From Aliiroseovarius sediminilitoris (GTDB lineage: Bacteria > Pseudomonadota > Alphaproteobacteria > Rhodobacterales > Rhodobacteraceae), in NCBI RefSeq assembly GCF_900109955.1, contig NZ_FOJB01000001.1, positions 2,232,001-2,296,000 of the forward strand: a stretch of DNA of 64,000 nucleotides, in the 5' to 3' direction. Numbering within the stretch: position 1 is the first letter of the stretch; each line of letters opens with the position of its first letter. The notes beneath the pieces were generated by a model. It was given only the letters and a program-made list of their open reading frames with translations, was not told the origin of the DNA and ran no database searches. The position numbers and the translations under genes are program-made. Below, piece after piece: positions 1 through 64,000 of the stretch.

Positions 1-1
1 C

Positions 2-304
2 GACCGGTTCGACCTGACCGCGCGTCTGGCAGACCAGTCGGACACAGCATTGCGCGCGCTGACCGATCAACTGTCTGACTGGACGCTGACCCCGTCCGGG
101 TCAGAGGGCTATCGCACCGCCGAAGTTACCTTGGGCGGGATCGACACCGGCGGGATCGACAGCAGGTCCATGATGTCGAAAACCGTCCACGGGCTCTACT
201 TCATCGGCGAATGCGTGGATGTGACGGGCTGGCTTGGCGGGTTCAACTTTCAATGGGCGTGGTCCAGCGCTCACGCCGCCGGGCAGCATATCGCCGAAGC
301 CTGA
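2..304 (+). CDS. BaiN/RdsA-like (HI0933 family) NAD(P)/FAD-dependent oxidoreductase, 3' end
   Basis: C-terminal fragment; the frame is open to the window's left edge, so the start lies outside. The visible ~100 residues contain the hallmark tail of HI0933/YhiN-type flavoproteins: a TLGGIDT segment, then a GLYFIGECVDVTGWLGGFNFQWAWSSA-type stretch that in this family contacts FAD near the C-terminus. Members are soluble FAD enzymes; BaiN acts on bile-acid intermediates, but most members have no assigned substrate and none can be inferred here. The stop is TGA at 302-304. The next gene starts 65 bases later behind its own strong ribosome binding site. Confidence 0.85.
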   Translation, partial: DRFDLTARLADQSDTALRALTDQLSDWTLTPSGSEGYRTAEVTLGGIDTGGIDSRSMMSKTVHGLYFIGECVDVTGWLGGFNFQWAWSSAHAAGQHIAEA

Positions 305-368
305 AACCCATCGCTTGCACCCCCGCCCGTTTGCGCCCACATTGACCGCCAAACACAGGAGGGGCCGC

Positions 369-1148
369 ATGAAAATCGCCAGTTTCAACATCAACGGGAT
401 CAAGGCGCGTCTGCCCGCGCTGATGGATTGGCTGGACGAGGCGCAACCTGATGTGGCGATCTTGCAGGAAATCAAGTCGATCGACGAAAACTTCCCGCGC
501 GAAGCTTTTGAAGACAAAGGATATAACGTCGAAACCCATGGCCAGAAAAGCTTCAACGGCGTGGCGCTTTTGTCCAAACTGCCGCTTGAGGATGTGACCC
601 ACGGGCTGCCCGGTGACGCCGACGATGAACAGGCCCGCTATATCGAGGCAACCGTGGTTGGCGATCACGCCGTGCGGATCTGCGGGCTCTACCTGCCGAA
701 CGGCAACCCGGTGCCGGGGCCGAAATATGACTATAAGCTTGCGTGGATGGATCGACTGCGCACCCGTGCCGAGGAATTGCTGGCAGATGAGATGCCGTTC
801 CTGATGGCGGGCGACTACAACATCATCCCGCAACCCGAAGATGCCGCCCGCCCGCAAGATTGGGTCGACGACGCCCTGTTCCGTCCTGAAAGCCGCGAGG
901 CATGGCGCAAGATCGTGAACCTTGGTCTGACCGAAGCGTTTCGCGCCCGCAATCAGGCATCCGAGCACTACACCTTCTGGGACTTTCAACGCGGCGCGTG
1001 GCAGCGCAATGACGGCATTCGGATTGACCATTTCCTGTTGTCGCCGGAATGCGCTGACCTTCTGACCGACTGTCAGATCGACAAGGATGTGCGCGGGCGC
1101 GAAAAGCCGTCTGATCATGTCCCGATTTGGGTTGAGTTGGCGGCGTAA
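369..1148 (+). CDS. xth: Exodeoxyribonuclease III
   Basis: A 259-residue AP endonuclease/3'-5' exonuclease of the ExoIII (EEP) fold, acting in base excision repair. It begins MKIASFNINGIKARL, with the metal-site Asn at position 7. It has LQEIKS with the catalytic Glu near residue 34, GDYNI with the active-site Asp/Asn near residue 150, and a C-terminal SDHVPIW with the catalytic Asp-His pair. ATG 369 was chosen because AGGAGG lies 6-7 bases upstream, and the longer in-frame extension to 234 has no ribosome binding site and no family match. Length fits the family. It is followed by a nucleoside hydrolase after 9 bases, so the two are probably co-transcribed. Confidence 0.95.
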   Translation: MKIASFNINGIKARLPALMDWLDEAQPDVAILQEIKSIDENFPREAFEDKGYNVETHGQKSFNGVALLSKLPLEDVTHGLPGDADDEQARYIEATVVGDHAVRICGLYLPNGNPVPGPKYDYKLAWMDRLRTRAEELLADEMPFLMAGDYNIIPQPEDAARPQDWVDDALFRPESREAWRKIVNLGLTEAFRARNQASEHYTFWDFQRGAWQRNDGIRIDHFLLSPECADLLTDCQIDKDVRGREKPSDHVPIWVELAA

Positions 1149-1157
1149 GGGTTTGAT

Positions 1158-2096
1158 ATGACGCGAAAAATCATCATTGACACTGACCCCGGACAGGACG
1201 ACGCCGTGGCCATCCTGCTGGCCTTGGCCAGCCCCGAGAAGATCGAGGTTCTGGGCATCACAACCGTTGCCGGAAACGTGCCTTTGGCACTGACGTCAAA
1301 GAATGCCCGGATCGTCTGCGAACTGGCGGGAAAGCCGGATACCAAGGTGTTCGCGGGCTGTGACCGCCCCTTGCGGCGCGATCTGGTCACGGCGGAATAT
1401 GTGCATGGCAAGACGGGGCTGAACGGCCCGGTTCTGCCGGACCCGACCATGCCGCTGCAAGACCAGCACGCCGTTGATTTCATCATAGACACCCTGCGCG
1501 CCCATGATGAGGGCACCGTGACCCTGTGCCCGCTCGGCCCGCTGACCAACATCGCCACCGCCTTTGAACGTGCGCCCGATATCATTGACCGCGTGCAGGA
1601 GATCATTCTGATGGGCGGGGCCTATTTTGAGGTTGGAAATGTCACCCCCGCGGCCGAATTCAATATCTATGTTGACCCGCAAGCAGCTGATATTGTGTTC
1701 AGATCTGGCGTTCCGCTGGTCGTGATGCCCTTGGATGTCACCCACAAGGCGCTGGTGACGAAAGCGCGCAACGACGCCTTTCGCGCCCTGCCCGGCGACG
1801 TGGGTCATGCGGTGGCCGAGATGACGGATTTCTTCGAACGGTTCGACAAGGAAAAATACGGATCAGACGGCGCACCGCTGCACGACCCGACCGTGATCGC
1901 CTATCTGATCCAGCCCGACCTGTTTCACGGACGCCACGTCAACGTGCAGATCGAAACGCGGTCGGAGCTGACGATGGGCATGACCGTTGCCGATTGGTGG
2001 GGCGTCACCGATCATGCGCCCAACGCGCTGTTCGTCGGAGATCTGGACAGCGACGCGTTCTTCACCCTTCTGACAGAAAGGATTGCCCGGTTATGA
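1158..2096 (+). CDS. Nucleoside hydrolase (IunH/RihA-like)
   Basis: 312 residues, full length for inosine-uridine-preferring nucleoside hydrolases, which hydrolyse the N-glycosidic bond of ribonucleosides for salvage. The N-terminal DTDPGQDDA motif (residues ~8-16) is the calcium-binding aspartate cluster that defines the family. An ILMGGAYFEVGNVTPAAEFN region follows in mid-protein (substrate Asn/Glu), and a C-terminal HDPTVIAYL supplies the fourth metal Asp and the His. Substrate preference (pyrimidine or purine) cannot be decided by eye. The stop overlaps the start of the acetyltransferase gene (ATGA), indicating translational coupling. Confidence 0.93.
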   Translation: MTRKIIIDTDPGQDDAVAILLALASPEKIEVLGITTVAGNVPLALTSKNARIVCELAGKPDTKVFAGCDRPLRRDLVTAEYVHGKTGLNGPVLPDPTMPLQDQHAVDFIIDTLRAHDEGTVTLCPLGPLTNIATAFERAPDIIDRVQEIILMGGAYFEVGNVTPAAEFNIYVDPQAADIVFRSGVPLVVMPLDVTHKALVTKARNDAFRALPGDVGHAVAEMTDFFERFDKEKYGSDGAPLHDPTVIAYLIQPDLFHGRHVNVQIETRSELTMGMTVADWWGVTDHAPNALFVGDLDSDAFFTLLTERIARL

Positions 2097-2539
2097 GCAG
2101 CCTGCGCCTTGCCACCCCGGAAGATCTTGACCGGTTGATGCCGCTTGTCGCCGGGTTTCACGCCCAGAACGGCATCGAGCAGGATGACGAAACACGGCGC
2201 GGCGCTCTGCAACCTCTGCTCGATGGCTCGCCCCATGGGGCGATCTGGATGATTGGCCCGCGCGTGGCGCCCGTCGGCTATATCGCCGTCAGCTTTGGCT
2301 GGTCGATTAAATTTGGCGGGCTGGATGCGTTTCTGGATGAAATCTATGTGCGCGAACGGGTGCGTGGGCGCGGGATGGGCGGCGAAGCGCTGGCGTCCCT
2401 TGTGCGGGCCCTGGCCGAACAGGGCGTGGGTGCCATGCATCTGGAAGTCGACGCCGACAATGACCGTGCGCGCCTTCTGTATGAACGGATCGGGTTTCAA
2501 TCGCGCGATCGCTATCACTTGATGACGCGGGAGATGTAG
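2093..2539 (+). CDS. GNAT family N-acetyltransferase
   Basis: 148 residues with the GNAT fold. The acetyl-CoA pyrophosphate loop is visible as RVRGRGMGGEAL (Q/RxxGxG/A, around residue 90), preceded by a LDEIYVRE beta-strand 4 and followed by the LEVDADNDRARLLYERIGF segment typical of motif B. ATG 2093 overlaps the nucleoside hydrolase stop by four bases; the longer frame to 1994 would only overlap the upstream gene. The acceptor substrate is unknown. Coupling to a nucleoside hydrolase could mean shared regulation but does not reveal the substrate. Confidence 0.88.
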   Translation: MSSLRLATPEDLDRLMPLVAGFHAQNGIEQDDETRRGALQPLLDGSPHGAIWMIGPRVAPVGYIAVSFGWSIKFGGLDAFLDEIYVRERVRGRGMGGEALASLVRALAEQGVGAMHLEVDADNDRARLLYERIGFQSRDRYHLMTREM

Positions 2540-2569
2540 AGACCCAAAAACTCTGCTAAGGTTCAGGCG

Positions 2570-3979
2570 ATGCGCGAAATCTTTGACAATTCCTATGCCC
2601 GCCTGCCCGACAGGTTTTATACGAAATTGCCACCCGTGACGGTGGCCGATCCGCAGGTGCTGCGGGTCAATGATGCCCTTGCGCGGGAGCTTGGGATAGA
2701 CCCCGACACCCTGACGGCCGAAGTTCTGACCGGCAACACGCTTCTGCCGGGGTCCGAGCCGCTGGCGCAGGTTTATGCGGGCCACCAGTTTGGCGGATGG
2801 GTGCCGCGTCTGGGCGACGGGCGGGCGATCCTGCTGGGTGAGGTCACGGGCGATTTTGGACGCCGCGACATCCAATTGAAAGGCTCCGGCGTCACCCCCT
2901 ACAGCCGCAATGGCGACGGGCGGGCCTGGGTCGGGCCGGTGATGCGCGAATATATCGTGTCCGAAGCGATGCACGCCCTTGGCGTTCCCACGACCCGCGC
3001 CCTTGGAGCCGCCCTGACCGGCGAGGGCGTGCAACGCGAACGCCGCTATCCCGGTGCAGTCCTGATGCGCGTGGCCGCCAGCCATATTCGCGTCGGCACC
3101 TTCCAGTATTTCGCGGCGCGCGGGGATCGCCCTGCCCTGCGCCTGCTTCTGGATCACTGTATTGCACGCCATTATCCTCAGGCAGACGGACCCTTGTCTT
3201 TCTTTGCCGAAGTCGTGGCGGCACAAGCGCGGCTGATCGCGAATTGGATGAGCTTGGGCTTCATCCACGGTGTGATGAACACCGATAATATGGCCGTGTC
3301 CGGGGAAACCATCGACTATGGCCCCTGCGCCTTCATGGATGCCTATCACCCGCACACGGTCTTCTCATCCATCGATCAACAAGGGCGCTATGCGTTTCAG
3401 TCGCAGGCCAATATGGCCGTCTGGAACCTTGCGCAGCTCGCAACTTCGCTGTTGCCGCTGATGGATGGCGACCCGGATCACGCGGCCGAGGAAGCAACGC
3501 GGGTTCTGGAAAGCTTTGTCGAGTATTTCAGCCCCGAATGGATGCGGCTGTTCCGCGCCAAGATCGGGCTGGTGACAGAGGAAGATGGGGATGAGGCGCT
3601 GATCACGGGCCTTTTGTCCCGGATGGCCAGTTCGCAGGCCGATTTTACCGCCACGTTCACCGCCCTGACCCAGGGCGATGCAAGCCAGCACATCACCGAT
3701 GACGGGGCCTGGGACAGCTGGGCCCCGGACTGGACAGGCCGGTTGGAGCAGGAGCCGGGCGACCCCAAGAGGACGATGCGCGCCGCCAATCCCGTTCTGA
3801 TCCCCCGCAATCACCGCGTGGAGGAGGCCATTCGGGCCGGGATCGACGGGGATTATGCCCCGTTCCACCGGCTGGTCGATGCGTTGGCTCAGCCCTTCGA
3901 TCCGCGATCAGATGATCTGGACCTCGCCACGCCACCAAAGCCGGATGAGCGCGTCTTGCGCACGTTTTGCGGCACCTGA
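2570..3979 (+). CDS. selO: Protein adenylyltransferase SelO (YdiU/UPF0061)
   Basis: 469 residues of the SelO pseudokinase family, which transfers AMP from ATP (bound in inverted orientation) to Ser/Thr/Tyr of target proteins, in E. coli linked to redox stress. Visible signatures are VYAGHQFGGWVPRLGDGRA near residue 65, IQLKGSGVTPYSRNGDGRA near residue 105, NTDNMAVSGETIDYGPCAF near residue 240 (catalytic Asn and the DFG-like Asp), and a Cys third from the end (CGT). That terminal Cys is the position occupied by selenocysteine in eukaryotic SelO. The gene has its own start 30 bases after the acetyltransferase gene and reads as a single unit. Confidence 0.96.
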   Translation: MREIFDNSYARLPDRFYTKLPPVTVADPQVLRVNDALARELGIDPDTLTAEVLTGNTLLPGSEPLAQVYAGHQFGGWVPRLGDGRAILLGEVTGDFGRRDIQLKGSGVTPYSRNGDGRAWVGPVMREYIVSEAMHALGVPTTRALGAALTGEGVQRERRYPGAVLMRVAASHIRVGTFQYFAARGDRPALRLLLDHCIARHYPQADGPLSFFAEVVAAQARLIANWMSLGFIHGVMNTDNMAVSGETIDYGPCAFMDAYHPHTVFSSIDQQGRYAFQSQANMAVWNLAQLATSLLPLMDGDPDHAAEEATRVLESFVEYFSPEWMRLFRAKIGLVTEEDGDEALITGLLSRMASSQADFTATFTALTQGDASQHITDDGAWDSWAPDWTGRLEQEPGDPKRTMRAANPVLIPRNHRVEEAIRAGIDGDYAPFHRLVDALAQPFDPRSDDLDLATPPKPDERVLRTFCGT

Positions 3980-4028
3980 GACGGTGTGGCTTCTGGAATT
4001 GCCGCCGCGACTTTAATAGGTTGAAGCC

Positions 4029-4727
4029 ATGGAACCCCATGCTCTGGACCTGAAGCTGGTCACATACAACATGCGCAAGGCCATCGGGCTGGACCGACGG
4101 CGCGACCCGCACCGCATACTGGATGTGATCAATCATCTGGACGCGGATGTTGTGGTGTTGCAGGAAGCAGACCGGCGCCTTGGTCCACGCCCGACCGCCC
4201 TGCCCCATCGCCTGTTGTTCGATGAAACCGATTTCGTCGCGGTGCCGTTTGATCACAAAGGTGTTTCGCTGGGAAGCCATGGCAATGCGATCCTTGTGCG
4301 CAAGGGGCTGACCTTTCATAGCGCCGAACAGCTTGAATTGCCGGGGCTAGAGCCGCGCGGCGCTGTTTCGATCGAGATCGAAGGACAGTTAAAGCTTGTC
4401 GGCACCCATCTGGGCTTACTGCGCCCCTATCGTCATCAGCAAATGCGACAATTGGCGAAGAAGTTGGCGCATTCCCCCTTGCCCACGGTGATTATGGGAG
4501 ATTTCAACGAATGGTCGCCGAAGCGTGGATTTGAACCGCTGGAACACCGGTTCGATGTGATCTCGCCCGGTCGATCCTTTCACGCCGCGCGGCCCGTTGC
4601 GGCGCTGGATCGGCTGGCACTCAGTGAGGGCGTCGAACTGCGCGACGCCGGTGTGGACCAGTCTCCGCTGGCGAAAGTGGCGTCGGATCACTTACCGGTT
4701 TGGGCACATGTTCGCGTGAAAGGTTGA
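4029..4727 (+). CDS. Endonuclease/exonuclease/phosphatase (EEP) family protein
   Basis: 232 residues with the EEP fold: LKLVTYNMRKAIG at the N-terminus (metal Asn), VVVLQEADRR near residue 45 (metal Glu), VGTHLGLL in the middle (active His), VIMGDFNEW near residue 155 (Asp-Asn pair) and SDHLPVWAHV at the end (catalytic Asp-His). The family covers nucleases, sphingomyelinases and inositol phosphatases, so the substrate is open; the small size and cytosolic character resemble the YbhP/ElsH-like group. It starts at ATG 4029, 49 bases after selO, in the same direction. Confidence 0.85.
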   Translation: MEPHALDLKLVTYNMRKAIGLDRRRDPHRILDVINHLDADVVVLQEADRRLGPRPTALPHRLLFDETDFVAVPFDHKGVSLGSHGNAILVRKGLTFHSAEQLELPGLEPRGAVSIEIEGQLKLVGTHLGLLRPYRHQQMRQLAKKLAHSPLPTVIMGDFNEWSPKRGFEPLEHRFDVISPGRSFHAARPVAALDRLALSEGVELRDAGVDQSPLAKVASDHLPVWAHVRVKG

Positions 4728-4820
4728 GGTCAACCGAACCGCGCCTCAGCGCCGGTGGCTTCGGCATTTGTCAATGGCGAACAGCGTGCTATGACAGCCG
4801 GAAACCGCTGGGACACCCGT

Positions 4821-6077
4821 ATGAATATCCTGCAAATTACCTCGCTTCTGATCGTTTTGGCCGGAGCCTTCGGGTCGATCAACTATCTGTTCCTGAAGCT
4901 GCCATCACCGATCGGCATATTGTTGGTGTCTCTGATGGCGTCTCTTGCGCTGATGGGGCTGGATTTCCTGATCCCGGCGATGGGTGTCGCCGATCAGGTC
5001 CGCAGCATCGTCGCCGATCTGGATTTTTCCGACACGTTGCTGGAAGGCATGTTAGGACTGTTGCTTTTCGCCGGCGCATTGCATGTCAAAATTCAGGATT
5101 TGAGAGCGCAATGGGGGGTCGTTTTTCTAATGGCGACCATGGGCGTCGCCCTGTCCACGATTGTTGTAGGTGTCGGTTTCAGTTGGCTGACTGGCGCGCC
5201 CCTGCTGATCGCGCTGGTCTTTGGGGCGTTGATCTCGCCCACTGATCCCGTCGCGGTTCTGGGCGTCTTGCGCGAAGCAAATCTGCAAAAATCACTGGAA
5301 ACAAAGATCGCCGGGGAGAGCCTTTTCAACGATGGGGTTGGCTACGTCGTTTTTTTGGTGCTGGTGGGGCTTGCCTTTACGTCCGGGCAAGGCGAACACG
5401 CCCCCGACCCCAGCGTCGAGGCTGCCCTTAAGCTGTTTTTTCAAGAGGCTGTCGGCGGTGCCCTTCTGGGGGTCGTCCTGGGCTGGCTGACCTTTCGCGT
5501 CATGCGCCACATCGACGATTATTCACTAGAGGTTTTGTTGACGCTTGGGCTGGCATTTGGCGGCTACGAGCTGGCCGTCGCGCTGCATGTCTCCGGCCCG
5601 ATCATGGCCGTCTGCGCCGGGTTGTTGATTGGTGATGTGGGCACCAAACATGGGATGAGCGAAGAAACGCGGCGCTATGTCGATGCGTTCTGGAAGCTGA
5701 TCGACGAAATTCTGAATGCGGTTCTGTTCCTTATGATCGGGTTCGAAGTCTTCGCCGTTGCCTTTACCATGGATGCCGTCACCGCCGGGGTGCTGTCGAT
5801 AATTCTGGCCCTGATTGCTCGGCTGACGGCTGTGGCCGTGCCAGTCATCTTGCTCAGGCCTTTCCGCAGTTTCTCGCGCGGTGTTGTCCCGATCATGACC
5901 TGGGGGGGCTTGAAAGGCGGTATCTCGGTTGCCTTGGCGCTGAGCTTGCCCGACAACGAATGGAAACCCCTGATCCTGACCGCAACCTATATCATCGTCG
6001 TTTTCTCGATCATCGTGCAGGGCTTGACGGTCGCGCCGCTTGCGTCGCGGTTGGGGCGCGAACCGGAGTTGATGTAG
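4821..6077 (+). CDS. CPA1 family sodium/proton antiporter
   Basis: About 418 residues of a monovalent cation:proton antiporter-1 protein with roughly 12 hydrophobic helices. Characteristic pieces are ALISPTDPVAVLGVL near residue 130 (the TDP of the crossed-helix ion site), AGESLFNDGVGYVVFLVL just after (the ND pair required for exchange) and TWGGLKGGISVALALSLP near the end, the CPA1 signature. ATG 4821 places the first helix directly at the N-terminus; earlier in-frame ATGs (4755, 4791) would add a short polar tail and cannot be excluded. Role: Na+ or K+/H+ exchange at the inner membrane for pH or salt balance, useful in a marine cell. It converges on the TetR gene. Confidence 0.92.
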   Translation: MNILQITSLLIVLAGAFGSINYLFLKLPSPIGILLVSLMASLALMGLDFLIPAMGVADQVRSIVADLDFSDTLLEGMLGLLLFAGALHVKIQDLRAQWGVVFLMATMGVALSTIVVGVGFSWLTGAPLLIALVFGALISPTDPVAVLGVLREANLQKSLETKIAGESLFNDGVGYVVFLVLVGLAFTSGQGEHAPDPSVEAALKLFFQEAVGGALLGVVLGWLTFRVMRHIDDYSLEVLLTLGLAFGGYELAVALHVSGPIMAVCAGLLIGDVGTKHGMSEETRRYVDAFWKLIDEILNAVLFLMIGFEVFAVAFTMDAVTAGVLSIILALIARLTAVAVPVILLRPFRSFSRGVVPIMTWGGLKGGISVALALSLPDNEWKPLILTATYIIVVFSIIVQGLTVAPLASRLGREPELM

Positions 6078-6121
6078 GGACGACGCCCTTCTCAGGCAGT
6101 CCAAGCCCATCTCTGGTCGGC

Positions 6122-6769
6122 TCAATCCGAGGCCACTGCCCCAAGGATCAGTTCAACCGCCGGGCGGAAATTTCGGGTGAATTCATTGATGGCGAAGGCT
6201 TCGCGCATGTCATCCGGCAAGCCTTCGGGGTCGCGATTCGCGGTCAGATCAAATTGCGCGGCGCCTTGCAAAACATTCATCAAGGTGCGCGCAACCAGCC
6301 CGGCCCGATCGGGATCCAGATGCATGAGTTTGGCAAGGTGAACAGCGAAGCGTTCAAATTTTGCCAGCATACTTCGTTTGGCGGTAAACAACGGCTCATC
6401 CGCCACGTTCGTCTCGATCACCGCGACCAAGCGCGCAAACAGGGGCAGGAACAGCGGTGTATTTTGCGACAGATCGGTCAGATAATCAGCCAAATCCGCC
6501 GGATGTGCACTTAGCTCGTGTTCGTTTTCAAAGCGGCCGACAAGATCCTCCAACGCTTCGACGAACAAAAGCAAGAACAGCTCTTCTTTGGAACGGACGT
6601 AAAGATACAGCGTTCCCTTGGCGAGATTGGCACGGCGTGCCAGGGCGTTCATGGTCACACCGTCAAAGCCCAATTCTTCGATCAGATCACGCGCGGCGGC
6701 CAGAATCTCTGCCTGCCGCTTGACCTTCTGATCCTCGGATCGGGCTCTTTTACTTGAATGTATCGTCAA
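6122..6769 (-). CDS. TetR family transcriptional regulator
   Basis: About 215 residues. The N-terminal part carries the TetR helix-turn-helix: ILAAARDLIEELGFDGVTM, then NALARRANLAKGTLYLYVRSKEELF. The C-terminal ~150 residues form the helical ligand-binding domain. The frame has no ATG near the N-terminus. TTG at 6769 is chosen because GGCGGAG lies 4 bases upstream; another TTG at 6802 lacks a good ribosome binding site. The gene converges with the antiporter gene and diverges from the EamA transporter gene at 7121, the more likely target. The effector is unknown. Confidence 0.88.
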   Translation of the reverse strand: MTIHSSKRARSEDQKVKRQAEILAAARDLIEELGFDGVTMNALARRANLAKGTLYLYVRSKEELFLLLFVEALEDLVGRFENEHELSAHPADLADYLTDLSQNTPLFLPLFARLVAVIETNVADEPLFTAKRSMLAKFERFAVHLAKLMHLDPDRAGLVARTLMNVLQGAAQFDLTANRDPEGLPDDMREAFAINEFTRNFRPAVELILGAVASD

Positions 6770-6802
6770 CGATCTCCGCCATTCCCGCCTGTCGCAAGTC
6801 AA

Positions 6803-7120
6803 GCCCGCGCGTTGATCTGACTATCGGACGATCATTGCCTGCTTGGCAAGAGCGGCTGTAGTGCGATGGCGGTATTCGCCGCTACGTCAGATCGGCCAGT
6901 CACTTCTCGCGGGTGACTGTTTATCGCTTGGTGAAGCTGCATGAAAACGACGGAACCCGTGGCAAAACGAACTTGGCGACGGGCGGGTGCGGTATGAAAG
7001 TGCGGACCAGGATCCATCGCGTCAGGTGATCATATTCATCACTGATGTCGACTTGCCTTGCCTGCGAAAACCGGGTCTTGTCGCCGGGTTGCTTTCCTGA
7101 ACCTGTGAAGTGTCGCGACC
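6803..7120. other. Divergent intergenic region between tetR and the EamA transporter gene
   Basis: About 318 bases with no convincing gene on either strand; the short open frames here have no ribosome binding site and no recognisable protein. It must hold the promoters for both flanking genes. The only symmetric element found by eye is TGATC at 6813-6817 and GATCA at 6830-6834, separated by 12 bases. This lies just upstream of the regulator start and might be part of its operator, but five-base arms are weak evidence. No repeat, tRNA or insertion-sequence end was recognised. Confidence 0.4.
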
Positions 7121-8011
7121 ATGCAAAACATCCGTGGAATTTTCTTGATCATCTTCGCCATGGCTGCGTTCGCGTTGGAAGATGTCTTCATCAAGTCGAT
7201 GACGCAGGGGATGCCTACCTCGCAAACCTTGTTTCTTCTTGGGGTTGGCGGCGCGGTGGCCTTTGCCATTATCACCTATGCCCAACGTGGCACGCTTGCC
7301 CCGCTTGTGCATCGTGACATGAAATCAAGGGCCATGCTGTGGCGCAATGCGTCCGAAGCCGTTTCGGCAATGTTTTTCGTGACCGCCCTGTCGCTCGTCC
7401 CCCTGTCCACGGTTTTGGCGGTGTTTCAGGCGATGCCGCTGGCCACGACGGCAGGTGCCGCGCTGTTTCTGGGTGAACAGGTCGGCTGGCGTCGGTGGAC
7501 CGCCATTGGCATCGGTTTTCTTGGTGTTCTTCTGATTATTCGTCCGGGCGCAGACGGCTTCCAGATGGCCGCCCTGCTGCCGATTGCTGCCGTGTTTGGC
7601 ATCGCCCTTCGCGATCTGCTGACCCGCCAGCTTGACCCGACGATCCCGTCCACCAGCGTGGCATTCTATGCGTTTCTAACTTGCATTCCGGCGGGTGTCA
7701 TTTTGATCCCGGTCAGTGGATCGTTCGTCGTCCCTGAGCAGACTGGTTGGCTGCTGATGCTGGGGGCAACAGTTTTCGGCGTGTCTGGTTATTATGCCAT
7801 CGTCATTGCCCTGCGTGTGGCCGAGACGTCGATCATCATGCCGTTCAGATACAGTCGTTTGATCTTCTCGATCTTTTTGGGGATCGTCGTGTTCGGCGAA
7901 GATCCCGACCGCTTGACCTATCTTGGGGCAAGCGTCGTGATCGGCACCGGCATCTATACCTTCCTGCGCGAACGGCGTGTAATGCGCGGAGACATCACTG
8001 ACCCCGCGTAA
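7121..8011 (+). CDS. EamA/DMT family transporter
   Basis: 296 residues with ten predicted hydrophobic helices in two EamA repeats of five, the standard layout of the drug/metabolite transporter superfamily. It begins MQNIRGIFLIIFAMAAFALEDV, with the acidic residue after the first helix typical of this group. The second repeat holds RYSRLIFSIFLGIVVFGE, the usual repeat-end motif. Substrate is unknown; relatives export amino acids, metabolites or sugars. Divergent placement from the TetR-type gene suggests regulation by it. Confidence 0.9.
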   Translation: MQNIRGIFLIIFAMAAFALEDVFIKSMTQGMPTSQTLFLLGVGGAVAFAIITYAQRGTLAPLVHRDMKSRAMLWRNASEAVSAMFFVTALSLVPLSTVLAVFQAMPLATTAGAALFLGEQVGWRRWTAIGIGFLGVLLIIRPGADGFQMAALLPIAAVFGIALRDLLTRQLDPTIPSTSVAFYAFLTCIPAGVILIPVSGSFVVPEQTGWLLMLGATVFGVSGYYAIVIALRVAETSIIMPFRYSRLIFSIFLGIVVFGEDPDRLTYLGASVVIGTGIYTFLRERRVMRGDITDPA

Positions 8012-8056
8012 GGCTGTTGTCGGATGACGCAAGACGCGCTAAAGAGCCTCAACTGA

Positions 8057-9358
<1,302 letters not shown>

Positions 9359-9380
9359 GCGATTTGCCGATTATCAGGGT

Positions 9381-9410
9381 AAAGGCCGGTGCAATGCTCC
9401 GGCCTTTTTC
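9381..9410 (+). terminator. Rho-independent terminator after eno
   Basis: A perfect 9-base stem AAAGGCCGG (9381-9389) and CCGGCCTTT (9399-9407) with a 9-base loop, followed by a T-rich run. It sits 22 bases after the enolase stop. Confidence 0.9.
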
Positions 9411-9431
9411 TTTGCATGGCGATCAAGAGCC

Positions 9432-9764
9432 CTAACTGGCCACCGGCTGATACGACTTTTGGCCTTCCTGCGCCCGCTTCATTGCGGACATGGCCTCTTT
9501 ACTGGTCATGAGCTTGGTTGTTGATCCACCCGCCATGGTTCCGGAGGCGCCAACCACCAAGGCACACGCAGCCATTACTTCATCGCTCGGCGCTTCGATT
9601 AGCGCCATGACATCATCCTCTCCGAAGCAGAAAAACAGGTGATGCAACTTACCACCCAACGCCGCAATCAACTTCCCTGCGGCAGCTTCGCGATCTTGCG
9701 GCTTTTCCACGAGGGACCGCAAGGAATCGGTACTGTATTGACCTTTGAACATATAAAACGACAT
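9432..9764 (-). CDS. GYD domain-containing protein
   Basis: 110 residues resembling the small GYD family: it starts MSFYMFKGQYSTDSLRSLVE, continues with a dimeric alpha/beta-barrel-like pattern (AAGKLIAALGGKLHHLFFCFGEDDVMALIEAP), and ends with a Lys-rich helix. ATG 9764 is chosen because AGGAAG lies just upstream; the frame continues to 9932 but that extension has no family resemblance and overlaps the neighbouring cupin remnant. Function of the family is unknown. It converges with eno and shares the terminator region. Confidence 0.8.
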   Translation of the reverse strand: MSFYMFKGQYSTDSLRSLVEKPQDREAAAGKLIAALGGKLHHLFFCFGEDDVMALIEAPSDEVMAACALVVGASGTMAGGSTTKLMTSKEAMSAMKRAQEGQKSYQPVAS

Positions 9765-9909
9765 CTGATCTTCCTTTCTTGTTGAAAGGTTCCGTGCCGC
9801 AGACACCTGCCCCATCGCGCAGTATTGTGACCGAACCCTATCACGGATGTACGCTTGTGTCATTTTTCGCAGGCACGAAAGAATGTGCCCAACCAGAAAA
9901 CGATAAGAC

Positions 9910-10335
9910 ATGACCCCCGAGCAAATCATCATCCACCTCGACCTCGCCCCGCACCCCGAAGGCGGGCATTAACGTCAGACATGGGTGGATGTGGCCAGCG
10001 ATGGTCGCCCATCCGGCACCTGCATCTGTTTCCTGTTGAAAGACAGCGAGCGCAGCCGTTGGCACCGGGTCGATGCGACCGAGATCTGGCTGTATCACGC
10101 GGGGGCGCCGCTGATCCTGTCAATGGCGGCGACCGATGCAGGGTCTGCGTTGGATCAGGAGCTCGGCGCGGACCTTGCGGCGGGTCAATCGCCGCAAATG
10201 ATCGTGCCACACCACCACTGGCAGGCCGCTCGATCCACCGGTGCCTATTCGTTGGTCAGTTGTGTCGTGTCACCGAGGTTTCAGTTCGACGGTTTCACGC
10301 TGACGCCCGAAGGGTTCGACATCCCCCGCGCCTGA
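9910..10335 (+). pseudogene. DUF985 cupin-like gene interrupted by an in-frame TAA
   Basis: One continuous frame from ATG 9910 to the stop at 10335 encodes a DUF985 cupin (about 140 residues). The start is MTPEQIIIHLDLAPHPEGGH, the middle has SERSRWHRVDATEIWLYHAG (cupin metal-type His) and a later PHHHWQAAR. Codon 21 (9970-9972) is TAA where the family normally has Tyr or Trp in the EGG-x-Y/W-R motif, and the frame resumes at once with RQTWVDV. TAT or TAC to TAA is a single-base change. A GTG at 9985 could restart translation but would remove the first strands of the barrel. It is either a fresh nonsense mutation or a sequencing error. Confidence 0.8.
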
Positions 10336-10340
10336 TGGGC

Positions 10341-11672
10341 TTAGCCACCCAGCAAAAGCGCCGAGACCGGGGCCATTGCCACTGTTTTCGCCCGGTTTCC
10401 AAGGTTCCATTCGATCAGGGCTTGCAGGGTCTCCGCCTGCGCGCGGCCCAGCATGATCACACCATCTTCCTGACCGGCCTTGAAGGCGGCATTGTCCAGA
10501 AAACGGCGCATGACCTTGCCATCCTGCCCTTCGCCATCCAGTTCACGGAACACGACGCCCGCAGCAACACCGTTTTTCAGCGCGGTTTTGTGGCCAGTGT
10601 TCAGGCCTTGCGGTTCAGACACCAGCCCGTGCCCGCTGGCAATCAAAATCTCGGAAATCTGCGCCGCAAGCTGGCTATTGCTTTGAAACCCGCTGTCTTC
10701 AGCCATGAAAACTCCAACAGCAAGGTCCAGAAGCGGTGCCTGAGCCTGAAAGATCACTTCGGCATCTGTCGGGGTCGCATTCACGGGCAAGGCGGGCACA
10801 ATCAACACCTCGGCGCCGACATCTCGATAAAAGGAAATGGCCTGGGCTGCATCCGGGGCACTGGCATCCACGATGAAGCTGACCGGGAACGGCAAATTGT
10901 TCAGATCTCCCAACGATTGACGCGCTGCGCCCTGATCCACCAACACGACGGACATCAGTGGACGACCTTCCGGATTGGCAAAGACGGCGGCATTTTGTTC
11001 GATGGCCAGCAGCGGCGTGTCCGTCAGGACCGGGTCGTCACCTGTCGCCTCGGCGTCTCCGTCCGTTGTTGACTGCTCAATCGTGGGCAAGCGGTTGGTC
11101 GTCACACCATCTGCCAGATCACCGATGGGGGCGACGGGGTCGCTTTTGATCTGCGGGGTGTTGGCAAGGTCGGGTATGGATTGCGGCAGGTTGCGGTCAG
11201 CCGATTCCCCGGCCGCGTTGGGATCTGTATCGGTGTCTTCATTCGCCTCACCGGTATCCTGTTCCGAGGCGTCCTGTTCCAAGGCGTCTTGCTCTGCTGG
11301 CTGTGGCGCGTCATCAGACGGGGCCGCGGGTGGCGCGTCGGTTTCACCCGGTGCATCACTGTCCGGCACGGCAGGTTCGGGCGGAGGGGCTGGCGCATCT
11401 GCCACGGGAACATCTGCATCTGGCGCCACATCTGCCGTTTCCATGTCGGCCGGCGCATCCGGTGCACTGATCGCGTCTGGCGGTGTATCATTGGCAACCG
11501 GCGGGTCTTCGGTTGGCGGCACTGCGTCTTCGGTGATCGTTATGTCCTGATCAACCGCCGGCGGATCGACCCGCCCCGGTTGCACCGGTGCCAATTGCAG
11601 CGACACAACCGCAAGACCAAGACCCGACACGACCGTCCCGGCCAAAACACCTGACAAGAAGCCCTTTGCCAT
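10341..11672 (-). CDS. Divergent polysaccharide deacetylase family protein
   Basis: About 443 residues. ATG 11672 follows GGGGAGAG and gives an N-terminal membrane anchor ([21 protein letters not shown]). Residues ~40-200 are a low-complexity linker rich in Ala, Asp, Glu and Pro that probably crosses the periplasm. The C-terminal ~220 residues match the divergent polysaccharide deacetylase (DUF610/YibQ) fold: [33 protein letters not shown], then [14 protein letters not shown] and [12 protein letters not shown]. Family members are periplasmic with unproven substrates. It converges with the cupin remnant and diverges from trpG. Confidence 0.85.
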
Positions 11673-11803
11673 GGCTTTCTCTCCCCGAAACCTCATCCTT
11701 TGCACGTGCCGCTCTTGACCGTCGGCACCTGCGTGGATCATGTATAGCCCGACAATCGCAGGACGTAACCCCTGCTGAGACATTCTTGGCGAAAGGCCGC
11801 ACC

Positions 11804-12385
11804 ATGATCCTGCTGATCGATAATTATGACAGCTTTACTTACAATCTCGTCCATTATTTCGGCGAGTTGGGGGCAGATGTTGTGGTCAAACGCAACGACG
11901 CGCTGGATGTGCAAGAGGCGATGGGCATGGGCGCGGATGGAATCGTTTTGTCCCCCGGTCCCTGTGATCCGGCGCAGGCGGGCATCTGTCTGGCCTTGAC
12001 CGCCGCTGCGGCTGACGCGAAAGTTCCCCTGTTTGGCGTCTGTCTTGGCCATCAAGCGATTGGCGAGGCGTTTGGCGGCAAGGTCGTGCGCGCACCCGAG
12101 ATCGTGCATGGCAAGATGGGAGAGATCAGGCACCAGGGTAAAGGCGTGTTCGAAGGTCTGCCCTCGCCGCTTCTGGCCACACGCTATCATTCGCTGGTCG
12201 TAGATCGCGACAGCCTGCCCGATTGTCTGGAAATCACCGCCGAGCTGGACAACGGATTGATCATGGGTCTGCGCCACAAAGAGCTTGAGGTGGAAGGCGT
12301 GCAGTTCCACCCGGAAAGCATCCGGTCCGAGCATGGCCACGCAATGCTTCAAAATTTCCTGAACAAGACGAAAGTAACCGCATGA
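11804..12385 (+). CDS. trpG: Anthranilate synthase component II (glutamine amidotransferase)
   Basis: 193 residues. TrpG hydrolyses glutamine and channels ammonia to TrpE for anthranilate synthesis in tryptophan biosynthesis. It starts [18 protein letters not shown], contains the oxyanion strand [11 protein letters not shown] near residue 52, the nucleophile Cys in [12 protein letters not shown] near residue 80, and the His-Glu pair in [13 protein letters not shown] near residue 170. ATG 11804 is the start; the frame runs further upstream through the deacetylase gene's complement without family match. Its stop overlaps trpD (ATGA). No trpE is present in the window. Confidence 0.96.
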
Positions 12386-13398
12386 GCGACGCAATGAAAC
12401 CGCTGATCTATGCCGCGACCGAGGGGCCACTGTCCCGCGCTCAGGCCGAGCTTGCCTTTGAAGAACTGTTCGAAGGGCGCGCAACCCCCGCCCAGATCGG
12501 TGCGCTTCTGGCTGCGATGCGGGCGCGTGGCGAAAGTGTTTCCGAATACGCGGCGGCGGCGGCCGTGATGCGCGCCAAATGCGCCAAGGTCAGCGCCCCG
12601 GACGGCGCGATGGATATTGTTGGCACGGGAGGTGATGGGATGGGCACGTTGAACATCTCGACCGCGACGGCCTTTGTCGTGGCGGGCGCAGGCGTGACCG
12701 TGGCCAAACATGGCAACCGCAACCTGTCATCGAAATCAGGCGCGGCGGACGCGCTGACCGAAATGGGCGTGAACGTCATGGTCGGCGCTGATGTGGCAGA
12801 ACGCGCCATCAACAAGGTCGGCATCGGCTTCATGATGGCCCCGATGCACCACCCGGCGATGAAGCATGTGATGCCCGTGCGTCAGGAAATGGGGTGCAAG
12901 ACGATCTTCAATATCCTTGGCCCCCTGACCAACCCGGCAGGTGTCAAACGTCAGTTGACCGGGGCGTTTGCTGCCGACCTGATCTTTCCGATGGCCGAAA
13001 CCCTGCAATCGCTGGGGTCGGAAAAAGCGTGGCTGGTGCATGGAGCGGACGGGATGGACGAGATCTCGATCACCGGAGTGACATCAGTTGCTGCGCTTGA
13101 GGATGGTAAAATCCATTCCCGCGAAATTCACCCCGAAGATGCGGGGCTTCCAGTGCACCGGCTTGCGTCGATCCTCGGGGGCGAGCCTGCCGAGAATGCC
13201 GTCGCCTTCCGCGCGCTGCTGGAAGGCGAGGCATCTGCCTTCCGCGATGCCGTTCTTTTGAACGCCGCTGCTGCACTTGTGGTGGCCGACAAGGCAAGCG
13301 ATCTGAAAGAAGGCGTTGGATTGGCGGCTGAAAGCATCGACAGCGGAGCGGCGAAAGCCAAGATCGAAGCGTTGGCAAAGCTGACGTCGGTCGCGTGA
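12382..13398 (+). CDS. trpD: Anthranilate phosphoribosyltransferase
   Basis: 338 residues. The enzyme transfers phosphoribose from PRPP to anthranilate, the second step of the Trp branch. Visible signatures: [15 protein letters not shown] near residue 80 (PRPP loop), [21 protein letters not shown] near residue 110, [22 protein letters not shown] near residue 155 and [15 protein letters not shown] near residue 180. It overlaps trpG by four bases, and trpC follows after 46 bases, so trpGDC reads as one operon. Confidence 0.97.
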
Positions 13399-13444
13399 CA
13401 TACCGCGCCTTGCCCCTTAACACACGAAGGCATAAACCACGCCC

Positions 13445-14245
13445 ATGAGCACCGTTTTAGACAAGATCAAAGCCTACAAGCTGGACCATGTGGCCGCATG
13501 CAAAGCGGCCCGCCCCCTGTCCGCGGTCGAGGCCGCCGCCCGTGAGGCAAGCCCCACGCGGGACTTTGCGCGATCGCTGATGAAGGCCGCTGAAACCGGC
13601 TATGGCCTGATCGCCGAGGTCAAGAAGGCCAGCCCGTCCAAAGGTCTGATCCGCGCCGATTTCGACCCATCGGCGCTTGCAAAAGCCTATGAGGCCGGCG
13701 GCGCGACCTGCCTGTCGGTGCTGACCGACACACCGTCCTTCCAGGGCGCGGACGACTATTTGGTCGCTGCGCGCGACGCGGTCTTGCTTCCAGCCCTGCG
13801 CAAAGACTTCATGTATGACGCCTATCAGGTCGCTGAAGCCCGCGCCTTGGGGGCTGACTGCATCCTCATCATCATGGCCTCGGTAGAGGACACTCAAGCG
13901 CAAGAGCTTGAAGATGCAGCCTTTTCATGGGGCATGGATGTGCTGATCGAGGTGCATGACGAGGCCGAACTGGAGCGCGCCCTTGCGTTGAAATCGCCGC
14001 TTCTGGGCGTGAACAACCGCAACCTGAAGACTTTCGAGACGACACTGGACACCACCCGCCGCCTGTCAAAACTTGCGCCCGCTGATCGTCACCTTGTGTG
14101 CGAAAGCGGATTGTCTACTCCGCAAGATCTGGCCGATATGGCTGAATATGGCGCGCGGTCGTTCCTGATCGGCGAAAGCCTGATGCGTCAGGACCACGTC
14201 GAGGCCGCAACCCGCGCCCTGCTTGCCAATCCGGTGCCCGCATGA
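13445..14245 (+). CDS. trpC: Indole-3-glycerol phosphate synthase
   Basis: 266 residues, a TIM barrel that converts CdRP to indole-3-glycerol phosphate. [18 protein letters not shown] near residue 58 contains the catalytic Lys, [17 protein letters not shown] and [21 protein letters not shown] follow, then [23 protein letters not shown] near residue 180 and the phosphate-binding [10 protein letters not shown] near residue 218. It is monofunctional, with no fused TrpF domain. The stop overlaps the moaC start (ATGA), joining Trp and molybdenum cofactor genes in one transcript. Confidence 0.97.
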
Positions 14246-14739
14246 GCGACAAATCCCCCCTCACCCATTTCGACGCAGATGGACAGGCTCATATGGTCGA
14301 CGTGTCCGACAAGGCCGTGACAGACCGCGTCGCGCTGGCCGAGGGGTTCGTGAAGATGACGCCCGAGACATTGGCCCTTGTCACTTCCGGCTCGGCGAAA
14401 AAAGGTGACGTTCTGGGTGTGGCGCGGCTGGCCGGGATCATGGGGGCAAAACGCACCTCGGACCTGATCCCTTTGTGTCATCCCCTGTCCATCACCAAGG
14501 TCGCGCTGGAGCTGGCCCCACAGCCCGACCTGCCCGGCGTGCGCATCACCGCGACCGTCAAGACCGGCGGCCAAACAGGGGTCGAGATGGAAGCGTTGAC
14601 CGCTGTGTCTGTTGCCTGTCTGACCGTTTATGACATGCTCAAAGCCGCCGAAAAAGGCATGCAGATCACCGGCATCCGCCTTCTGCGTAAAGAAGGCGGA
14701 AAATCCGGGGTCTACGCACGAGAATCCGGGGATACCTGA
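14242..14739 (+). CDS. moaC: Cyclic pyranopterin monophosphate synthase MoaC
   Basis: 165 residues. MoaC rearranges the MoaA product to cyclic pyranopterin monophosphate in molybdenum cofactor synthesis. Landmarks: [22 protein letters not shown] at the N-terminus, [24 protein letters not shown] near residues 65-90 (conserved Lys and His), [21 protein letters not shown] near residue 120 (EMEAL active-site strand) and [19 protein letters not shown] near the end. It overlaps trpC by 4 bases and moeA by one. Confidence 0.97.
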
Positions 14740-15911
14740 TGATCACCGTAGCTAAGGCGCTGGACGCGATATTCGATCTGGTGCGGCCTCTGGGCACGGA
14801 AGAGGTGCCACTGGCCGACGCGGCGAACCGCACCCTTGCCGCCCCCATCACAGCCTCCCGCCTGCAACCGCCCTTCGCGGCCTCGGCCATGGACGGTTAT
14901 GCGCTGAACGGGGTGGAGGCCGACCCCGAAGCAATGTTTCGCGTCATCGGCGAAAGTGCGGCAGGGCATGGATTTCATGGCCACGTTGGCCCCGGCGAAT
15001 GTGTGCGGATCTTCACCGGTGCGCCGATGCCTGACGGTGCGGATCGCGTGATCATTCAGGAAGATGTAGAGCGTAAGGGCGATCTGATCACGCTTGCGCG
15101 CAAATTGGACACAGTCCCACATGTGCGTCCGGCGGGTGCCGATTTCGCACCCGGTGACACAATCCCGGCACCCCGCGTGCTGTCACCTGCCGACCTCGCG
15201 CTGGCGGCGGCGATGAACGTGCCCACCTTGACCGTCACCCGCAAACCCATCATCGCGCTTATGGCCACCGGAGACGAATTGGTTATGCCGGGCGAAACCC
15301 CCGGCCCGGATCAGATCATCGCGTCCAATGCCTTTGGCCTGAAAGCCTTGATCGAGGCAAATGGTGGCCACGCCCGCATGTTGCCGATTGCACGAGACAA
15401 TGCCGACAGCTTGCGCACCGCGTTTGATCTGGCCGCGGATGCCGATCTGATCGTGACCATAGGCGGCGCATCTGTTGGCGACCATGATCTGGTCGGCGAC
15501 GTGGCCGCCGAATTGGGGATGGAACAGAGCTTCTATAAGGTGCTGATGCGCCCCGGAAAGCCTTTGATGGCTGGGCGGATGGGAAATGCTGTTATGATCG
15601 GCCTACCCGGAAATCCGGTGTCCTCGATGGTCTGCGGCCATGTGTTTCTGGTGCCTGCCATGCGCGCGATGCTCGGGTTGGGGACAGCGGCAGCGCCGCG
15701 CAAAACAGCGATCTTGGCTGCCCCGCTCAAGGCGAACGGCCCGCGCGAACATTACATGCGGGCACGGGTTGATGGTGACGAGATAACGATATTCGACAGC
15801 CAGGACAGCGCGCTCTTGAGCGTATTGTCTCAGGCCAATGCGCTGGCCATTCGCCCCGCGTCCGATCCAGCGCGCGAAGCAGGCGAAAGGCTTGACTACC
15901 TCCCGATCTGA
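14739..15911 (+). CDS. moeA: Molybdopterin molybdenumtransferase MoeA
   Basis: 390 residues. MoeA inserts molybdate into adenylylated molybdopterin. The N-terminal AMDGYALNG motif (near residue 50) is diagnostic, followed by IFTGAPMPDGADRVIIQED, the central MPT-binding domain with GDELV and TIGGASVGDHDLV near residue 245, then KVLMRPGKPLMAG and GLPGNPVSSMV near residue 290. The C-terminal domain IV ends at DYLPI. The start overlaps the moaC stop (TGATG). lexA follows with its own SOS-controlled promoter. Confidence 0.97.
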   Translation: MITVAKALDAIFDLVRPLGTEEVPLADAANRTLAAPITASRLQPPFAASAMDGYALNGVEADPEAMFRVIGESAAGHGFHGHVGPGECVRIFTGAPMPDGADRVIIQEDVERKGDLITLARKLDTVPHVRPAGADFAPGDTIPAPRVLSPADLALAAAMNVPTLTVTRKPIIALMATGDELVMPGETPGPDQIIASNAFGLKALIEANGGHARMLPIARDNADSLRTAFDLAADADLIVTIGGASVGDHDLVGDVAAELGMEQSFYKVLMRPGKPLMAGRMGNAVMIGLPGNPVSSMVCGHVFLVPAMRAMLGLGTAAAPRKTAILAAPLKANGPREHYMRARVDGDEITIFDSQDSALLSVLSQANALAIRPASDPAREAGERLDYLPI

Positions 15912-15951
15912 CACGATCTGCTGACCCTGCGTTCCCGCCTGACGTGCGCTG

Positions 15952-15980
15952 TTGACACAAAAAGGGAACAGGGATAGAAC
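15952..15980 (+). promoter_or_regulatory. lexA promoter with alphaproteobacterial SOS box
   Basis: A perfect GAAC-N7-GAAC site spans 15966-15980 (GAAC 15966-15969, seven bases, GAAC 15977-15980), the complement of the alphaproteobacterial LexA consensus GTTC-N7-GTTC. It lies within a candidate promoter: TTGACA at 15952-15957 and TAGAAC at 15975-15980 with 17-base spacing. LexA bound here would cover the -10 box, so the gene should repress itself. The site is about 90 bases upstream of the lexA ATG. Motif knowledge is established; binding is inferred. Confidence 0.88.
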
Positions 15981-16068
15981 ATTCACTGAACGCCCCGCAA
16001 CGAGGGCCCTTTCTAACCCGTCGCTTAGGCTGCGGTATCGGAATGCAGAAAGACGGAGGTGTGAGAGC

Positions 16069-16767
16069 ATGTTGACACGCAAACAGTTGGAACTTTTGGA
16101 TTTTATTCACAAACGGATCCAACGTGACGGTGTGCCCCCGTCTTTTGACGAAATGAAGGAAGCGCTGGACCTGCGCTCGAAATCCGGGATTCACCGGCTG
16201 ATCACTGCTTTGGAAGAACGCGGCTTTATCCGCCGCCTTGCCCACCGCGCCCGCGCCATTGAAATCGTGAAACTGCCTGAGCCGTTGGAGAATGCCGGAC
16301 GCGCTGGGTTCGAACCGCGCGTGATCAAGGGCGACCGCCCCGAACGCACCCCGCCAAGCGCCATCGCCCTTGAAGGATTAGGCGTCAGCGACTTGCCTCT
16401 GATGGGTCGCATCGCGGCTGGTGAACCGATCGAAGCCATCACCGACGGCGCGCAGCACGTGTCTGTGCCCGAAAACATGCTGGCCACCGGCGGGCGTCAC
16501 TATGCGCTTGAGGTTAAGGGCGATTCAATGATCGACGCCGGGATCAACAATGGCGATGTGGTTGTCATTCGCGAAACCAGTCAGGCGCAGAACGGCGATA
16601 TCGTCGTGGCGCAGGTGGATGGCTACGAAGCCACGCTGAAGCGGTTTCGCAAAACCGACGGCATGATCGCTTTGGAAGCGGCCAACCCGGCCTATGAGAC
16701 ACGCCTGCTGCCAGAAGGTCAGGTCAAGGTTCAGGGCAAGCTGGTCGGTTTGATCCGCACCTACTGA
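16069..16767 (+). CDS. lexA: SOS repressor LexA
   Basis: 232 residues. The N-terminal winged helix (residues 1-65: [18 protein letters not shown], then [19 protein letters not shown]) binds the SOS box. The C-terminal self-cleavage domain has the Ala-Gly scissile bond at A117-G118 ([12 protein letters not shown]), the nucleophile Ser153 in [10 protein letters not shown] and the general base Lys191 in EATLKRFR. The enlarged linker is typical of alphaproteobacterial LexA. ATG 16069 follows AGACGGAGG. Autoregulation is supported by the upstream SOS box. A terminator follows. Confidence 0.98.
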
Positions 16768-16796
16768 CCCGCATCGGACAACTCGTTGGAAACAGA

Positions 16797-16830
16797 AAAA
16801 GGGACGCGGCCATTGCGCGTCCCTTTTATT
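16797..16830 (+). terminator. Rho-independent terminator after lexA
   Basis: A perfect 12-base stem, AAAAGGGACGCG (16797-16808) and CGCGTCCCTTTT (16816-16827), with a 7-base loop and flanking A and T runs. It lies between convergent lexA and phaR and could serve both directions. Confidence 0.88.
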
Positions 16831-16851
16831 GTACTCGGTTGGCGTATTGTG

Positions 16852-17421
16852 TCAGCCAAGCCCCGACAGTTTTCTCTGCAATTCGGCCAGCTGTTTCTTT
16901 ATGGCGTCCAGTTCGTCCCTGGATCCATTTTCCGTTTTGTCGGATGCATCGTCATCGTCGTCTGACGACCCGGTGCTGCCGGGAAATCCGCTCATCATCG
17001 CTTTCATGAAGGCTTCTTGCTGCGCTTGCATCGCCTCGAACCCCGGCATCTGCGCCATAGGATTGCCCATCGCCCCGAAGTTTTCCATCATCTTGGACTG
17101 ACCATCGCGCAGCATTTCAAAACTTGCGGCCAGAAACTGTGGCACAACGCTGTGTGCCTGCGTGGTATAGGACCGTACAAGATCCGTCAGCACATCCACC
17201 GGCAAGACACTTTCGCCCCGGCTTTCGTGTTCTGCAACGATCTGAAGCAGATATTGGCGCGTCAGATCATCACCCGATTTCAAGTCGATAATCTGCACTT
17301 CCCGTCCATCGCGAATAAACCCGGCGATATCGTCCAATGTCACGTAATCAGACGTCTCGGTGTTATATAGGCGCCGACTGGCGTAGCGCTTGATCAGCAG
17401 CGGTTCTTGTTTCTGAGCCAT
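16852..17421 (-). CDS. phaR: Polyhydroxyalkanoate synthesis repressor PhaR
   Basis: 189 residues. PhaR represses phasin and its own gene until it is titrated onto nascent polyhydroxyalkanoate granules. The N-terminal DNA-binding domain is clear: IKRYASRRLYNTETSDYVTLDDIAGFIRDG (residues ~9-38), followed by the PHB accumulation regulatory domain TRQYLLQIVAEHE and VLPVDVLTDLVRSYTTQAHS. The C-terminal part is Met/Gln-rich, then a run of Asp and a short coiled coil. ATG 17421 follows GGGGAGA; a longer frame to 17499 lacks a ribosome binding site. Candidate self-operators lie just upstream. Confidence 0.95.
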   Translation of the reverse strand: MAQKQEPLLIKRYASRRLYNTETSDYVTLDDIAGFIRDGREVQIIDLKSGDDLTRQYLLQIVAEHESRGESVLPVDVLTDLVRSYTTQAHSVVPQFLAASFEMLRDGQSKMMENFGAMGNPMAQMPGFEAMQAQQEAFMKAMMSGFPGSTGSSDDDDDASDKTENGSRDELDAIKKQLAELQRKLSGLG

Positions 17422-17432
17422 ATTATCTCCCC

Positions 17433-17457
17433 GCAGCATTTTTTTGCTGCACTGCAA
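17433..17457. promoter_or_regulatory. Candidate PhaR operator upstream of phaR
   Basis: TGC-rich symmetric DNA immediately upstream of phaR. GCAGCA (17433-17438) and TGCTGC (17445-17450) form an inverted repeat, and CTGC-ACT-GCAA at 17447-17457 is one base off the CTGC-N3-GCAG consensus described for Paracoccus PhaR. Autorepression is the expected function. Confidence 0.6.
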
Positions 17458-17534
17458 AAGCCTACCAAAGCCCACATCAAAGGCAAGCTTTTTGACCAAC
17501 TATTACGTGAGGGGTCGGAACCTGGCGCACATGG

Positions 17535-17562
17535 AAAAAGGGCGAGCACAAGGCTCGCCCTT
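17535..17562 (-). terminator. Rho-independent terminator after phaP
   Basis: Stem AAGGGCGAGC (17538-17547) and GCTCGCCCTT (17553-17562) with a 5-base loop. On the minus strand the stem is followed by a T run (the complement of the A run from 17535), so it ends phaP transcription before phaR. Confidence 0.88.
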
Positions 17563-17606
17563 CTGGAATAGGCCGGATCGGGAGGTTGGTATCCGGCGAA
17601 ATTCGC

Positions 17607-18056
17607 TTACTTGGCAGTCGCTTTTTTAGCGGCTTTCTGAACTTCGTCAGTTGCTTTTTTGACAGCAGCTTGAGCATCGTCGCCCAGCTCTTTGCCAGCA
17701 GCCATCATCAGTTCAACTGTTTCAGCTTGAACTTTTTTGGCAACTTCAGCGAAAGCAGCCAGGTTTTCAGCAGCCAGCTCAGCTTGGGCCGAAGCGAAGT
17801 CTGTTACGGCTTTGCCATAATCAGCAGCTTCTTCTTTAGCTGTGGTGACGTCGCCCATCTTGGCCAGTGTTTCCTTGGTCCATTTGGTCGAGATCTCAGC
17901 CGATTTGTCTGCAGCTTGCAGAGCAACTTTCGACATTTTCTCAGCCAGAGCGGCTTGGTTTTTGAAAGCGTCTTGAGCGACCGACATGTCAACGGGGAAG
18001 TTGCCCATCATGTCTTGGAACATCTTGGTGAAGTCTTGTGTCTTAGTCATTGTCAT
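17607..18056 (-). CDS. phaP: Phasin family protein PhaP (granule-coating)
   Basis: 149 residues, almost wholly alpha-helical and rich in Ala, Lys and Glu, as for phasins that coat PHB granules and set granule size. The core pattern is SVAQDAFKNQAALAEKMSKVALQAADKSAEI, then amphipathic heptads, and the end is a Lys/Ala-rich tail (KKATDEVQKAAKKATAK). Two ATGs lie 6 bases apart; the second (18050) has the better spacing from GGAG, giving 147 residues. It lies downstream of phaC on the same strand, with two CTGC-N3-GCAG elements in the gap, which fits PhaR control. Confidence 0.92.
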   Translation of the reverse strand: MTMTKTQDFTKMFQDMMGNFPVDMSVAQDAFKNQAALAEKMSKVALQAADKSAEISTKWTKETLAKMGDVTTAKEEAADYGKAVTDFASAQAELAAENLAAFAEVAKKVQAETVELMMAAGKELGDDAQAAVKKATDEVQKAAKKATAK

Positions 18057-18117
18057 ATCTCCGTGGTTTGGCGCCGGGAGGAGGTCGGTGCCTGAATTGC
18101 TATGAGGAGAATATGTA

Positions 18118-18158
18118 TGCTGCGGTGCAGAAAATCAAGCTTTTTCTGCACCGCAGCA
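18118..18158. promoter_or_regulatory. Double PhaR operator (perfect inverted repeat) upstream of phaP
   Basis: Two 17-base arms, 18118-18134 and 18142-18158, are exact inverse complements around a 7-base spacer. Each arm contains a CTGC-N3-GCAG element (18120-18130 and 18146-18156), the sequence recognised by PhaR in Paracoccus. On the minus strand the hairpin is not followed by a T run, so an operator is more likely than a terminator for phaC. It lies about 60-100 bases upstream of the phaP start. Confidence 0.75.
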
Positions 18159-18183
18159 TTTGACTATTTTAAGTTGTTGAAAA

Positions 18184-19977
18184 TCAGGTATTTGGTTTTG
18201 CCACAACATAGGTGCCGGGCGCCGGGGCAAGAGGTTTGTGCGACGAATCACCGACCTCGCGCGCCTCGATCTGCTTGCCTGACCGCTCGGACAGCCAAGC
18301 ATCCCATCGGCCCCACCAGGACCCATCGTTGAAGGTCGCCCCTTCCATCCAGTCATCCGATGCAGCGGGCCAATCTTCGTTTGTGTAGTGGCCATACTTC
18401 TTTTTCGAAGGAGGGTTCACGATCCCGGCAATATGCCCGCTTTGCGATACGATGAAGGTCTTGTCCTTCGATCCCATCTGCCGGATGCCGTCATAAGATG
18501 ACTTCCATGCGGCGATGTGATCTGTCTCGCAAGCAATGGCGCAAAGCGGGACGTCGACATCAGCAATCGACAGATGCTCATCCAGCAGCTCGAAATCACC
18601 TTTGGCAAAACGGTTGCCCTGACACAGACCGCGTAAATACTCGACGGTCATCTTGGCAGGCAGGTTCGTGCTGTCTCCATTCCAGAACAGAAGATCGAAG
18701 GCGGGCGGCGTCTTGCCCAGCATATAGCTGTTGATCGCCGGTCCATAGATCAGATCATTGGGCCGCAAATACGAGAACGTCCGCGACATGAAGAAGCTGT
18801 CCAGATAGCCACGCTCGGCGACTTCTTCTTCGATACCGGTGACGAAATCATCATCCAGAAAGACGCCGACTTCACCCTGATCCGAGAAATCTGTCAGGGT
18901 GGTGAAGAATGTGGCGGAATTGACGGATTTGTCGCCACGCTTCTTCATCAAAGACAAGGTTAGCGACAGTGTTGTTCCGGCAATGCAATACCCGACCACA
19001 TTGACCTTCTTCTGGTTTGTGATCGCTTTCACCTCGCGCATGGCAGCCAGATATCCATCTTCGATATAGTCGCCCAGCCCCACATCGGCATAGGACGCGT
19101 CCGGGTTTACCCAGCTGACCACAAACAGCGTGTAACCCTGATCGACGATCCATTTGATCAGGCTGTTCTGTTCCTTCAGGTCCATGATGTAGAACTTGTT
19201 GATCCAGGGCGGAAAGATGATCAGCGGGGTGGCGTGCACCTTCTCGGTCGTCGGGGCATATTGGATCAACTCCATCATCCGGTTGCGATAGACAACCTGC
19301 CCCGGCGTTGTCGCGATGTTCTTGCCCACCTCGAACGCACTTTCGTCCACCAGCTTGACCAGAAGTTCGCCGTCATTTGCTTCAAGATCAGCGACCAGGT
19401 TTTCCAGCCCCTGCACCAGCGACTGCCCGTTTGTTTCCACCGCTCGCTCCATCGCGTCCGGGTTGGTTGCCAGAAAGTTGGTGGGACTCATCATGTCGAT
19501 GATCTGATGGGTGAAGAACTCCATCCGCTTGGTGTCTTCCGGGTCAAGCCCTTCCACATCTTTCAGCGCGTCTTCCATCGCCTGCGAACTGATCAGATAC
19601 TGTTGTTTGACATAGTTGTAATAAGGATGGGAATCCCACAAAGGATTCGAAAATCGGCGGTCCTTCGGGCCGGGATCCTCAGGTGCCTTGAAGTCGCCGG
19701 CTGCCAGTGCCGCTTGTGCTTCAATCGCATGTTCCAGCGTTTTGCCCCAATATGCCACCTGATGTTCGAACATTTTGGACGGGTTTGCCATCATGTCCGC
19801 CCAGATCGTCCCGGCGGCCTTCACATAGAACTCCTGCCCCGGCGCCTGCAAGCTGGGGCGCACAGGCTTTCGATGTGCCATGATATTGGCCAGACGTTTT
19901 GACAATTCCTCGATGCGGGCGAGGTTGTTGTTCAGTTCACTCAGCTCCTGGCCTTTATTAACTTGGTCAGTTGTCAT
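18184..19977 (-). CDS. phaC: Class I polyhydroxyalkanoate synthase
   Basis: 597 residues, typical of class I PhaC, which polymerises (R)-3-hydroxyacyl-CoA into PHB on the granule surface. The N-terminal domain includes the PhaC_N block around FFTHQIIDMMSPTNFLATNP. The alpha/beta-hydrolase core has PPWINKFYIMDL and the lipase-box Cys331 in VVGYCIAGTT (canonically G-x-C-x-G; here there is Ala before the second Gly). The catalytic Asp lies in CETDHIAAW and the His in SGHIAGIVNPP. It begins at ATG 19977 and diverges from phaZ across 104 bases with PhaR-like sites. Confidence 0.97.
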   Translation of the reverse strand: MTTDQVNKGQELSELNNNLARIEELSKRLANIMAHRKPVRPSLQAPGQEFYVKAAGTIWADMMANPSKMFEHQVAYWGKTLEHAIEAQAALAAGDFKAPEDPGPKDRRFSNPLWDSHPYYNYVKQQYLISSQAMEDALKDVEGLDPEDTKRMEFFTHQIIDMMSPTNFLATNPDAMERAVETNGQSLVQGLENLVADLEANDGELLVKLVDESAFEVGKNIATTPGQVVYRNRMMELIQYAPTTEKVHATPLIIFPPWINKFYIMDLKEQNSLIKWIVDQGYTLFVVSWVNPDASYADVGLGDYIEDGYLAAMREVKAITNQKKVNVVGYCIAGTTLSLTLSLMKKRGDKSVNSATFFTTLTDFSDQGEVGVFLDDDFVTGIEEEVAERGYLDSFFMSRTFSYLRPNDLIYGPAINSYMLGKTPPAFDLLFWNGDSTNLPAKMTVEYLRGLCQGNRFAKGDFELLDEHLSIADVDVPLCAIACETDHIAAWKSSYDGIRQMGSKDKTFIVSQSGHIAGIVNPPSKKKYGHYTNEDWPAASDDWMEGATFNDGSWWGRWDAWLSERSGKQIEAREVGDSSHKPLAPAPGTYVVAKPNT

Positions 19978-20001
19978 GAAACAATTTCCCCCCTATGGTT
20001 T

Positions 20002-20054
20002 CTGCAAGTGCAGCATCGTAAAAACTGCATATGAAACCAACTATGCGAATGCAG
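20002..20054. promoter_or_regulatory. Candidate PhaR sites between phaC and phaZ
   Basis: CTGC-AAGT-GCAG at 20002-20013 is a perfect CTGC-N4-GCAG, and ATGC-GAAT-GCAG at 20043-20054 is one base off. They lie in the shared divergent promoter region and could let PhaR or a similar protein couple synthesis and depolymerisation. Confidence 0.6.
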
Positions 20055-20081
20055 AGTGTAAAAATCAAAGGCTAATATCAA

Positions 20082-21401
20082 ATGCGGTACATGGCGACTT
20101 ACGATCTGATGGAGACGATCCGCAATACGAATCAGTGGTTGGGTGCAACGGCCGCCGCCATGGGCTCGTATCCCGCAACAGCCTTGGTTCCGAACCCTTT
20201 CTTTCAGATCATGGCGGCTTGGGGCGAAGTAACAGAACGCAGCTTTGACCGCATGGTCACCAAACCCGACTGGGGCATCCTGAGCGTCGTCGGAGAAGAT
20301 GGGCGTGACCACGTGGTCCAGATCGAGAAGCGGGTCGAACGGCCGTTTGGCGACCTGATCCAGTTCAAAGTCACTGGACGCCCCGAGAAGAAACGACGCA
20401 TTCTGCTGGTGGCCCCAATGTCCGGACACTATGCGACCCTTCTGCGCTCGACCGTTGCCAGTCTTCTTCCCGATGCCGAAATCTACATCACCGATTGGCA
20501 CAATGCGCGGGATATCCCCGTCAGTGCCGGGAAGTTCGACATTGAGGATTACACCCTGTATCTGGTGGATTTCATGCGCCATCTGGGCCCCGACATCAAT
20601 GTCGTCGCGGTCTGTCAACCCGCCCCCCTGACACTGGCGGCCACGGCCTATCTGGCCGAACTGGACCCCGACGCGCAGCCGCAAACCCTGACCCTGATCG
20701 GCGGGCCGATTGATCCTGACGCCGCGGCAACGGATGTGACCGATTTCGGGCGTCGCGTGACCATGGGTCAGCTGGAAGAAACCGCCATTCAGCGGGTCGG
20801 CTTCAAATACAAAGGGGCAGGTCGGATGGTCTATCCCGGTCTGCTGCAATTGGCGGGCTTCATGTCCATGAATGGAGAGAAGCATTCGAAAGCGTTTTCA
20901 AACCAGATCATGCGAGTGGCCAAGGGTGAAGCATCGGAACGGGATAAACACAACCGTTTCTATGACGAATACCTTGCTGTCATGGACATGACCGCCGAGT
21001 TTTACCTGAGCACAGTTGAACGTGTTTTCAAAAACAGCGAAATCGCCAAAAACGCATTTGTCGTTAACGGTCATACCGTGAATATCGGTGCGATCACGGA
21101 CGTTGCCGTGAAGACGGTCGAAGGCACCAAGGACGACATCACCGCCCCCGGTCAATGTATCGCTGCACTGGACCTGCTGACCGGCTTGTCCGCGGACAAA
21201 AAGGCCAGCCATGTCGAAGATGGAGCGGGCCACTACGGCATTTTTGCTGGCAAAAGCTGGCGGAACAATATCCGCCCTCTGGTTCTGGACTTCATTGACC
21301 AGAACGACGGACGCCACGCGGCACAAGCTGCCAAGAAACGCGCCAGGAAAGCTGCCGCAAAACCCGCCAAGCTGAACGTCGTGAAGGCCGCTGGCAAGTA
21401 G
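20082..21401 (+). CDS. phaZ: Intracellular polyhydroxyalkanoate depolymerase
   Basis: 439 residues of the PhaZ (PHB_depo_C) family that mobilises stored PHB inside the cell. The N-terminus YDLMETIRNTNQWLGATA and the core RRILLVAPMSGHYATLLRSTVASLLPDAEIYITDWHNARDIP are characteristic. The nucleophile is Cys in VAVCQPAPLTLAATAYLAE near residue 182, and the His lies in VEDGAGHYGIFAGKSWRNNIRP near residue 388. The tail is Lys/Ala-rich, perhaps for granule contact. Translation may start at the second Met (20091). It is divergent from phaC. Confidence 0.95.
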   Translation: MRYMATYDLMETIRNTNQWLGATAAAMGSYPATALVPNPFFQIMAAWGEVTERSFDRMVTKPDWGILSVVGEDGRDHVVQIEKRVERPFGDLIQFKVTGRPEKKRRILLVAPMSGHYATLLRSTVASLLPDAEIYITDWHNARDIPVSAGKFDIEDYTLYLVDFMRHLGPDINVVAVCQPAPLTLAATAYLAELDPDAQPQTLTLIGGPIDPDAAATDVTDFGRRVTMGQLEETAIQRVGFKYKGAGRMVYPGLLQLAGFMSMNGEKHSKAFSNQIMRVAKGEASERDKHNRFYDEYLAVMDMTAEFYLSTVERVFKNSEIAKNAFVVNGHTVNIGAITDVAVKTVEGTKDDITAPGQCIAALDLLTGLSADKKASHVEDGAGHYGIFAGKSWRNNIRPLVLDFIDQNDGRHAAQAAKKRARKAAAKPAKLNVVKAAGK

Positions 21402-21423
21402 GTTCAGCGACCTCTGACACATC

Positions 21424-21450
21424 AAGGCGCGCATTGCAGCTGCGCCTTTT
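21424..21450 (+). terminator. Terminator after phaZ
   Basis: Stem AAGGCGC (21424-21430) and GCGCCTT (21442-21448), an 11-base loop, then a short T run. It lies 23 bases after the phaZ stop, between convergent genes. Confidence 0.75.
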
Positions 21451-21471
21451 TAGTCTACTGACGTAGCTTGA

Positions 21472-22182
21472 TCAGCGCAGCTCAAGCGGCATATCCAGCC
21501 AGGCTCGCATTCCGATATTGACCTGTTGCGGCACCTCGACGGTTGGCAAATGCCCGGCCGCGGTCAAGATCACAAGTTCGGCCCCCGGAATAAGGGCCGC
21601 CATGTTTTCGTGCCGTTTGGGTGGGGTCAGCCCATCATGCGCACCGCACATCACCATAGTCGGCACCTTCAACCGCTGCAAACTGCGCTGCGCATCAGGG
21701 CGCCGTTGAAGGGCGCGTGACTGGCGGACGAACATCTCGCCTCCCAGCCGATGCGCCATATCGTGCACCAGTGCCACCACCGCCTCCCGTCCGGGACCGG
21801 GGGCAAGATGGTTGGGGGGCAGGGTTTCCGTCATTGCCTCCTCCAACCGCCCGGCACTGGCGCGCACGATCTGCGGCTCGCGCCATGCGGCCTGGGCGGG
21901 CGTGTCCGGCAAGGGCGTGGTGGAAATCAGCGCCAGACGGGAAACACGATCCGGCGCGCGGCGGGCGATCTCCATCGCGACGATGCCACCCATGCTCAGC
22001 CCGGCCAGCGCAAAGCGCGAGGGCAAATGCTCAAGAATATGAGCGGCCATGTCGCGGATCGTGTCCCCACAGACCGGAGGGGCAACCACAACCATATGAT
22101 CCCGCGACAAATCCTCAATCTGCGGCCCAAACACCCGCGCGTCACACATCATTCCGGGGATCAGAACCACAGGTTCCTGCAT
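21472..22182 (-). CDS. Alpha/beta hydrolase
   Basis: About 236 residues of the alpha/beta-hydrolase fold: VVLIPGMMCDARVF at the start (oxyanion strand), the nucleophile elbow LAGLSMGGIVAMEIARRAP near residue 80, the acid strand VPTMVMCGAHDGLTPP and the catalytic His in LTAAGHLPTVEVP. ATG 22182 is the likely start; the frame continues upstream to 22323 into the next gene. The substrate is unknown; size and motifs fit small esterases or lactonases. It lies 89 bases downstream of the next gene on the same strand. Confidence 0.85.
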   Translation of the reverse strand: MQEPVVLIPGMMCDARVFGPQIEDLSRDHMVVVAPPVCGDTIRDMAAHILEHLPSRFALAGLSMGGIVAMEIARRAPDRVSRLALISTTPLPDTPAQAAWREPQIVRASAGRLEEAMTETLPPNHLAPGPGREAVVALVHDMAHRLGGEMFVRQSRALQRRPDAQRSLQRLKVPTMVMCGAHDGLTPPKRHENMAALIPGAELVILTAAGHLPTVEVPQQVNIGMRAWLDMPLELR

Positions 22183-22271
22183 CTTCTGCTCGCTTGTTTC
22201 TGTTTTGCCTCTGCTGTGACCTTGGCCCGCCCATGATACCGGTGCAAGCGCTATTGCCCGTCCGACTGTGG

Positions 22272-23021
22272 TCAGATCCGCGCCAGAACAACTTTGACCA
22301 TCTTCTGTATGGTGCGCAGACACTCATCGTCCGAGAACCGATGATCGGCCCCTTTGACCAGCGTCAACCGGATGTCGTTGCCGTCGACGTGTTCCAGCAA
22401 CTTCAGCGCCTGCGCAGTGGACACCGCCGTATCTTCGGTGCCTTGCAAAAAGCGCACAGGCATATTGAGCGGCAGCGGGCTGCGCAAAACCAAATGATCG
22501 CGACCATCTTCGATCAGCAGCTTGGTGATAACATAATCTTCATCATAATCGGACGGGATCGACAGGAACCCCTCGCGCTCCAGCTCTGCTTTCTGATCGT
22601 CGTTGAACCCGGTCCAATATCCATCTTCGGTAAAATCAGGCGCCGCCGCGATGGTGACAAGGCCAACCAACCGGCCCGGTCGCGCACGCGCCAAAAGCAG
22701 CGACTGCCAGCCGCCCATCGAACTGCCAACCGCCAGCACAGGCCCGTCAATCAACTGGTCCACCACAGCCAGCGTGTCCTCGTGCCAGTCTCCGATGCAA
22801 CCGTCGGTAAATTCCTCCGAGCTTTGCCCGTGGCCCGAGTAATCAAACCGCATGAATGCCCGCCCTTCGGCTTTAGCCCAAGCTTCCAGAGCAACCGCCT
22901 TGGTGCCTTCCATGTCCGACTTCAGGCCGGACAGAAACAGGATCGTCGGCCCCTGCCCATCGGTTTTCACGTAAGCGATGCGCCGACCATTTGCGGTCTC
23001 AAGAAACTGGATGTCGGTCAT
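22272..23021 (-). CDS. Alpha/beta hydrolase (ABHD10/palmitoyl-esterase-like)
   Basis: 249 residues. Oxyanion region [23 protein letters not shown], then [15 protein letters not shown], the nucleophile Ser in [21 protein letters not shown] near residue 105, the acid in [12 protein letters not shown], and the His in [13 protein letters not shown] near residue 228. The arrangement resembles ABHD10-like carboxylesterases that act on thioesters or glucuronides; the actual substrate is unknown. ATG 23021 follows AGGGAAG; the longer frame to 23372 would run back into the thrS promoter and is not favoured. Divergent from thrS. Confidence 0.85.
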
Positions 23022-23190
23022 GATCTTCCCTGTCTGTTGTGGCGCGCAAACCATACCGGGCACGAAATGCTCTGCAATCCCCAACTTTGCCCGCCCCCCG
23101 TTGACAGTCGCAGAAACAAGGTTCAAAAGTCGCCCACACATAACCCGCAACCGGGCGTTCCGTGGGCGCCAAAACGACGAGGAGACGGCT

Positions 23191-25137
23191 ATGAGCCAGA
23201 TATCCCTTACATTTCCTGACGGCAATTCACGCGAGTATGACGCGGGTATCACCCCTGCCGAGGTCGCCGCGAGCATCTCGAATTCGCTGGCGAAAAAGGC
23301 CATTTCTGCCACCGTGGACGGTGTCCATTGGGACATGCAGTGGCCGATCAAGGGAAATGCCGCAATCTCCATTCACACGATGAAGGACGAAACGCAGGCG
23401 CTGGAACTGATCCGGCACGACTTTGCCCACGTCATGGCGCGCGCGGTGCAGGAAATCTGGCCCGACGTGAAAGTCACCATCGGCCCGGTGATCGAGAATG
23501 GCTGGTATTACGACTTTGATCGTGAAGAACCATTCACGCCCGAAGATCTGGGTGCGATCGAAGCGAAGATGAAGGAAATCATCAACAAGCGTGAACCGGT
23601 GACGACCGAGATCTGGGAACGTGACCGCGCGGTCAAGTTCTATGAGGCCAACAACGAATCTTACAAGGTCGAACTGATCGAGGCCATTCCGGGCGATGAG
23701 CCCTTGCGCATGTATTGGCACGGACATTGGCAGGACCTTTGCCGTGGTCCACACCTGCAACATACAGGCCAACTGCCCGCCGACGCGTTCAAGCTAATGA
23801 ACGTGGCTGGTGCCTATTGGCGTGGCGACAGTGATCGCGCCATGCTGCAACGTATCTATGGCGTGGGTTTTCAAAACAAAGAGCAGCTGAAAAAACACCT
23901 GCACATGTTGGAAGAAGCCGCCAAACGCGACCACCGCAAGTTGGGACGCGAGATGAACTTGTTCCACATGCAGGAAGAAGCCCCGGGGCAGATCTTCTGG
24001 CACCCGAATGGCTGGACCATCTATACCGAGTTGCAAAACTACATGCGTCGCAAACAGCGCACAGGCGGTTATGTCGAGGTCAACACGCCTCAAGTGGTGG
24101 ATCGCAAGCTCTGGGAAGCCTCGGGCCATTGGGACAAGTATCAGGAGCATATGTTCATCGTCGAAGTGGACGAGGAGCACGCACGCGAAAAGTCGATCAA
24201 CGCGCTTAAGCCGATGAATTGCCCATGCCACGTGCAGGTCTATAATCAAGGTTTGAAAAGCTACCGGGAATTGCCGCTGCGCATGGCCGAATTCGGTTCC
24301 TGCAATCGCTATGAACCGAGCGGAGCCTTGCACGGGATCATGCGTGTGCGCGGCTTCACACAGGACGACGCGCATATTTTCTGCACCGAAGAGCAGATCG
24401 AAGAGGAATGCGCCCGATTCATCGACTTCCTGTCCTCTGTCTATAAGGATCTGGGGTTCGAGGAGTTCGAGATCATGTTCGCCACTCGGCCCGAAAAGCG
24501 GGTGGGAAGCGAGGAGTCGTGGGATCATGTCGAAGCCGCGTTGGAGAATGCGATCAAGAAAACCGGGCATAAATACACGCTCGACCCCGGCGAAGGGGCG
24601 TTTTACGGACCCAAACTGGATTTCAAACTGACCGACGCCATTGGCCGGGTCTGGCAATGCGGCACCTTTCAGGTCGATCCCAACCTGCCCGAACGCCTTG
24701 GTGCCGTCTATATCGGCGAAGATGGCGCGAAACATCTTCCCTATATGTTGCACCGGGCTTGCCTTGGGTCATTCGAACGATTCATCGGTATCCTGATCGA
24801 GAACTGGGCTGGAAAGCTGCCGTTCTGGCTGGCCCCGCGTCAGGTCGTGGTGGCATCCATCGTGTCCGATGCGGATGACTATGTGCAGCAGGTGGCTGAT
24901 GCGCTGAACGCCAAAGGGATCCGTGCCGAGGCGGACATTCGCAACGAAAAGATCAACTATAAGGTCCGCGAGCATTCAGTCGGCAAAGTGCCGGTCATCC
25001 TGGCTTGCGGCATGAAAGAAATCGAAGACGGCACGGTTTCGATGCGCCGACTGGGCGACAAGCATTCCAAAGTGCTGCCGCTGGACGAGGTTGTAACCAC
25101 GCTGGCGAAAGAAGCCACGCCCCCCGACCTGGCCTAA
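23191..25137 (+). CDS. thrS: Threonyl-tRNA synthetase
   Basis: 648 residues, full length. It has an N-terminal TGS domain ([23 protein letters not shown]), the editing domain with [17 protein letters not shown] and the Cys-containing [12 protein letters not shown], and a class II core with [18 protein letters not shown] (zinc Cys), [25 protein letters not shown] and [15 protein letters not shown]. The anticodon-binding domain closes the protein. ATG 23191 follows GAGGAG. A terminator 20 bases after the stop ends the transcript. No leader regulatory RNA was recognised. Confidence 0.98.
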
Positions 25138-25156
25138 GCAGATAGTATATTGAGCA

Positions 25157-25179
25157 CCCCCGCCACGAGCGGGGGTTTT
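25157..25179 (+). terminator. Rho-independent terminator after thrS
   Basis: CCCCCGC (25157-25163) pairs with GCGGGGG (25169-25175) across a 5-base loop, followed by TTTT. It lies 20 bases after the stop. Confidence 0.9.
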
Positions 25180-25539
25180 CATTGGTCAAGCGTTACAGAC
25201 CCTCACATTGCCCGTGACCGGAACGCCTTTTTGGCCGCCAACCCTGTAACAAAAGCTACATCGGCGGCATTTCTGTTGTAATTTTCGGCACGAAGCCTGA
25301 CCGAAAAAAGAACGATAATTCCTGTATCGACGAAATCCGCAGCCAAGAAACCCTTCAAAAACAGGGCTTCGAGGGGCTGAGTATCTTGATTTGCTGCATC
25401 TGTAACCCGATCGGCTGCCCTCACTACTGCTAACGGACCCGTGATTTACGCTTTCGTGAGTGGAGCGTGCGGCACCCTGCCCTCTACCCTTCTCTCACCG
25501 CCTCAGAGCGGTGTGAATAAAAACCCGAAAGGAAACTCG
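25180..25539 (+). promoter_or_regulatory. Long upstream region of the buf operon
   Basis: About 360 bases between the thrS terminator and bufA with no convincing gene. Bufferin operons in Caulobacter are under an ECF sigma factor whose -35 resembles GTAACC. Here TGTAACC occurs at 25401-25407 and TGTAAC at 25245-25250, but neither has a matching -10 at the expected distance by eye, so the promoter assignment is tentative. GGAAAC just before 25540 is the likely ribosome binding site. A short open frame on the minus strand (25203-25424, GTG start) has no signal supporting it. Confidence 0.35.
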
Positions 25540-25845
25540 ATGTCCAACAACATGAAATCTATCGCCGTTCTTGGCGCCGTCTCTGCCGCGGTTGCTGCAA
25601 CCGCAGTCCCCGCATTCGCCGATGGTGATCAAGAAAAATGCTACGGTGTTGCCCTTGCCGGTCAAAACGATTGTGCCGCTGGCCCCGGCACCACTTGCGC
25701 TGGCACCTCGACCGTCGATTATCAAGGCAATTCCTTTAAACTGGTGCCGAAAGGTTCGTGTGAAACCATGGAAGTCACTGATGCCGGAGGTATGATGCTG
25801 AAAGGCTCGCTGGAGCCTCTGGAAACCAACCTTCCTGCCAGTTGA
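25540..25845 (+). CDS. bufA: Bufferin precursor peptide BufA1-type (DUF2282)
   Basis: 101 residues. A Sec signal peptide (residues 1-27, cleavage after AFA) precedes a short Cys-rich core with four cysteines: C34 ([10 protein letters not shown]), C45 ([11 protein letters not shown]), C53 and C74 (KGSC), followed by an acidic tail. This is the DUF2282/BufA1 pattern. In Caulobacter such peptides are modified by the MNIO enzyme BufB with BufC, exported, and bind copper in the periplasm. ATG 25540 follows GGAAAC. It is followed by bufB, bufC and doxX in the same direction, which fixes the family assignment. Confidence 0.93.
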
Positions 25846-25861
25846 ATCCGGTTGCACTTTA

Positions 25862-25886
25862 CTCTGGCCGGACCCTCCGGCCAGAG
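25862..25886 (+). promoter_or_regulatory. Hairpin between bufA and bufB
   Basis: A perfect 10-base stem CTCTGGCCGG (25862-25871) and CCGGCCAGAG (25877-25886) with a 5-base loop, 16 bases after the bufA stop. There is no T run, so it is unlikely to be a full terminator. It may stabilise the upstream message or attenuate, giving more precursor peptide than enzyme. Confidence 0.65.
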
Positions 25887-25959
25887 CGTCGACCGCGCCT
25901 GCAAGGGGCGCATACCTTTCCAAGCGAACCTCTTGAGCCGACATTCGATGGAGCTTTCC

Positions 25960-26829
25960 ATGCTTGATATCGCCCATGACAACACACTGCCCAATGGGGC
26001 GGGAGTCGGCTATAAATCACAGCATTTCGCCGCCCTCATGGATGATCCTGGCACGGTCAGTTGGCTGGAAATTCACGCGGAAAACTACATGGGCGATGGC
26101 GGACGCCCCTTGGCCCAACTGCGCCACCTTGCCGAACGCTTTCCGATCTCGGTGCACGGGGTGGGCCTTTCTATTGGTGGAGAGACCCGCTTGGACCCGG
26201 AACATCTGGCGCGCCTGAAGACGTTGATCGACTGGCTGAACCCCGCGATGTTCTCCGAGCATCTGGCTTGGTCCACCCACGACGGTGCGTTCCTGAATGA
26301 TCTGTTGCCGCTACCTTATACAATTTCCACGCTTAACCGCATCGCGACGCATATCAACCAGGTGCAGGACCATCTTGGGCGCAAGATGCTTCTGGAAAAC
26401 CCGTCCTCCTATCTGGCTTTCGCTGAAAGCACGTGGTCAGAACCGGAGTTCCTGCGCGAAGTTGCCCAGCGCACCGGGTGCGGGCTGTTGTTGGATGTGA
26501 ACAATGTCTTTGTCTCTGCCACCAACCTTGAGTTTGACCCGCGTGCCTATATCGACACCTTCCCGCTTGATCAGGTCGAGGAGTTCCACCTGGCCGGCCA
26601 TGACGAAGATGCCGATGAATTGGGGCGCAAACTTCTGATCGACAGTCATGGAAAGCCGGTGGACGAACCGGTCTGGACCCTGTTTGATCATGTAATCGCA
26701 CATGCAGGTGCGCACCCCGTCCTTGTTGAATGGGACAACGACGTGCCGGAGTGGGAGGTGTTAGAGGCCGAGGCCGCGCGTGCCACGCGCCATATGGAAC
26801 CCGCACTGTCCGAACGGGTGCAGGCATGA
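25960..26829 (+). CDS. bufB: MNIO-family peptide-modifying enzyme BufB (DUF692)
   Basis: 289 residues, the DUF692 TIM-barrel family (multinuclear non-heme iron oxidative enzymes, as MbnB). Metal-ligand candidates lie in conserved blocks: EIHAENYMG (E41), SVHGVGLSIGG (H66), SEHLAW (H101), ENPSSYL (E146), LLDVNNVFVSA (D179), FHLAGHDED (H210, H214), DSHGKPV (D228, H230) and VEWDND (E257). It is predicted to oxidise cysteines of BufA to thiooxazole-type groups. ATG 25960 follows GGAG by 6 bases. Stop and bufC start overlap (ATGA). Confidence 0.93.
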   Translation: MLDIAHDNTLPNGAGVGYKSQHFAALMDDPGTVSWLEIHAENYMGDGGRPLAQLRHLAERFPISVHGVGLSIGGETRLDPEHLARLKTLIDWLNPAMFSEHLAWSTHDGAFLNDLLPLPYTISTLNRIATHINQVQDHLGRKMLLENPSSYLAFAESTWSEPEFLREVAQRTGCGLLLDVNNVFVSATNLEFDPRAYIDTFPLDQVEEFHLAGHDEDADELGRKLLIDSHGKPVDEPVWTLFDHVIAHAGAHPVLVEWDNDVPEWEVLEAEAARATRHMEPALSERVQA

Positions 26830-27614
26830 GCGACAGTGTGACCCTTCGCCACGCAGGCGATGTGACCGTGACCCAGGCGGCATTTTGCAAGGCGCTTCTT
26901 GATCCACGACAAAAGGTGCCCGACGGGCTGACCAACCCAGACGGGCACCAAGCCTTAAAACGTTTTTCGGTCTATCGAAACAACGTGGCGCACAGCCTAT
27001 CCGAGGCGATGCTGACCGGATTTCCGGTGCTGGCCAAGCTGGTGGGCGATGAATTCTTCCGCGAAATGGCGAAAGTTTACCTGCGCATTCACCCACCAGC
27101 CTCGCCTTTGATGATGCATTACGGCGCGGCCCTTCCCGGATTTCTGGAAAGCTTTCCGGGCACGCTGCATCTGAAATACCTGCCCGATGTTGCTCGGCTG
27201 GAACTGGCCCTGCGGCGCGCCTATCATGCCGCCGACGCCCAACCCATTGACCCAACGGCGCTGACCAAATTGGACCAGCCCGCCTTGATGCGGTCGCGGT
27301 TGCATATGTCGCCTGCCTGCGAAGTGCTCGTGACCAAGTGGCCCGCGAAGGCAATTTGGGATTTCAACATGAAAGATGGGCCACAACCAACGGGTGGTGC
27401 AGAGAATATCCTGATCAGCCGAGTGGGGTTTGACCCCGTGGCCGAGGTGCTGCCAAACGGCGCGGCGCCCTTCGTCCGGTCCTTGATCAAAGGGCGAAGC
27501 TTTGGCACGGCGCTTGGGCTGGCCACCGCAGACACGCCTGATATCGACCTGACCGCCACCGTGGCTGTCCTGATCGCAACGCAAGCCATAACCGGCATCG
27601 ACAAACCAGACTAG
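26826..27614 (+). CDS. bufC: BufC partner protein (DUF2063)
   Basis: 262 residues. The N-terminal DUF2063 domain is recognisable: QAAFCKALLDP, then RFSVYRNNVAHSLSEAMLTGFPVLAKLVGDEFFREMAKVYLRIHPPASPLMMHYG. The C-terminal half is the second helical/beta domain of the HvfC/BufC family. It partners the MNIO enzyme, probably by binding the precursor. It overlaps bufB by four bases, a sign of translational coupling and joint stoichiometry. ATG 26826. Confidence 0.9.
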   Translation: MSDSVTLRHAGDVTVTQAAFCKALLDPRQKVPDGLTNPDGHQALKRFSVYRNNVAHSLSEAMLTGFPVLAKLVGDEFFREMAKVYLRIHPPASPLMMHYGAALPGFLESFPGTLHLKYLPDVARLELALRRAYHAADAQPIDPTALTKLDQPALMRSRLHMSPACEVLVTKWPAKAIWDFNMKDGPQPTGGAENILISRVGFDPVAEVLPNGAAPFVRSLIKGRSFGTALGLATADTPDIDLTATVAVLIATQAITGIDKPD

Positions 27615-27634
27615 ATACTCGGAAGGATACCGCC

Positions 27635-28183
27635 ATGCACGCCCTGGCAACACTTTACAACCCGTTGGTCAATCTGGCCGAGCGGCTGGCCCCGGCCACC
27701 CTGCCCTCGCTCGCCCGGTTCACCTTCGCCGCAACCTTGCTTGGATATTTCTGGGCCTCGGCGCTGACCAAGCACGGCGACGGGGTGTTGGGTATCATCC
27801 AGCCCTCACTTGGGGCCTATGCGCAGATTTTCCCGAAAGCCATGGAGGCCGCATCTTATAATGTCAGCCAACTTGGCATGTTTCACTGGGCCGTGGTCGT
27901 CGCCGGCACGTTGGCCGAGTTCATTTTGCCGCTTTTGATCACCATCGGGTTGCTGACGCGTCTGGCCGCGCTGGGGATGATCGGTTTTGTGATCGTGCAA
28001 AGCCTGACCGACCTGTATGGCCATGGCGGCATTGACCAACCCGAAACGCTGGGCGCGTGGTTTGACCGCATCCCCGACAGTGTGATCCTGGATCAACGAC
28101 TGTTCTGGATGGTCGTGCTGGTAACACTTGTGTTGAAAGGTGCGGGACCGCTGTCCATCGACAGGCTGCTGAAGGTCCGCTGA
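27635..28183 (+). CDS. DoxX family membrane protein of the buf operon
   Basis: 182 residues with four hydrophobic helices (around residues 25-45, 80-102, 108-125, 150-168) and the DoxX pattern ARFTFAATLLGYFWASALTKHG at the N-terminus. DoxX proteins are frequent fourth members of bufferin operons and may provide electrons or assist at the membrane, but the role is not proven. It lies 20 bases after bufC. It is followed by a convergent small membrane-protein gene. Confidence 0.88.
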   Translation: MHALATLYNPLVNLAERLAPATLPSLARFTFAATLLGYFWASALTKHGDGVLGIIQPSLGAYAQIFPKAMEAASYNVSQLGMFHWAVVVAGTLAEFILPLLITIGLLTRLAALGMIGFVIVQSLTDLYGHGGIDQPETLGAWFDRIPDSVILDQRLFWMVVLVTLVLKGAGPLSIDRLLKVR

Positions 28184-28190
28184 CGCCCGA

Positions 28191-28547
28191 TCAATGCGGG
28201 TCGGGTTTCACGGCAACCAACGCCAGCAATCCACCCAACCCGGCCAAAGCGATCGGGAACATGGTGAACACGCCATAACCGAAGGCGAAATACATGCCTG
28301 CTGCGGACAACAGCAACAAAATGCCGCCCACTTGCGCAACAGACCGCGCCATTGCCCCACCGGCCAGCGCCAGTACCGGCGCGATCAGGGCAAACGCACG
28401 AATACGGCCCGGATGGTCGACCTGCTCGGCCAGATCGGGCAATTCACCCATCCGTGCGATCACCTCGGTATAGCCATAGCCGAAAAACCCGACGATCATG
28501 CCCCAGATCCCGGCGATGATCCCCAAAACCAATGCAGCGTTGCGCAT
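28191..28547 (-). CDS. Small hypothetical membrane protein
   Basis: 118 residues with an N-terminal helix (MRNAALVLGIIAGIWGMIVGFFGYG) and three further hydrophobic stretches, ending in VKPDPH. The pattern resembles DUF4064-type four-helix proteins, without strong motifs. GGAGG lies 8 bases before ATG 28547. It converges with doxX, ending 7 bases after its stop, so it is probably not part of the buf operon. Function unknown. Confidence 0.75.
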   Translation of the reverse strand: MRNAALVLGIIAGIWGMIVGFFGYGYTEVIARMGELPDLAEQVDHPGRIRAFALIAPVLALAGGAMARSVAQVGGILLLLSAAGMYFAFGYGVFTMFPIALAGLGGLLALVAVKPDPH

Positions 28548-28581
28548 GCAGATACCTCCTGCTTTCCGTACAGATAGGCGC

Positions 28582-28917
28582 TCAAGCGGCGCGCTCCAAC
28601 CATGTGTCGCGCGTTTTTGCGTCCCAACCCAACGTCAACCGATCACCATCCCCGATCACCGGGCGTTTCATCAAAGTCGGATGTTGTGTAAGTAAATCAA
28701 GGGGATCCCCCGCACGTTCCGTGTCCGACAATCCGCGCCACGTGGTCGAGCGTTTGTTGACCAAAGCATCCCCGAACGCCGTATGGAACCGCGCCAGATC
28801 ATCCGCATCCACCCCATCGGCGCGCACATCGACATAATCGAGCGGATACCCCGCGCCCTCAAGCGCCTTCACCGCCTTGCGGCACGTGTCACAATTCTTC
28901 AGCCCCCAAACGCGCAT
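28582..28917 (-). CDS. ArsC/Spx family (thioredoxin-fold) protein
   Basis: 111 residues of the ArsC-like (Spx/MgsR, YffB) thioredoxin fold. It starts MRVWGLKNCDTCRKAVKAL, with the redox CxxC at residues 9-12. The middle has DVRADGVDADDL, and LLTQHPTLMKRPVI gives the conserved Arg-Pro near residue 85. Full length for the YffB group, which are glutathione-dependent reductases of uncertain substrate. ATG 28917. It lies 34 bases upstream of the small membrane protein gene on the same strand. Confidence 0.85.
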   Translation of the reverse strand: MRVWGLKNCDTCRKAVKALEGAGYPLDYVDVRADGVDADDLARFHTAFGDALVNKRSTTWRGLSDTERAGDPLDLLTQHPTLMKRPVIGDGDRLTLGWDAKTRDTWLERAA

Positions 28918-29184
28918 AGGTTCATCTGCCCCCGATCAAATAACGGCGGTTCATTGCCCCGCCCCGCGCTGTTTATGCCCCGATCCCACACGAAACGGAA
29001 GATCGCAAAACCATGCCGACGGCTGCGCGGCCCAACGAAACCCTTGATTTTTTCTGGCTCTTGTCCAATCTGAAAGGGCGTAAGCAGACCTATCTACCGT
29101 CTCGTTTCATGCAGCCGGACGATACCTGACTGTACGAAGAAGGCACCGCACAGTGCGGCCGCCCACCACGAAGGAGAGACGGAA

Positions 29185-29403
29185 ATGGCCGACAAACAAA
29201 CCGGCACCGTAAAATGGTTCAACACCACCAAAGGCTATGGCTTTATCGCCCCCGAAGCGGGCGGCAACGATGTGTTTGTGCACATCTCGGCGGTCGAACG
29301 CTCGGGCCTCACGGGCCTCGCCGACAACCAAAAGGTCCGCTATGACCTGCAAGAGGGCCGCGACGGCCGCGCCTCTGCCGTGGACCTTGAACTGGTCAGC
29401 TGA
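29185..29403 (+). CDS. Cold shock protein (CspA family)
   Basis: 72 residues, a single cold-shock domain: TGTVKWFNTTKGYGFIAPE (RNP1 in KGYGFI) and DVFVHISAVERSGL (RNP2 in VFVHI). These RNA chaperones bind single-stranded nucleic acid and ease translation at low temperature or in stationary phase. AAGGAG lies 9 bases before ATG 29185. The ~260-base upstream gap is long for this window and contains a small hairpin (CCGCA/TGCGG at 29146-29158), which would suit a structured leader. A terminator follows. Confidence 0.95.
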   Translation: MADKQTGTVKWFNTTKGYGFIAPEAGGNDVFVHISAVERSGLTGLADNQKVRYDLQEGRDGRASAVDLELVS

Positions 29404-29428
29404 TCGGCTGGATGGTTAGGAATTGTGA

Positions 29429-29460
29429 CCCCGCGGAGTGGATGCTCGGCGGGGTTTTTG
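29429..29460 (+). terminator. Rho-independent terminator after cspA
   Basis: CCCCGC (29429-29434) pairs with GCGGGG (29449-29454), followed by TTTTT. Confidence 0.8.
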
Positions 29461-29497
29461 TTTGGGGCTGTTGGTTAGGACGCGCTTCGTTTGCCAA

Positions 29498-29585
29498 GGG
29501 CAGCGCCCGAGCCTGGGCGGGCGTGAAGCGCCCTGTTACGCCGAAGGCGTGCCTCCGGCACGACGGGGAGGGTCGGGCGCTGCCC
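29498..29585. repeat. Long palindromic intergenic repeat, copy 1
   Basis: Perfect 13-base inverted arms GGGCAGCGCCCGA (29498-29510) and TCGGGCGCTGCCC (29573-29585) enclose 62 bases that contain a smaller hairpin (GTGCC 29549-29553 with GGCAC 29557-29561). A 14-base block GGAGGGTCGGGCGC (29567-29580) recurs exactly at 50927-50940, and CCTGGG-GGGCG segments also match, so this is a dispersed REP-like element. It lies between the cspA terminator and the 3' end of a low-GC orphan gene. Confidence 0.75.
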
Positions 29586-29616
29586 GTACGCGGGCGCGGG
29601 CTACAACAAACGATAT

Positions 29617-30129
29617 TCATTCTTCTTCGATGCTATCAAAGACACTTTTCATTTTGTTGAATAGAATCTCCAAGAATACACCACGCGTATCAACGATGCT
29701 TTCAACCTCGCTAACATCACCTTCATCGAAGAAATGTTCACCTTCACTTTTAACTGCGAACCAAAGTCCGTTCTCTTTTCTCAGTTCATCTAAGCTACGA
29801 CCCTCACCGTGTTTTAAGACATTATTGAGTAACCTAATTGCACGAACAGATTTTGATAAATCTGCCTGTTTCTTGTCTTCGAAGACCCTTTCGAGGTGTG
29901 TGAAAATGTGTTTCTGTTCAGGGAAATGGCTCTGTAAAAGAAATTCACATCGATTAATAAACCCCAACGCGATAACTTCTTTTTGCACGGACGCCCGCTG
30001 GAGAGAACATACTAGATAATTACTAGCTGCTCCCTTTTGAAGTTGATCGATTGCTGCATCCTCTACCTCTAAAGCATTCTTCTCCATTGCTTTGGACGCA
30101 GCCAGCAACTCTTCAAAACTCCAGTGCAT
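29617..30129 (-). CDS. Low-GC orphan protein, possible HEPN-like
   Basis: 170 residues with no family I can name. It is mostly helical and charged: SFEELLAASKAMEKNALE at the start, then SNYLVCSLQRASVQKEVIALGFINRCEFLLQ, DLSKSVRAIRLLNNVLKHGEGRS near residue 105, and an acidic tail ending SIEEE. The RAIRLLNNVLKHG stretch recalls the Arg/Asn/His helix of HEPN-type proteins, but the RX4-6H spacing is not exact. Base composition is visibly more AT-rich than its neighbours, and it is isolated between a palindromic repeat and thyX. ATG 30129. Transfer into the genome is likely; function unknown. Confidence 0.65.
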   Translation of the reverse strand: MHWSFEELLAASKAMEKNALEVEDAAIDQLQKGAASNYLVCSLQRASVQKEVIALGFINRCEFLLQSHFPEQKHIFTHLERVFEDKKQADLSKSVRAIRLLNNVLKHGEGRSLDELRKENGLWFAVKSEGEHFFDEGDVSEVESIVDTRGVFLEILFNKMKSVFDSIEEE

Positions 30130-30162
30130 TTCTTTAACTTTGTGAACTCGTTGAGTTTAGCA

Positions 30163-31071
30163 TCACCCTTTCAACTCACTCTCAAACTCTCGCCATTCCC
30201 CCTTCGACATGCCGGAATTCTCCTGCGTGACCTCTTCGCCTTTCAGCATGCGGCGCACGCAGTCCATGGCGCGGCCTGACAGGTTGGCGCCGCCCAGACG
30301 GTAATCCTCGAACGCGCCGTAGGCGGCGGGGACCCAGTCGGCGACGATGTTGCAGATCGCATCGGCATAGACGCGGATTTCGTATTGGGCGTGGTGGTCG
30401 GCGCGCAGGCGCAGGAAGTGGAATAGGTTATGCAAATCCACCTTCCAATACCACTGGGTATAGATGTTGGCGGGCAGGTTCATCCGCGCGAGTTCCCGCG
30501 CCAGTCCCTGTTGACCGTCATCCGAGATCATCTGTTCATAGTGATCATAGGCGCGATTGCTGTCGGCCTTCAGGATGTCCAGTACGCGCGCGGCTTCCTC
30601 GCCTTCCAGCGCTGCGCCGCGGCCCTGATTGTTCACCACCGACTGCGCGGCGACGTGTTCGGGCGCGGGGATATAGAATTCACGGTCCAGAATCGAATAG
30701 CGCGCCGAGTATTCGTTCACATTTGCAGTCCGGTGGCGGATCCACTGGCGGGCCACGAAGACGGGCAGTTTGACGTGCAGCTTGATCTCGCACATCTCGA
30801 ACGGGGTCGAATGCCAGTGACGCATCAGGTAACGGATCAATCCTTCGTCGTTCTGCACGCTCTTGGTGCCCTTGCCATAGCTGACCCGCGCGGCCTGACA
30901 AATCGCGGCGTCGTCGCCCATATAGTCGATGACGCGGACAAAGCCGTGGTCCAGCACTTCATGTGCGGTATAGAGGTGCTTTTCCATGCCGGGGCTGACC
31001 GCCCGCAAGGTCGGTTGCGAGGTCAGGCGTTGCTCTTCGATTTCTTTGATCTGCTCGGGGTTCAGGGGCAT
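30163..31071 (-). CDS. thyX: Flavin-dependent thymidylate synthase ThyX
   Basis: 302 residues. ThyX makes dTMP from dUMP using FAD, NADPH and methylenetetrahydrofolate. The diagnostic motif is [15 protein letters not shown] (canonical RHRxxSxNExSxR, here with Ala in place of the first Ser), around residue 115. [25 protein letters not shown] precedes it, and [40 protein letters not shown] is the dUMP/FAD region. No thyA is in this window. ATG 31071. Confidence 0.96.
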
Positions 31072-31224
31072 GTCGAATCTCTCGTCTCATGGTTGCCCGG
31101 CCACTATATATAGTTGGGGCCTCTGGCAAAACACCCAGATGGCGTGGATACTGCGTTTCTGCTTTTCTCGCCCGCTTGACCTGATAGGCTGGTCGCAGAT
31201 CCACCAGACTACGGAGAGTTTGCG

Positions 31225-31653
31225 ATGAAACTTCGGTACCTGCACACGATGGTGCGCGTGAAGAACCTTGAAGACAGCATGCGGTTTTACGGGCTTCTGG
31301 GGCTTGAGAAAATCCGCCAGATGGATTCGGAACAAGGGCGGTTTTCGCTGATCTTCATGGCACCTCCCGGCCAACCGGAATGCCCGGTCGAGCTGACATA
31401 TAACTGGGATGGCGATGACGGGTTGCCCTCCGACAGCCGCCATTTCGGACATCTGGCCTATGAGGTCGAGGATATTTATAAGATGTGTCAGCACCTTATG
31501 GACAATGGCGTGACGATCAACCGCCCGCCGCGTGACGGGCATATGGCCTTTATCCGCTCACCCGACAATATCTCGGTCGAATTGTTGCAGGCCGGTGACG
31601 CCCTGCCCCCGCAAGAGCCATGGGCCAGCATGGAAAACACTGGCCACTGGTGA
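31225..31653 (+). CDS. gloA: Lactoylglutathione lyase (glyoxalase I), VOC family
   Basis: 142 residues, a single VOC domain pair. LRYLHTMVRVKNLEDSMRFYGLLGLEKIRQM gives metal His 7, PVELTYNWDGDDG the first metal Glu (near residue 54), FGHLAYEVEDIYKM the second His (near residue 74) and NISVELLQ the second Glu (near residue 121). This set of four ligands is that of glyoxalase I, which converts the methylglyoxal-glutathione hemithioacetal to lactoylglutathione. The stop overlaps the next gene (TGATG). Confidence 0.9.
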   Translation: MKLRYLHTMVRVKNLEDSMRFYGLLGLEKIRQMDSEQGRFSLIFMAPPGQPECPVELTYNWDGDDGLPSDSRHFGHLAYEVEDIYKMCQHLMDNGVTINRPPRDGHMAFIRSPDNISVELLQAGDALPPQEPWASMENTGHW

Positions 31654-32438
31654 TGCAAAAGGGGCGGTTTGGATACCTTCTGGCTCTTCTGGCTGCGCTT
31701 TGGGTCGGGGATGCGGTGGCACAGTCCGATACTCCCTGTCGTCAAGCACTGGCGCTGGGGCTGGACGTGTCCGGGTCCGTAGATGAGGGGGAATACCGTC
31801 TGCAACTGGACGGGTTGGCCGCAGCTCTGGAACAGCCAGATGTGCAGCGCGCTCTGTTGTCCCAACCGGACCGTCCGATCCAGATCGCCGTTTACGAGTG
31901 GAGCGGTCCGGCCCATCAGCGTCTGTTGCAGGATTGGGTCGCGATCACTGATCAGACGGTTGTTTTCTCGGTTGCGGATCGTCTGCGCCGCACCGCGCGC
32001 ATCAAGGCGGACCCGTCCACAGGGATCGGGGCTGCCATGATCTATGGTCAGCGTCTTCTGGCGGGGCGCGATTGTCTGACAAGGACGTTGGATATTTCCG
32101 GTGATGGACCGGCCAATACCGGACCAAGACCGCAGGATGTGCGCTATCTCTCGGGCTTCGATGGGATCACCATCAACGGGTTGGTGATCGGCGCGGGCGA
32201 TGCAGACACGGATCTTGTGACGTATTACAAAGAACTGGTCATCCACGGTTTCGGACGGTTCGTCGAACAGGCCGCTGACTTCCGGGATTACGAAGATGCC
32301 ATGGCCCGCAAATTGTTGCGAGAGCTTATGGGCGTCGTGGTGTCTGACCTGCAACAACTCCGTCAGACCAAGCCGCCTAGTAGATATATCGGATCTGATC
32401 CGTCCAATACCGTTCCACCCGCTTCAACGCGATATTGA
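31653..32438 (+). CDS. DUF1194 (VWA-like) secreted protein
   Basis: 261 residues with a signal peptide (GYLLALLAALWVGDAVAQ). The mature part begins with a von Willebrand A-like strand LALGLDVSGSVDEGEYRLQL, a MIDAS-type DxSxS (here DVSGS). TLDISGDGPANTG and FDGITINGLVIGAG follow, matching DUF1194. These are periplasmic or exported proteins of unknown role, common in Rhodobacterales. ATG 31653 is coupled to the glyoxalase stop. Its 3' end overlaps the convergent MarR-type gene by 62 bases. Confidence 0.85.
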   Translation: MQKGRFGYLLALLAALWVGDAVAQSDTPCRQALALGLDVSGSVDEGEYRLQLDGLAAALEQPDVQRALLSQPDRPIQIAVYEWSGPAHQRLLQDWVAITDQTVVFSVADRLRRTARIKADPSTGIGAAMIYGQRLLAGRDCLTRTLDISGDGPANTGPRPQDVRYLSGFDGITINGLVIGAGDADTDLVTYYKELVIHGFGRFVEQAADFRDYEDAMARKLLRELMGVVVSDLQQLRQTKPPSRYIGSDPSNTVPPASTRY

Positions 32439-32874
32439 TGTCCTCGATCCCCGAGGATGACAGCACGTCACGCGATTGCAGCCCATCGGCATGACGTTCA
32501 AACAACCCGGCCACCGTATCACGGATGCCGCGCCCTTTTTCCGTCAGCCGCACACGGACGCTGCGGCGGTCAATCTCGCACCGCTGATGGTGCATATATC
32601 CCATTTCGACGAGCTTCTTGAGGTTGTAGGAAACATTCGAACCCTGATAGTAGCCACGCGTCTTCAATTCGCCCGCCGTCACCTCGTTGTCGCCGATGTT
32701 GAACAGCAACAGGGCCTGAACGGCGTTCACTTCCAACACACCGACCCGTTCGAATTCATCCTTGATCACGTCCAGCAGCAAACGGTGCAGCCGTTCGACC
32801 AACGCCAATGCTTCAAGATACTGATACACAAATGTCTGGTTGCTTGTCTGCCCAATGGGGGAGTGCATGCTCAT
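32377..32874 (-). CDS. ldtR: MarR-type winged-helix regulator, LdtR-like
   Basis: 165 residues. The winged-helix region matches the LdtR group: LVERLHRLLLDVIKDEFERVGV, then NAVQALLLFNIGDNEVTAGELKTRGYYQGSNVSYNLKKLVEMGYMHHQRCEIDRRSVRVRLTEKG. LdtR in Liberibacter and Sinorhizobium controls an L,D-transpeptidase and osmotic tolerance; the same target here is inference. ATG 32874 follows GGAGAGACGG at good spacing. The 3' end overlaps the DUF1194 gene. Confidence 0.88.
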   Translation of the reverse strand: MSMHSPIGQTSNQTFVYQYLEALALVERLHRLLLDVIKDEFERVGVLEVNAVQALLLFNIGDNEVTAGELKTRGYYQGSNVSYNLKKLVEMGYMHHQRCEIDRRSVRVRLTEKGRGIRDTVAGLFERHADGLQSRDVLSSSGIEDINIALKRVERYWTDQIRYIY

Positions 32875-32978
32875 CCGTCTCTCCGACCTAGTTACCAAGG
32901 TGACTATTCGGCGTGAAAAACGAACATTCAGTTAAATGCGATCAGCAGTTACAGAAAATTATTTTCAAACCGGACGGA

Positions 32979-33283
32979 TTAGCGCGCCGCAGTATGGTGG
33001 ATGATATGCTGGATCACCTCGGCCAGATGCTCAGGCGGTTCTTGCTGCCCTGACACCCACTGATACAGATCCTGATCGTTTTCACCCAGCAACGCCTCAT
33101 ACAGATCCAGTTCGCCATCATCCATCTGGGTCAGCCTGTCCGAGGCATAGCGGTGCAGGATGATGTCCATCTCTTTGATACCGCGCCGCATCGACCGCAT
33201 CCCCAACCGCTTGACCCGCACATCCCGCGTTTCCCCCGGACGCGCGCCGGGGGTTTCCTTCAACTGATCCAAGGGCACGCCGG

Positions 33284-33287
<4 letters not shown>
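32979..33287 (-). CDS. sdhE: Succinate dehydrogenase assembly factor SdhE
   Basis: 102 residues. The core VKRLGMRSMRRGIKEMDIILHRYASDRL contains the RGxxE motif that attaches FAD to the flavoprotein subunit of succinate dehydrogenase, and LDLYEALLGENDQDLYQWVSGQQEPP is the second family block. The N-terminal ~25 residues extend beyond E. coli SdhE, as in many alphaproteobacteria. It overlaps the upstream regulator gene by four bases (ATGA), so the two are co-translated. The sdh genes are not in the window. Confidence 0.93.
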
Positions 33288-34998
<1,711 letters not shown>

Positions 34999-34999
<1 letters not shown>

Positions 35000-35382
35000 T
35001 GCACGCCCCATTTCAAGGACAGATCACGGCCAACCTGCCCAGTCGGAGCTTTGACGCCACCCTGACTTTTTACGAAGGTCTTGGGTTTCGTCTGGTGTGG
35101 CGCAGCGATGGCTGGATGATCCTTGAAAAAGCTGGAATGAAAGTGGAGTTCTTTCCACATTCCGATCTTGATCCGAAGGCAAGCTGGTTTTCGGCCTGTC
35201 TGCGTTTGCCGGACGTTGACGCGCTGCATGATGAGTGGAGCAAGCTGGATATTTCCACCGATGCCGCCGCGATCCCGCGCCTGACCGCCATTGCTGACGT
35301 CACTGACATATTGCCTCGAATGTTCTATTTGGTTGATCCCGATGGCAGCCTGTGGCGCGTGATCGAAGACAAGGACATCTGA
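34999..35382 (+). CDS. VOC family protein (bleomycin-resistance-like)
   Basis: 127 residues, a single VOC domain. The sequence TANLPSRSFDATLTFYEGLGFRLVWRSDGWMILEKAGMKVEFF matches the bleomycin-binding type, with conserved strand and helix order. FYLVDPDGSLWRVIED closes the fold. A true resistance role is not implied, since the family has many uses. Translation is coupled at both ends: TGATG with the aminotransferase gene and TGATG with the next gene. Confidence 0.85.
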
Positions 35383-35783
35383 TGAGCATATCCCTGCCCG
35401 ACTACTACTTTCGAGTGCGCGAGAATGGCGCGTTCGTCTTTCGTGTGAACACCGAAAACCGGCAGCGTCCGCTGGAGCTGGACCAGATTGCCGCGGTGAA
35501 CATCAAAAATGGCGAGGTCAAACCCCAAGGCGGCTATCAGTTGACCAAGGCGGATCATGCGGCGATTGCCGAATGGATGGCCGATCGGCGGGCCGCACTT
35601 GAGGCACGCGAACTGGATGACATTCTGCGCAGCGTGGATCACCTGAACCTGACGGCGCATTGGGCGCAGACCCGAGCCACTCCCGAGGCATTGGAACAGG
35701 TGACAGACGCGCTTTTGCTGGCGATGCACGATTTGCGGTCGGTGCTGGTGCGCAAGAAAGCGGACCGCCTGAAACAGGACTAA
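35382..35783 (+). CDS. Conserved hypothetical protein
   Basis: 133 residues, no family recognised. It begins MSISLPDYYFRVRENGAFVFRVN, then ELDQIAAVNIKNGEVKPQGGYQLTKADHAAIAEWMADRRAALEAR and a helical C-terminus (LEQVTDALLLAMHDLRSVLVRKKADRL). No signal peptide or membrane segment. It overlaps the VOC gene (TGATG) and ends 4 bases into the convergent MATE gene. The tight coupling supports that it is a real gene. Confidence 0.8.
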   Translation: MSISLPDYYFRVRENGAFVFRVNTENRQRPLELDQIAAVNIKNGEVKPQGGYQLTKADHAAIAEWMADRRAALEARELDDILRSVDHLNLTAHWAQTRATPEALEQVTDALLLAMHDLRSVLVRKKADRLKQD

Positions 35784-37153
35784 GCGGCCCGTCCCGACAG
35801 CGCACCGCCAATCCGGGACGAGCTTTTCCAAAACCGCCAAGACATGAAAATTCCGGCGCAAACAAGCCCCAGCAGCAGCCCGACCCAGACGCCCACTGCG
35901 CCCAAGCCCAACGTGATCCCCAGCACATAGGACATGGTCATCCCCACACCCCAATAGCTGAGCGTGGCGATAATCATCGGCACGCGCGTGTCCTGCACAC
36001 CCCGCAAAAGCCCCATCGCGATGGCCTGTGCCCCATCAGCGAACTGGAACAGGGCGGCCACGATCAAAAGAACCGTTCCCAGGGCGACAATCTCGTCCCG
36101 GCGGACCTCGGCCGGGTTCAGGAACAGCTTGATCATCGGCTCCGGCGCACCAAAGAACAGGATCACGGTCAGGCCGCCAAACACAACCGATGCCAAAGTC
36201 ACGGCCAGCGCCCCGCGTCGCAGCCCCTGCTCATCCCTGCGGCCCAGCGCCCGCCCGGCTCGGACCGTCGCGGTGTTTGACAGGCCAAGATGCACCATGA
36301 AGAACGTCGCGGTGATTTGCAGGGCAATCCCGTGGGCCGCCAGTTCCAGTGTGCCGATCAACCCGACCACGACGGTCGAGGCCGAGAACATCCCAACCTC
36401 GGCAAGGGTTGTCAGCCCAATCGGGATGCCAAGTTTCAGAAGGTGACTCAATGCCTCCCAATCCGGTTTCCAAAGCCGCCGGAACAAACTGCTTTCCGCA
36501 TTCAGTCGCGCGGCATAGACGACCAGCACCAGCCCCGATGCGATCTGGATAACAACCGAGGCAATGGCAGCCCCGCGCACGCCAAGCTCTGGTGCGCCCC
36601 AATTGCCGAAGATCAGGGCATAGTTGATAACCCCGTTCATCACGGCGGCCAGCACCGTTGCCCACAGCACGATCCGGGTGTGTTCGAGCGCCGCAAGATA
36701 GCTTTTCAGCGCCATCACCAGCAAAGCGGGCACCAGCCCCACCCCGGCAATGCGCAGGTAGTTCTGCGCGATCAGGCTCAGATCAGGATCCTGGCCTATG
36801 GCGCGCAAAATAGGCGCAGACATCCACATCAACGGCAACACCAGCAGCGCAAACCCGACCGAGAACCACATGGACATCCGGGTCAGCCTGCGCACGCGCA
36901 CATCGTCGCGGGCCTCGGACGCCTCGGCAACCATTGGCATCAAGGCCCAAGCCGGCCCCGACCCCATGATCAAGAACATGAAAAAGAAGGTGCCTGCCAG
37001 CGTGACGGCGGCCAGTTCTTCGACCCCGTACCAACCCAGCATGATCGTGTCGATGATCTGCACAGCAAACTGCGCAAGATGCGACGCGACAAGCGGAAGG
37101 CCCAGAACAAGGACGGCGCGCATGTGCTGTGAAAGGGTGAGGGTTTGCAACAT
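35780..37153 (-). CDS. MATE family efflux transporter
   Basis: 457 residues with about twelve hydrophobic helices in two MATE repeats. Landmarks: LGLPLVASHLAQFAVQIIDTIMLGWYGVEELAAVTLAG at the start, and GLTTLAEVGMFSASTVVVGLIGTLELAAHGIALQ in the second repeat, the NorM-like pattern. It is an Na+ or H+-coupled exporter of cationic compounds; substrate unknown. ATG 37153 is preceded by an in-frame GTG at 37156. Confidence 0.92.
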   Translation of the reverse strand: MLQTLTLSQHMRAVLVLGLPLVASHLAQFAVQIIDTIMLGWYGVEELAAVTLAGTFFFMFLIMGSGPAWALMPMVAEASEARDDVRVRRLTRMSMWFSVGFALLVLPLMWMSAPILRAIGQDPDLSLIAQNYLRIAGVGLVPALLVMALKSYLAALEHTRIVLWATVLAAVMNGVINYALIFGNWGAPELGVRGAAIASVVIQIASGLVLVVYAARLNAESSLFRRLWKPDWEALSHLLKLGIPIGLTTLAEVGMFSASTVVVGLIGTLELAAHGIALQITATFFMVHLGLSNTATVRAGRALGRRDEQGLRRGALAVTLASVVFGGLTVILFFGAPEPMIKLFLNPAEVRRDEIVALGTVLLIVAALFQFADGAQAIAMGLLRGVQDTRVPMIIATLSYWGVGMTMSYVLGITLGLGAVGVWVGLLLGLVCAGIFMSWRFWKSSSRIGGALSGRAA

Positions 37154-37224
37154 CACCCAGACCTATGCCGGAAAATGTGGCGGGGCAAGACACCGAATAC
37201 CCCGTGCGTGCGTCCGGTATCAGA

Positions 37225-38373
37225 CTATGTCAACAAGATCAAAAGCGACCGGGAAGGTGTGCCTGTGACGGGAAGCCCGCGCGCGCGCTGGAACGCCTCG
37301 ATCGCTTGCACGGTCTTGGTGCCGATCACGCCATCGGCTTCCCCCACGTCAAACCCCGCGCGGGTCAGGCCGCGTTGCAGCGCCTTGCGATCATCCAGCG
37401 TCAGGCCGTTTTCATCCGGGCCGAACGTGCCGCGCAAAGCCGGGCCGCCCGCCAACCGATCCGACAAATGCCCCACACCGATGATATATTTCTGCGCGTT
37501 GTTGTATCGACCCAGCACGGTGTAGTTTTGGTAGACCTCGAACACCGGGCCATTCGCGCCGGCGGGGGTCACGACCTTCCCGCGTCCTGACGGTGCGCGC
37601 CCGGTAATTTCGTCCCCCCACCGCTGACCGGTTCGCCAGCCAGACCGACTGAGATAGGCTGCGGTTGAAGCCAGAGCATCCGTCGGATCATCCGACCAGA
37701 TATCCCTGCGACCATCGCCCCGAAAATCGACGGCATAAGCCAGATACGACGTGGGAATGAACTGGGTGTGACCCATTGCGCCCGCCCAGCTTCCGGTCAT
37801 GCGCTCGGGTGTTACATCGCCACGTTCCAGAATTTTCAGGGCGGCCATCAACTGCCCTTCGAAGAACTTGCCGCGTCTGCCGTCAAAAGCGAGCGTCGAC
37901 AGGGCCGAGATCACCGGCACGTCTCCGCGCCGTTCGCCATAACGGCTTTCCAGCCCCCAGACGGCCACGATCACCTCTTTCTCGACGCCATATTTCGCTT
38001 CGAGCTGAGACAGTAATCCGGCGTGACGCCGAAGCATATCGCGCCCTTTGGCTATGCGATCATCGGAAGCCGCGATGGCCATATAGTCTTCGAACGAGCG
38101 GACAAACTCTGTCTGGTTCCGATCACGCTCAACCACCCCGGGCAGATAGCCGACATTGCGAAAGGCACGGGTGATCGTGGCGCCACCGATACCGTTGGCC
38201 ATTGCGCGGGCCTTGGCCCCTTGAACCCACGTTTCGAACGCCGGGTTTGGCGTCGATCGTAAAGCTGACCCGGATGCAGGCCGTTGTGTCGACTGCGTCG
38301 CTGCGCCAGACTGACACCCGGCGAGGTAAAGACCCGCCAAGCCAAAAGTGAAGAAGCGTCGGGAATGGGTCAT
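37225..38373 (-). CDS. Lytic murein transglycosylase MltB-type lipoprotein with peptidoglycan-binding domain
   Basis: About 382 residues. The N-terminus is a lipoprotein signal (FTFGLAGLYLAGC). The catalytic SLT3 domain has the acid Glu in VAVWGLESRYGERRGDVPVISALSTLAFDGRRG near residue 150, then SWAGAMGHTQFIPTSYL. The C-terminal ~60 residues are a peptidoglycan-binding_1 domain (LTLDDRKALQRGLTRAGFDVGEADGVIGTKTVQAIEAFQRARGL). It cuts peptidoglycan at the MurNAc-GlcNAc bond in the periplasm. ATG 38373. Confidence 0.92.
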   Translation of the reverse strand: MTHSRRFFTFGLAGLYLAGCQSGAATQSTQRPASGSALRSTPNPAFETWVQGAKARAMANGIGGATITRAFRNVGYLPGVVERDRNQTEFVRSFEDYMAIAASDDRIAKGRDMLRRHAGLLSQLEAKYGVEKEVIVAVWGLESRYGERRGDVPVISALSTLAFDGRRGKFFEGQLMAALKILERGDVTPERMTGSWAGAMGHTQFIPTSYLAYAVDFRGDGRRDIWSDDPTDALASTAAYLSRSGWRTGQRWGDEITGRAPSGRGKVVTPAGANGPVFEVYQNYTVLGRYNNAQKYIIGVGHLSDRLAGGPALRGTFGPDENGLTLDDRKALQRGLTRAGFDVGEADGVIGTKTVQAIEAFQRARGLPVTGTPSRSLLILLT

Positions 38374-38470
38374 TGGACTGTCCTGCTCTTGTTTTGAACC
38401 AAGCTTATAGGGCTGCCAAGCGAAGGCAAGCACCGCTTTCGTGATGCGGCAAGAACGGCGGCAAGACGCG

Positions 38471-38497
38471 AAAAGGGGGCCGCTATCCGGCCCCCTT
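38471..38497 (-). terminator. Rho-independent terminator after ppk2
   Basis: AAGGGGGCCG (38473-38482) pairs with CGGCCCCCTT (38488-38497), followed on the minus strand by a T run, 24 bases after the ppk2 stop. Confidence 0.88.
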
Positions 38498-38521
38498 GGC
38501 TGTTCGGTCCAGATGTCCAGC

Positions 38522-39505
38522 TCAGCTGCTGCGCCGCTGATCCGGATGCAGGCTGGACCCCAAAATATGATCCGCCTTGTGAATCACCTGGCTTGCGTGA
38601 CCGACGATCAACGGGTCGGGCTCGCCCACCAACTCGTGATCCTTGTCGGGATAATCCAGCGTTGACAGGAAGTGTCGCATACATTCAAGCCGGGCACGTT
38701 TCTTGTCGTTTGACTTGATGATCGTCCACGGCGCATCCGCTGTGTGGGTATAGAAGAACATCGCCTCTTTCGCTTCAGTGTAGTCGTCCCATTTCGACAA
38801 GGACGCCACATCCACCGGGCTGAGCTTCCACCGCTTCAGGGGATCATCCTTGCGGCTGTCAAAGCGGCGTTTCTGTTCTGGCTGCGTGACCGAGAACCAA
38901 TATTTGTAAAGCTGGATGCCGGACCGTGTCAGCATCCGTTCAAATTCCGGCGTCTGGCGCATGAATTCAAGGTATTCGTTGGCGTTGCAAAACCCCATGA
39001 CCCGTTCCACACCGGCGCGATTATACCAAGAGCGGTCATAGAACACCATTTCACCCGAGGTTGGCAGGTGCGAAACATATCGCTGATAGAACCATTCCCC
39101 GCGCTCTTTATCTGTTGGCTTGTTCAGCGCGACCACGCGCGCTTCGCGAGGGTTCAAATGCTCCATGAACCGCTTGATCGTTCCACCTTTGCCCGCCGCG
39201 TCACGCCCTTCGAACAGCAGCACGAATTTCTGACCGGTCTCACCGACCCAACGCTGCACTTTCAGCAACTCCGCCTGCATCTTCGCTTTGGTCGCTTCGT
39301 ATTCCCGACGTCCCAGTTTGACCCTGTAGGGATACTTGCCGTTCTCAAACGTCTGACGGATCTTGTCTTCGGTTACGGTCGGAAAACCGCTCTTGCCATT
39401 GCGCACTTCTGTCGCAGGTTCCACAGGTGTCCCTGCGGACGGCTGAGCGTTACTGCTCGTAGACTTCGGGGGGGTTTTCGATACAGGGGTTTGCCTTGCT
39501 GTCAT
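38522..39505 (-). CDS. ppk2: Polyphosphate kinase 2
   Basis: 327 residues. PPK2 class I enzymes use polyphosphate to phosphorylate ADP or GDP. Walker A is FEGRDAAGKGGTIKRFMEHLNPR near residue 100, the lid contains YQRYVSHLPTSGEMVFYDRSWYNRAGVERVMGF, a Walker B Asp follows, and RFDSRKDDPLKRWKLSPVD is typical of the family. A ~55-residue low-complexity N-terminus (Pro/Ser/Thr) precedes it. ATG 39505 follows AAGGAG. It ends at a strong terminator. Confidence 0.95.
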   Translation of the reverse strand: MTARQTPVSKTPPKSTSSNAQPSAGTPVEPATEVRNGKSGFPTVTEDKIRQTFENGKYPYRVKLGRREYEATKAKMQAELLKVQRWVGETGQKFVLLFEGRDAAGKGGTIKRFMEHLNPREARVVALNKPTDKERGEWFYQRYVSHLPTSGEMVFYDRSWYNRAGVERVMGFCNANEYLEFMRQTPEFERMLTRSGIQLYKYWFSVTQPEQKRRFDSRKDDPLKRWKLSPVDVASLSKWDDYTEAKEAMFFYTHTADAPWTIIKSNDKKRARLECMRHFLSTLDYPDKDHELVGEPDPLIVGHASQVIHKADHILGSSLHPDQRRSS

Positions 39506-39600
39506 ACGCCAATCTCCTTTTCGGGGTCCGGGAGATTGGTAGCACGTCACCGCGCCAAACGCTTTGATCCGAATCAACGGAATTCGCGGTTTCTCATAGA

Positions 39601-39628
39601 GAAAGGCCCGCGACGACGCGAGCCTTTC
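39601..39628 (-). terminator. Terminator after the beta-helix gene
   Basis: GAAAGGC (39601-39607) pairs with GCCTTTC (39622-39628), with extra pairing of the inner CGCG segments. It lies 20 bases after the stop of the minus-strand gene at 39649. Confidence 0.7.
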
Positions 39629-39648
39629 CAGATTAAATGTCCGTTATC

Positions 39649-41940
39649 CTATACCGGACGATCGACACGCATGGTCACATGGGCCGTGCCCCGCACAGCG
39701 CGCGACCATTTCAGTTGCACCTGCTTGAAAGTCGCCCCCTGGTTCACCAGCACATGCGGATTGTCCCAAACCTGATTGTTCGACACATCGCGCAAATCCC
39801 CCTCAATCGTAACGCTGGGCACCGTGCGTGCATTGCCCCCAAACGGGAAATAGGCGGACCCGTCCATCGTCCAGGTCGCGGCGGCAGTGTTCTGGTTAAA
39901 CTCCAACGTCACAGGGGACACGGTCGCTTGCGTCACACCCGTGAAGGCGTTGTTCTCGAACGTCACGTCCTTCATGCTCCAGTAATCCAGACCCGCATGG
40001 GTGGTCGAAACACCTTCAACCCGATCAATCGCCCCGGACAGTGTTCGGAATGTATTGTTGGTCACATGCAGGCCTGAGACATAGTGCCCGTCGCCGAAGG
40101 GTTTGATCAGGATCCACTTGAACCACGAGGCGACATCATTAGCGGTAAAGATGTTGCCAGTGATCGTCATTCCGCCGAACGAGTATTCAGACCCGTGGTC
40201 GGGAAAAGCGTCGTGTTCATTGTTCCATTCGACAAAGCAATTATCGACATAATTACCATTCAGAACAGTCTTGTTGTTCTCGTAGGTGAACACCATACCT
40301 GCAACGCGCGGACCGTCTGTGACCTCGTCGCCCTGAAACAGGTGATTGCCCTGAATGATGTGCCCCGATCCATGCAGCACCATCGAGGTGCCCATTCGCT
40401 GGAACCGATTGTCGCGAATCTTCGCATCATTGGCGTTCACGTTGAACGCGACGGATTGGCGGGTGGTGGCGGGATCGTTCTGTTCGGACGACACGAACTG
40501 GCACCGATCAAGGTGCAAATCCTGACACCCACGCCCGATCGAACTGATGCCGCGATTCTTGGGCTTGATGAAGAAACAATCCTGAAAGACGAAGTTTTCA
40601 CCGTCCCGCGGCAGCAGCACCGCCGAGGCGTGGGAATTGCACTGAAATTCAACCTCGGTCAGGTTCATGCGGTTCACCTGTGCAAATCCACTGAAATCCA
40701 GCACGTATTTATGCCGGGTGAACGTATAGGTCTGGTTGGCGGCCGGTCCCCAAAGCGGTTGGCTCAACTCAACTTCGGATGCACCGATATTCACCTCTTT
40801 GACATAGACCTCGCGCCCCACGCCCGCACCTGTCACGACCGATCCCGCCTGAATCGCCGCAATATTGGCGACATTGGTCAGTTTGTAGGGGTTGGCGGGG
40901 TTGTATTTGGCCGCCGAACTGGTGCTTTCGCTGTCCCAGGCTGACCCACCAATCACATAGAACTGGCCATTTTTGATCACACGCCGGATCAGGAACGTGT
41001 CACCTGCTTCATATGCCGCCTGCATGTCAATCGGCGCGGTCACATCAACGCGCCGACCGCACATGTCCAGAATCTCATGGTCCGCATAGTGCAGCAGCGC
41101 CTGAAAGGCCTTGCGAAACCCCAATTCCTCGTCTCCGAAAGCGTCAATATAGGTGGGAAGATCGAAATTGCGGGTCAGCGACAGATAAACATCATCGGCC
41201 ATTGTCACCGTGCCTTCAAACCGGATGTCGGCGTGAAGCGTCAGGTTTGATCCGATGCGAAAACTGCCGTCCGGCACCAACACCGTGCGCCCGTTGGCCG
41301 CCGCATCGGCAGCTTCAAAGGCGGGTTTGTCATCGGTAAGACCATCGCCCGCAGCACCGAAATCGCGCACGTCAACCCAATCCATCATGTCGCGCAGATA
41401 GGCCCCGGTCACATCCTCGACCACCAGGTCGTCAATCCGCACCACGCCGCCGTTTGACCCGATCAGATCAAGCCCGACATGGGCATAGGCCACATCGCCC
41501 CCCCAAATGATATCGACACCGTTGCGGCTGCCTGATCCGATGATGGCTGACACTTCGACAACTTCGCCATATGTGCTCAACGCTGTCACCGGTCCAGTTT
41601 CCAGATTGCCCACGGCATATGACCCACCAGATTGCGCAGGCCATGCCGCCACGCGTATCGACGGCAACGGACCAGAGATCGCCTTTACCTTTGCAGACAC
41701 CCGCAGATAGCAGCCTTGCTCATAGGGTGTCTGCCCCATATAGCGCAGCTTTTGAGTGGTCTCGTTTTTCAGAAGCTCCAGACACCCATCGAAATCCTGA
41801 TCCGCCGGAACCAAGGCAGCATTGCCCGCGCCTGCATATGTCTGCGAACCCGGTGTCCCGTCCTCGTTCGACCAGACCGTCAATCCATCTTCGAATGCGG
41901 GGGGCATGAAAACCACCCCATCGGTAAGTGCCTTGTTCAT
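39649..41940 (-). CDS. Glycosyl hydrolase 28-related right-handed beta-helix protein (spike-like)
   Basis: 763 residues. The N-terminal ~190 residues form a beta-sandwich-like head without a signal peptide (MNKALTDGVVFMPPAFEDGL). Then VDVRDFGAAGDGLTDDKPAFEAADAAA is the canonical start of a pectate-lyase-3 beta-helix. Many short repeats follow (DCFFIKPKNRGISSIG, NRFQRMGTSMVLHGSGHIIQGNHLFQGD, NGNYVDNCFVEW), and the end is a beta domain. Such proteins are tailspike-like or cell-surface carbohydrate-binding enzymes. In Rhodobacterales a related protein may be the gene transfer agent head spike (GhsB); that link is inference. It is solitary, with its own terminator. Confidence 0.8.
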   Translation of the reverse strand: MNKALTDGVVFMPPAFEDGLTVWSNEDGTPGSQTYAGAGNAALVPADQDFDGCLELLKNETTQKLRYMGQTPYEQGCYLRVSAKVKAISGPLPSIRVAAWPAQSGGSYAVGNLETGPVTALSTYGEVVEVSAIIGSGSRNGVDIIWGGDVAYAHVGLDLIGSNGGVVRIDDLVVEDVTGAYLRDMMDWVDVRDFGAAGDGLTDDKPAFEAADAAANGRTVLVPDGSFRIGSNLTLHADIRFEGTVTMADDVYLSLTRNFDLPTYIDAFGDEELGFRKAFQALLHYADHEILDMCGRRVDVTAPIDMQAAYEAGDTFLIRRVIKNGQFYVIGGSAWDSESTSSAAKYNPANPYKLTNVANIAAIQAGSVVTGAGVGREVYVKEVNIGASEVELSQPLWGPAANQTYTFTRHKYVLDFSGFAQVNRMNLTEVEFQCNSHASAVLLPRDGENFVFQDCFFIKPKNRGISSIGRGCQDLHLDRCQFVSSEQNDPATTRQSVAFNVNANDAKIRDNRFQRMGTSMVLHGSGHIIQGNHLFQGDEVTDGPRVAGMVFTYENNKTVLNGNYVDNCFVEWNNEHDAFPDHGSEYSFGGMTITGNIFTANDVASWFKWILIKPFGDGHYVSGLHVTNNTFRTLSGAIDRVEGVSTTHAGLDYWSMKDVTFENNAFTGVTQATVSPVTLEFNQNTAAATWTMDGSAYFPFGGNARTVPSVTIEGDLRDVSNNQVWDNPHVLVNQGATFKQVQLKWSRAVRGTAHVTMRVDRPV

Positions 41941-42155
41941 TGATTTCCCTTTCAGGTCCAGACATGCAAACCCCTTCGGCCATGCGTCATGATCGCATGC
42001 ACCATTGCGTCAGGCGCGACGGGGCAGAAAACGCCGAAAGAGCTATCAACCAGCAGTTAACGAAACAGAACAGCAGCGTGCGCTGTTTTGGTTGCGCAAC
42101 GCAAAACGGCGCACCGATCAGGCGCGCCGCTTGAAGGTTTCGAATCTGAAAAACC

Positions 42156-43802
42156 CTACTTCATCAACTCACCCGCAAGCCCCTGATCAATCAAGGTTGC
42201 AGTTTCTTCCGCGCCGTAAAGGGCTGCAAAACTGCCAAACCGAGGGCCTTGGCTTGCCCCCAGCAACACCTCGTACAGCGCCTTGAACCAGTCGCGCAGA
42301 TTTTCGAACCCGTGCAGCTTGCCGACAGCAAAGACAATGGATTGCAGAAACTCTTCCGAGGTGAAGTCAACATCGGGCGCAGGATCGTCATTGCCCATCT
42401 GGGCATTCTTGCGGGCAATCACATCCAGCGCGGTCTGTCCATCGCGGAAAGCTGCGGCCAGTTCCTCCATTGCGACGCGTTCCTGATCGGTTGGCGTGCG
42501 GAAAGTCCGCGCCGGGGCCACGAAATCCTGGAAGTATTTCACGGCGTAACCGGCGGCAGCGTCCAGATCGGGATGTGTTTCCGCGGACGCGTCTGGCGCA
42601 TATCGCTTGATAAAGCCCCACAACTGATCCTTGTCATCCGCCGATGCAACCGACGCGAGGTTCAGCAGCATCGAGAACGAAACAACCATGTTGGATTGCG
42701 GCACGTCGCCGCCATGGATGTGCCAAACGGGGTTGTTCAACTGCCCCTTCAGGTCTTGCTGGTGATAGGCGTTCAGTTGCTGGTGATATTCATCCATTGC
42801 CTTGGGAATCACGTCAAAATGCATCCGCTTCGCCGTTTTCGGCTTGAGATACATGAAATACGCAAGACTCTCGGTCGAGGCATAGGTCAGCCATTCGTCG
42901 ATTGACACGCCATTGCCGCTTGTCTTTGAAATCTTCTGACCGCTCTCATCCAGAAACAGCTCATAGGTGAAATGCTCGGGCGCTGGCCAGCCAAGGATCC
43001 GGCAAATCTTGTCATAGATCGGCGTGTTGGTGCTGTGATCCTTGCCATACATCTCGAAATCAACTTCCAGCGCGGCCCAACGCGCGCCGAAATCAGGTTT
43101 CCATTGCAACTTCACATTGCCGCCAGTCACCGGCAGCGTCCATTCGCGCCCGTCTTCGTCATCGAAGGTGATCGTGTGATCGCTCGCGTTGACCTCCTTC
43201 ATCGGCACATACAGCACCCGCCCCGTTTCCGGGTGTATTGGCAGGAAAATGGAATAGGTCTGACGGCGTTCTTCACGCAGGGATTTCAGCATCACCTCCA
43301 TGATCTCGTCGTATTTCTCGACCGCCCGCTTCAACACCTCGTCAAACTGGCCAGAGCCATAGAAATCCGTGGCCGAATAGAACTCGTACTCAAAGCCGAA
43401 GGTGTCAAGGAACCGGCGCAGCATGGCGTTGTTGTGATGGCCAAAGCTCTCATACTCGCCAAACGGATCGGGGACTGAGGTCAGCGGTTTTTGCAGATGC
43501 GCCTGCAACCCGTCTGCATTGGGCACATTGCCGGGAATTTTGCGCATCCCATCCAGATCGTCAGAGAAGCAGATCAGCTTGGTAGGGATGTCGGAAATCA
43601 CCTCGAATGCTCGCTGGATCATGGTGGTTCGCGCGACCTCGCCAAAGGTGCCGATATGGGGCAGACCGGACGGCCCGTAACCCGTTTCGAACAGCACAAA
43701 CCCCTTCTTGGGCGGCGCCTTCTGATAGCGTTTGAGCACCCGGCGCGCCTCTTCAAAGGGCCAGGCTTTCGAACTCATCGCGGCGTCTCGCATCTCGGAC
43801 AT
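42156..43802 (-). CDS. lysK: Class I lysyl-tRNA synthetase
   Basis: 548 residues. This is the class I LysRS found in archaea and alphaproteobacteria, unrelated to the class II enzyme LysS. The Rossmann fold has [15 protein letters not shown] (HIGH equivalent) near residue 45, and the KMSKS loop appears as [14 protein letters not shown] near residue 285. The C-terminal half carries the helix-bundle anticodon domain. ATG 43802 follows AAGG. A second Met 8 codons later could also be used. Confidence 0.95.
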
Positions 43803-43923
43803 GTGCTTTTTCCTTATGTGGCGCGGACATCCGGTCTGCGCTGCTTTGTCGCTAGGTGTTCTCCCTATTGCGATGGGCGCGCCGGGTCAATATTCTGCAC
43901 CGCAACAGACAGGAGCATGTCCA

Positions 43924-44346
43924 TTGCAACAGACCCCCCATTCCATGACCGCCGAAGACAGCCTGATCGCTGTAATGGTCGCCGTATCGGCGTCGGACGA
44001 AAAGATCACTTCAGCCGAGTTGGTCACGATCGAAAGCATCGTGAACCATTTGCCGGTGTTTGCGAAATACGATCCGGATCGCATCAAGACCGTATCGCAG
44101 ACGGTGTTTGACCTGTTCGGGGTTGAAGATGGTTTGGACGCCCTGTTCGGGCTTGTTCGGGAAAACCTGCCTGAACCTCTTTGGGAAACCGCCTACGCGC
44201 TGGCCTGCGACGTGGCTGCGGCGGACGGCGAACTTCAGGGTCCCGAACTGCGCATACTGGAAGAAATACGTTACGAACTGAACATCGAGCGTTTGCACGC
44301 AGCGGCCATTGAACGTGGCGCCCGCGCACGGCATATGACACTCTGA
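43924..44346 (+). CDS. TerB-like (tellurite-resistance-type) protein
   Basis: About 140 residues of the TerB fold: ASDEKITSAELVTIESIV gives the Asp/Glu helix, DVAAADGELQGPELRILEEIRYEL the second copy. TTG 43924 is preferred as the start because AGGAG lies 8 bases upstream; the first ATG (43945) has no ribosome binding site. TerB members bind divalent metal ions in stress systems, but the other ter genes are missing here, so the role is open. Confidence 0.75.
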   Translation: MQQTPHSMTAEDSLIAVMVAVSASDEKITSAELVTIESIVNHLPVFAKYDPDRIKTVSQTVFDLFGVEDGLDALFGLVRENLPEPLWETAYALACDVAAADGELQGPELRILEEIRYELNIERLHAAAIERGARARHMTL

Positions 44347-44427
44347 ACAGCCGATCTGAGCGGTGTCTCGTGTCCGAGTCGCACCCGTTCTCGCTCTGAA
44401 CCAACTCGCCGTCCTGAAAGGATCGAA

Positions 44428-45126
44428 ATGCTCGACCAGTTCGACATCACCAATCGCTGGCCTGCGAAGGACTCCAGCGTCATTCAACTTTATTCGCAGA
44501 CAACTCCGAATGGCATCAAGGCTTCAGCCATGCTGGAAGAAACCGGACTTCCCTATGAAGCGCATTTGGTCAGGTTTGAAACCGAAGATCAGTTTACGCC
44601 AGAGTTTCTGTCGTTGAACCCCAACAACAAGATCCCGGCGATCATCGACCCCAACGGACCGGACGGCAAACCCCTGCCGTTGTGGGAAAGTGGTGCAATC
44701 CTTATTTATCTGGCTGAAAAGTCGGGAAAACTTCTTCCAACGGACATGGCAAAGCGCACAGAAGTGCTTCAGTGGCTGATGTGGCAAATGGGCGGTTTCG
44801 GGCCGATGCTTGGGCAGTTTGGCTTTTTCTATGCGTATGGCGGCAAAGAGATCGAAGACCCCCGCCCGCTGGACCGATATAGAACCGAAGCGAAACGCCT
44901 GTTATCCGTTCTGGACAATCGTCTTGAAGGCCGCTCAGTCGTTGCAGGCGACGACTATTCGATTGCCGATATTGCAATCTGGCCTTGGGTGCGCACATTG
45001 TTTACCAGCTACAAAGCCGCCGACGCTTTGGGGCTTGAGCATTATGCGAATGTTTTGCGCTGGCATACGGACTGTGCTGACCGCCCGGCCTCGCAAGCAG
45101 CCATCAATATCCCACCACGTCCTTAG
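44428..45126 (+). CDS. Glutathione S-transferase family protein (YghU/YfcG-like)
   Basis: 232 residues, N-terminal thioredoxin-like domain with VIQLYSQTTPNGIKASAMLEETGLPYE (Thr-rich glutathione site of the nu class), PNNKIPAIIDPNG and LWESGAILIYLAEKSG. The C-terminal helical domain has DYSIADIAIWPWVRTL. Nu-class enzymes reduce disulfides or peroxides with two glutathiones. ATG 44428 follows AAAGGA. The gene stands alone, with a hairpin after its stop. Confidence 0.9.
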   Translation: MLDQFDITNRWPAKDSSVIQLYSQTTPNGIKASAMLEETGLPYEAHLVRFETEDQFTPEFLSLNPNNKIPAIIDPNGPDGKPLPLWESGAILIYLAEKSGKLLPTDMAKRTEVLQWLMWQMGGFGPMLGQFGFFYAYGGKEIEDPRPLDRYRTEAKRLLSVLDNRLEGRSVVAGDDYSIADIAIWPWVRTLFTSYKAADALGLEHYANVLRWHTDCADRPASQAAINIPPRP

Positions 45127-45151
45127 AATCTGTCGTAACTCTGTTATCGCC

Positions 45152-45172
45152 AAGGGGGCGATCCGCCCCCTT
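45152..45172. terminator. Hairpin between the GST gene and dacB
   Basis: AAGGGGGCG (45152-45160) pairs with CGCCCCCTT (45164-45172) over a 3-base loop. There is no clear T run in either direction, and it overlaps the dacB stop, so it is a weak shared terminator candidate. Confidence 0.45.
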
Positions 45173-46661
45173 AGGTGCCATATTCCAATGCCCAGCGCGA
45201 CAAGAGTTGATGCTGCAAGACACGCGATCGCCGGCTCCATCCTTTAGCCCCTTTGGGTCGTTCGCGTTCTGCCTTGGGGATCGCCGCGCGCCGCTCCATA
45301 TCCGCGGTAAAGATCGCAAAGATCAGCGGTCTTCCGTCAGGGGCGGTCAGGTATCCCGCCAGCGTGCTGACAAAGTTCAGCGTGCCGGTTTTCGCTTTGA
45401 TGGAATAGGCTGCGTCATTGATCGGGCGCCCCATCTCGTCCAATGGTGTCACATCCTTCATCAACTCTCGCAGATAACCATTCGGTCCAGCGCTTGCCAG
45501 GGCTTTCACCATATCATTTGCGGACACACGCGACTGATCGCTCAGCCCGCTATGGTCTTGAAAGAATGCACGCCTCGCCCCAAGCTCTGAGTTCATCCAA
45601 TCGGCCATAGCCGCACCTGATTCCATCAGACTGCCCGGCACGCTGCCGCGCGACGCACTGGCAGATAGCCCGATCAACTCGGCGGTCAGGTTGGTTGAGT
45701 ATTTCAACATCCCCTGCGCCACGTCCCTGAGCGGTCGCGAGCGATGCGAGGCCAGAATCGTCCCCTCCAGCCTGTCAGATCGCGCTTTCGGGCTTGGCAG
45801 TCGGATGCCTTCGCCGCGGGCCAAAATCTGAAAAACTTCGCCCGTATAGATGTCTGGGCGACGCACAGGGAGCCACCGCGATCCACCCTTCCCCAGCGCC
45901 CCGCGCGCCACCGTCCAATAGTCGATGCCCTTGGCATCTTCATAGGTATAGATCGGGACTTTGCGGTCAATGATCTGCATCTGCGCCATTTTCACGGCCG
46001 GACGTAACTGATCGGATCGCGCCTCCATGGACACATCGAAATCCTCACCTGCGCGTTTCCATTCGAAATGCACACGGTTGTAATTCAGGTTCAAGCCCGA
46101 AACGGCGGGGTTGTATCCCAGATGATCCGGTTGCCCCGGATCAATCATCCTTTGATAGGGTAGTCCGTGGCCATCAACGATGAAATCACCCTTGATCGTC
46201 ATGACATTTTTCTGCTTCAGCGACTTCACCAACGCCGCCAGTGCATTGGTATCCAGCGTCGGATCACCGCCGCCAACCAAGACAAGATCACCTTGCACGA
46301 CTCCAGCCTCAACCGGGCCGGTGGCAATCACCCGCGTCTCAAAGCTGTGTTCAAGACCCAGCGACGAGATACCGTAAACTGCGGTGATTGCCTTCGCGAC
46401 ACTTGCAGGGGGCAAAGGCAATACCGGGCTGTGCGCTTCAAGGATCAAGCCTGTCTTGGCTTCAGCCACCACAAAGCCGATCTTGCCCCCAAGATTTGCA
46501 TCGGCGATCAGCGCATCCGCCGACGGGATCAGCCGTTCTGAGAAATCGAGGAGCTTGGGGGCTGGCCGGATCGAACGTTCGGGGGCGTTTGCAAAGACAG
46601 GGCTGGCCAGACTTGCGCCCAGCCCTCCCAATAATGCACGCCTCGAAATTGCTTTGACCAT
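45171..46661 (-). CDS. dacB: D-alanyl-D-alanine carboxypeptidase/endopeptidase (PBP4/DacB)
   Basis: 496 residues of the S13 family, which trims peptidoglycan peptides in the periplasm. A signal peptide is visible (RRALLGGLGASLASPVFA), then the SxxK motif S87-V-A-K90 in PPASVAKAITAVYG, a second motif SxN in YSTNLTAEL, and the KTG motif in IKAKTGTLNFVSTLAGYL near the end. ATG 46661. nadD lies upstream on the same strand across a 95-base gap that contains a 9-base inverted repeat (46681-46689 with 46708-46716), so the two may be separate units. Confidence 0.93.
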   Translation of the reverse strand: MVKAISRRALLGGLGASLASPVFANAPERSIRPAPKLLDFSERLIPSADALIADANLGGKIGFVVAEAKTGLILEAHSPVLPLPPASVAKAITAVYGISSLGLEHSFETRVIATGPVEAGVVQGDLVLVGGGDPTLDTNALAALVKSLKQKNVMTIKGDFIVDGHGLPYQRMIDPGQPDHLGYNPAVSGLNLNYNRVHFEWKRAGEDFDVSMEARSDQLRPAVKMAQMQIIDRKVPIYTYEDAKGIDYWTVARGALGKGGSRWLPVRRPDIYTGEVFQILARGEGIRLPSPKARSDRLEGTILASHRSRPLRDVAQGMLKYSTNLTAELIGLSASASRGSVPGSLMESGAAMADWMNSELGARRAFFQDHSGLSDQSRVSANDMVKALASAGPNGYLRELMKDVTPLDEMGRPINDAAYSIKAKTGTLNFVSTLAGYLTAPDGRPLIFAIFTADMERRAAIPKAERERPKGAKGWSRRSRVLQHQLLSRWALEYGT

Positions 46662-46756
46662 AGGCGAATTAAATCGCGTGGGCGATCACAGGGCAACCCG
46701 ATTTATCGTGATCGCCGATTCGGGGCGACAGTCTCTCAACCGTGAAACGTGCCGCG

Positions 46757-47353
46757 TCACCAATCGCCACGCGCACGGATTTGCGATGATGAGATGTCGA
46801 CCATCGGCACGTTGATCAGGGACCATGCAGGTGCCTCGGCCCAAGCCAGACACCGCGCCAATCGCCCTGGTATTTTTGCGTGCTCAAACCGTTTGGCCGC
46901 GGGCGATGTTCGTGCAGCCACCCGGTCGCCTGGCCGGGCGATCACGCCGATGGGTACATTGGCCATGATCCACTCCCAACGCTCCCACCGATGAAAGGTC
47001 GCGAGATTGTCTGCCCCCATCAGCCAGACAAATCGAACGCCCGGATACATATGTTGCAACGTTTGCAGTGTTTCAGCGGTATAGCGCGTTTGGGTGTGGC
47101 GTTCGATATCTGTTACCTCGACACGTGGATGCTGCATGACGAGGCGTGCGCGCTCCAACCGCGACGCGATGGGTGCTGGCCCGTTCTTCTTAAGCGGATT
47201 GCCAGGCGTCACCAGCCACCAGACCCGATCCAGTCCAAAACGTTTCAACGCCTCGCGCGTGATATGGGCATGACCACGATGGGCCGGATCGAAAGACCCG
47301 CCCAGCAGACCGATGACCTGACCAGGTCGCGCATATGGCAAATCGTAACGCAT
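46757..47353 (-). CDS. nadD: Nicotinate-nucleotide adenylyltransferase
   Basis: 198 residues. NadD makes nicotinate adenine dinucleotide from nicotinate mononucleotide and ATP in NAD synthesis. [22 protein letters not shown] near residue 15 holds the HxGH motif, [12 protein letters not shown] is the substrate strand, [16 protein letters not shown] the Asp/Trp region, and [14 protein letters not shown] the C-terminal ISSTxIR motif. ATG 47353 is favoured over a TTG at 47380. Confidence 0.94.
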
Positions 47354-47392
47354 AAGAATGCCTGTATTCGTCGCAACCAAAACGATGCGCCC

Positions 47393-48424
47393 TCAGTCGA
47401 TCTCGGCGGAGCGTGCCCACAGGTTTACGGTCTCTTCGCTGATACTTGCATCGATCTCATCCAGCTCTGCTTGGCTAAAATCCAAACGACCAATCGCGCC
47501 GACACAGTCCAAAACCTGTTCCGGCCGCGACGCCCCGATCAGGGCGGTGGTGATCCCGCCATCGCGAAGCACCCATGCCAGCGCCATCTGCGCCAGCGTC
47601 TGGCCCCGGCGTTCGGCAATATCGGCAAGTGCGCGTAGGCTGTTGACGACATTTTCCGACACCAGTTCGGGTGCCAGTGACTTGCCTTGGCTGGCGCGGC
47701 TATCTGCCGGTATCCCTTTCAGATACTTGCCCGTCAGCAACCCCTGCGCCAAGGGAGTGAATGCGATGGATCCAACGCCAAGCTCGGCCAATGTCTCCTT
47801 CAACCCGTCCCGTTCGACCCAACGGTTCAGCATGTTGTAGCTGGGCTGGTGGATCAGGCACGGCGTGCCCAGATCATTCAGGATCGCCACAGCCTCGCGC
47901 GTGCGCTGACTGTTGTAACTTGAAATACCCGCGTAAAGCGCACGACCCGAGCGCACGATGTGATCCAGCGCGCCCATGGTTTCTTCCAGTGGCGTATCGG
48001 GATCAAACCGGTGGCTGTAGAAAATATCGACGTAGTCCACCCCCATCCGCTTCAGGCTTTGATCACATGACGCAACAAGATACTTCCGGCTGCCCCATTC
48101 ACCATACGGCCCGGGCCACATGTCATATCCGGCCTTCGAACTGATGATCAGTTCGTCACGCAAGCCCGCAAAGTCCGTCCGCAAAATCTCACCAAACGCC
48201 TGTTCCGCGCTACCGTAGGGTGGGCCATAGTTGTTCGCCAAATCGAAATGCGTGATGCCGTTGTCGAACGCCGCCCGGCATATCGCCTGCTTGGTCGCGT
48301 GTGGAAAGTCATGCCCGAAATTGTGCCACAGCCCCAGACTGATCGCGGGCAGCTTCATACCCGACCGACCACAGCGCCGATATTCCATCTTTTCATAGCG
48401 ATCTTCGGCCGGGTGATAAGTCAT
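47393..48424 (-). CDS. Aldo/keto reductase (YghZ/Gpr-like)
   Basis: 343 residues of the AKR14-like group, similar to E. coli YghZ (L-glyceraldehyde 3-phosphate reductase, methylglyoxal detoxification). The core is GLWHNFGHDFPHATKQAICRAAFDNGITHFDLANNYGPPYGSAEQAFG (catalytic Asp and Tyr), the catalytic Lys is in IISSKAGYDMWPGPYGEWGSRKYL, and the NADPH tail is TTALIGASRPEQVLD. ATG 48424. Oriented as nadD; divergent from ettA. Confidence 0.92.
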   Translation of the reverse strand: MTYHPAEDRYEKMEYRRCGRSGMKLPAISLGLWHNFGHDFPHATKQAICRAAFDNGITHFDLANNYGPPYGSAEQAFGEILRTDFAGLRDELIISSKAGYDMWPGPYGEWGSRKYLVASCDQSLKRMGVDYVDIFYSHRFDPDTPLEETMGALDHIVRSGRALYAGISSYNSQRTREAVAILNDLGTPCLIHQPSYNMLNRWVERDGLKETLAELGVGSIAFTPLAQGLLTGKYLKGIPADSRASQGKSLAPELVSENVVNSLRALADIAERRGQTLAQMALAWVLRDGGITTALIGASRPEQVLDCVGAIGRLDFSQAELDEIDASISEETVNLWARSAEID

Positions 48425-48499
48425 GATAGCTCCTTCGGGATTGCCCTGCCCCCTTTGTCTGGCTAAGACAACCGGAAGTCAAACGCGAGGACACATCCC

Positions 48500-50155
48500 A
48501 TGGCCGCTTATCAATATGTTTACCACATGGACGGGGTTTCAAAGACCTATCCGGGTGGCAAGAAATGCTTTGAAAACATCCGCCTGAGCTTCCTGCCCGG
48601 CGTGAAAATCGGCGTGGTCGGCGTGAACGGCACCGGTAAATCGACGCTGATGCGGATCATGGCGGGCATCGACAAGGATTTTCAGGGCGAGGCGTGGGCG
48701 GCCGAAGGCGCGAAAGTCGGTTATCTGCCACAGGAACCCGAACTGGACCCGTCGCTGGACGTGCGCGGCAATGTCATGCAGGGCGTGGCCGAAAAGAAAG
48801 CGATCCTTGAACGCTATAACGAACTCGCCATGAACTACTCGGACGAAACAGCCGAGGAAATGGCCAAGCTGCAAGACGAGATCGACGCCCAGAACCTGTG
48901 GGATCTGGACGCACAGATCGATGTGTCGATGGAGGCGCTGCGCTGCCCCCCCGATGACGCAGACGTCACCAAGCTGTCAGGCGGTGAAAAACGCCGCGTG
49001 GCGTTGTGCAAGCTGCTGCTTGAAGCCCCCGACATGCTGCTGCTTGACGAACCGACCAACCACCTGGACGCCGAAACCATCGCGTGGCTGCAACAGCACC
49101 TCATTGACTACAAGGGCACCATCCTGATCGTCACCCACGACCGCTATTTCCTTGACGATATCACCGGCTGGATTCTGGAACTCGACCGCGGGTCAGGCAT
49201 TCCTTACGAAGGCAACTACTCGGCGTGGCTTGAACAGAAGGCCAAACGGCTGGCGCAGGAAGCGCGTGAAGACAAATCCAAGCAGAAAACGCTTGAACGC
49301 GAGTTGGAATGGATGCGTCAGGGTGCGAAAGCCCGTCAGGCGAAATCCAAGGCCCGGATCAACGCCTATAACGAAATGGCCAGCCAGTCCGAGCGTGACA
49401 AGGTGGGCCGCGCCCAGATCGTCATCCCCAACGGCCCCCGCCTTGGGTCAAAGGTGATCGAGGTCGAAGGCCTGAAAAAACACATGGGCGACAAGCTGTT
49501 GATCGAAAACCTGTCCTTCAGCATTCCCCCCGGCGGCATTGTCGGCGTGATCGGCCCCAACGGCGCGGGTAAATCGACCCTGTTCAAAATGATCACCGGG
49601 CAAGAGACACCGGACGACGGCACGATTGAACTGGGCGATACGGTGAAGCTGTCCTATGTCGACCAGTCGCGCGACGACCTGAACCCGAATGAAACCGTGT
49701 GGGAAGCCATTTCCGGCGGCGCCGAGCTGATCGAACTGGGTGACGCGCAAGTCAATTCAAGAGCTTATTGTTCGTCCTTCAACTTCAAGGGCGGTGATCA
49801 GCAGAAGAAACTGTCGCTGTTGTCGGGTGGGGAGCGCAACCGGGTCCACATGGCGCGGCTTCTGAAAGAGGGAGGCAACGTCCTGCTGCTCGACGAACCG
49901 ACCAACGACCTTGACGTCGAGACCCTCCGCGCGCTGGAAGACGCGCTGGTCGACTTCGCCGGCTGCGCCGTCGTCATCTCGCACGACCGCTTCTTCCTTG
50001 ACCGTATCTGCACCCACATCCTGGCCTTCGAAGGCGAGGCGCATGTGGAGTGGTTCGAAGGCAATTTCAAGGATTACGAAGAGGACAAGAAACGGCGGTT
50101 GGGACCGGACGCGCTGGAGCCCAAGCGGTTGAAGCATAAGAAGTTTACGAGGTGA
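48500..50155 (+). CDS. ettA: Energy-dependent translational throttle protein EttA
   Basis: 551 residues, ABC-F protein with two ATPase domains and no membrane segments. Walker A motifs GVNGTGKST (near residue 40) and GPNGAGKST (near residue 355), two LSGGE signatures, and two LLDEPTNHLD/LLDEPTNDLD Walker B motifs. The linker between them is the EttA arm and P-site tRNA-interaction motif. EttA binds the ribosomal E site and gates the first peptide bond in response to the ATP/ADP ratio. A strong terminator follows. Confidence 0.96.
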   Translation: MAAYQYVYHMDGVSKTYPGGKKCFENIRLSFLPGVKIGVVGVNGTGKSTLMRIMAGIDKDFQGEAWAAEGAKVGYLPQEPELDPSLDVRGNVMQGVAEKKAILERYNELAMNYSDETAEEMAKLQDEIDAQNLWDLDAQIDVSMEALRCPPDDADVTKLSGGEKRRVALCKLLLEAPDMLLLDEPTNHLDAETIAWLQQHLIDYKGTILIVTHDRYFLDDITGWILELDRGSGIPYEGNYSAWLEQKAKRLAQEAREDKSKQKTLERELEWMRQGAKARQAKSKARINAYNEMASQSERDKVGRAQIVIPNGPRLGSKVIEVEGLKKHMGDKLLIENLSFSIPPGGIVGVIGPNGAGKSTLFKMITGQETPDDGTIELGDTVKLSYVDQSRDDLNPNETVWEAISGGAELIELGDAQVNSRAYCSSFNFKGGDQQKKLSLLSGGERNRVHMARLLKEGGNVLLLDEPTNDLDVETLRALEDALVDFAGCAVVISHDRFFLDRICTHILAFEGEAHVEWFEGNFKDYEEDKKRRLGPDALEPKRLKHKKFTR

Positions 50156-50160
50156 AAGAG

Positions 50161-50183
50161 CGGCCCCTTCGGGGCCGTTTTTT
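50161..50183 (+). terminator. Rho-independent terminator after ettA
   Basis: CGGCCCC (50161-50167) pairs with GGGGCCG (50171-50177) over TTC, followed by TTTTTT. Confidence 0.93.
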
Positions 50184-50212
50184 AATGGTGTAATCACTCA
50201 GCGTATCAGCTT

Positions 50213-50863
50213 ATGAACATATCAATTCAGCAAATTCAGAACCGTCTGAACGATCACCTTTTCAAGGACAGAATCCTCGATAATAGTTTTCGAGGATTCT
50301 GGTGCGAAGCGATGGTCGCACAAGCTTTGGGACAAAGGTGCGCAATTGTTGGAGATGGTTGGTTCCCATGGGACCTTCAAATCGGCCCGCTTACAGCTAA
50401 TTTTCCAGATCGAGTTCGAGTACAGGTAAAGAACACTGCTCGCCTTCAGCCTTGGAACCTTCACGATGGAATTCAATCCAAAGCCAGCTTTAACCTAACT
50501 TACCGAAATCTACCAAAGTCTCTTAGGTTCGAGGAGCGTGGCATTCCATGCGAGTCGCGCGGGTTTCTTTGTGATGCATTCATCCTATGCGAGCATCCAG
50601 AAAACGATCCAAGACGAGCTAATCAGAAAGACCCAAGCCAGTGGCGGTTCTATGTCCTTCCGGTTCGCGGACCAAATAGCGCCGTAACGGAAACGGAAAT
50701 GCAGTATCTCGAAGGAAGGCTCGCGGCTGGCAGCACAAGCGCGAGCACTCAACGGCATCCAAGAACGCTTGCAAAGGGAATTCGTGGACGTCCTCAAATT
50801 CATTCGATTGGTATCGCTGAACTAACACTTCGCAATCTGAAACAGGCGCTTGAATTGGCCTGA
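50213..50863 (+). CDS. Low-GC orphan, possible PD-(D/E)XK nuclease-like protein
   Basis: 216 residues with no named family. Residues ~48-75 read GDGWFPWDLQIGP...RVRVQVKNTA, which fits the PD-(D/E)XK core, with an Asp followed about 18 residues later by Q-V-K (Gln replacing the second acid, as in several members). NSFRGFWCEAMVAQALGQ at the start would be the Glu-bearing helix. The rest is helix and loop. Base composition is clearly more AT-rich than ettA. It lies between the ettA terminator and a copy of the repeat seen at 29.5 kb. A stand-alone nuclease or defence gene is a hypothesis only. Confidence 0.65.
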   Translation: MNISIQQIQNRLNDHLFKDRILDNSFRGFWCEAMVAQALGQRCAIVGDGWFPWDLQIGPLTANFPDRVRVQVKNTARLQPWNLHDGIQSKASFNLTYRNLPKSLRFEERGIPCESRGFLCDAFILCEHPENDPRRANQKDPSQWRFYVLPVRGPNSAVTETEMQYLEGRLAAGSTSASTQRHPRTLAKGIRGRPQIHSIGIAELTLRNLKQALELA

Positions 50864-50899
50864 GGTCGGAAGCTTTTAGATGTAGGACAACGCCTGACC

Positions 50900-50940
50900 C
50901 TGGGTGGGCGGAACGCCCTCCCGTGAGGAGGGTCGGGCGC
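50900..50940. repeat. Palindromic intergenic repeat, copy 2
   Basis: Shorter relative of the element at 29498-29585. It shares GGAGGGTCGGGCGC (50927-50940, identical 14 bases) and the CCTGGG-GGGCG...AACGCCCT segment, but lacks about 30 interior bases. It has its own hairpin CCCTCC (50916-50921) with GGAGGG (50927-50932). It lies 3' of the low-GC gene, as copy 1 does. Confidence 0.7.
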
Positions 50941-51079
50941 AGTCCAGTCTATCGACCGGACGGAGACTCACAGATAAAGTCCACCAGTCTTTCGCCATAC
51001 ACACCTGACCTTTCCGTCAAGTAGACCACCCTCCCCCCGACCTCCTAAAATTCCCCCATTAAGAAGAGGGGGAAACATT

Positions 51080-51571
51080 ATGAAAAGACGGGTTTTTCTG
51101 GCGCTGACGGGCGCTGGCATTGTCACCGCGTGCGCACGTCAGGGGCGTCAGAGATTGGCGCCAAACACGACACTGATCATCGTTCGGCACGGGGATCGAA
51201 CCGGGTCTGACCTGAACGACACAGGCCGCGCGCGGGCAAAGGCTTTGGTCGGCGCGTTGGATGGGATCAAAATCGACGCGATCTATGCGCCAAGTGTAGA
51301 GCGCAATCTGGACACGGCTCAGCCGCTTGCCACCAACCGCAATCTGCCCATCGACCGCCTGCCCGCAGATGGGATGGCCACACGGTTGATCACCCAGTCC
51401 GCAGGAAAAACCGTGCTCTGGGTCGGCAACAAGGGCAACCTGCGCGAGATTTGGGAAGCGTTGGGCGCGGGAGGCGAACCACCGCTCAATTACGGCGACC
51501 TGTTTATCGTGACGTCCGACAAGTTCGGGGGGGTGCACATCGACCGGCGACAACATGGTCCGGCTGTTTAG
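51080..51571 (+). CDS. Histidine phosphatase family lipoprotein
   Basis: 163 residues. The N-terminus has a lipobox (LTGAGIVTAC), so the protein should be anchored after signal peptidase II. LIIVRHGDRTGSDLNDTGRARAKAL is the phosphoglycerate-mutase-like RHG motif, near residue 35. AIYAPSVERNLDTAQPLA is the second arginine region. The usual second His is not obvious; VLWVGNKGN replaces the common G-H strand, so catalytic activity is uncertain. ATG 51080. It converges with the thioesterase gene. Confidence 0.8.
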   Translation: MKRRVFLALTGAGIVTACARQGRQRLAPNTTLIIVRHGDRTGSDLNDTGRARAKALVGALDGIKIDAIYAPSVERNLDTAQPLATNRNLPIDRLPADGMATRLITQSAGKTVLWVGNKGNLREIWEALGAGGEPPLNYGDLFIVTSDKFGGVHIDRRQHGPAV

Positions 51572-51572
51572 G

Positions 51573-51962
51573 TCAATCTTTCCCCACCGCCACCGGCTGC
51601 CCATCCTCATCCAGCGCCACAAACACGAATACACCTTCTGTCACCTTGTGACGCTCGCCAAGGCGGTCGCGTTTGACCCAGGCTTCCAACTCGATTGACA
51701 TCGACGTGGTTCCGACCCGGCCAACGCGACCATAGATGCATAAGACATCGCCCACTTTCACTGGCTGGATGAATTTCATTGCGTTCACGGCCACCGTGGC
51801 CACGCGGCCCTGGGCGCGTTCGCCCGCGATGATGCCACCGGCGATGTCCATCTGGCTCATCACCCAGCCGCCGAAAATATCGCCCGCCGTATTGGTGTCT
51901 TTGGGCATCGCCAGCGTGCGCAGGATAATCTCGCCTTCGGGGGCGGCGTGTTGATCGCTCAT
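51573..51962 (-). CDS. Acyl-CoA thioesterase, YciA-like hotdog fold
   Basis: 129 residues, a single hotdog domain: LRTLAMPKDTNTAGDIFGGWVMSQMDIAGGIIAGERAQGRVATVAVNAMKFIQPVKVGDVLCIYG. The Asn-Thr-x-x-x-x-x-F-G-G-W catalytic helix (Asp in DIFGGW) is that of YciA-type acyl-CoA hydrolases. ATG 51962 follows GAGG; the frame extends 48 bases further upstream without a better signal. It converges with the lipoprotein gene one base apart. Confidence 0.92.
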   Translation of the reverse strand: MSDQHAAPEGEIILRTLAMPKDTNTAGDIFGGWVMSQMDIAGGIIAGERAQGRVATVAVNAMKFIQPVKVGDVLCIYGRVGRVGTTSMSIELEAWVKRDRLGERHKVTEGVFVFVALDEDGQPVAVGKD

Positions 51963-52034
51963 GGGAACCTCGTTCAGGATTGGACCTTCCCATGGGTAAG
52001 GCGCAGGCAATCACGACGCAAGCGGATCACTGCA

Positions 52035-52460
52035 TCATTCCGCCGTGGCCACCATGCGAAGCTCGTTCAACAGGTCCAGCAGCGTTTCCATCTTCTCATG
52101 CCCGAACCGGTTCTCAAGATCCTCATAGATCTTCGCAGCCTTACCCGACATCTGAGTGTATTTCGCGCTGCCCGCGGGCGCGATCTGTACCTTGCGGCGA
52201 CGCCCATCACTGTCGTCCACCCGTTCTATCAACTCTCGTTCCGTCAGGTTTTTCAGGATGCGGCTCAGGCTGGGGGGCATCAGCACGCAGCGTTCCGCCA
52301 ATTCCGTCGCACAACAGGCTTTGCCCTCGGCCAGCACCCGGATCACGCGCCATTGCTGCACCGTCAGGTCGATCTGGTCCAGCTCGTGACGAAAGGGTTT
52401 CAAGGTGGCTTCACGCGCGTGAAGCAGTGCGATGGGAAGGGCGCGTTCAAGTTTTCTCAT
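52035..52460 (-). CDS. hpaR: MarR family regulator, HpaR-like
   Basis: 141 residues. MRKLERALPIALLHAREATLKPFRHEL matches HpaR, the repressor of homoprotocatechuate degradation, and LTVQQWRVIRVLAEGKACCATELAERCVLMPPSLSRILKNLTERELIERVDDSDGRRRKVQI is the winged helix with wing. It overlaps the CHMI-like gene (ATGA), a pairing seen in hpa clusters. The other hpa genes are not here, so the target and effector are inferred. Confidence 0.85.
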   Translation of the reverse strand: MRKLERALPIALLHAREATLKPFRHELDQIDLTVQQWRVIRVLAEGKACCATELAERCVLMPPSLSRILKNLTERELIERVDDSDGRRRKVQIAPAGSAKYTQMSGKAAKIYEDLENRFGHEKMETLLDLLNELRMVATAE

Positions 52461-52855
52461 TCCGGTTCCTTTTCGCGGAGGGCCGCGTGGATACTGCTCC
52501 AGCTTTTGCGGCTGAAGCGGGTTTCGATGTCCTGAACCTCAAGACTTAAGATGAACGGCGTATCGCCCATCTGCGGGCGCAAGGCAGCCTCAACCGCCGC
52601 ATAAAGCAGGTCAGCGATGGCGTCGCGCGTCGCCTCGTCCCGACCCTGGCCAAGCCTGAGGATCATGTCGAGGAAGTGATACCCGCCTGCCCCGTCGCCG
52701 ATGGCGTCAACATCCGCTTCGAACCCGCGCACGCGGATGCCGCCAACCGGGCAATGCCCGGTGGCGACGAGGGTCGCGCGCATGGTTTCGGCAAGGGTTT
52801 GCAGGTCCGCCTGCTGGCCCAGCCCGGTGCTGTATTCGAACGACAGGTGTGGCAT
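52457..52855 (-). CDS. 5-carboxymethyl-2-hydroxymuconate Delta-isomerase (HpaF-like)
   Basis: 132 residues. The start MPHLSFEYSTGL places the catalytic Pro directly after the initiator Met, as in the 4-oxalocrotonate tautomerase-like CHMI family. ATG 52855 follows AAGGAG; a GTG at 52861 would bury the Pro. Other family blocks are GIRVRGFEADVDAIGDG and YHFLDMILRLGQGRDEATRDAIADLL. It isomerises CHM to COHED in homoprotocatechuate degradation. Coupled to the HpaR-like gene. Confidence 0.88.
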   Translation of the reverse strand: MPHLSFEYSTGLGQQADLQTLAETMRATLVATGHCPVGGIRVRGFEADVDAIGDGAGGYHFLDMILRLGQGRDEATRDAIADLLYAAVEAALRPQMGDTPFILSLEVQDIETRFSRKSWSSIHAALREKEPE

Positions 52856-52929
52856 GGTCACTCCTTAACACTGGCAGTAAATACCTGCGACACTGGAAAA
52901 GCAATTCATTGTGGGTGCAACAAGTTGCC

Positions 52930-54162
52930 TCAGGGCTTGACCACTCCCGTCGCCATCCACTCATCGAAATCGGCCAGAACCCGGTCTGAAAATTCCGGGT
53001 CGTTGATATGGGCGTCCAGTTCAACAAGCGTGACGTTATCCGGACACTGGGCGCGAACTTCATCACAGAAGGCGGCCAGCCCGTCGGCATCATGCAGCGG
53101 ACCACCGGCGCGGTCCCACTCGTTGCCCCCTTGCAAGGGCAGAAACAGCGTGACCGGTCCCCGGGCGCCCGAAAGCTGGCGGCACATGGCGCGCGCCATC
53201 TCGCGCCGCTGGACCGGCGTCATCATCACCGAGGACAATAGCCGATTATGGGCATGGACCTCCTGCCCCGCCAGCTTCGGTGGAACCTGCTGCCAACCGA
53301 TGAAATCCACCAGATCATAGCACCCGATCGACACCATCTGCGGTGTGCCCGACGCGCCTGCATGGGTCATCCGGTCCGAGCCGGCCGAGATCGTGGACCC
53401 CATGATGTGATTGCCCAACTCTTGTGGCGCGAAATCCAAGACGGCGGCAAAGGCCCCCTCGGCAGCAAGGCTTTCAAACGCCCGCCCGCCCATACCTGTG
53501 GCGTGGAAGACCGCCACCTCGAACCCGCGCGCCTCTAGCGCCGGTTTCAGGCTGACCATATAGCGCAGCACCGTCTTGCCAAAGCTCGTCATCCCGATCA
53601 GCGGCTTCGAGAAATCCGGCGGCTCGACCGCGCGGGCCGCCCCCAGCACTGCCCCCGCAGCTTGCGACAGAGACGCCTTGCAGATTGAGTTCAGCCCGTA
53701 AAGCCCCCCGGCCCACAGGATCATCTGAACGTCCGCCGGCAGGCGTTCCGGCGGGATCAGGGGCGAGAAGCTGACCGTCGAGACCACGTATTTTGGCACC
53801 CCGATCGGCAAGGCCTGACACAAGTCCAGCGCCACATCCGTGCCCATCGTGCCGCCCAGAACGATCAGCCCGTCAAACACACCCTCGCGGTAAAGCTTCA
53901 ATGCCAGCGCCGACGCCCCCTGCGCCATGATCTGCATCGCCGCGTTCTCATCTCCGCTGTCGATAGCTGCCTGAATGGATGACCCACCCGCCTCGGCCAC
54001 CTCATGCTTGGAATAGTCGCAAGATGCGCCGGGATCGCCCAGCACCGAGATGTCCATCGTTCTGACTGCACCGCCCTGCCCACGGATCACGTCCGCGATA
54101 TAGTTCAACTCGTCATCCTTGGTGTCATAGGTCCCGACGACCAGAATAGTCTTGTCGCTCAT
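52930..54162 (-). CDS. Tm-1-like ATP-binding domain protein (UPF0261)
   Basis: 410 residues of the Tm-1/UPF0261 family. TILVVGTYDTKDDELNYIADVIRGQG is the N-terminal Rossmann strand, LIVLGGTMGTDVAL near residue 105, IGMTSFGKTVLRYMVSLKPALEARGFEVAVFHATGMGGRAFESL and AGSDRMTHAGASGTPQMVSIGCYDLVDF are conserved. In plants Tm-1 binds viral replicase; bacterial relatives are metabolic, of unknown reaction. It overlaps the aldehyde dehydrogenase gene (ATGA), so the product probably acts in the same pathway. Confidence 0.88.
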   Translation of the reverse strand: MSDKTILVVGTYDTKDDELNYIADVIRGQGGAVRTMDISVLGDPGASCDYSKHEVAEAGGSSIQAAIDSGDENAAMQIMAQGASALALKLYREGVFDGLIVLGGTMGTDVALDLCQALPIGVPKYVVSTVSFSPLIPPERLPADVQMILWAGGLYGLNSICKASLSQAAGAVLGAARAVEPPDFSKPLIGMTSFGKTVLRYMVSLKPALEARGFEVAVFHATGMGGRAFESLAAEGAFAAVLDFAPQELGNHIMGSTISAGSDRMTHAGASGTPQMVSIGCYDLVDFIGWQQVPPKLAGQEVHAHNRLLSSVMMTPVQRREMARAMCRQLSGARGPVTLFLPLQGGNEWDRAGGPLHDADGLAAFCDEVRAQCPDNVTLVELDAHINDPEFSDRVLADFDEWMATGVVKP

Positions 54163-55643
54163 AGCTGCACCCATGCCGTCTTGAGGTCGAAATACTTGTC
54201 GAACGCATGCATTGATTTGTCATGCCCATTGCCAGATTGTTTGACGCCGCCCAACGGCACGGTGCCGTCAGCCCCGCCATAGGTGTTGACATGAACGACG
54301 CCCGCCTGAATGTCGCGCACCATGCGATGGGCGCGGCCAAAGTTCGACGTCCAAACCCCTGCGGCCAAACCGAATTTTGTCGAGTTGGCGATCTGCACAG
54401 CCTCTTCGTCAGATTTGAATGGGGTCACAGCCAGCACCGGGCCGAACACCTCGTTCTGGGCCACGTGATCCTCGGGTTTCACGCCAGTCAGAACGGTCGG
54501 TTCCATGTAATAACCGCCGGTGTCCTCAAGGATCCGCGATCCACCAAGAACGAGCGTCGCTCCCTGCTCAATCGCTTGGCTGACGAAACCCAGATTACCT
54601 TCCAACTGAGGGATGTTGTTCACCGCGCCGATATTCGTGGTCAGGTCCAGTGGATCGCCGACCTTCATCGCGGCCGCGTGGCGTGACAACGCTTCAACGA
54701 ATTCATCATGCACGCTTTCCTCGACCAACAGCCGAGACCCCGCAACGCAAACCTGCCCCGCATTGCGGAAGATGCCCGCCGCCGAAACCTTGGCTGCCTG
54801 CTCCAGTTCCGGCGCATCGGCAAACACTATGTTGGGCGACTTGCCCCCAAGTTCCAGATAACACCGTTTCAGGTTGGACCGCGCTGAATATTCCAGCAGC
54901 CGGCGCCCCACACCACCCGAACCAGTGAAGACCAACACATCCACATCCATCGACATGGCAAGAGCCTCGCCTGTGATAGAGCCTGCGCCCGTCACGACGT
55001 TCAGAACGCCATCCGGCAGGCCCGCTTCAGACGCCAGTTCTGCCAGTTTGAGCAAGCTCAATGATGCAGTCTCAGCAGGCTTCAGAACCACAGAGTTTCC
55101 CGCCGCCAAGGCAGGTGCCAGCTTCCATGCTCCGATCATCAAAGGGAAGTTCCACGGCACGATGGCACCCACAACGCCCACCGGTTCCTTGTGCACAAGA
55201 CCCAGAACGTCGCCCCCTGTTGGGGCAATCTCGCCATACACCTTGTCCAGTGCTTCGGCGTAATAGCGAAACGTGCCAGCCGCTGATCCGGGTTCAGCCT
55301 TCAGCGCCATGCCAATCTCGGTCCCATTATCGCGCACGCCCAGCACGGCCAGTTCGAGTGCATTCGCCTGGATCAAATCGGCCAACCTGTGAAGCACTTT
55401 CTTTCGATGCGCAGGCGCGACCCTGCTCCACCGTCCGTCGTCAAATGCGCTCCGTGCGGCGGCCACGGCCCGATCGACATCCGAAGTCGACGCCCGGATG
55501 ATCGTTGTCAGCGTCGATCCGTCAATCGGCGAGAGAACGTCTTGCGTTTCCCCCGAACCTTCTTGCCACGCTCCGTCAATATATAGTTTCTGCGGCGCGA
55601 CAGGATGGCGGCGAAGCTCGTTGATGCGTGACTGGTCTGCCAT
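54159..55643 (-). CDS. Aldehyde dehydrogenase
   Basis: 494 residues of the NAD(P)-dependent ALDH superfamily. VPWNFPLMIGAWKLAPALAAGNSVVLKPAE near residue 160 gives the Asn and Lys of the cofactor site, LELGGKSPNIV near residue 265 the catalytic Glu, FRNAGQVCVAGSRLLV near residue 297 the nucleophile Cys, and EVFGPVLAVTPF the second Glu. The order resembles PuuC and betaine-type enzymes. ATG 55643 lies inside the end of tctA, which overlaps by 136 bases. Confidence 0.92.
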   Translation of the reverse strand: MADQSRINELRRHPVAPQKLYIDGAWQEGSGETQDVLSPIDGSTLTTIIRASTSDVDRAVAAARSAFDDGRWSRVAPAHRKKVLHRLADLIQANALELAVLGVRDNGTEIGMALKAEPGSAAGTFRYYAEALDKVYGEIAPTGGDVLGLVHKEPVGVVGAIVPWNFPLMIGAWKLAPALAAGNSVVLKPAETASLSLLKLAELASEAGLPDGVLNVVTGAGSITGEALAMSMDVDVLVFTGSGGVGRRLLEYSARSNLKRCYLELGGKSPNIVFADAPELEQAAKVSAAGIFRNAGQVCVAGSRLLVEESVHDEFVEALSRHAAAMKVGDPLDLTTNIGAVNNIPQLEGNLGFVSQAIEQGATLVLGGSRILEDTGGYYMEPTVLTGVKPEDHVAQNEVFGPVLAVTPFKSDEEAVQIANSTKFGLAAGVWTSNFGRAHRMVRDIQAGVVHVNTYGGADGTVPLGGVKQSGNGHDKSMHAFDKYFDLKTAWVQL

Positions 55644-57148
55644 TCGTCCGTCTTTCTTTCCTTGTAGTCCAGCCAGACCCGGCGGAAGTGCAGGATCAGA
55701 ACCAGAACGATCATTCCAAACAGGATCGCCGCAATGGGGCGATCAATGAAGTCGAGCGGGGTTTTCACCCGCGCCATGGCACTGCGCAGTTTCACCTCCA
55801 TGATACCGCCCAGCACCATGCCCAACACGATGGGCACGACGGGAAGTTGCATACGTTTCATAACAAATCCGAAGATGCCAAAACCCGCCGCCAGAATGCA
55901 GTCGGTGAACGAGTTGCGCAGGCTGTAGACACCCACAAAGCTCAGGATCAGAACGCAGACGCCAAGGAACCGATTGGGGATTTTTACTACCTTGATCAGC
56001 TGGTTCGTCGCCACCAACAAGAAGATCACAACCAGCACATTCAGGATCAGCAACGCGAGGTAAAGCGCCACGACGAAGTCCATCTCGTTCTGGAACAGTT
56101 GCGGGCCGGGGATCACGTTGTGGACGTAGAAAACCGACAACATCATCGCCGTCAGCGCCTCGCCCGGTATGCCCAGCGCGAGCAACGGCACCATTGCCGC
56201 CGCAGGGACGGCGTTATTGGCGGTTTCAGCGGCGATCAGCCCCTCGCTTGATCCATGTCCGAAATCTTCGGGCCGTTTCGAGCTTTTCTGCGCATAGGTG
56301 TAGGACATGAACTGCGCGGTAAACTCGCCCACGCCGGGGATCATCCCCATGATCACACCGAACGATGCGGACACTCCGGCAATCCGCGGGTGGCGGGCAA
56401 GTTCGCGGAACCCCTGAAAAAAGCTGCCCTTCAGCTTGGTCAGGCGGACCTTGTCGTCGTCGCCATGAAGCAGTGTAAAGGCTTGGCTTAAGGCAAACAG
56501 CCCCAGCACGACGACGATCAGGTTCACGCCGCCCGACAGCCAGCTTTGGTCAAATGTATAACGCTTGGAATAGCTGGCCGAATGCAGCCCGATGGTGTTC
56601 AGCCATATGCCAAAACACGCCATGGCGGCAGCTATCAACGTGTGCCTGCGATGTGCTGTCACCACAAGAACGATGCCCAGCAGCGCGGCCAGAAAGATTT
56701 CCCGGCTGCCGAACATCGGGGCAACTTTTGCCAATACCGGCGCGAAAAAGATCAGACACATCACCGAAAAGACGCCGCCAAAGAACGACGAACTATAGGC
56801 CAGCGATAACGCGCGGCGCGCCTCGCCGCGTGTGGTCATCGGAAAGCCGTCATAGGTGGTCAAAGCGTTCACCGCCGTGCCTGGGGTGTTGATCAGGATC
56901 GCCGGAATCGACCCGCCGTACATCGAGCTCCCATAGATGCCCAACAGCACCGTCAGCCCAACGATCGGGTCCATCGAGAAGGTCGCGGGCAGCAGGATCG
57001 CAATCGCAACTGCCGGTCCCACGCCGGGGATCGCGCCGATGATCACGCCGCCAACCGACCCGACCAGAAGCGCCAGCACAACATCCCAACGGGCCAGATA
57101 GTTCGAACTGGCCTGAACCTGTACAAGGAAGTCGAAAATCAGGTCCAT
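55508..57148 (-). CDS. tctA: Tripartite tricarboxylate transporter large permease TctA
   Basis: 546 residues with about 11-12 helices. Typical pieces: VGSVGGVIIGAIPGVGPAVAIAILLPATFSMDPIVGLTVLLGIYGSSMYGGSIPAILINTPGT near the start and MIPGVGEFTAQFMSYTYAQKSSKRPEDFGHGSSEGLIAAETANNAVPAAAMVPLLALGIPG in the second half. The usual length is ~500. The last ~45 residues (Arg/Lys-rich, after KTDEW) are an extension that reads through the first 136 bases of the aldehyde dehydrogenase gene in another frame, so a lost stop is likely. Confidence 0.9.
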   Translation of the reverse strand: MDLIFDFLVQVQASSNYLARWDVVLALLVGSVGGVIIGAIPGVGPAVAIAILLPATFSMDPIVGLTVLLGIYGSSMYGGSIPAILINTPGTAVNALTTYDGFPMTTRGEARRALSLAYSSSFFGGVFSVMCLIFFAPVLAKVAPMFGSREIFLAALLGIVLVVTAHRRHTLIAAAMACFGIWLNTIGLHSASYSKRYTFDQSWLSGGVNLIVVVLGLFALSQAFTLLHGDDDKVRLTKLKGSFFQGFRELARHPRIAGVSASFGVIMGMIPGVGEFTAQFMSYTYAQKSSKRPEDFGHGSSEGLIAAETANNAVPAAAMVPLLALGIPGEALTAMMLSVFYVHNVIPGPQLFQNEMDFVVALYLALLILNVLVVIFLLVATNQLIKVVKIPNRFLGVCVLILSFVGVYSLRNSFTDCILAAGFGIFGFVMKRMQLPVVPIVLGMVLGGIMEVKLRSAMARVKTPLDFIDRPIAAILFGMIVLVLILHFRRVWLDYKERKTDEWQTSHASTSFAAILSRRRNYILTERGKKVRGKRKTFSRRLTDRR

Positions 57149-57155
57149 CTGCGCC

Positions 57156-57845
57156 TCAGAAGTTCAGGATGAAGAATGAGCGCAGCGCACCCGGCAAGTA
57201 TTCGTACAGCGCGCTGCCGGGGATCTTTACTTGCAGAAAGCTCTTGAAAACCAGCACGACGGCAATCGCGAACAGAACCGCGCTCCACATCATGATGTGG
57301 TCGCGATAGCCCACTCGCCAGGTCAGGAGCACAGTGAAGGCGACAGTCACTGGCAGATACCCGATGATTGGCACCAAAAGGACATAGGCCAGAAACCACC
57401 CGGCCCATTCCACCACGGACGCCCAGACCTTCGCCTCACGCCGGTCGGTCCAGTGTTGATACAGCCACGTCACGCGGATCGTCGCCACAAGGAACACATA
57501 GGGCGCGGCCTTGATCGGCCCCAGCCACAGCGACAGGGCCAGCGCCAGCACGCCCCAGAACAGGCTTTCCGCCCATTGCAGCCAGTCCGCCTCGCGCATC
57601 CAGCGCGGCAGACGTCGGGGTTTGCGCGGCAGATACCAGAAATGGAGCGCGGTAAAGACCACCATGCCGCCAACGCCAATCGCGGGCCAGAACCGGGGTT
57701 GGGCAAAGAAGTCTTTGCCGTCCAGCCACTTGGTCTGGCTACCCAAGGCCGCGATCAACAACGTCGCGCAGATCAGGAGCAAGGCTGCGAACAGCACTTG
57801 GCCGCGCTGCGGTCGGTCCGGGTGTTCGGAAATGTCGTCGCTCAT
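57156..57845 (-). CDS. tctB: Tripartite tricarboxylate transporter small permease TctB
   Basis: 229 residues with four main hydrophobic helices: VLFAALLLICATLLIAALG at the start, FWPAIGVGGMVVFTALHFWYL, the central pair, and AWFLAYVLLVPIIGYLPVTVAFTVLLTW near residue 165. Matches TctB, the small membrane subunit that assembles with TctA. The C-terminal half is longer than minimal TctB. ATG 57845; 7 bases separate it from tctA. Confidence 0.88.
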   Translation of the reverse strand: MSDDISEHPDRPQRGQVLFAALLLICATLLIAALGSQTKWLDGKDFFAQPRFWPAIGVGGMVVFTALHFWYLPRKPRRLPRWMREADWLQWAESLFWGVLALALSLWLGPIKAAPYVFLVATIRVTWLYQHWTDRREAKVWASVVEWAGWFLAYVLLVPIIGYLPVTVAFTVLLTWRVGYRDHIMMWSAVLFAIAVVLVFKSFLQVKIPGSALYEYLPGALRSFFILNF

Positions 57846-57900
57846 GCCTGCCCCTCATCGGAGAACAGGACCAGACGATGCCGGCCCTGTTCAGGGAGTA

Positions 57901-58842
57901 TTATTCGAGGATCTTGCCAATCCGCGCTCCGGTTTCCTGATCGGCCGCGATACGCGCCGCAGAGGCATCCGCATCCATCCAATACACAAGCGCGCCGGTT
58001 TCCTTGGCAACGGCCTGCGCCCGTTCGCTCATCACGGTCTTGGATGCGACGGCCGCAATCTTTTCGCGCACGTCAGCAGGTGTATCCTTGGTCACGAACA
58101 GACCGTTCCACAGCGCGATGTTCAGGCTTTCGTCCAATTCGCCGATGGTGGGCACGTCAGGGATCAGGCTGATACGTTCATCCGTCACGGCCATCAGAAC
58201 CTTCACACTGTCAAGGCAAGGCAGGATCAACTGTAGCGTTGTGTTGATGACATCCGCATCGCCGGACGCCAACGTGTTACAATCCAGCGCATCAAAGGCC
58301 GCATCCGATCCCCAGCCGAAACCGGCATTGATCGCATAAGCTTTCGTGACCTGTGTGGGCGTCAGAACGTCGCCGAAATGGCCAAGCGCCACGTCGTTTT
58401 CCTTGGCATAGGCCGCAAGCTCTTCCATCGAGCTATAGGGCGCGTCCATGCTGGTCGCGATCACAAACGGATAGGTCAGGAAAATGCCAATCGGGTCAAA
58501 CTTGGCCGGGGTCAGTTCGTCGATGCCGATCTCGTGGCCGATCACCGGCACGGCGGGGACGAAACTGCCGATGGTGTAACCATCCGCCGGGGCGGTTGCC
58601 ACGTCGATCGCGCCGGGGAACGGACCACCGCCGCCGCCGGGCTTGTTCACCACAGCCGCCGACACGCCATATTCCGCCTGAAAGTCCTCGGCAATCATCC
58701 GCGTCAGCACATCCTCAAGATCGCCCGGAGGCCACGGCACGATGAAGCTGACAGGTTTTTCCGGGTATTCGGCCAGCGCCGGGCCAGCAAGTGCAGCAGC
58801 GGTTAGCGCGACGGCCCCTGCCAGAATGGATTTGGTGTTCAT
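57901..58842 (-). CDS. tctC: Tripartite tricarboxylate transporter substrate-binding protein TctC
   Basis: 313 residues. A signal peptide (SILAGAVALTAAALAGPALA) precedes the Bug/TctC core YPEKPVSFIVPWPPGDLEDVLTRMIAEDFQ and VVNKPGGGGGPFPGAIDVATAPADGYTIG. It binds an organic anion in the periplasm and delivers it to TctA/B; the ligand is unknown. The usual glycine-rich GGxxD of many Bug proteins is changed to PPGDLEDV. ATG 58842 follows GGGAG. It is transcribed away from the IclR gene. Confidence 0.92.
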   Translation of the reverse strand: MNTKSILAGAVALTAAALAGPALAEYPEKPVSFIVPWPPGDLEDVLTRMIAEDFQAEYGVSAAVVNKPGGGGGPFPGAIDVATAPADGYTIGSFVPAVPVIGHEIGIDELTPAKFDPIGIFLTYPFVIATSMDAPYSSMEELAAYAKENDVALGHFGDVLTPTQVTKAYAINAGFGWGSDAAFDALDCNTLASGDADVINTTLQLILPCLDSVKVLMAVTDERISLIPDVPTIGELDESLNIALWNGLFVTKDTPADVREKIAAVASKTVMSERAQAVAKETGALVYWMDADASAARIAADQETGARIGKILE

Positions 58843-58877
58843 GACGATCTCCCTATTGCGTCGTGGTCTCATATGTC

Positions 58878-58894
58878 GGTTCATTATTTGAACC
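58878..58894. promoter_or_regulatory. IclR-type palindromic operator
   Basis: GGTTCA (58878-58883) and TGAACC (58889-58894) form a perfect 6-base inverted repeat with a 5-base spacer in the 158-base divergent gap between tctC and the IclR gene. TTGACA at 58912-58917 is a candidate -35 for the regulator. A site of this size and place fits an IclR-family dimer. Confidence 0.7.
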
Positions 58895-59000
58895 ATTGGT
58901 TTTAATTTAGATTGACAGAGGCCGAACAATCCTGTCAAGAAAACAATGAACATGCGAAGTAATTTTACGGACCGCGCCTGCTCTCGCGCCGGGCAAGAAC

Positions 59001-59813
59001 ATGGGATCATCAATGGGGACGGCATCCAAAGCCCTGTCATTGCTGAATTATTTCAGCCGCGCCACACCGCAGATCGGGCTGAGCGAATTGGCCCGCCTGT
59101 CCGGGTTGAACAAGGCAACAGTCCATCGCCTGTTGGCTGAACTCGCCGCACATGGATTCGTGGAACAGGTCGGCACCGGGCGTGAATACCGGCTGGGACC
59201 AGCCTTTTTGCGCCTTGCCGCACTGCGGGAAAATCAGGTTCCAATGCGCGAGGTCGCCTTGCAACAACTGACCGAACTCAGCGACGCGACGGGCGAAACC
59301 GCGCATATGTCGCTCTTGAACGGTGACGTTCTGTCCAACCTCGCCTATGCCTATTCCAACCGCCACGGCACGATGGTGATGATGGAGGATGCCGAGGTGC
59401 TGGAACTCCATTCCACCGGATCGGGGTTGGCTGTGCTGGCTTATTCGCCGGCATCTTTCGTCGATGAAACCCTGGCGCGACCACTAAGCGCACGAACCTC
59501 GCAGACCATCACCGATCCAGCCGAAATTCGCGCTCTGCTCCCGTCGATCCGGGCCGAGGGCATCGCCACCTCAACTGGTGGGTTTGAAGAGGACGTGATA
59601 TCGCACGCGGTTCCGATCTTCGACACGCGGTCGGCCTGCATCGGCGCGATGGCCGTTGCCGCCCCCGTTTCGCGAATGACGGACACGCTGCGCATGATGA
59701 TCCGAGACAAGTTGATGGCCCATGCCCGCCAGACAACCCGCATTCTGGGTGGCTTTCCACCCGGCAGCTTTCCATCATACGAACCGCAGAACCTACTGCA
59801 AAATGAGGCTTGA
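59001..59813 (+). CDS. IclR family transcriptional regulator
   Basis: 270 residues. The N-terminal winged helix is KALSLLNYFSRATPQIGLSELARLSGLNKATVHRLLAELAAHGFVEQVGTGREYRLG, followed by the IclR effector domain (GETAHMSLLNGDVLSNLAYA, LHSTGSGLAVLAYSP and GGFEEDVISHAVPIFD). It is divergent from tctCBA and just upstream of the class III aminotransferase gene. It probably controls both sides of the locus by sensing the transported acid or its product. A Met 4 codons in could also start the protein. Confidence 0.93.
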   Translation: MGSSMGTASKALSLLNYFSRATPQIGLSELARLSGLNKATVHRLLAELAAHGFVEQVGTGREYRLGPAFLRLAALRENQVPMREVALQQLTELSDATGETAHMSLLNGDVLSNLAYAYSNRHGTMVMMEDAEVLELHSTGSGLAVLAYSPASFVDETLARPLSARTSQTITDPAEIRALLPSIRAEGIATSTGGFEEDVISHAVPIFDTRSACIGAMAVAAPVSRMTDTLRMMIRDKLMAHARQTTRILGGFPPGSFPSYEPQNLLQNEA

Positions 59814-59814
59814 A

Positions 59815-61167
59815 ATGAAAGACTCCAACTTTCTGAAAGAAAAGAACGCCCGGTCGCTTTGGCATCCCATGACGCACCCAGCGGATAGCTTGGCCAATCC
59901 GCCTACCATTGTCACAGGCGCGCAAGGTGTGCGGATAACAGATGTGGACGGGCACGAGGTTGTGGACGGCGTCGGCGGTCTTTGGAATGTGAACCTGGGG
60001 TTTTCCTGCCAGCCGATTAAAGACGCGATCGCGGCGCAGCTTGACCAACTGCCCTATTATTCGACCTTCCGGGGCACCACGAATGACAAGGTGATAGAGC
60101 TGTCCGAGATGCTGCGCGACTTCTTTGCGCCCGACGGGCTTACGCGCGCGTTCTATACGTCGGGCGGGTCGGACAGCGTGGAAACCGCGCTGCGGCTGGC
60201 GCGACAGTTTCACAAAATCAGGGGCGAACAGGGCCGCACCAAGTTCCTGAGCCTGAAGAAAGGCTATCACGGCACCCATATGGGCGGCGCCTCGGTGAAC
60301 GGAAACGCCAATTTCCGCACCCAGTATGAACCTCTTCTGCCGGGCTGCTTTCACATCCCCGCCCCTTATACTTATCGCAACCCGTTCAACGTAACTGATC
60401 CGGAAAAACTGGCGCAGCTGTGCCTGCAATCGCTTGAGGATGAAATCGCCTTTCAGGGCGCAGGCACCATCGCAGCCTTCATAATGGAACCTGTTTTGGG
60501 CGCAGGCGGCGTGATCCCGCCGCATGAAAGCTTCATGCCCGGCGCGCGCGAGATTTGCACCAAACACGGCATCCTACTGATCGCGGACGAGGTTATCACC
60601 GCCTTTGGCCGCACCGGCGGGTGGAGCGGCAGCCGCTATTGGAGCGTGAAGCCCGATTTTACGTGCACCGCTAAAGCCATCACCAATGGCTATTTCCCAT
60701 TTGGCGCGGTGATGATCGCCGACCATGTGGTGGAAACGTTCGAGAAAGACACGACAAACAAGGCCGCCATCGGGCACGGCTATACCTATTCGGGTCATCC
60801 GGTGGGGGCCGCCGCCGCCATCGCTTGTCTCGAGGAAACTCTGCGTCTGAAAGTAAATGAAAACGCCGCCGCACGCGGGGCCGAATTGTTCGCGGGGCTG
60901 CAAAAGATCGGCGCGGCGAATGATATCGTGGGCGACGTGCGCGGCGGGCACGGGTTGATGTGCGCGATGGAGCTGGTGTCGGATGCCGCCACCAAAGCCC
61001 CTATCGACAAGCAAACGGTCAACACCATTCAGGAGGTCACGTATCAGAACGGCGCCATGATCCGCGTGTCCGGCCCTAACATCATCCTGTCGCCGCCACT
61101 GGTGCTGACCACCGAGGATGTGCAAACGATCCTGACCGCGTTGGAAGCAGGGTTCGCGGCGGTCTGA
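59815..61167 (+). CDS. Class III aminotransferase (omega-amino acid/taurine:pyruvate type)
   Basis: 450 residues of the fold type I class III (ornithine/GABA-like) group. WHPMTHPADSLANPPTIVTGAQGVRITDVDGHEVVDGVGGLWNVNLG at the start is typical of taurine-pyruvate and beta-alanine-pyruvate aminotransferases. FYTSGGSDSVETALRLAR near residue 110, LLIADEVITAFGRTGGW near residue 255, and the PLP Lys in TCTAKAITNGYFPFGAVM near residue 285. ATG 59815, one base after the iclR gene. The amine donor is not determined. Confidence 0.92.
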   Translation: MKDSNFLKEKNARSLWHPMTHPADSLANPPTIVTGAQGVRITDVDGHEVVDGVGGLWNVNLGFSCQPIKDAIAAQLDQLPYYSTFRGTTNDKVIELSEMLRDFFAPDGLTRAFYTSGGSDSVETALRLARQFHKIRGEQGRTKFLSLKKGYHGTHMGGASVNGNANFRTQYEPLLPGCFHIPAPYTYRNPFNVTDPEKLAQLCLQSLEDEIAFQGAGTIAAFIMEPVLGAGGVIPPHESFMPGAREICTKHGILLIADEVITAFGRTGGWSGSRYWSVKPDFTCTAKAITNGYFPFGAVMIADHVVETFEKDTTNKAAIGHGYTYSGHPVGAAAAIACLEETLRLKVNENAAARGAELFAGLQKIGAANDIVGDVRGGHGLMCAMELVSDAATKAPIDKQTVNTIQEVTYQNGAMIRVSGPNIILSPPLVLTTEDVQTILTALEAGFAAV

Positions 61168-61218
61168 TCCACGCCACGCCAAATGCAAAGCCTGCCCCTT
61201 TCCGGGCGGCTTTTCTCA

Positions 61219-61587
61219 TTATCGGTGCTGATCAATCAAAACCGGCACTCCGTCGGGGTCGATCACCACAAAACTGGCGGGGCCGTCTTCGCCGCCTTGT
61301 TCCTGCGTCACCTCCAGCCCCGCGTCTTTCAAGCGCGCTTTGATGTCACGCACATCTTCGAAAGGGTCCACGTTGCCCGCCGATTGATCCCATCCGGGAT
61401 TGAAGGTCAGCATCGCGCCTTCGAACATACCGTGAAACAGCCCGATCAGCGTGTCTCCGTTCTTCATGATCAGGTAGTTATGCTCTTCAGTTCCGGCATA
61501 GGCAGTGAACCCAAGCGCCTCGTAAAAGGTGCGGGATTTCACCAGATCCTTGACGGCAAGACTGACTGAAAATGCCCCAAGCTGCAT
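61219..61587 (-). CDS. VOC family protein
   Basis: 122 residues, a single VOC unit: GAFSVSLAVKDLVKSRTFYEALGFTAYAGTEEHNYLIMKNGDTLIGLFHG, then WDQSAGNVDPFEDVRDIKARLKDAGLEV, ending FVVIDPDGVPVLIDQH. GGAGG lies 9 bases before ATG 61587. Function unknown; related to glyoxalase-fold hydrolases or isomerases. It converges with the aminotransferase. Confidence 0.85.
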   Translation of the reverse strand: MQLGAFSVSLAVKDLVKSRTFYEALGFTAYAGTEEHNYLIMKNGDTLIGLFHGMFEGAMLTFNPGWDQSAGNVDPFEDVRDIKARLKDAGLEVTQEQGGEDGPASFVVIDPDGVPVLIDQHR

Positions 61588-61677
61588 GATGTGATCCTCC
61601 GTTTTATGCGCCCAGTGTAGCACAAATCAGACGGGGCTTCGGACCACCTCAATTGTGGTTAATAGGTTTTCCGTGCT

Positions 61678-62967
61678 TCAAACGAAATGCACGTAAAAAT
61701 CCCGAAGTCCGTCGCCTTCCAGATCACGGGTTTTGATGACCTCTTTGCGCTTCATGAAAATGTGGTTGTCGACCAGAAGCCGCCCCACCGCGTCACCCAG
61801 GACCCGGTCGGCCTCCAGATCATTCATCGCGCGTTTCAGGTCTACGGCGGTGCCGTCACTGGCGTCGGTGCGGTCAAACCCATCACCCGTTTCCATCGGG
61901 CCAAGGTCATAGCCCTGCTCTACCCCTAGCAACGCCGCCTGAAGCACAGCCGCCACCGCCGTATAGGGGTTGGCAGTTGCGTCTGCCATGCGGTGTTCCA
62001 GCCGCGTTTTCGCCCCACCCTCGCCCGAAATACGCGTGGTGACGTTGCGGTGATCCCCGCCCCAGTTGCGCCAATAGCCGGACAGCGATCCGGGTTGCAG
62101 ACGTTGGTATGAATTCGAGGTCGGCGCCACCAGACCCGACAGACCCTTGTGGTGATGCATCAGCCCCGCGATGCAGCCCCGCGCCAGATCGTTCATGTTT
62201 CCGGGCCCGCCCACAGGACCATTGTCCAGCGCATTGCGCCCGTCCTGATCCTGAAAGCTGAAATTGATGTGCATGCCCGAACCACCTGCCTCGGCAATCG
62301 GTTTGGGCATGAAGGTCAGGACCAGCCCGTGCTCCAACGCAACCTCACGCGCCATTTGGCGAAACAGAACGATGTCATCCATCTGCTTCAAGGCTTCATC
62401 GAAGGTCAGGGTAAATTCGAACTGGGGGCTGTCATACTCCGCCGTGATCATATCGACATTGAAGCCCAGGTTGTCAGCGCGTTCCCAGATGTCATCGGTA
62501 AACCTGAGCGGGTCGGAAAAAGGCCCCGTCCCGTAAACCACACCGCCCGGTGCGTCATAGGGCACAAGGCGGCCGATCTCGTTGGCCATCAACGCATAGC
62601 ATTCCAGCTCGATCCCGATCATCGGCTTCAGGCCGCGTGCTTCCCAACCCGCAATCGCGCGCTTCAACGCTTGTCGTCCGCACAGTTCCAGCGGCACCCC
62701 GTCCTGATCGTAAAGGTCGCCAATGACAATCTGGGTTGAACTTTCCCAACTGTCGCGGATATCCGCCTCGCGCCAGCGCAGCTCCATATCCGGCAGGCCT
62801 TCCTTCATCATCGCGCCGGGGGCGTCCAGAAGGTCTTTGTCGTAATGAACGCCGAAGGTGGACCGGCAGAAGCGCGTACTCCCATCCTCGATCTTGTGAT
62901 TGGGCAGGTATTTGCCGCGCAGAATGCTCAGGTGATCGCACCAAAGGGCGCGCAAACGGTCTTTCAT
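61678..62967 (-). CDS. Glutamine synthetase family protein (gamma-glutamylamide ligase-like)
   Basis: 429 residues. The N-terminal beta-grasp is shortened; the catalytic barrel has IGIELECYALM (near residue 118), DMITAEYDSPQFEFTLTFDEAL (metal Glu pair), GGSGMHINFSFQDQDG (ATP-site His) and PTSNSYQRLQPGSLSG with RISGEGGAKTRLEHRMADATANPYTAVAAVL. It matches GlnA-like proteins such as PuuA or GlnT rather than housekeeping GlnA, and the adenylylation loop is not recognisable. Such ligases join glutamate to amines. Near an aminotransferase and ALDH, an amine-degrading role is plausible. Confidence 0.88.
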   Translation of the reverse strand: MKDRLRALWCDHLSILRGKYLPNHKIEDGSTRFCRSTFGVHYDKDLLDAPGAMMKEGLPDMELRWREADIRDSWESSTQIVIGDLYDQDGVPLELCGRQALKRAIAGWEARGLKPMIGIELECYALMANEIGRLVPYDAPGGVVYGTGPFSDPLRFTDDIWERADNLGFNVDMITAEYDSPQFEFTLTFDEALKQMDDIVLFRQMAREVALEHGLVLTFMPKPIAEAGGSGMHINFSFQDQDGRNALDNGPVGGPGNMNDLARGCIAGLMHHHKGLSGLVAPTSNSYQRLQPGSLSGYWRNWGGDHRNVTTRISGEGGAKTRLEHRMADATANPYTAVAAVLQAALLGVEQGYDLGPMETGDGFDRTDASDGTAVDLKRAMNDLEADRVLGDAVGRLLVDNHIFMKRKEVIKTRDLEGDGLRDFYVHFV

Positions 62968-63014
62968 CTAACCTCCCTGCCCGGCCATTGCCGGGTCAAC
63001 CCCGATTGCCGGAG

Positions 63015-64000
63015 TTATTTGGCCTGCATCATGACAGGCAGTTCTTTTATCCCACCGACAAAGTTGGACCGCAGGAACTTGTGATCCCCCGCCGGTTCCA
63101 CCAGTTTGACGCGTTTTGCGAGTTCTTCAAACAAAACCCGCACCTCCAGCCGCGCCAAATGCATGCCCAGACACACATGCGGCCCGCCTTGACCAAATGA
63201 CATGTGTCTGTTGGGACTGCGATGAAGGTCAACGCGGTTCGGGTCGTCAAACACCTCTTCATCGCGGTTTGCCGAAATCCACCAGTAAAGCACTTTATCG
63301 CCTTCGCGGATGGTTTTGCCGTGGATATCGTGGTCACAGGTCGCCGTGCGTCTGAAATAGAGCGCAGGTGTGGCCCAGCGGATGATTTCATCGGGCGCGG
63401 TGCCCCACACGTCTCCGCCGTCCTGCATCTGACCCAGAAGTTCAGGCTGATGGCACATTGCCTGAATGCCCGCCGCAATCGAATAACGCGTGGTATCATT
63501 GCCTGCGGCCACGAGCAGGCAGAAAAAGTTGCGAAACTCCTGTTCCGGCATGAGGTTGCCGTCCTTGTCGGGTTGCAGGATCATGTGCAGCACGCCGTCC
63601 GTGTCGCCCTTGCGGGTCTTCTCTTCAATCAGGCGCTTGGCGTAGTCGAACAACTCGGCCCCGGCAGGGCTGTTGAATGGCATCATCCGGTATTCATCGG
63701 TCTGCATTTTGTCCAGGACATGATCGGTGAAATCCGGGTCCGTATTGGCAATCAACGCATCGCCCTTTTCGACCAGCCACGGCAGGTCCTCGTCTGGTGT
63801 GCCAAGGATCCGGCCCAGCATCATCATCGGCAATTGCCGCGCAATCTCCTTGGTGGCGTCAAACGTGCCCTTTTCCAGCGCCGCATCCAGAATGGGGTGG
63901 CACAAGTCGCGGATCTGTTGCTCAAACCCGGCCACAACAGGACGCGAGAACGCCTTGCCCACCTTCACGCGTGTTTTCATATGTTCCGGTGGATCGGTTT
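63015..64000 (-). CDS. Cytochrome P450 (5' end cut by window)
   Basis: C-terminal ~328 residues; the frame runs to the window edge with TDPPEHMKTRVKVGKAFSRP, a typical P450 helix B-C region, so the N-terminus lies outside. The I-helix is FFCLLVAAGNDTTRYSIAAG, the ExxR is in PDEIIRWATPALYFRR, and the heme loop SFGQGGPHVCLGMHLARLEVRVLF holds the thiolate Cys. It is a soluble bacterial P450, reminiscent of CYP125/CYP108-type enzymes. Substrate and redox partners are not visible. It lies 47 bases upstream of the glutamine-synthetase-like gene on the same strand. Confidence 0.93.
   Translation of the reverse strand, partial: TDPPEHMKTRVKVGKAFSRPVVAGFEQQIRDLCHPILDAALEKGTFDATKEIARQLPMMMLGRILGTPDEDLPWLVEKGDALIANTDPDFTDHVLDKMQTDEYRMMPFNSPAGAELFDYAKRLIEEKTRKGDTDGVLHMILQPDKDGNLMPEQEFRNFFCLLVAAGNDTTRYSIAAGIQAMCHQPELLGQMQDGGDVWGTAPDEIIRWATPALYFRRTATCDHDIHGKTIREGDKVLYWWISANRDEEVFDDPNRVDLHRSPNRHMSFGQGGPHVCLGMHLARLEVRVLFEELAKRVKLVEPAGDHKFLRSNFVGGIKELPVMMQAK

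Follow-up and report, generated by a model that had tools for sequence, protein, structure and literature searches.

A four-gene cluster in the genome of Aliiroseovarius sediminilitoris matches, gene for gene, a known operon of Caulobacter vibrioides, and it raises the questions of whether it constitutes a complete bufferin operon and whether its control is of the same kind as that of its Caulobacter counterpart. We analysed the cluster within a 64,000-nucleotide stretch of the genome (the window, to which all position numbers refer). It consists of four open reading frames running in one direction on the forward strand between 25540 and 28183, with the stop of bufB and the start of bufC overlapping in the sequence ATGA:

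25540 to 25845, forward strand: bufA, Buf1/DUF2282 precursor of 101 residues (PF10048, 88.9 bits; aligned with relatives)
25960 to 26829, forward strand: bufB, MNIO maturase of 289 residues (PF05114, MbnB_TglH_ChrH, 354.3 bits; cut-off of 25)
26826 to 27614, forward strand: bufC, partner protein of 262 residues with a DUF2063 domain and an RRE-like C-terminal domain (PF09836, 87.6 bits; cut-off of 27.2)
27635 to 28183, forward strand: doxX, small membrane protein of 182 residues (PF07681, 23.9 bits against a cut-off of 23.6, a marginal match)

The first-pass annotation had described these four frames with this placement, strand, common direction, and ATGA overlap, as well as a 101-residue precursor with cysteines at positions 34, 45, 53, and 74, and each of these statements was borne out by the sequence. 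Profile searches, which the annotation had proposed as a check, place all four products above their Pfam cut-offs (DUF2282, MbnB_TglH_ChrH for bufB, DUF2063, and, barely, DoxX), and the DUF2282 match of the precursor, on which the annotation made its reading depend, is clear (cut-off of 22.4 bits). Its overall reading, that of a complete bufferin operon, is supported by the profile, structure, and active-site comparisons given below, and the operon can be specified as Buf1-type; its thiooxazole chemistry, copper binding, and export are predicted by analogy with published relatives. A BufA2-type precursor (as in Buf2, with 6 or 12 cysteines) does not fit, as the product has four cysteines and scores 20.2 bits against NF050166, whose cut-off is 60. 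Profile searches of the whole genome find one MNIO-family match and one DUF2282 match. Of the 64 relatives in which both frames are readable, 42 share the four-base bufB/bufC overlap; in the remainder, the start chosen by our script gives a longer one.

By eye, residues 1 to 27 of BufA resemble a signal peptide, with Lys6, a hydrophobic stretch, and a signal-peptidase-like site (AFA|D), and the four cysteines (Cys34, Cys45, Cys53, and Cys74) are invariant in an alignment of six sequences, in which the L034 entry starts two codons early. Buf1 peptides are described as carrying modifications on the two central cysteines and a disulphide between the outer pair (PMC12452194); by this pattern, Cys45 and Cys53 would be the modified pair and Cys34 and Cys74 would form the disulphide. 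Past the DUF2282 domain, the C-terminal tail of BufA in this family reads GSL-x-x-L-x-R-D-L-P, and a loose version of this pattern is present in 80 of 83 BufA proteins of the family and in 4 of 25 from outside it. In 4 of the 80 best relatives (L050, L064, L066, and L108), a tandem pair of bufA genes precedes bufB.

BufB scores 381.6 bits against the NCBIfam model MNIO_BufB (NF050167), for which the curated equivalog cut-off is 310. In HvfB, N175, D242, and H244 are each reported to be essential (PMC13419390); mapped by way of structure 3bww, they fall on N181 (or N182), D228, and H230 of BufB, the ambiguity between N181 and N182 probably reflecting a numbering offset of one, and all four BufB residues are conserved at 97% or more in an alignment of 81 proteins. 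(Protein alignments took those relatives with a readable complete frame: 81 for BufB, 65 for BufC, and 76 for DoxX.) For BufC, searches of the PDB with the sequence, alone or as a profile, returned zero relatives. An AlphaFold2 model of BufC, built from 24 sequences and with a mean pLDDT of 90.2, was used as a Foldseek query and matched, at E < 0.001, TglI (8hi7 and 8hci) and NGO1945 (3dee), with TM scores of 0.50 to 0.56 by query length; both proteins are described as containing an RRE-type domain and acting as partners of MNIO enzymes (PMC12452194).

Three characterised systems frame this assignment. (i) The Buf1 operon of Caulobacter vibrioides (CC3254 to CC3257) is reported to agree with it in all four genes and in their order, encoding DUF2282, DUF692/MNIO, DUF2063, and DoxX proteins (PMC3511200). 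(ii) The hvfABC system of Haemophilus influenzae (oxazolin/captophorin) is described, like the operon here, as combining an MNIO enzyme and a DUF2063-RRE partner with a Sec-signal precursor, and its product as a thiooxazole (PMC13097082, PMC12452194, and PMC13419390), a modification that is predicted in our case. Its precursor, however, is built of EGKCG repeats rather than a DUF2282 domain, and the NCBIfam models for HvfC (40.6 bits against BufC, cut-off of 142), HvfX (25.1 against DoxX, cut-off of 80), and HvfB all stay below their cut-offs here. (iii) TglHI of Pseudomonas syringae pairs an MNIO enzyme with a partner of the same folds, TglI being the best structural match of the BufC model, but is described as performing pearlin chemistry on a C-terminal cysteine of a precursor that lacks a Sec signal (PMC12452194).

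A search with BufB recovered at least 552 confirmed relatives, the best 80 of which were used to compare loci. By their titles, these 80 belong to genera that we take to be members of the Rhodobacteraceae or Paracoccaceae, or to alphaproteobacterial bins, and the closest are Aliiroseovarius (89% identity in BufB for L032). By tblastn, bufA was found in 79 of these 80 loci, bufB and bufC in all 80, and doxX in 78, and the gene order recurs; thrS, which ends upstream of the operon at 25137, was found in the fetched stretch of 75, counts that are subject to several loci being cut by contig ends and to the approximate ends of the thrS and hydrolase queries. DUF2282 matches occur in 106 of 149 genomes of the same family (our own included) and in 47 of 142 genomes of the class. 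Such counts overstate the number of independent events, because the lineages compared are not independent of one another and the 80 loci are those closest to ours among at least 552. With its gene set kept in nearly all of the best relatives and DUF2282 in 106 of the 149 family genomes, the operon is an ordinary one for the family: bufferins, a class of copper-buffering peptides described only recently, are common, and the operon adds a further case from a group in which they are near-standard equipment. The neighbourhood is also partly shared, as two genes convergent to doxX (28191 to 28547, a 118-residue membrane protein, and 28582 to 28917, an ArsC-family protein) recur in 67 and 76 of the 80 relatives, respectively. 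Three loci have a Hint-domain-like product, recognised by eye, between thrS and bufA (L044, 3395 to 4417; L064, 3000 to 4085; and L108, 3100 to 4122).

The explanation that we consider very probable as a whole combines a Buf1-type operon and its route of maturation, export, and copper binding with a palindrome-controlled promoter and a role for a hairpin between bufA and bufB. BufA would be made in the cytoplasm with a Sec signal; BufC would bind this precursor and hand it to BufB, an iron enzyme that, going by published Buf1 members, would oxidise Cys45 and Cys53 to thiooxazoles. Sec would then export the peptide, which would be cleaved after residue 27 or so and closed by the Cys34–Cys74 disulphide, and the mature form would sequester excess copper in the periplasm, with DoxX as a putative conserved membrane accessory. 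That a thiooxazole peptide of bufferin type is made here chiefly for another metal, or for a stress other than copper, is rather unlikely. In Caulobacter, exposure to chromate, dichromate, and cadmium is reported to induce genes of the SigF-dependent buf operons (PMC3511200), fusions of MerC with bufferins are taken to suggest other metals (PMC12452194), and none of the four neighbouring genes scanned with Pfam is a copper gene. The bufferins described so far, however, sequester copper (PMC12452194), and the precursor, maturase, and partner here are of the same families; as for metals other than copper, CC2906 and CC3255 are stated not to be essential for metal stress resistance (PMC3511200). 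We retain copper sequestration as the probable task.

The operon is of a kind already known, and the less expected part, and the one worth following, is a conserved, putative control site upstream of it. The likeness to Caulobacter stops short of regulation, because the genome has no NrsF match and the conserved upstream element is a different one. In Caulobacter, the operon is reported to depend on SigF, encoded beside it (CC3253) together with a DUF1109 negative regulator, the anti-sigma factor (CC3252), and to have the SigF promoter motif GTAACC-N16-CGAA (PMC3511200). A search of the A. sediminilitoris genome for the anti-sigma factor NrsF (PF06532) gave no match, although the same search finds NrsF in the Caulobacter control. 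The product of CC3252 is presumably this same NrsF. It is very improbable that SigF-type ECF control operates here nonetheless, with the genes for the sigma and anti-sigma factors lying away from the operon: the one candidate before bufA, a GTAACC at 25402 with CTAC after a 16-base spacer, is two mismatches from the published motif, and the window contains 46 matches of this quality, about what chance predicts (41.9). Moreover, GTAACC is not at the corresponding place in the other seven aligned Aliiroseovarius loci, and the lack of an NrsF match in this genome counts against such control as well.

What occupies this region instead is the following element:

25431 to 25459, forward strand: tandem palindrome, two copies of TNACG-N4-CGTGA with a period of 15; candidate buf operator, from conservation

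Its 27-base core is present without mismatch at 25433 to 25459 and nowhere else in the genome. With up to two mismatches allowed, the core matches the window at this place alone, once on each strand with the two matches overlapping, where 0.05 matches would be expected. Genome-wide at this tolerance there are eight matches, against five for the reversed pattern, so weak matches carry no meaning. Among the upstream regions of bufA in the window and 78 relatives (excluding L058 and L100, whose bufA or upstream region runs off the contig end), 64 of 79 contain the palindrome with at most three mismatches, versus 0.05 per 79 in shuffles. In the 149 family genomes, a search at no more than one mismatch gave 129 matches; 17 of the 18 perfect matches and 24 of the 111 one-mismatch matches lie before a same-strand DUF2282 gene, in 41 genomes. 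Within a search distance of 400 bases, every one of these linked sites falls 153 to 205 bases ahead of the DUF2282 match. The other 88 matches are not before bufA (the reversed pattern gives 13 in all, counted by hand). Since 15 of the 17 unlinked matches inspected (L120 included) lie in open frames of at least 200 codons, compared with 4 of 13 linked sites, most unlinked matches appear to be matches in coding sequence. In L120 (genome G063), a one-mismatch tandem palindrome sits in the gap between bufA and bufB. Outside the family, none of the 25 loci scored has the palindrome, and in 9 of the 25 a SigF-type GTAAC-N16/17-CGAA lies upstream; the loci taken were those with the best scores and do not cover all 47 genomes, and 3 of an initial 28 (L185, L190, and L191) were dropped when their cysteine core was not found.

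Within the family, the palindrome and NrsF were not found together. A divergent sigma-NrsF gene pair lies upstream of bufA in 6 of the 80 best relatives (L038, L068, L082, L092, L094, and L098), between thrS and bufA in the five loci with thrS in view; none of the six has the palindrome, and five have GTAACN-N16-CGAA before bufA. Given the site in 64 of 79 regions, drawing six without it has a probability of 2e-5, common descent ignored. No compared locus carries both NrsF and the palindrome. Across the 149 family genomes, 41 have a linked site, 22 have an NrsF match (21 over the cut-off), and none has both; among the 106 with DUF2282, the numbers are 41 and 17, for which the chance of zero overlap is 1e-4, again ignoring common descent and with 2 of the 17 NrsF matches weak (G118, partial, and G129, below the cut-off). 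Neither the site at up to three mismatches nor a neighbouring NrsF is present in a further 13 of the 83 regions upstream of bufA (9 of 79 counting first copies); among these 13, four belong to second bufA copies, and L040, L044, L081, and L095 have decayed-looking sites with four or five mismatches. Five loci with the site (L056, L083, L086, L090, and L106) also match a loose SigF pattern near −226, at the thrS end.

The palindrome might be kept for a reason other than bufA, such as a function in the 3′ region of thrS or as an RNA element. We regard this as unlikely. In its favour is the presence of thrS upstream in most loci; against it, linked sites keep to the narrow interval ahead of DUF2282, the palindrome persists where thrS is 625 or 1,208 bases away (L104 and L047, respectively), and it is missing where sigF-nrsF adjoins bufA. 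From these patterns, the palindrome seems to stand in for control of the Caulobacter SigF-NrsF type, and a regulatory rewiring of the bufferin operon by a factor acting at this site is probable. We lean further, with somewhat better than even confidence, towards the view that many bufferin operons of the Rhodobacteraceae are controlled by an undescribed, nearly operon-specific, metal-responsive regulator, rather than SigF-NrsF, bound to a pair of tandem palindromes immediately before the promoter, and that the two modes of control are mutually exclusive and have replaced one another at one and the same chromosomal location, after thrS. The palindrome offers a concrete handle on how the stress that makes bufferin necessary may be sensed in much of the family, a useful one because the known sensor, NrsF, is without a match here and present in 22 of the 149 family genomes. 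Our literature search found no paper describing such a tandem site. A search near the genome's eight best CopR-like response regulator genes gave no tandem site at up to three mismatches; the one-mismatch half sites present there (at L157, L158, L160, and L164) we take as chance.

Between thrS and bufB, the sequence offers several further signals:

25156 to 25176, forward strand: terminator-like hairpin after thrS, with an 8-pair stem and a T-rich tail
25485 to 25490, forward strand: possible −10 box, TACCCT, found by eye 25 bases past the palindrome
25529 to 25536, forward strand: ribosome-binding-like AAGGAAAC before bufA
25862 to 25886, forward strand: hairpin between bufA and bufB, with a perfect 11-bp stem and no U tail (z-score of −2.76 for 25840 to 25965)

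Transcription would most likely start about 45 bases ahead of bufA. The TACCCT box was not picked up by a sigma-70 consensus scan; a TA-rich box at a similar distance can be seen by eye in many of the bufA upstream regions. As this box lies 25 bases past the palindrome and no good −35 element was seen between the two, a bound factor would sit at the edge of the polymerase site, a position that would suit an activator, a repressor also being possible. On the strength of conservation, we place the promoter under a putative factor binding 25431 to 25459 and replacing the SigF-NrsF of Caulobacter. The ribosome-site position reads AAGGAAA or AAGGAAG in five of the seven other aligned Aliiroseovarius loci. 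The commonest 7-base word in the bufA upstream regions, TGTAACA (57 of 79), was considered as a promoter element and rejected; on our reading, it is in many loci the last codon and stop of thrS plus the bases after. Other copies, including that of the window at −295, are without this explanation.

Rfam searches of 25100 to 28300 gave nothing at the gathering score, and terminator-like sites are about as many in the stretch as chance predicts (5 against 4.3). Excluding the four loci with two bufA copies, a perfect stem of at least nine pairs lies between bufA and bufB in 37 of 75 loci, as compared with 0.2% of shuffles; the other 38 are without one, including the nearest relative (L032), which has six pairs only. 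The sequence of the stem varies from genus to genus, so that what is kept may be its structure instead. On the simplest reading, the hairpin would cause partial termination or protect the mRNA, probably holding the precursor message above that of the enzyme and yielding more precursor than enzyme.
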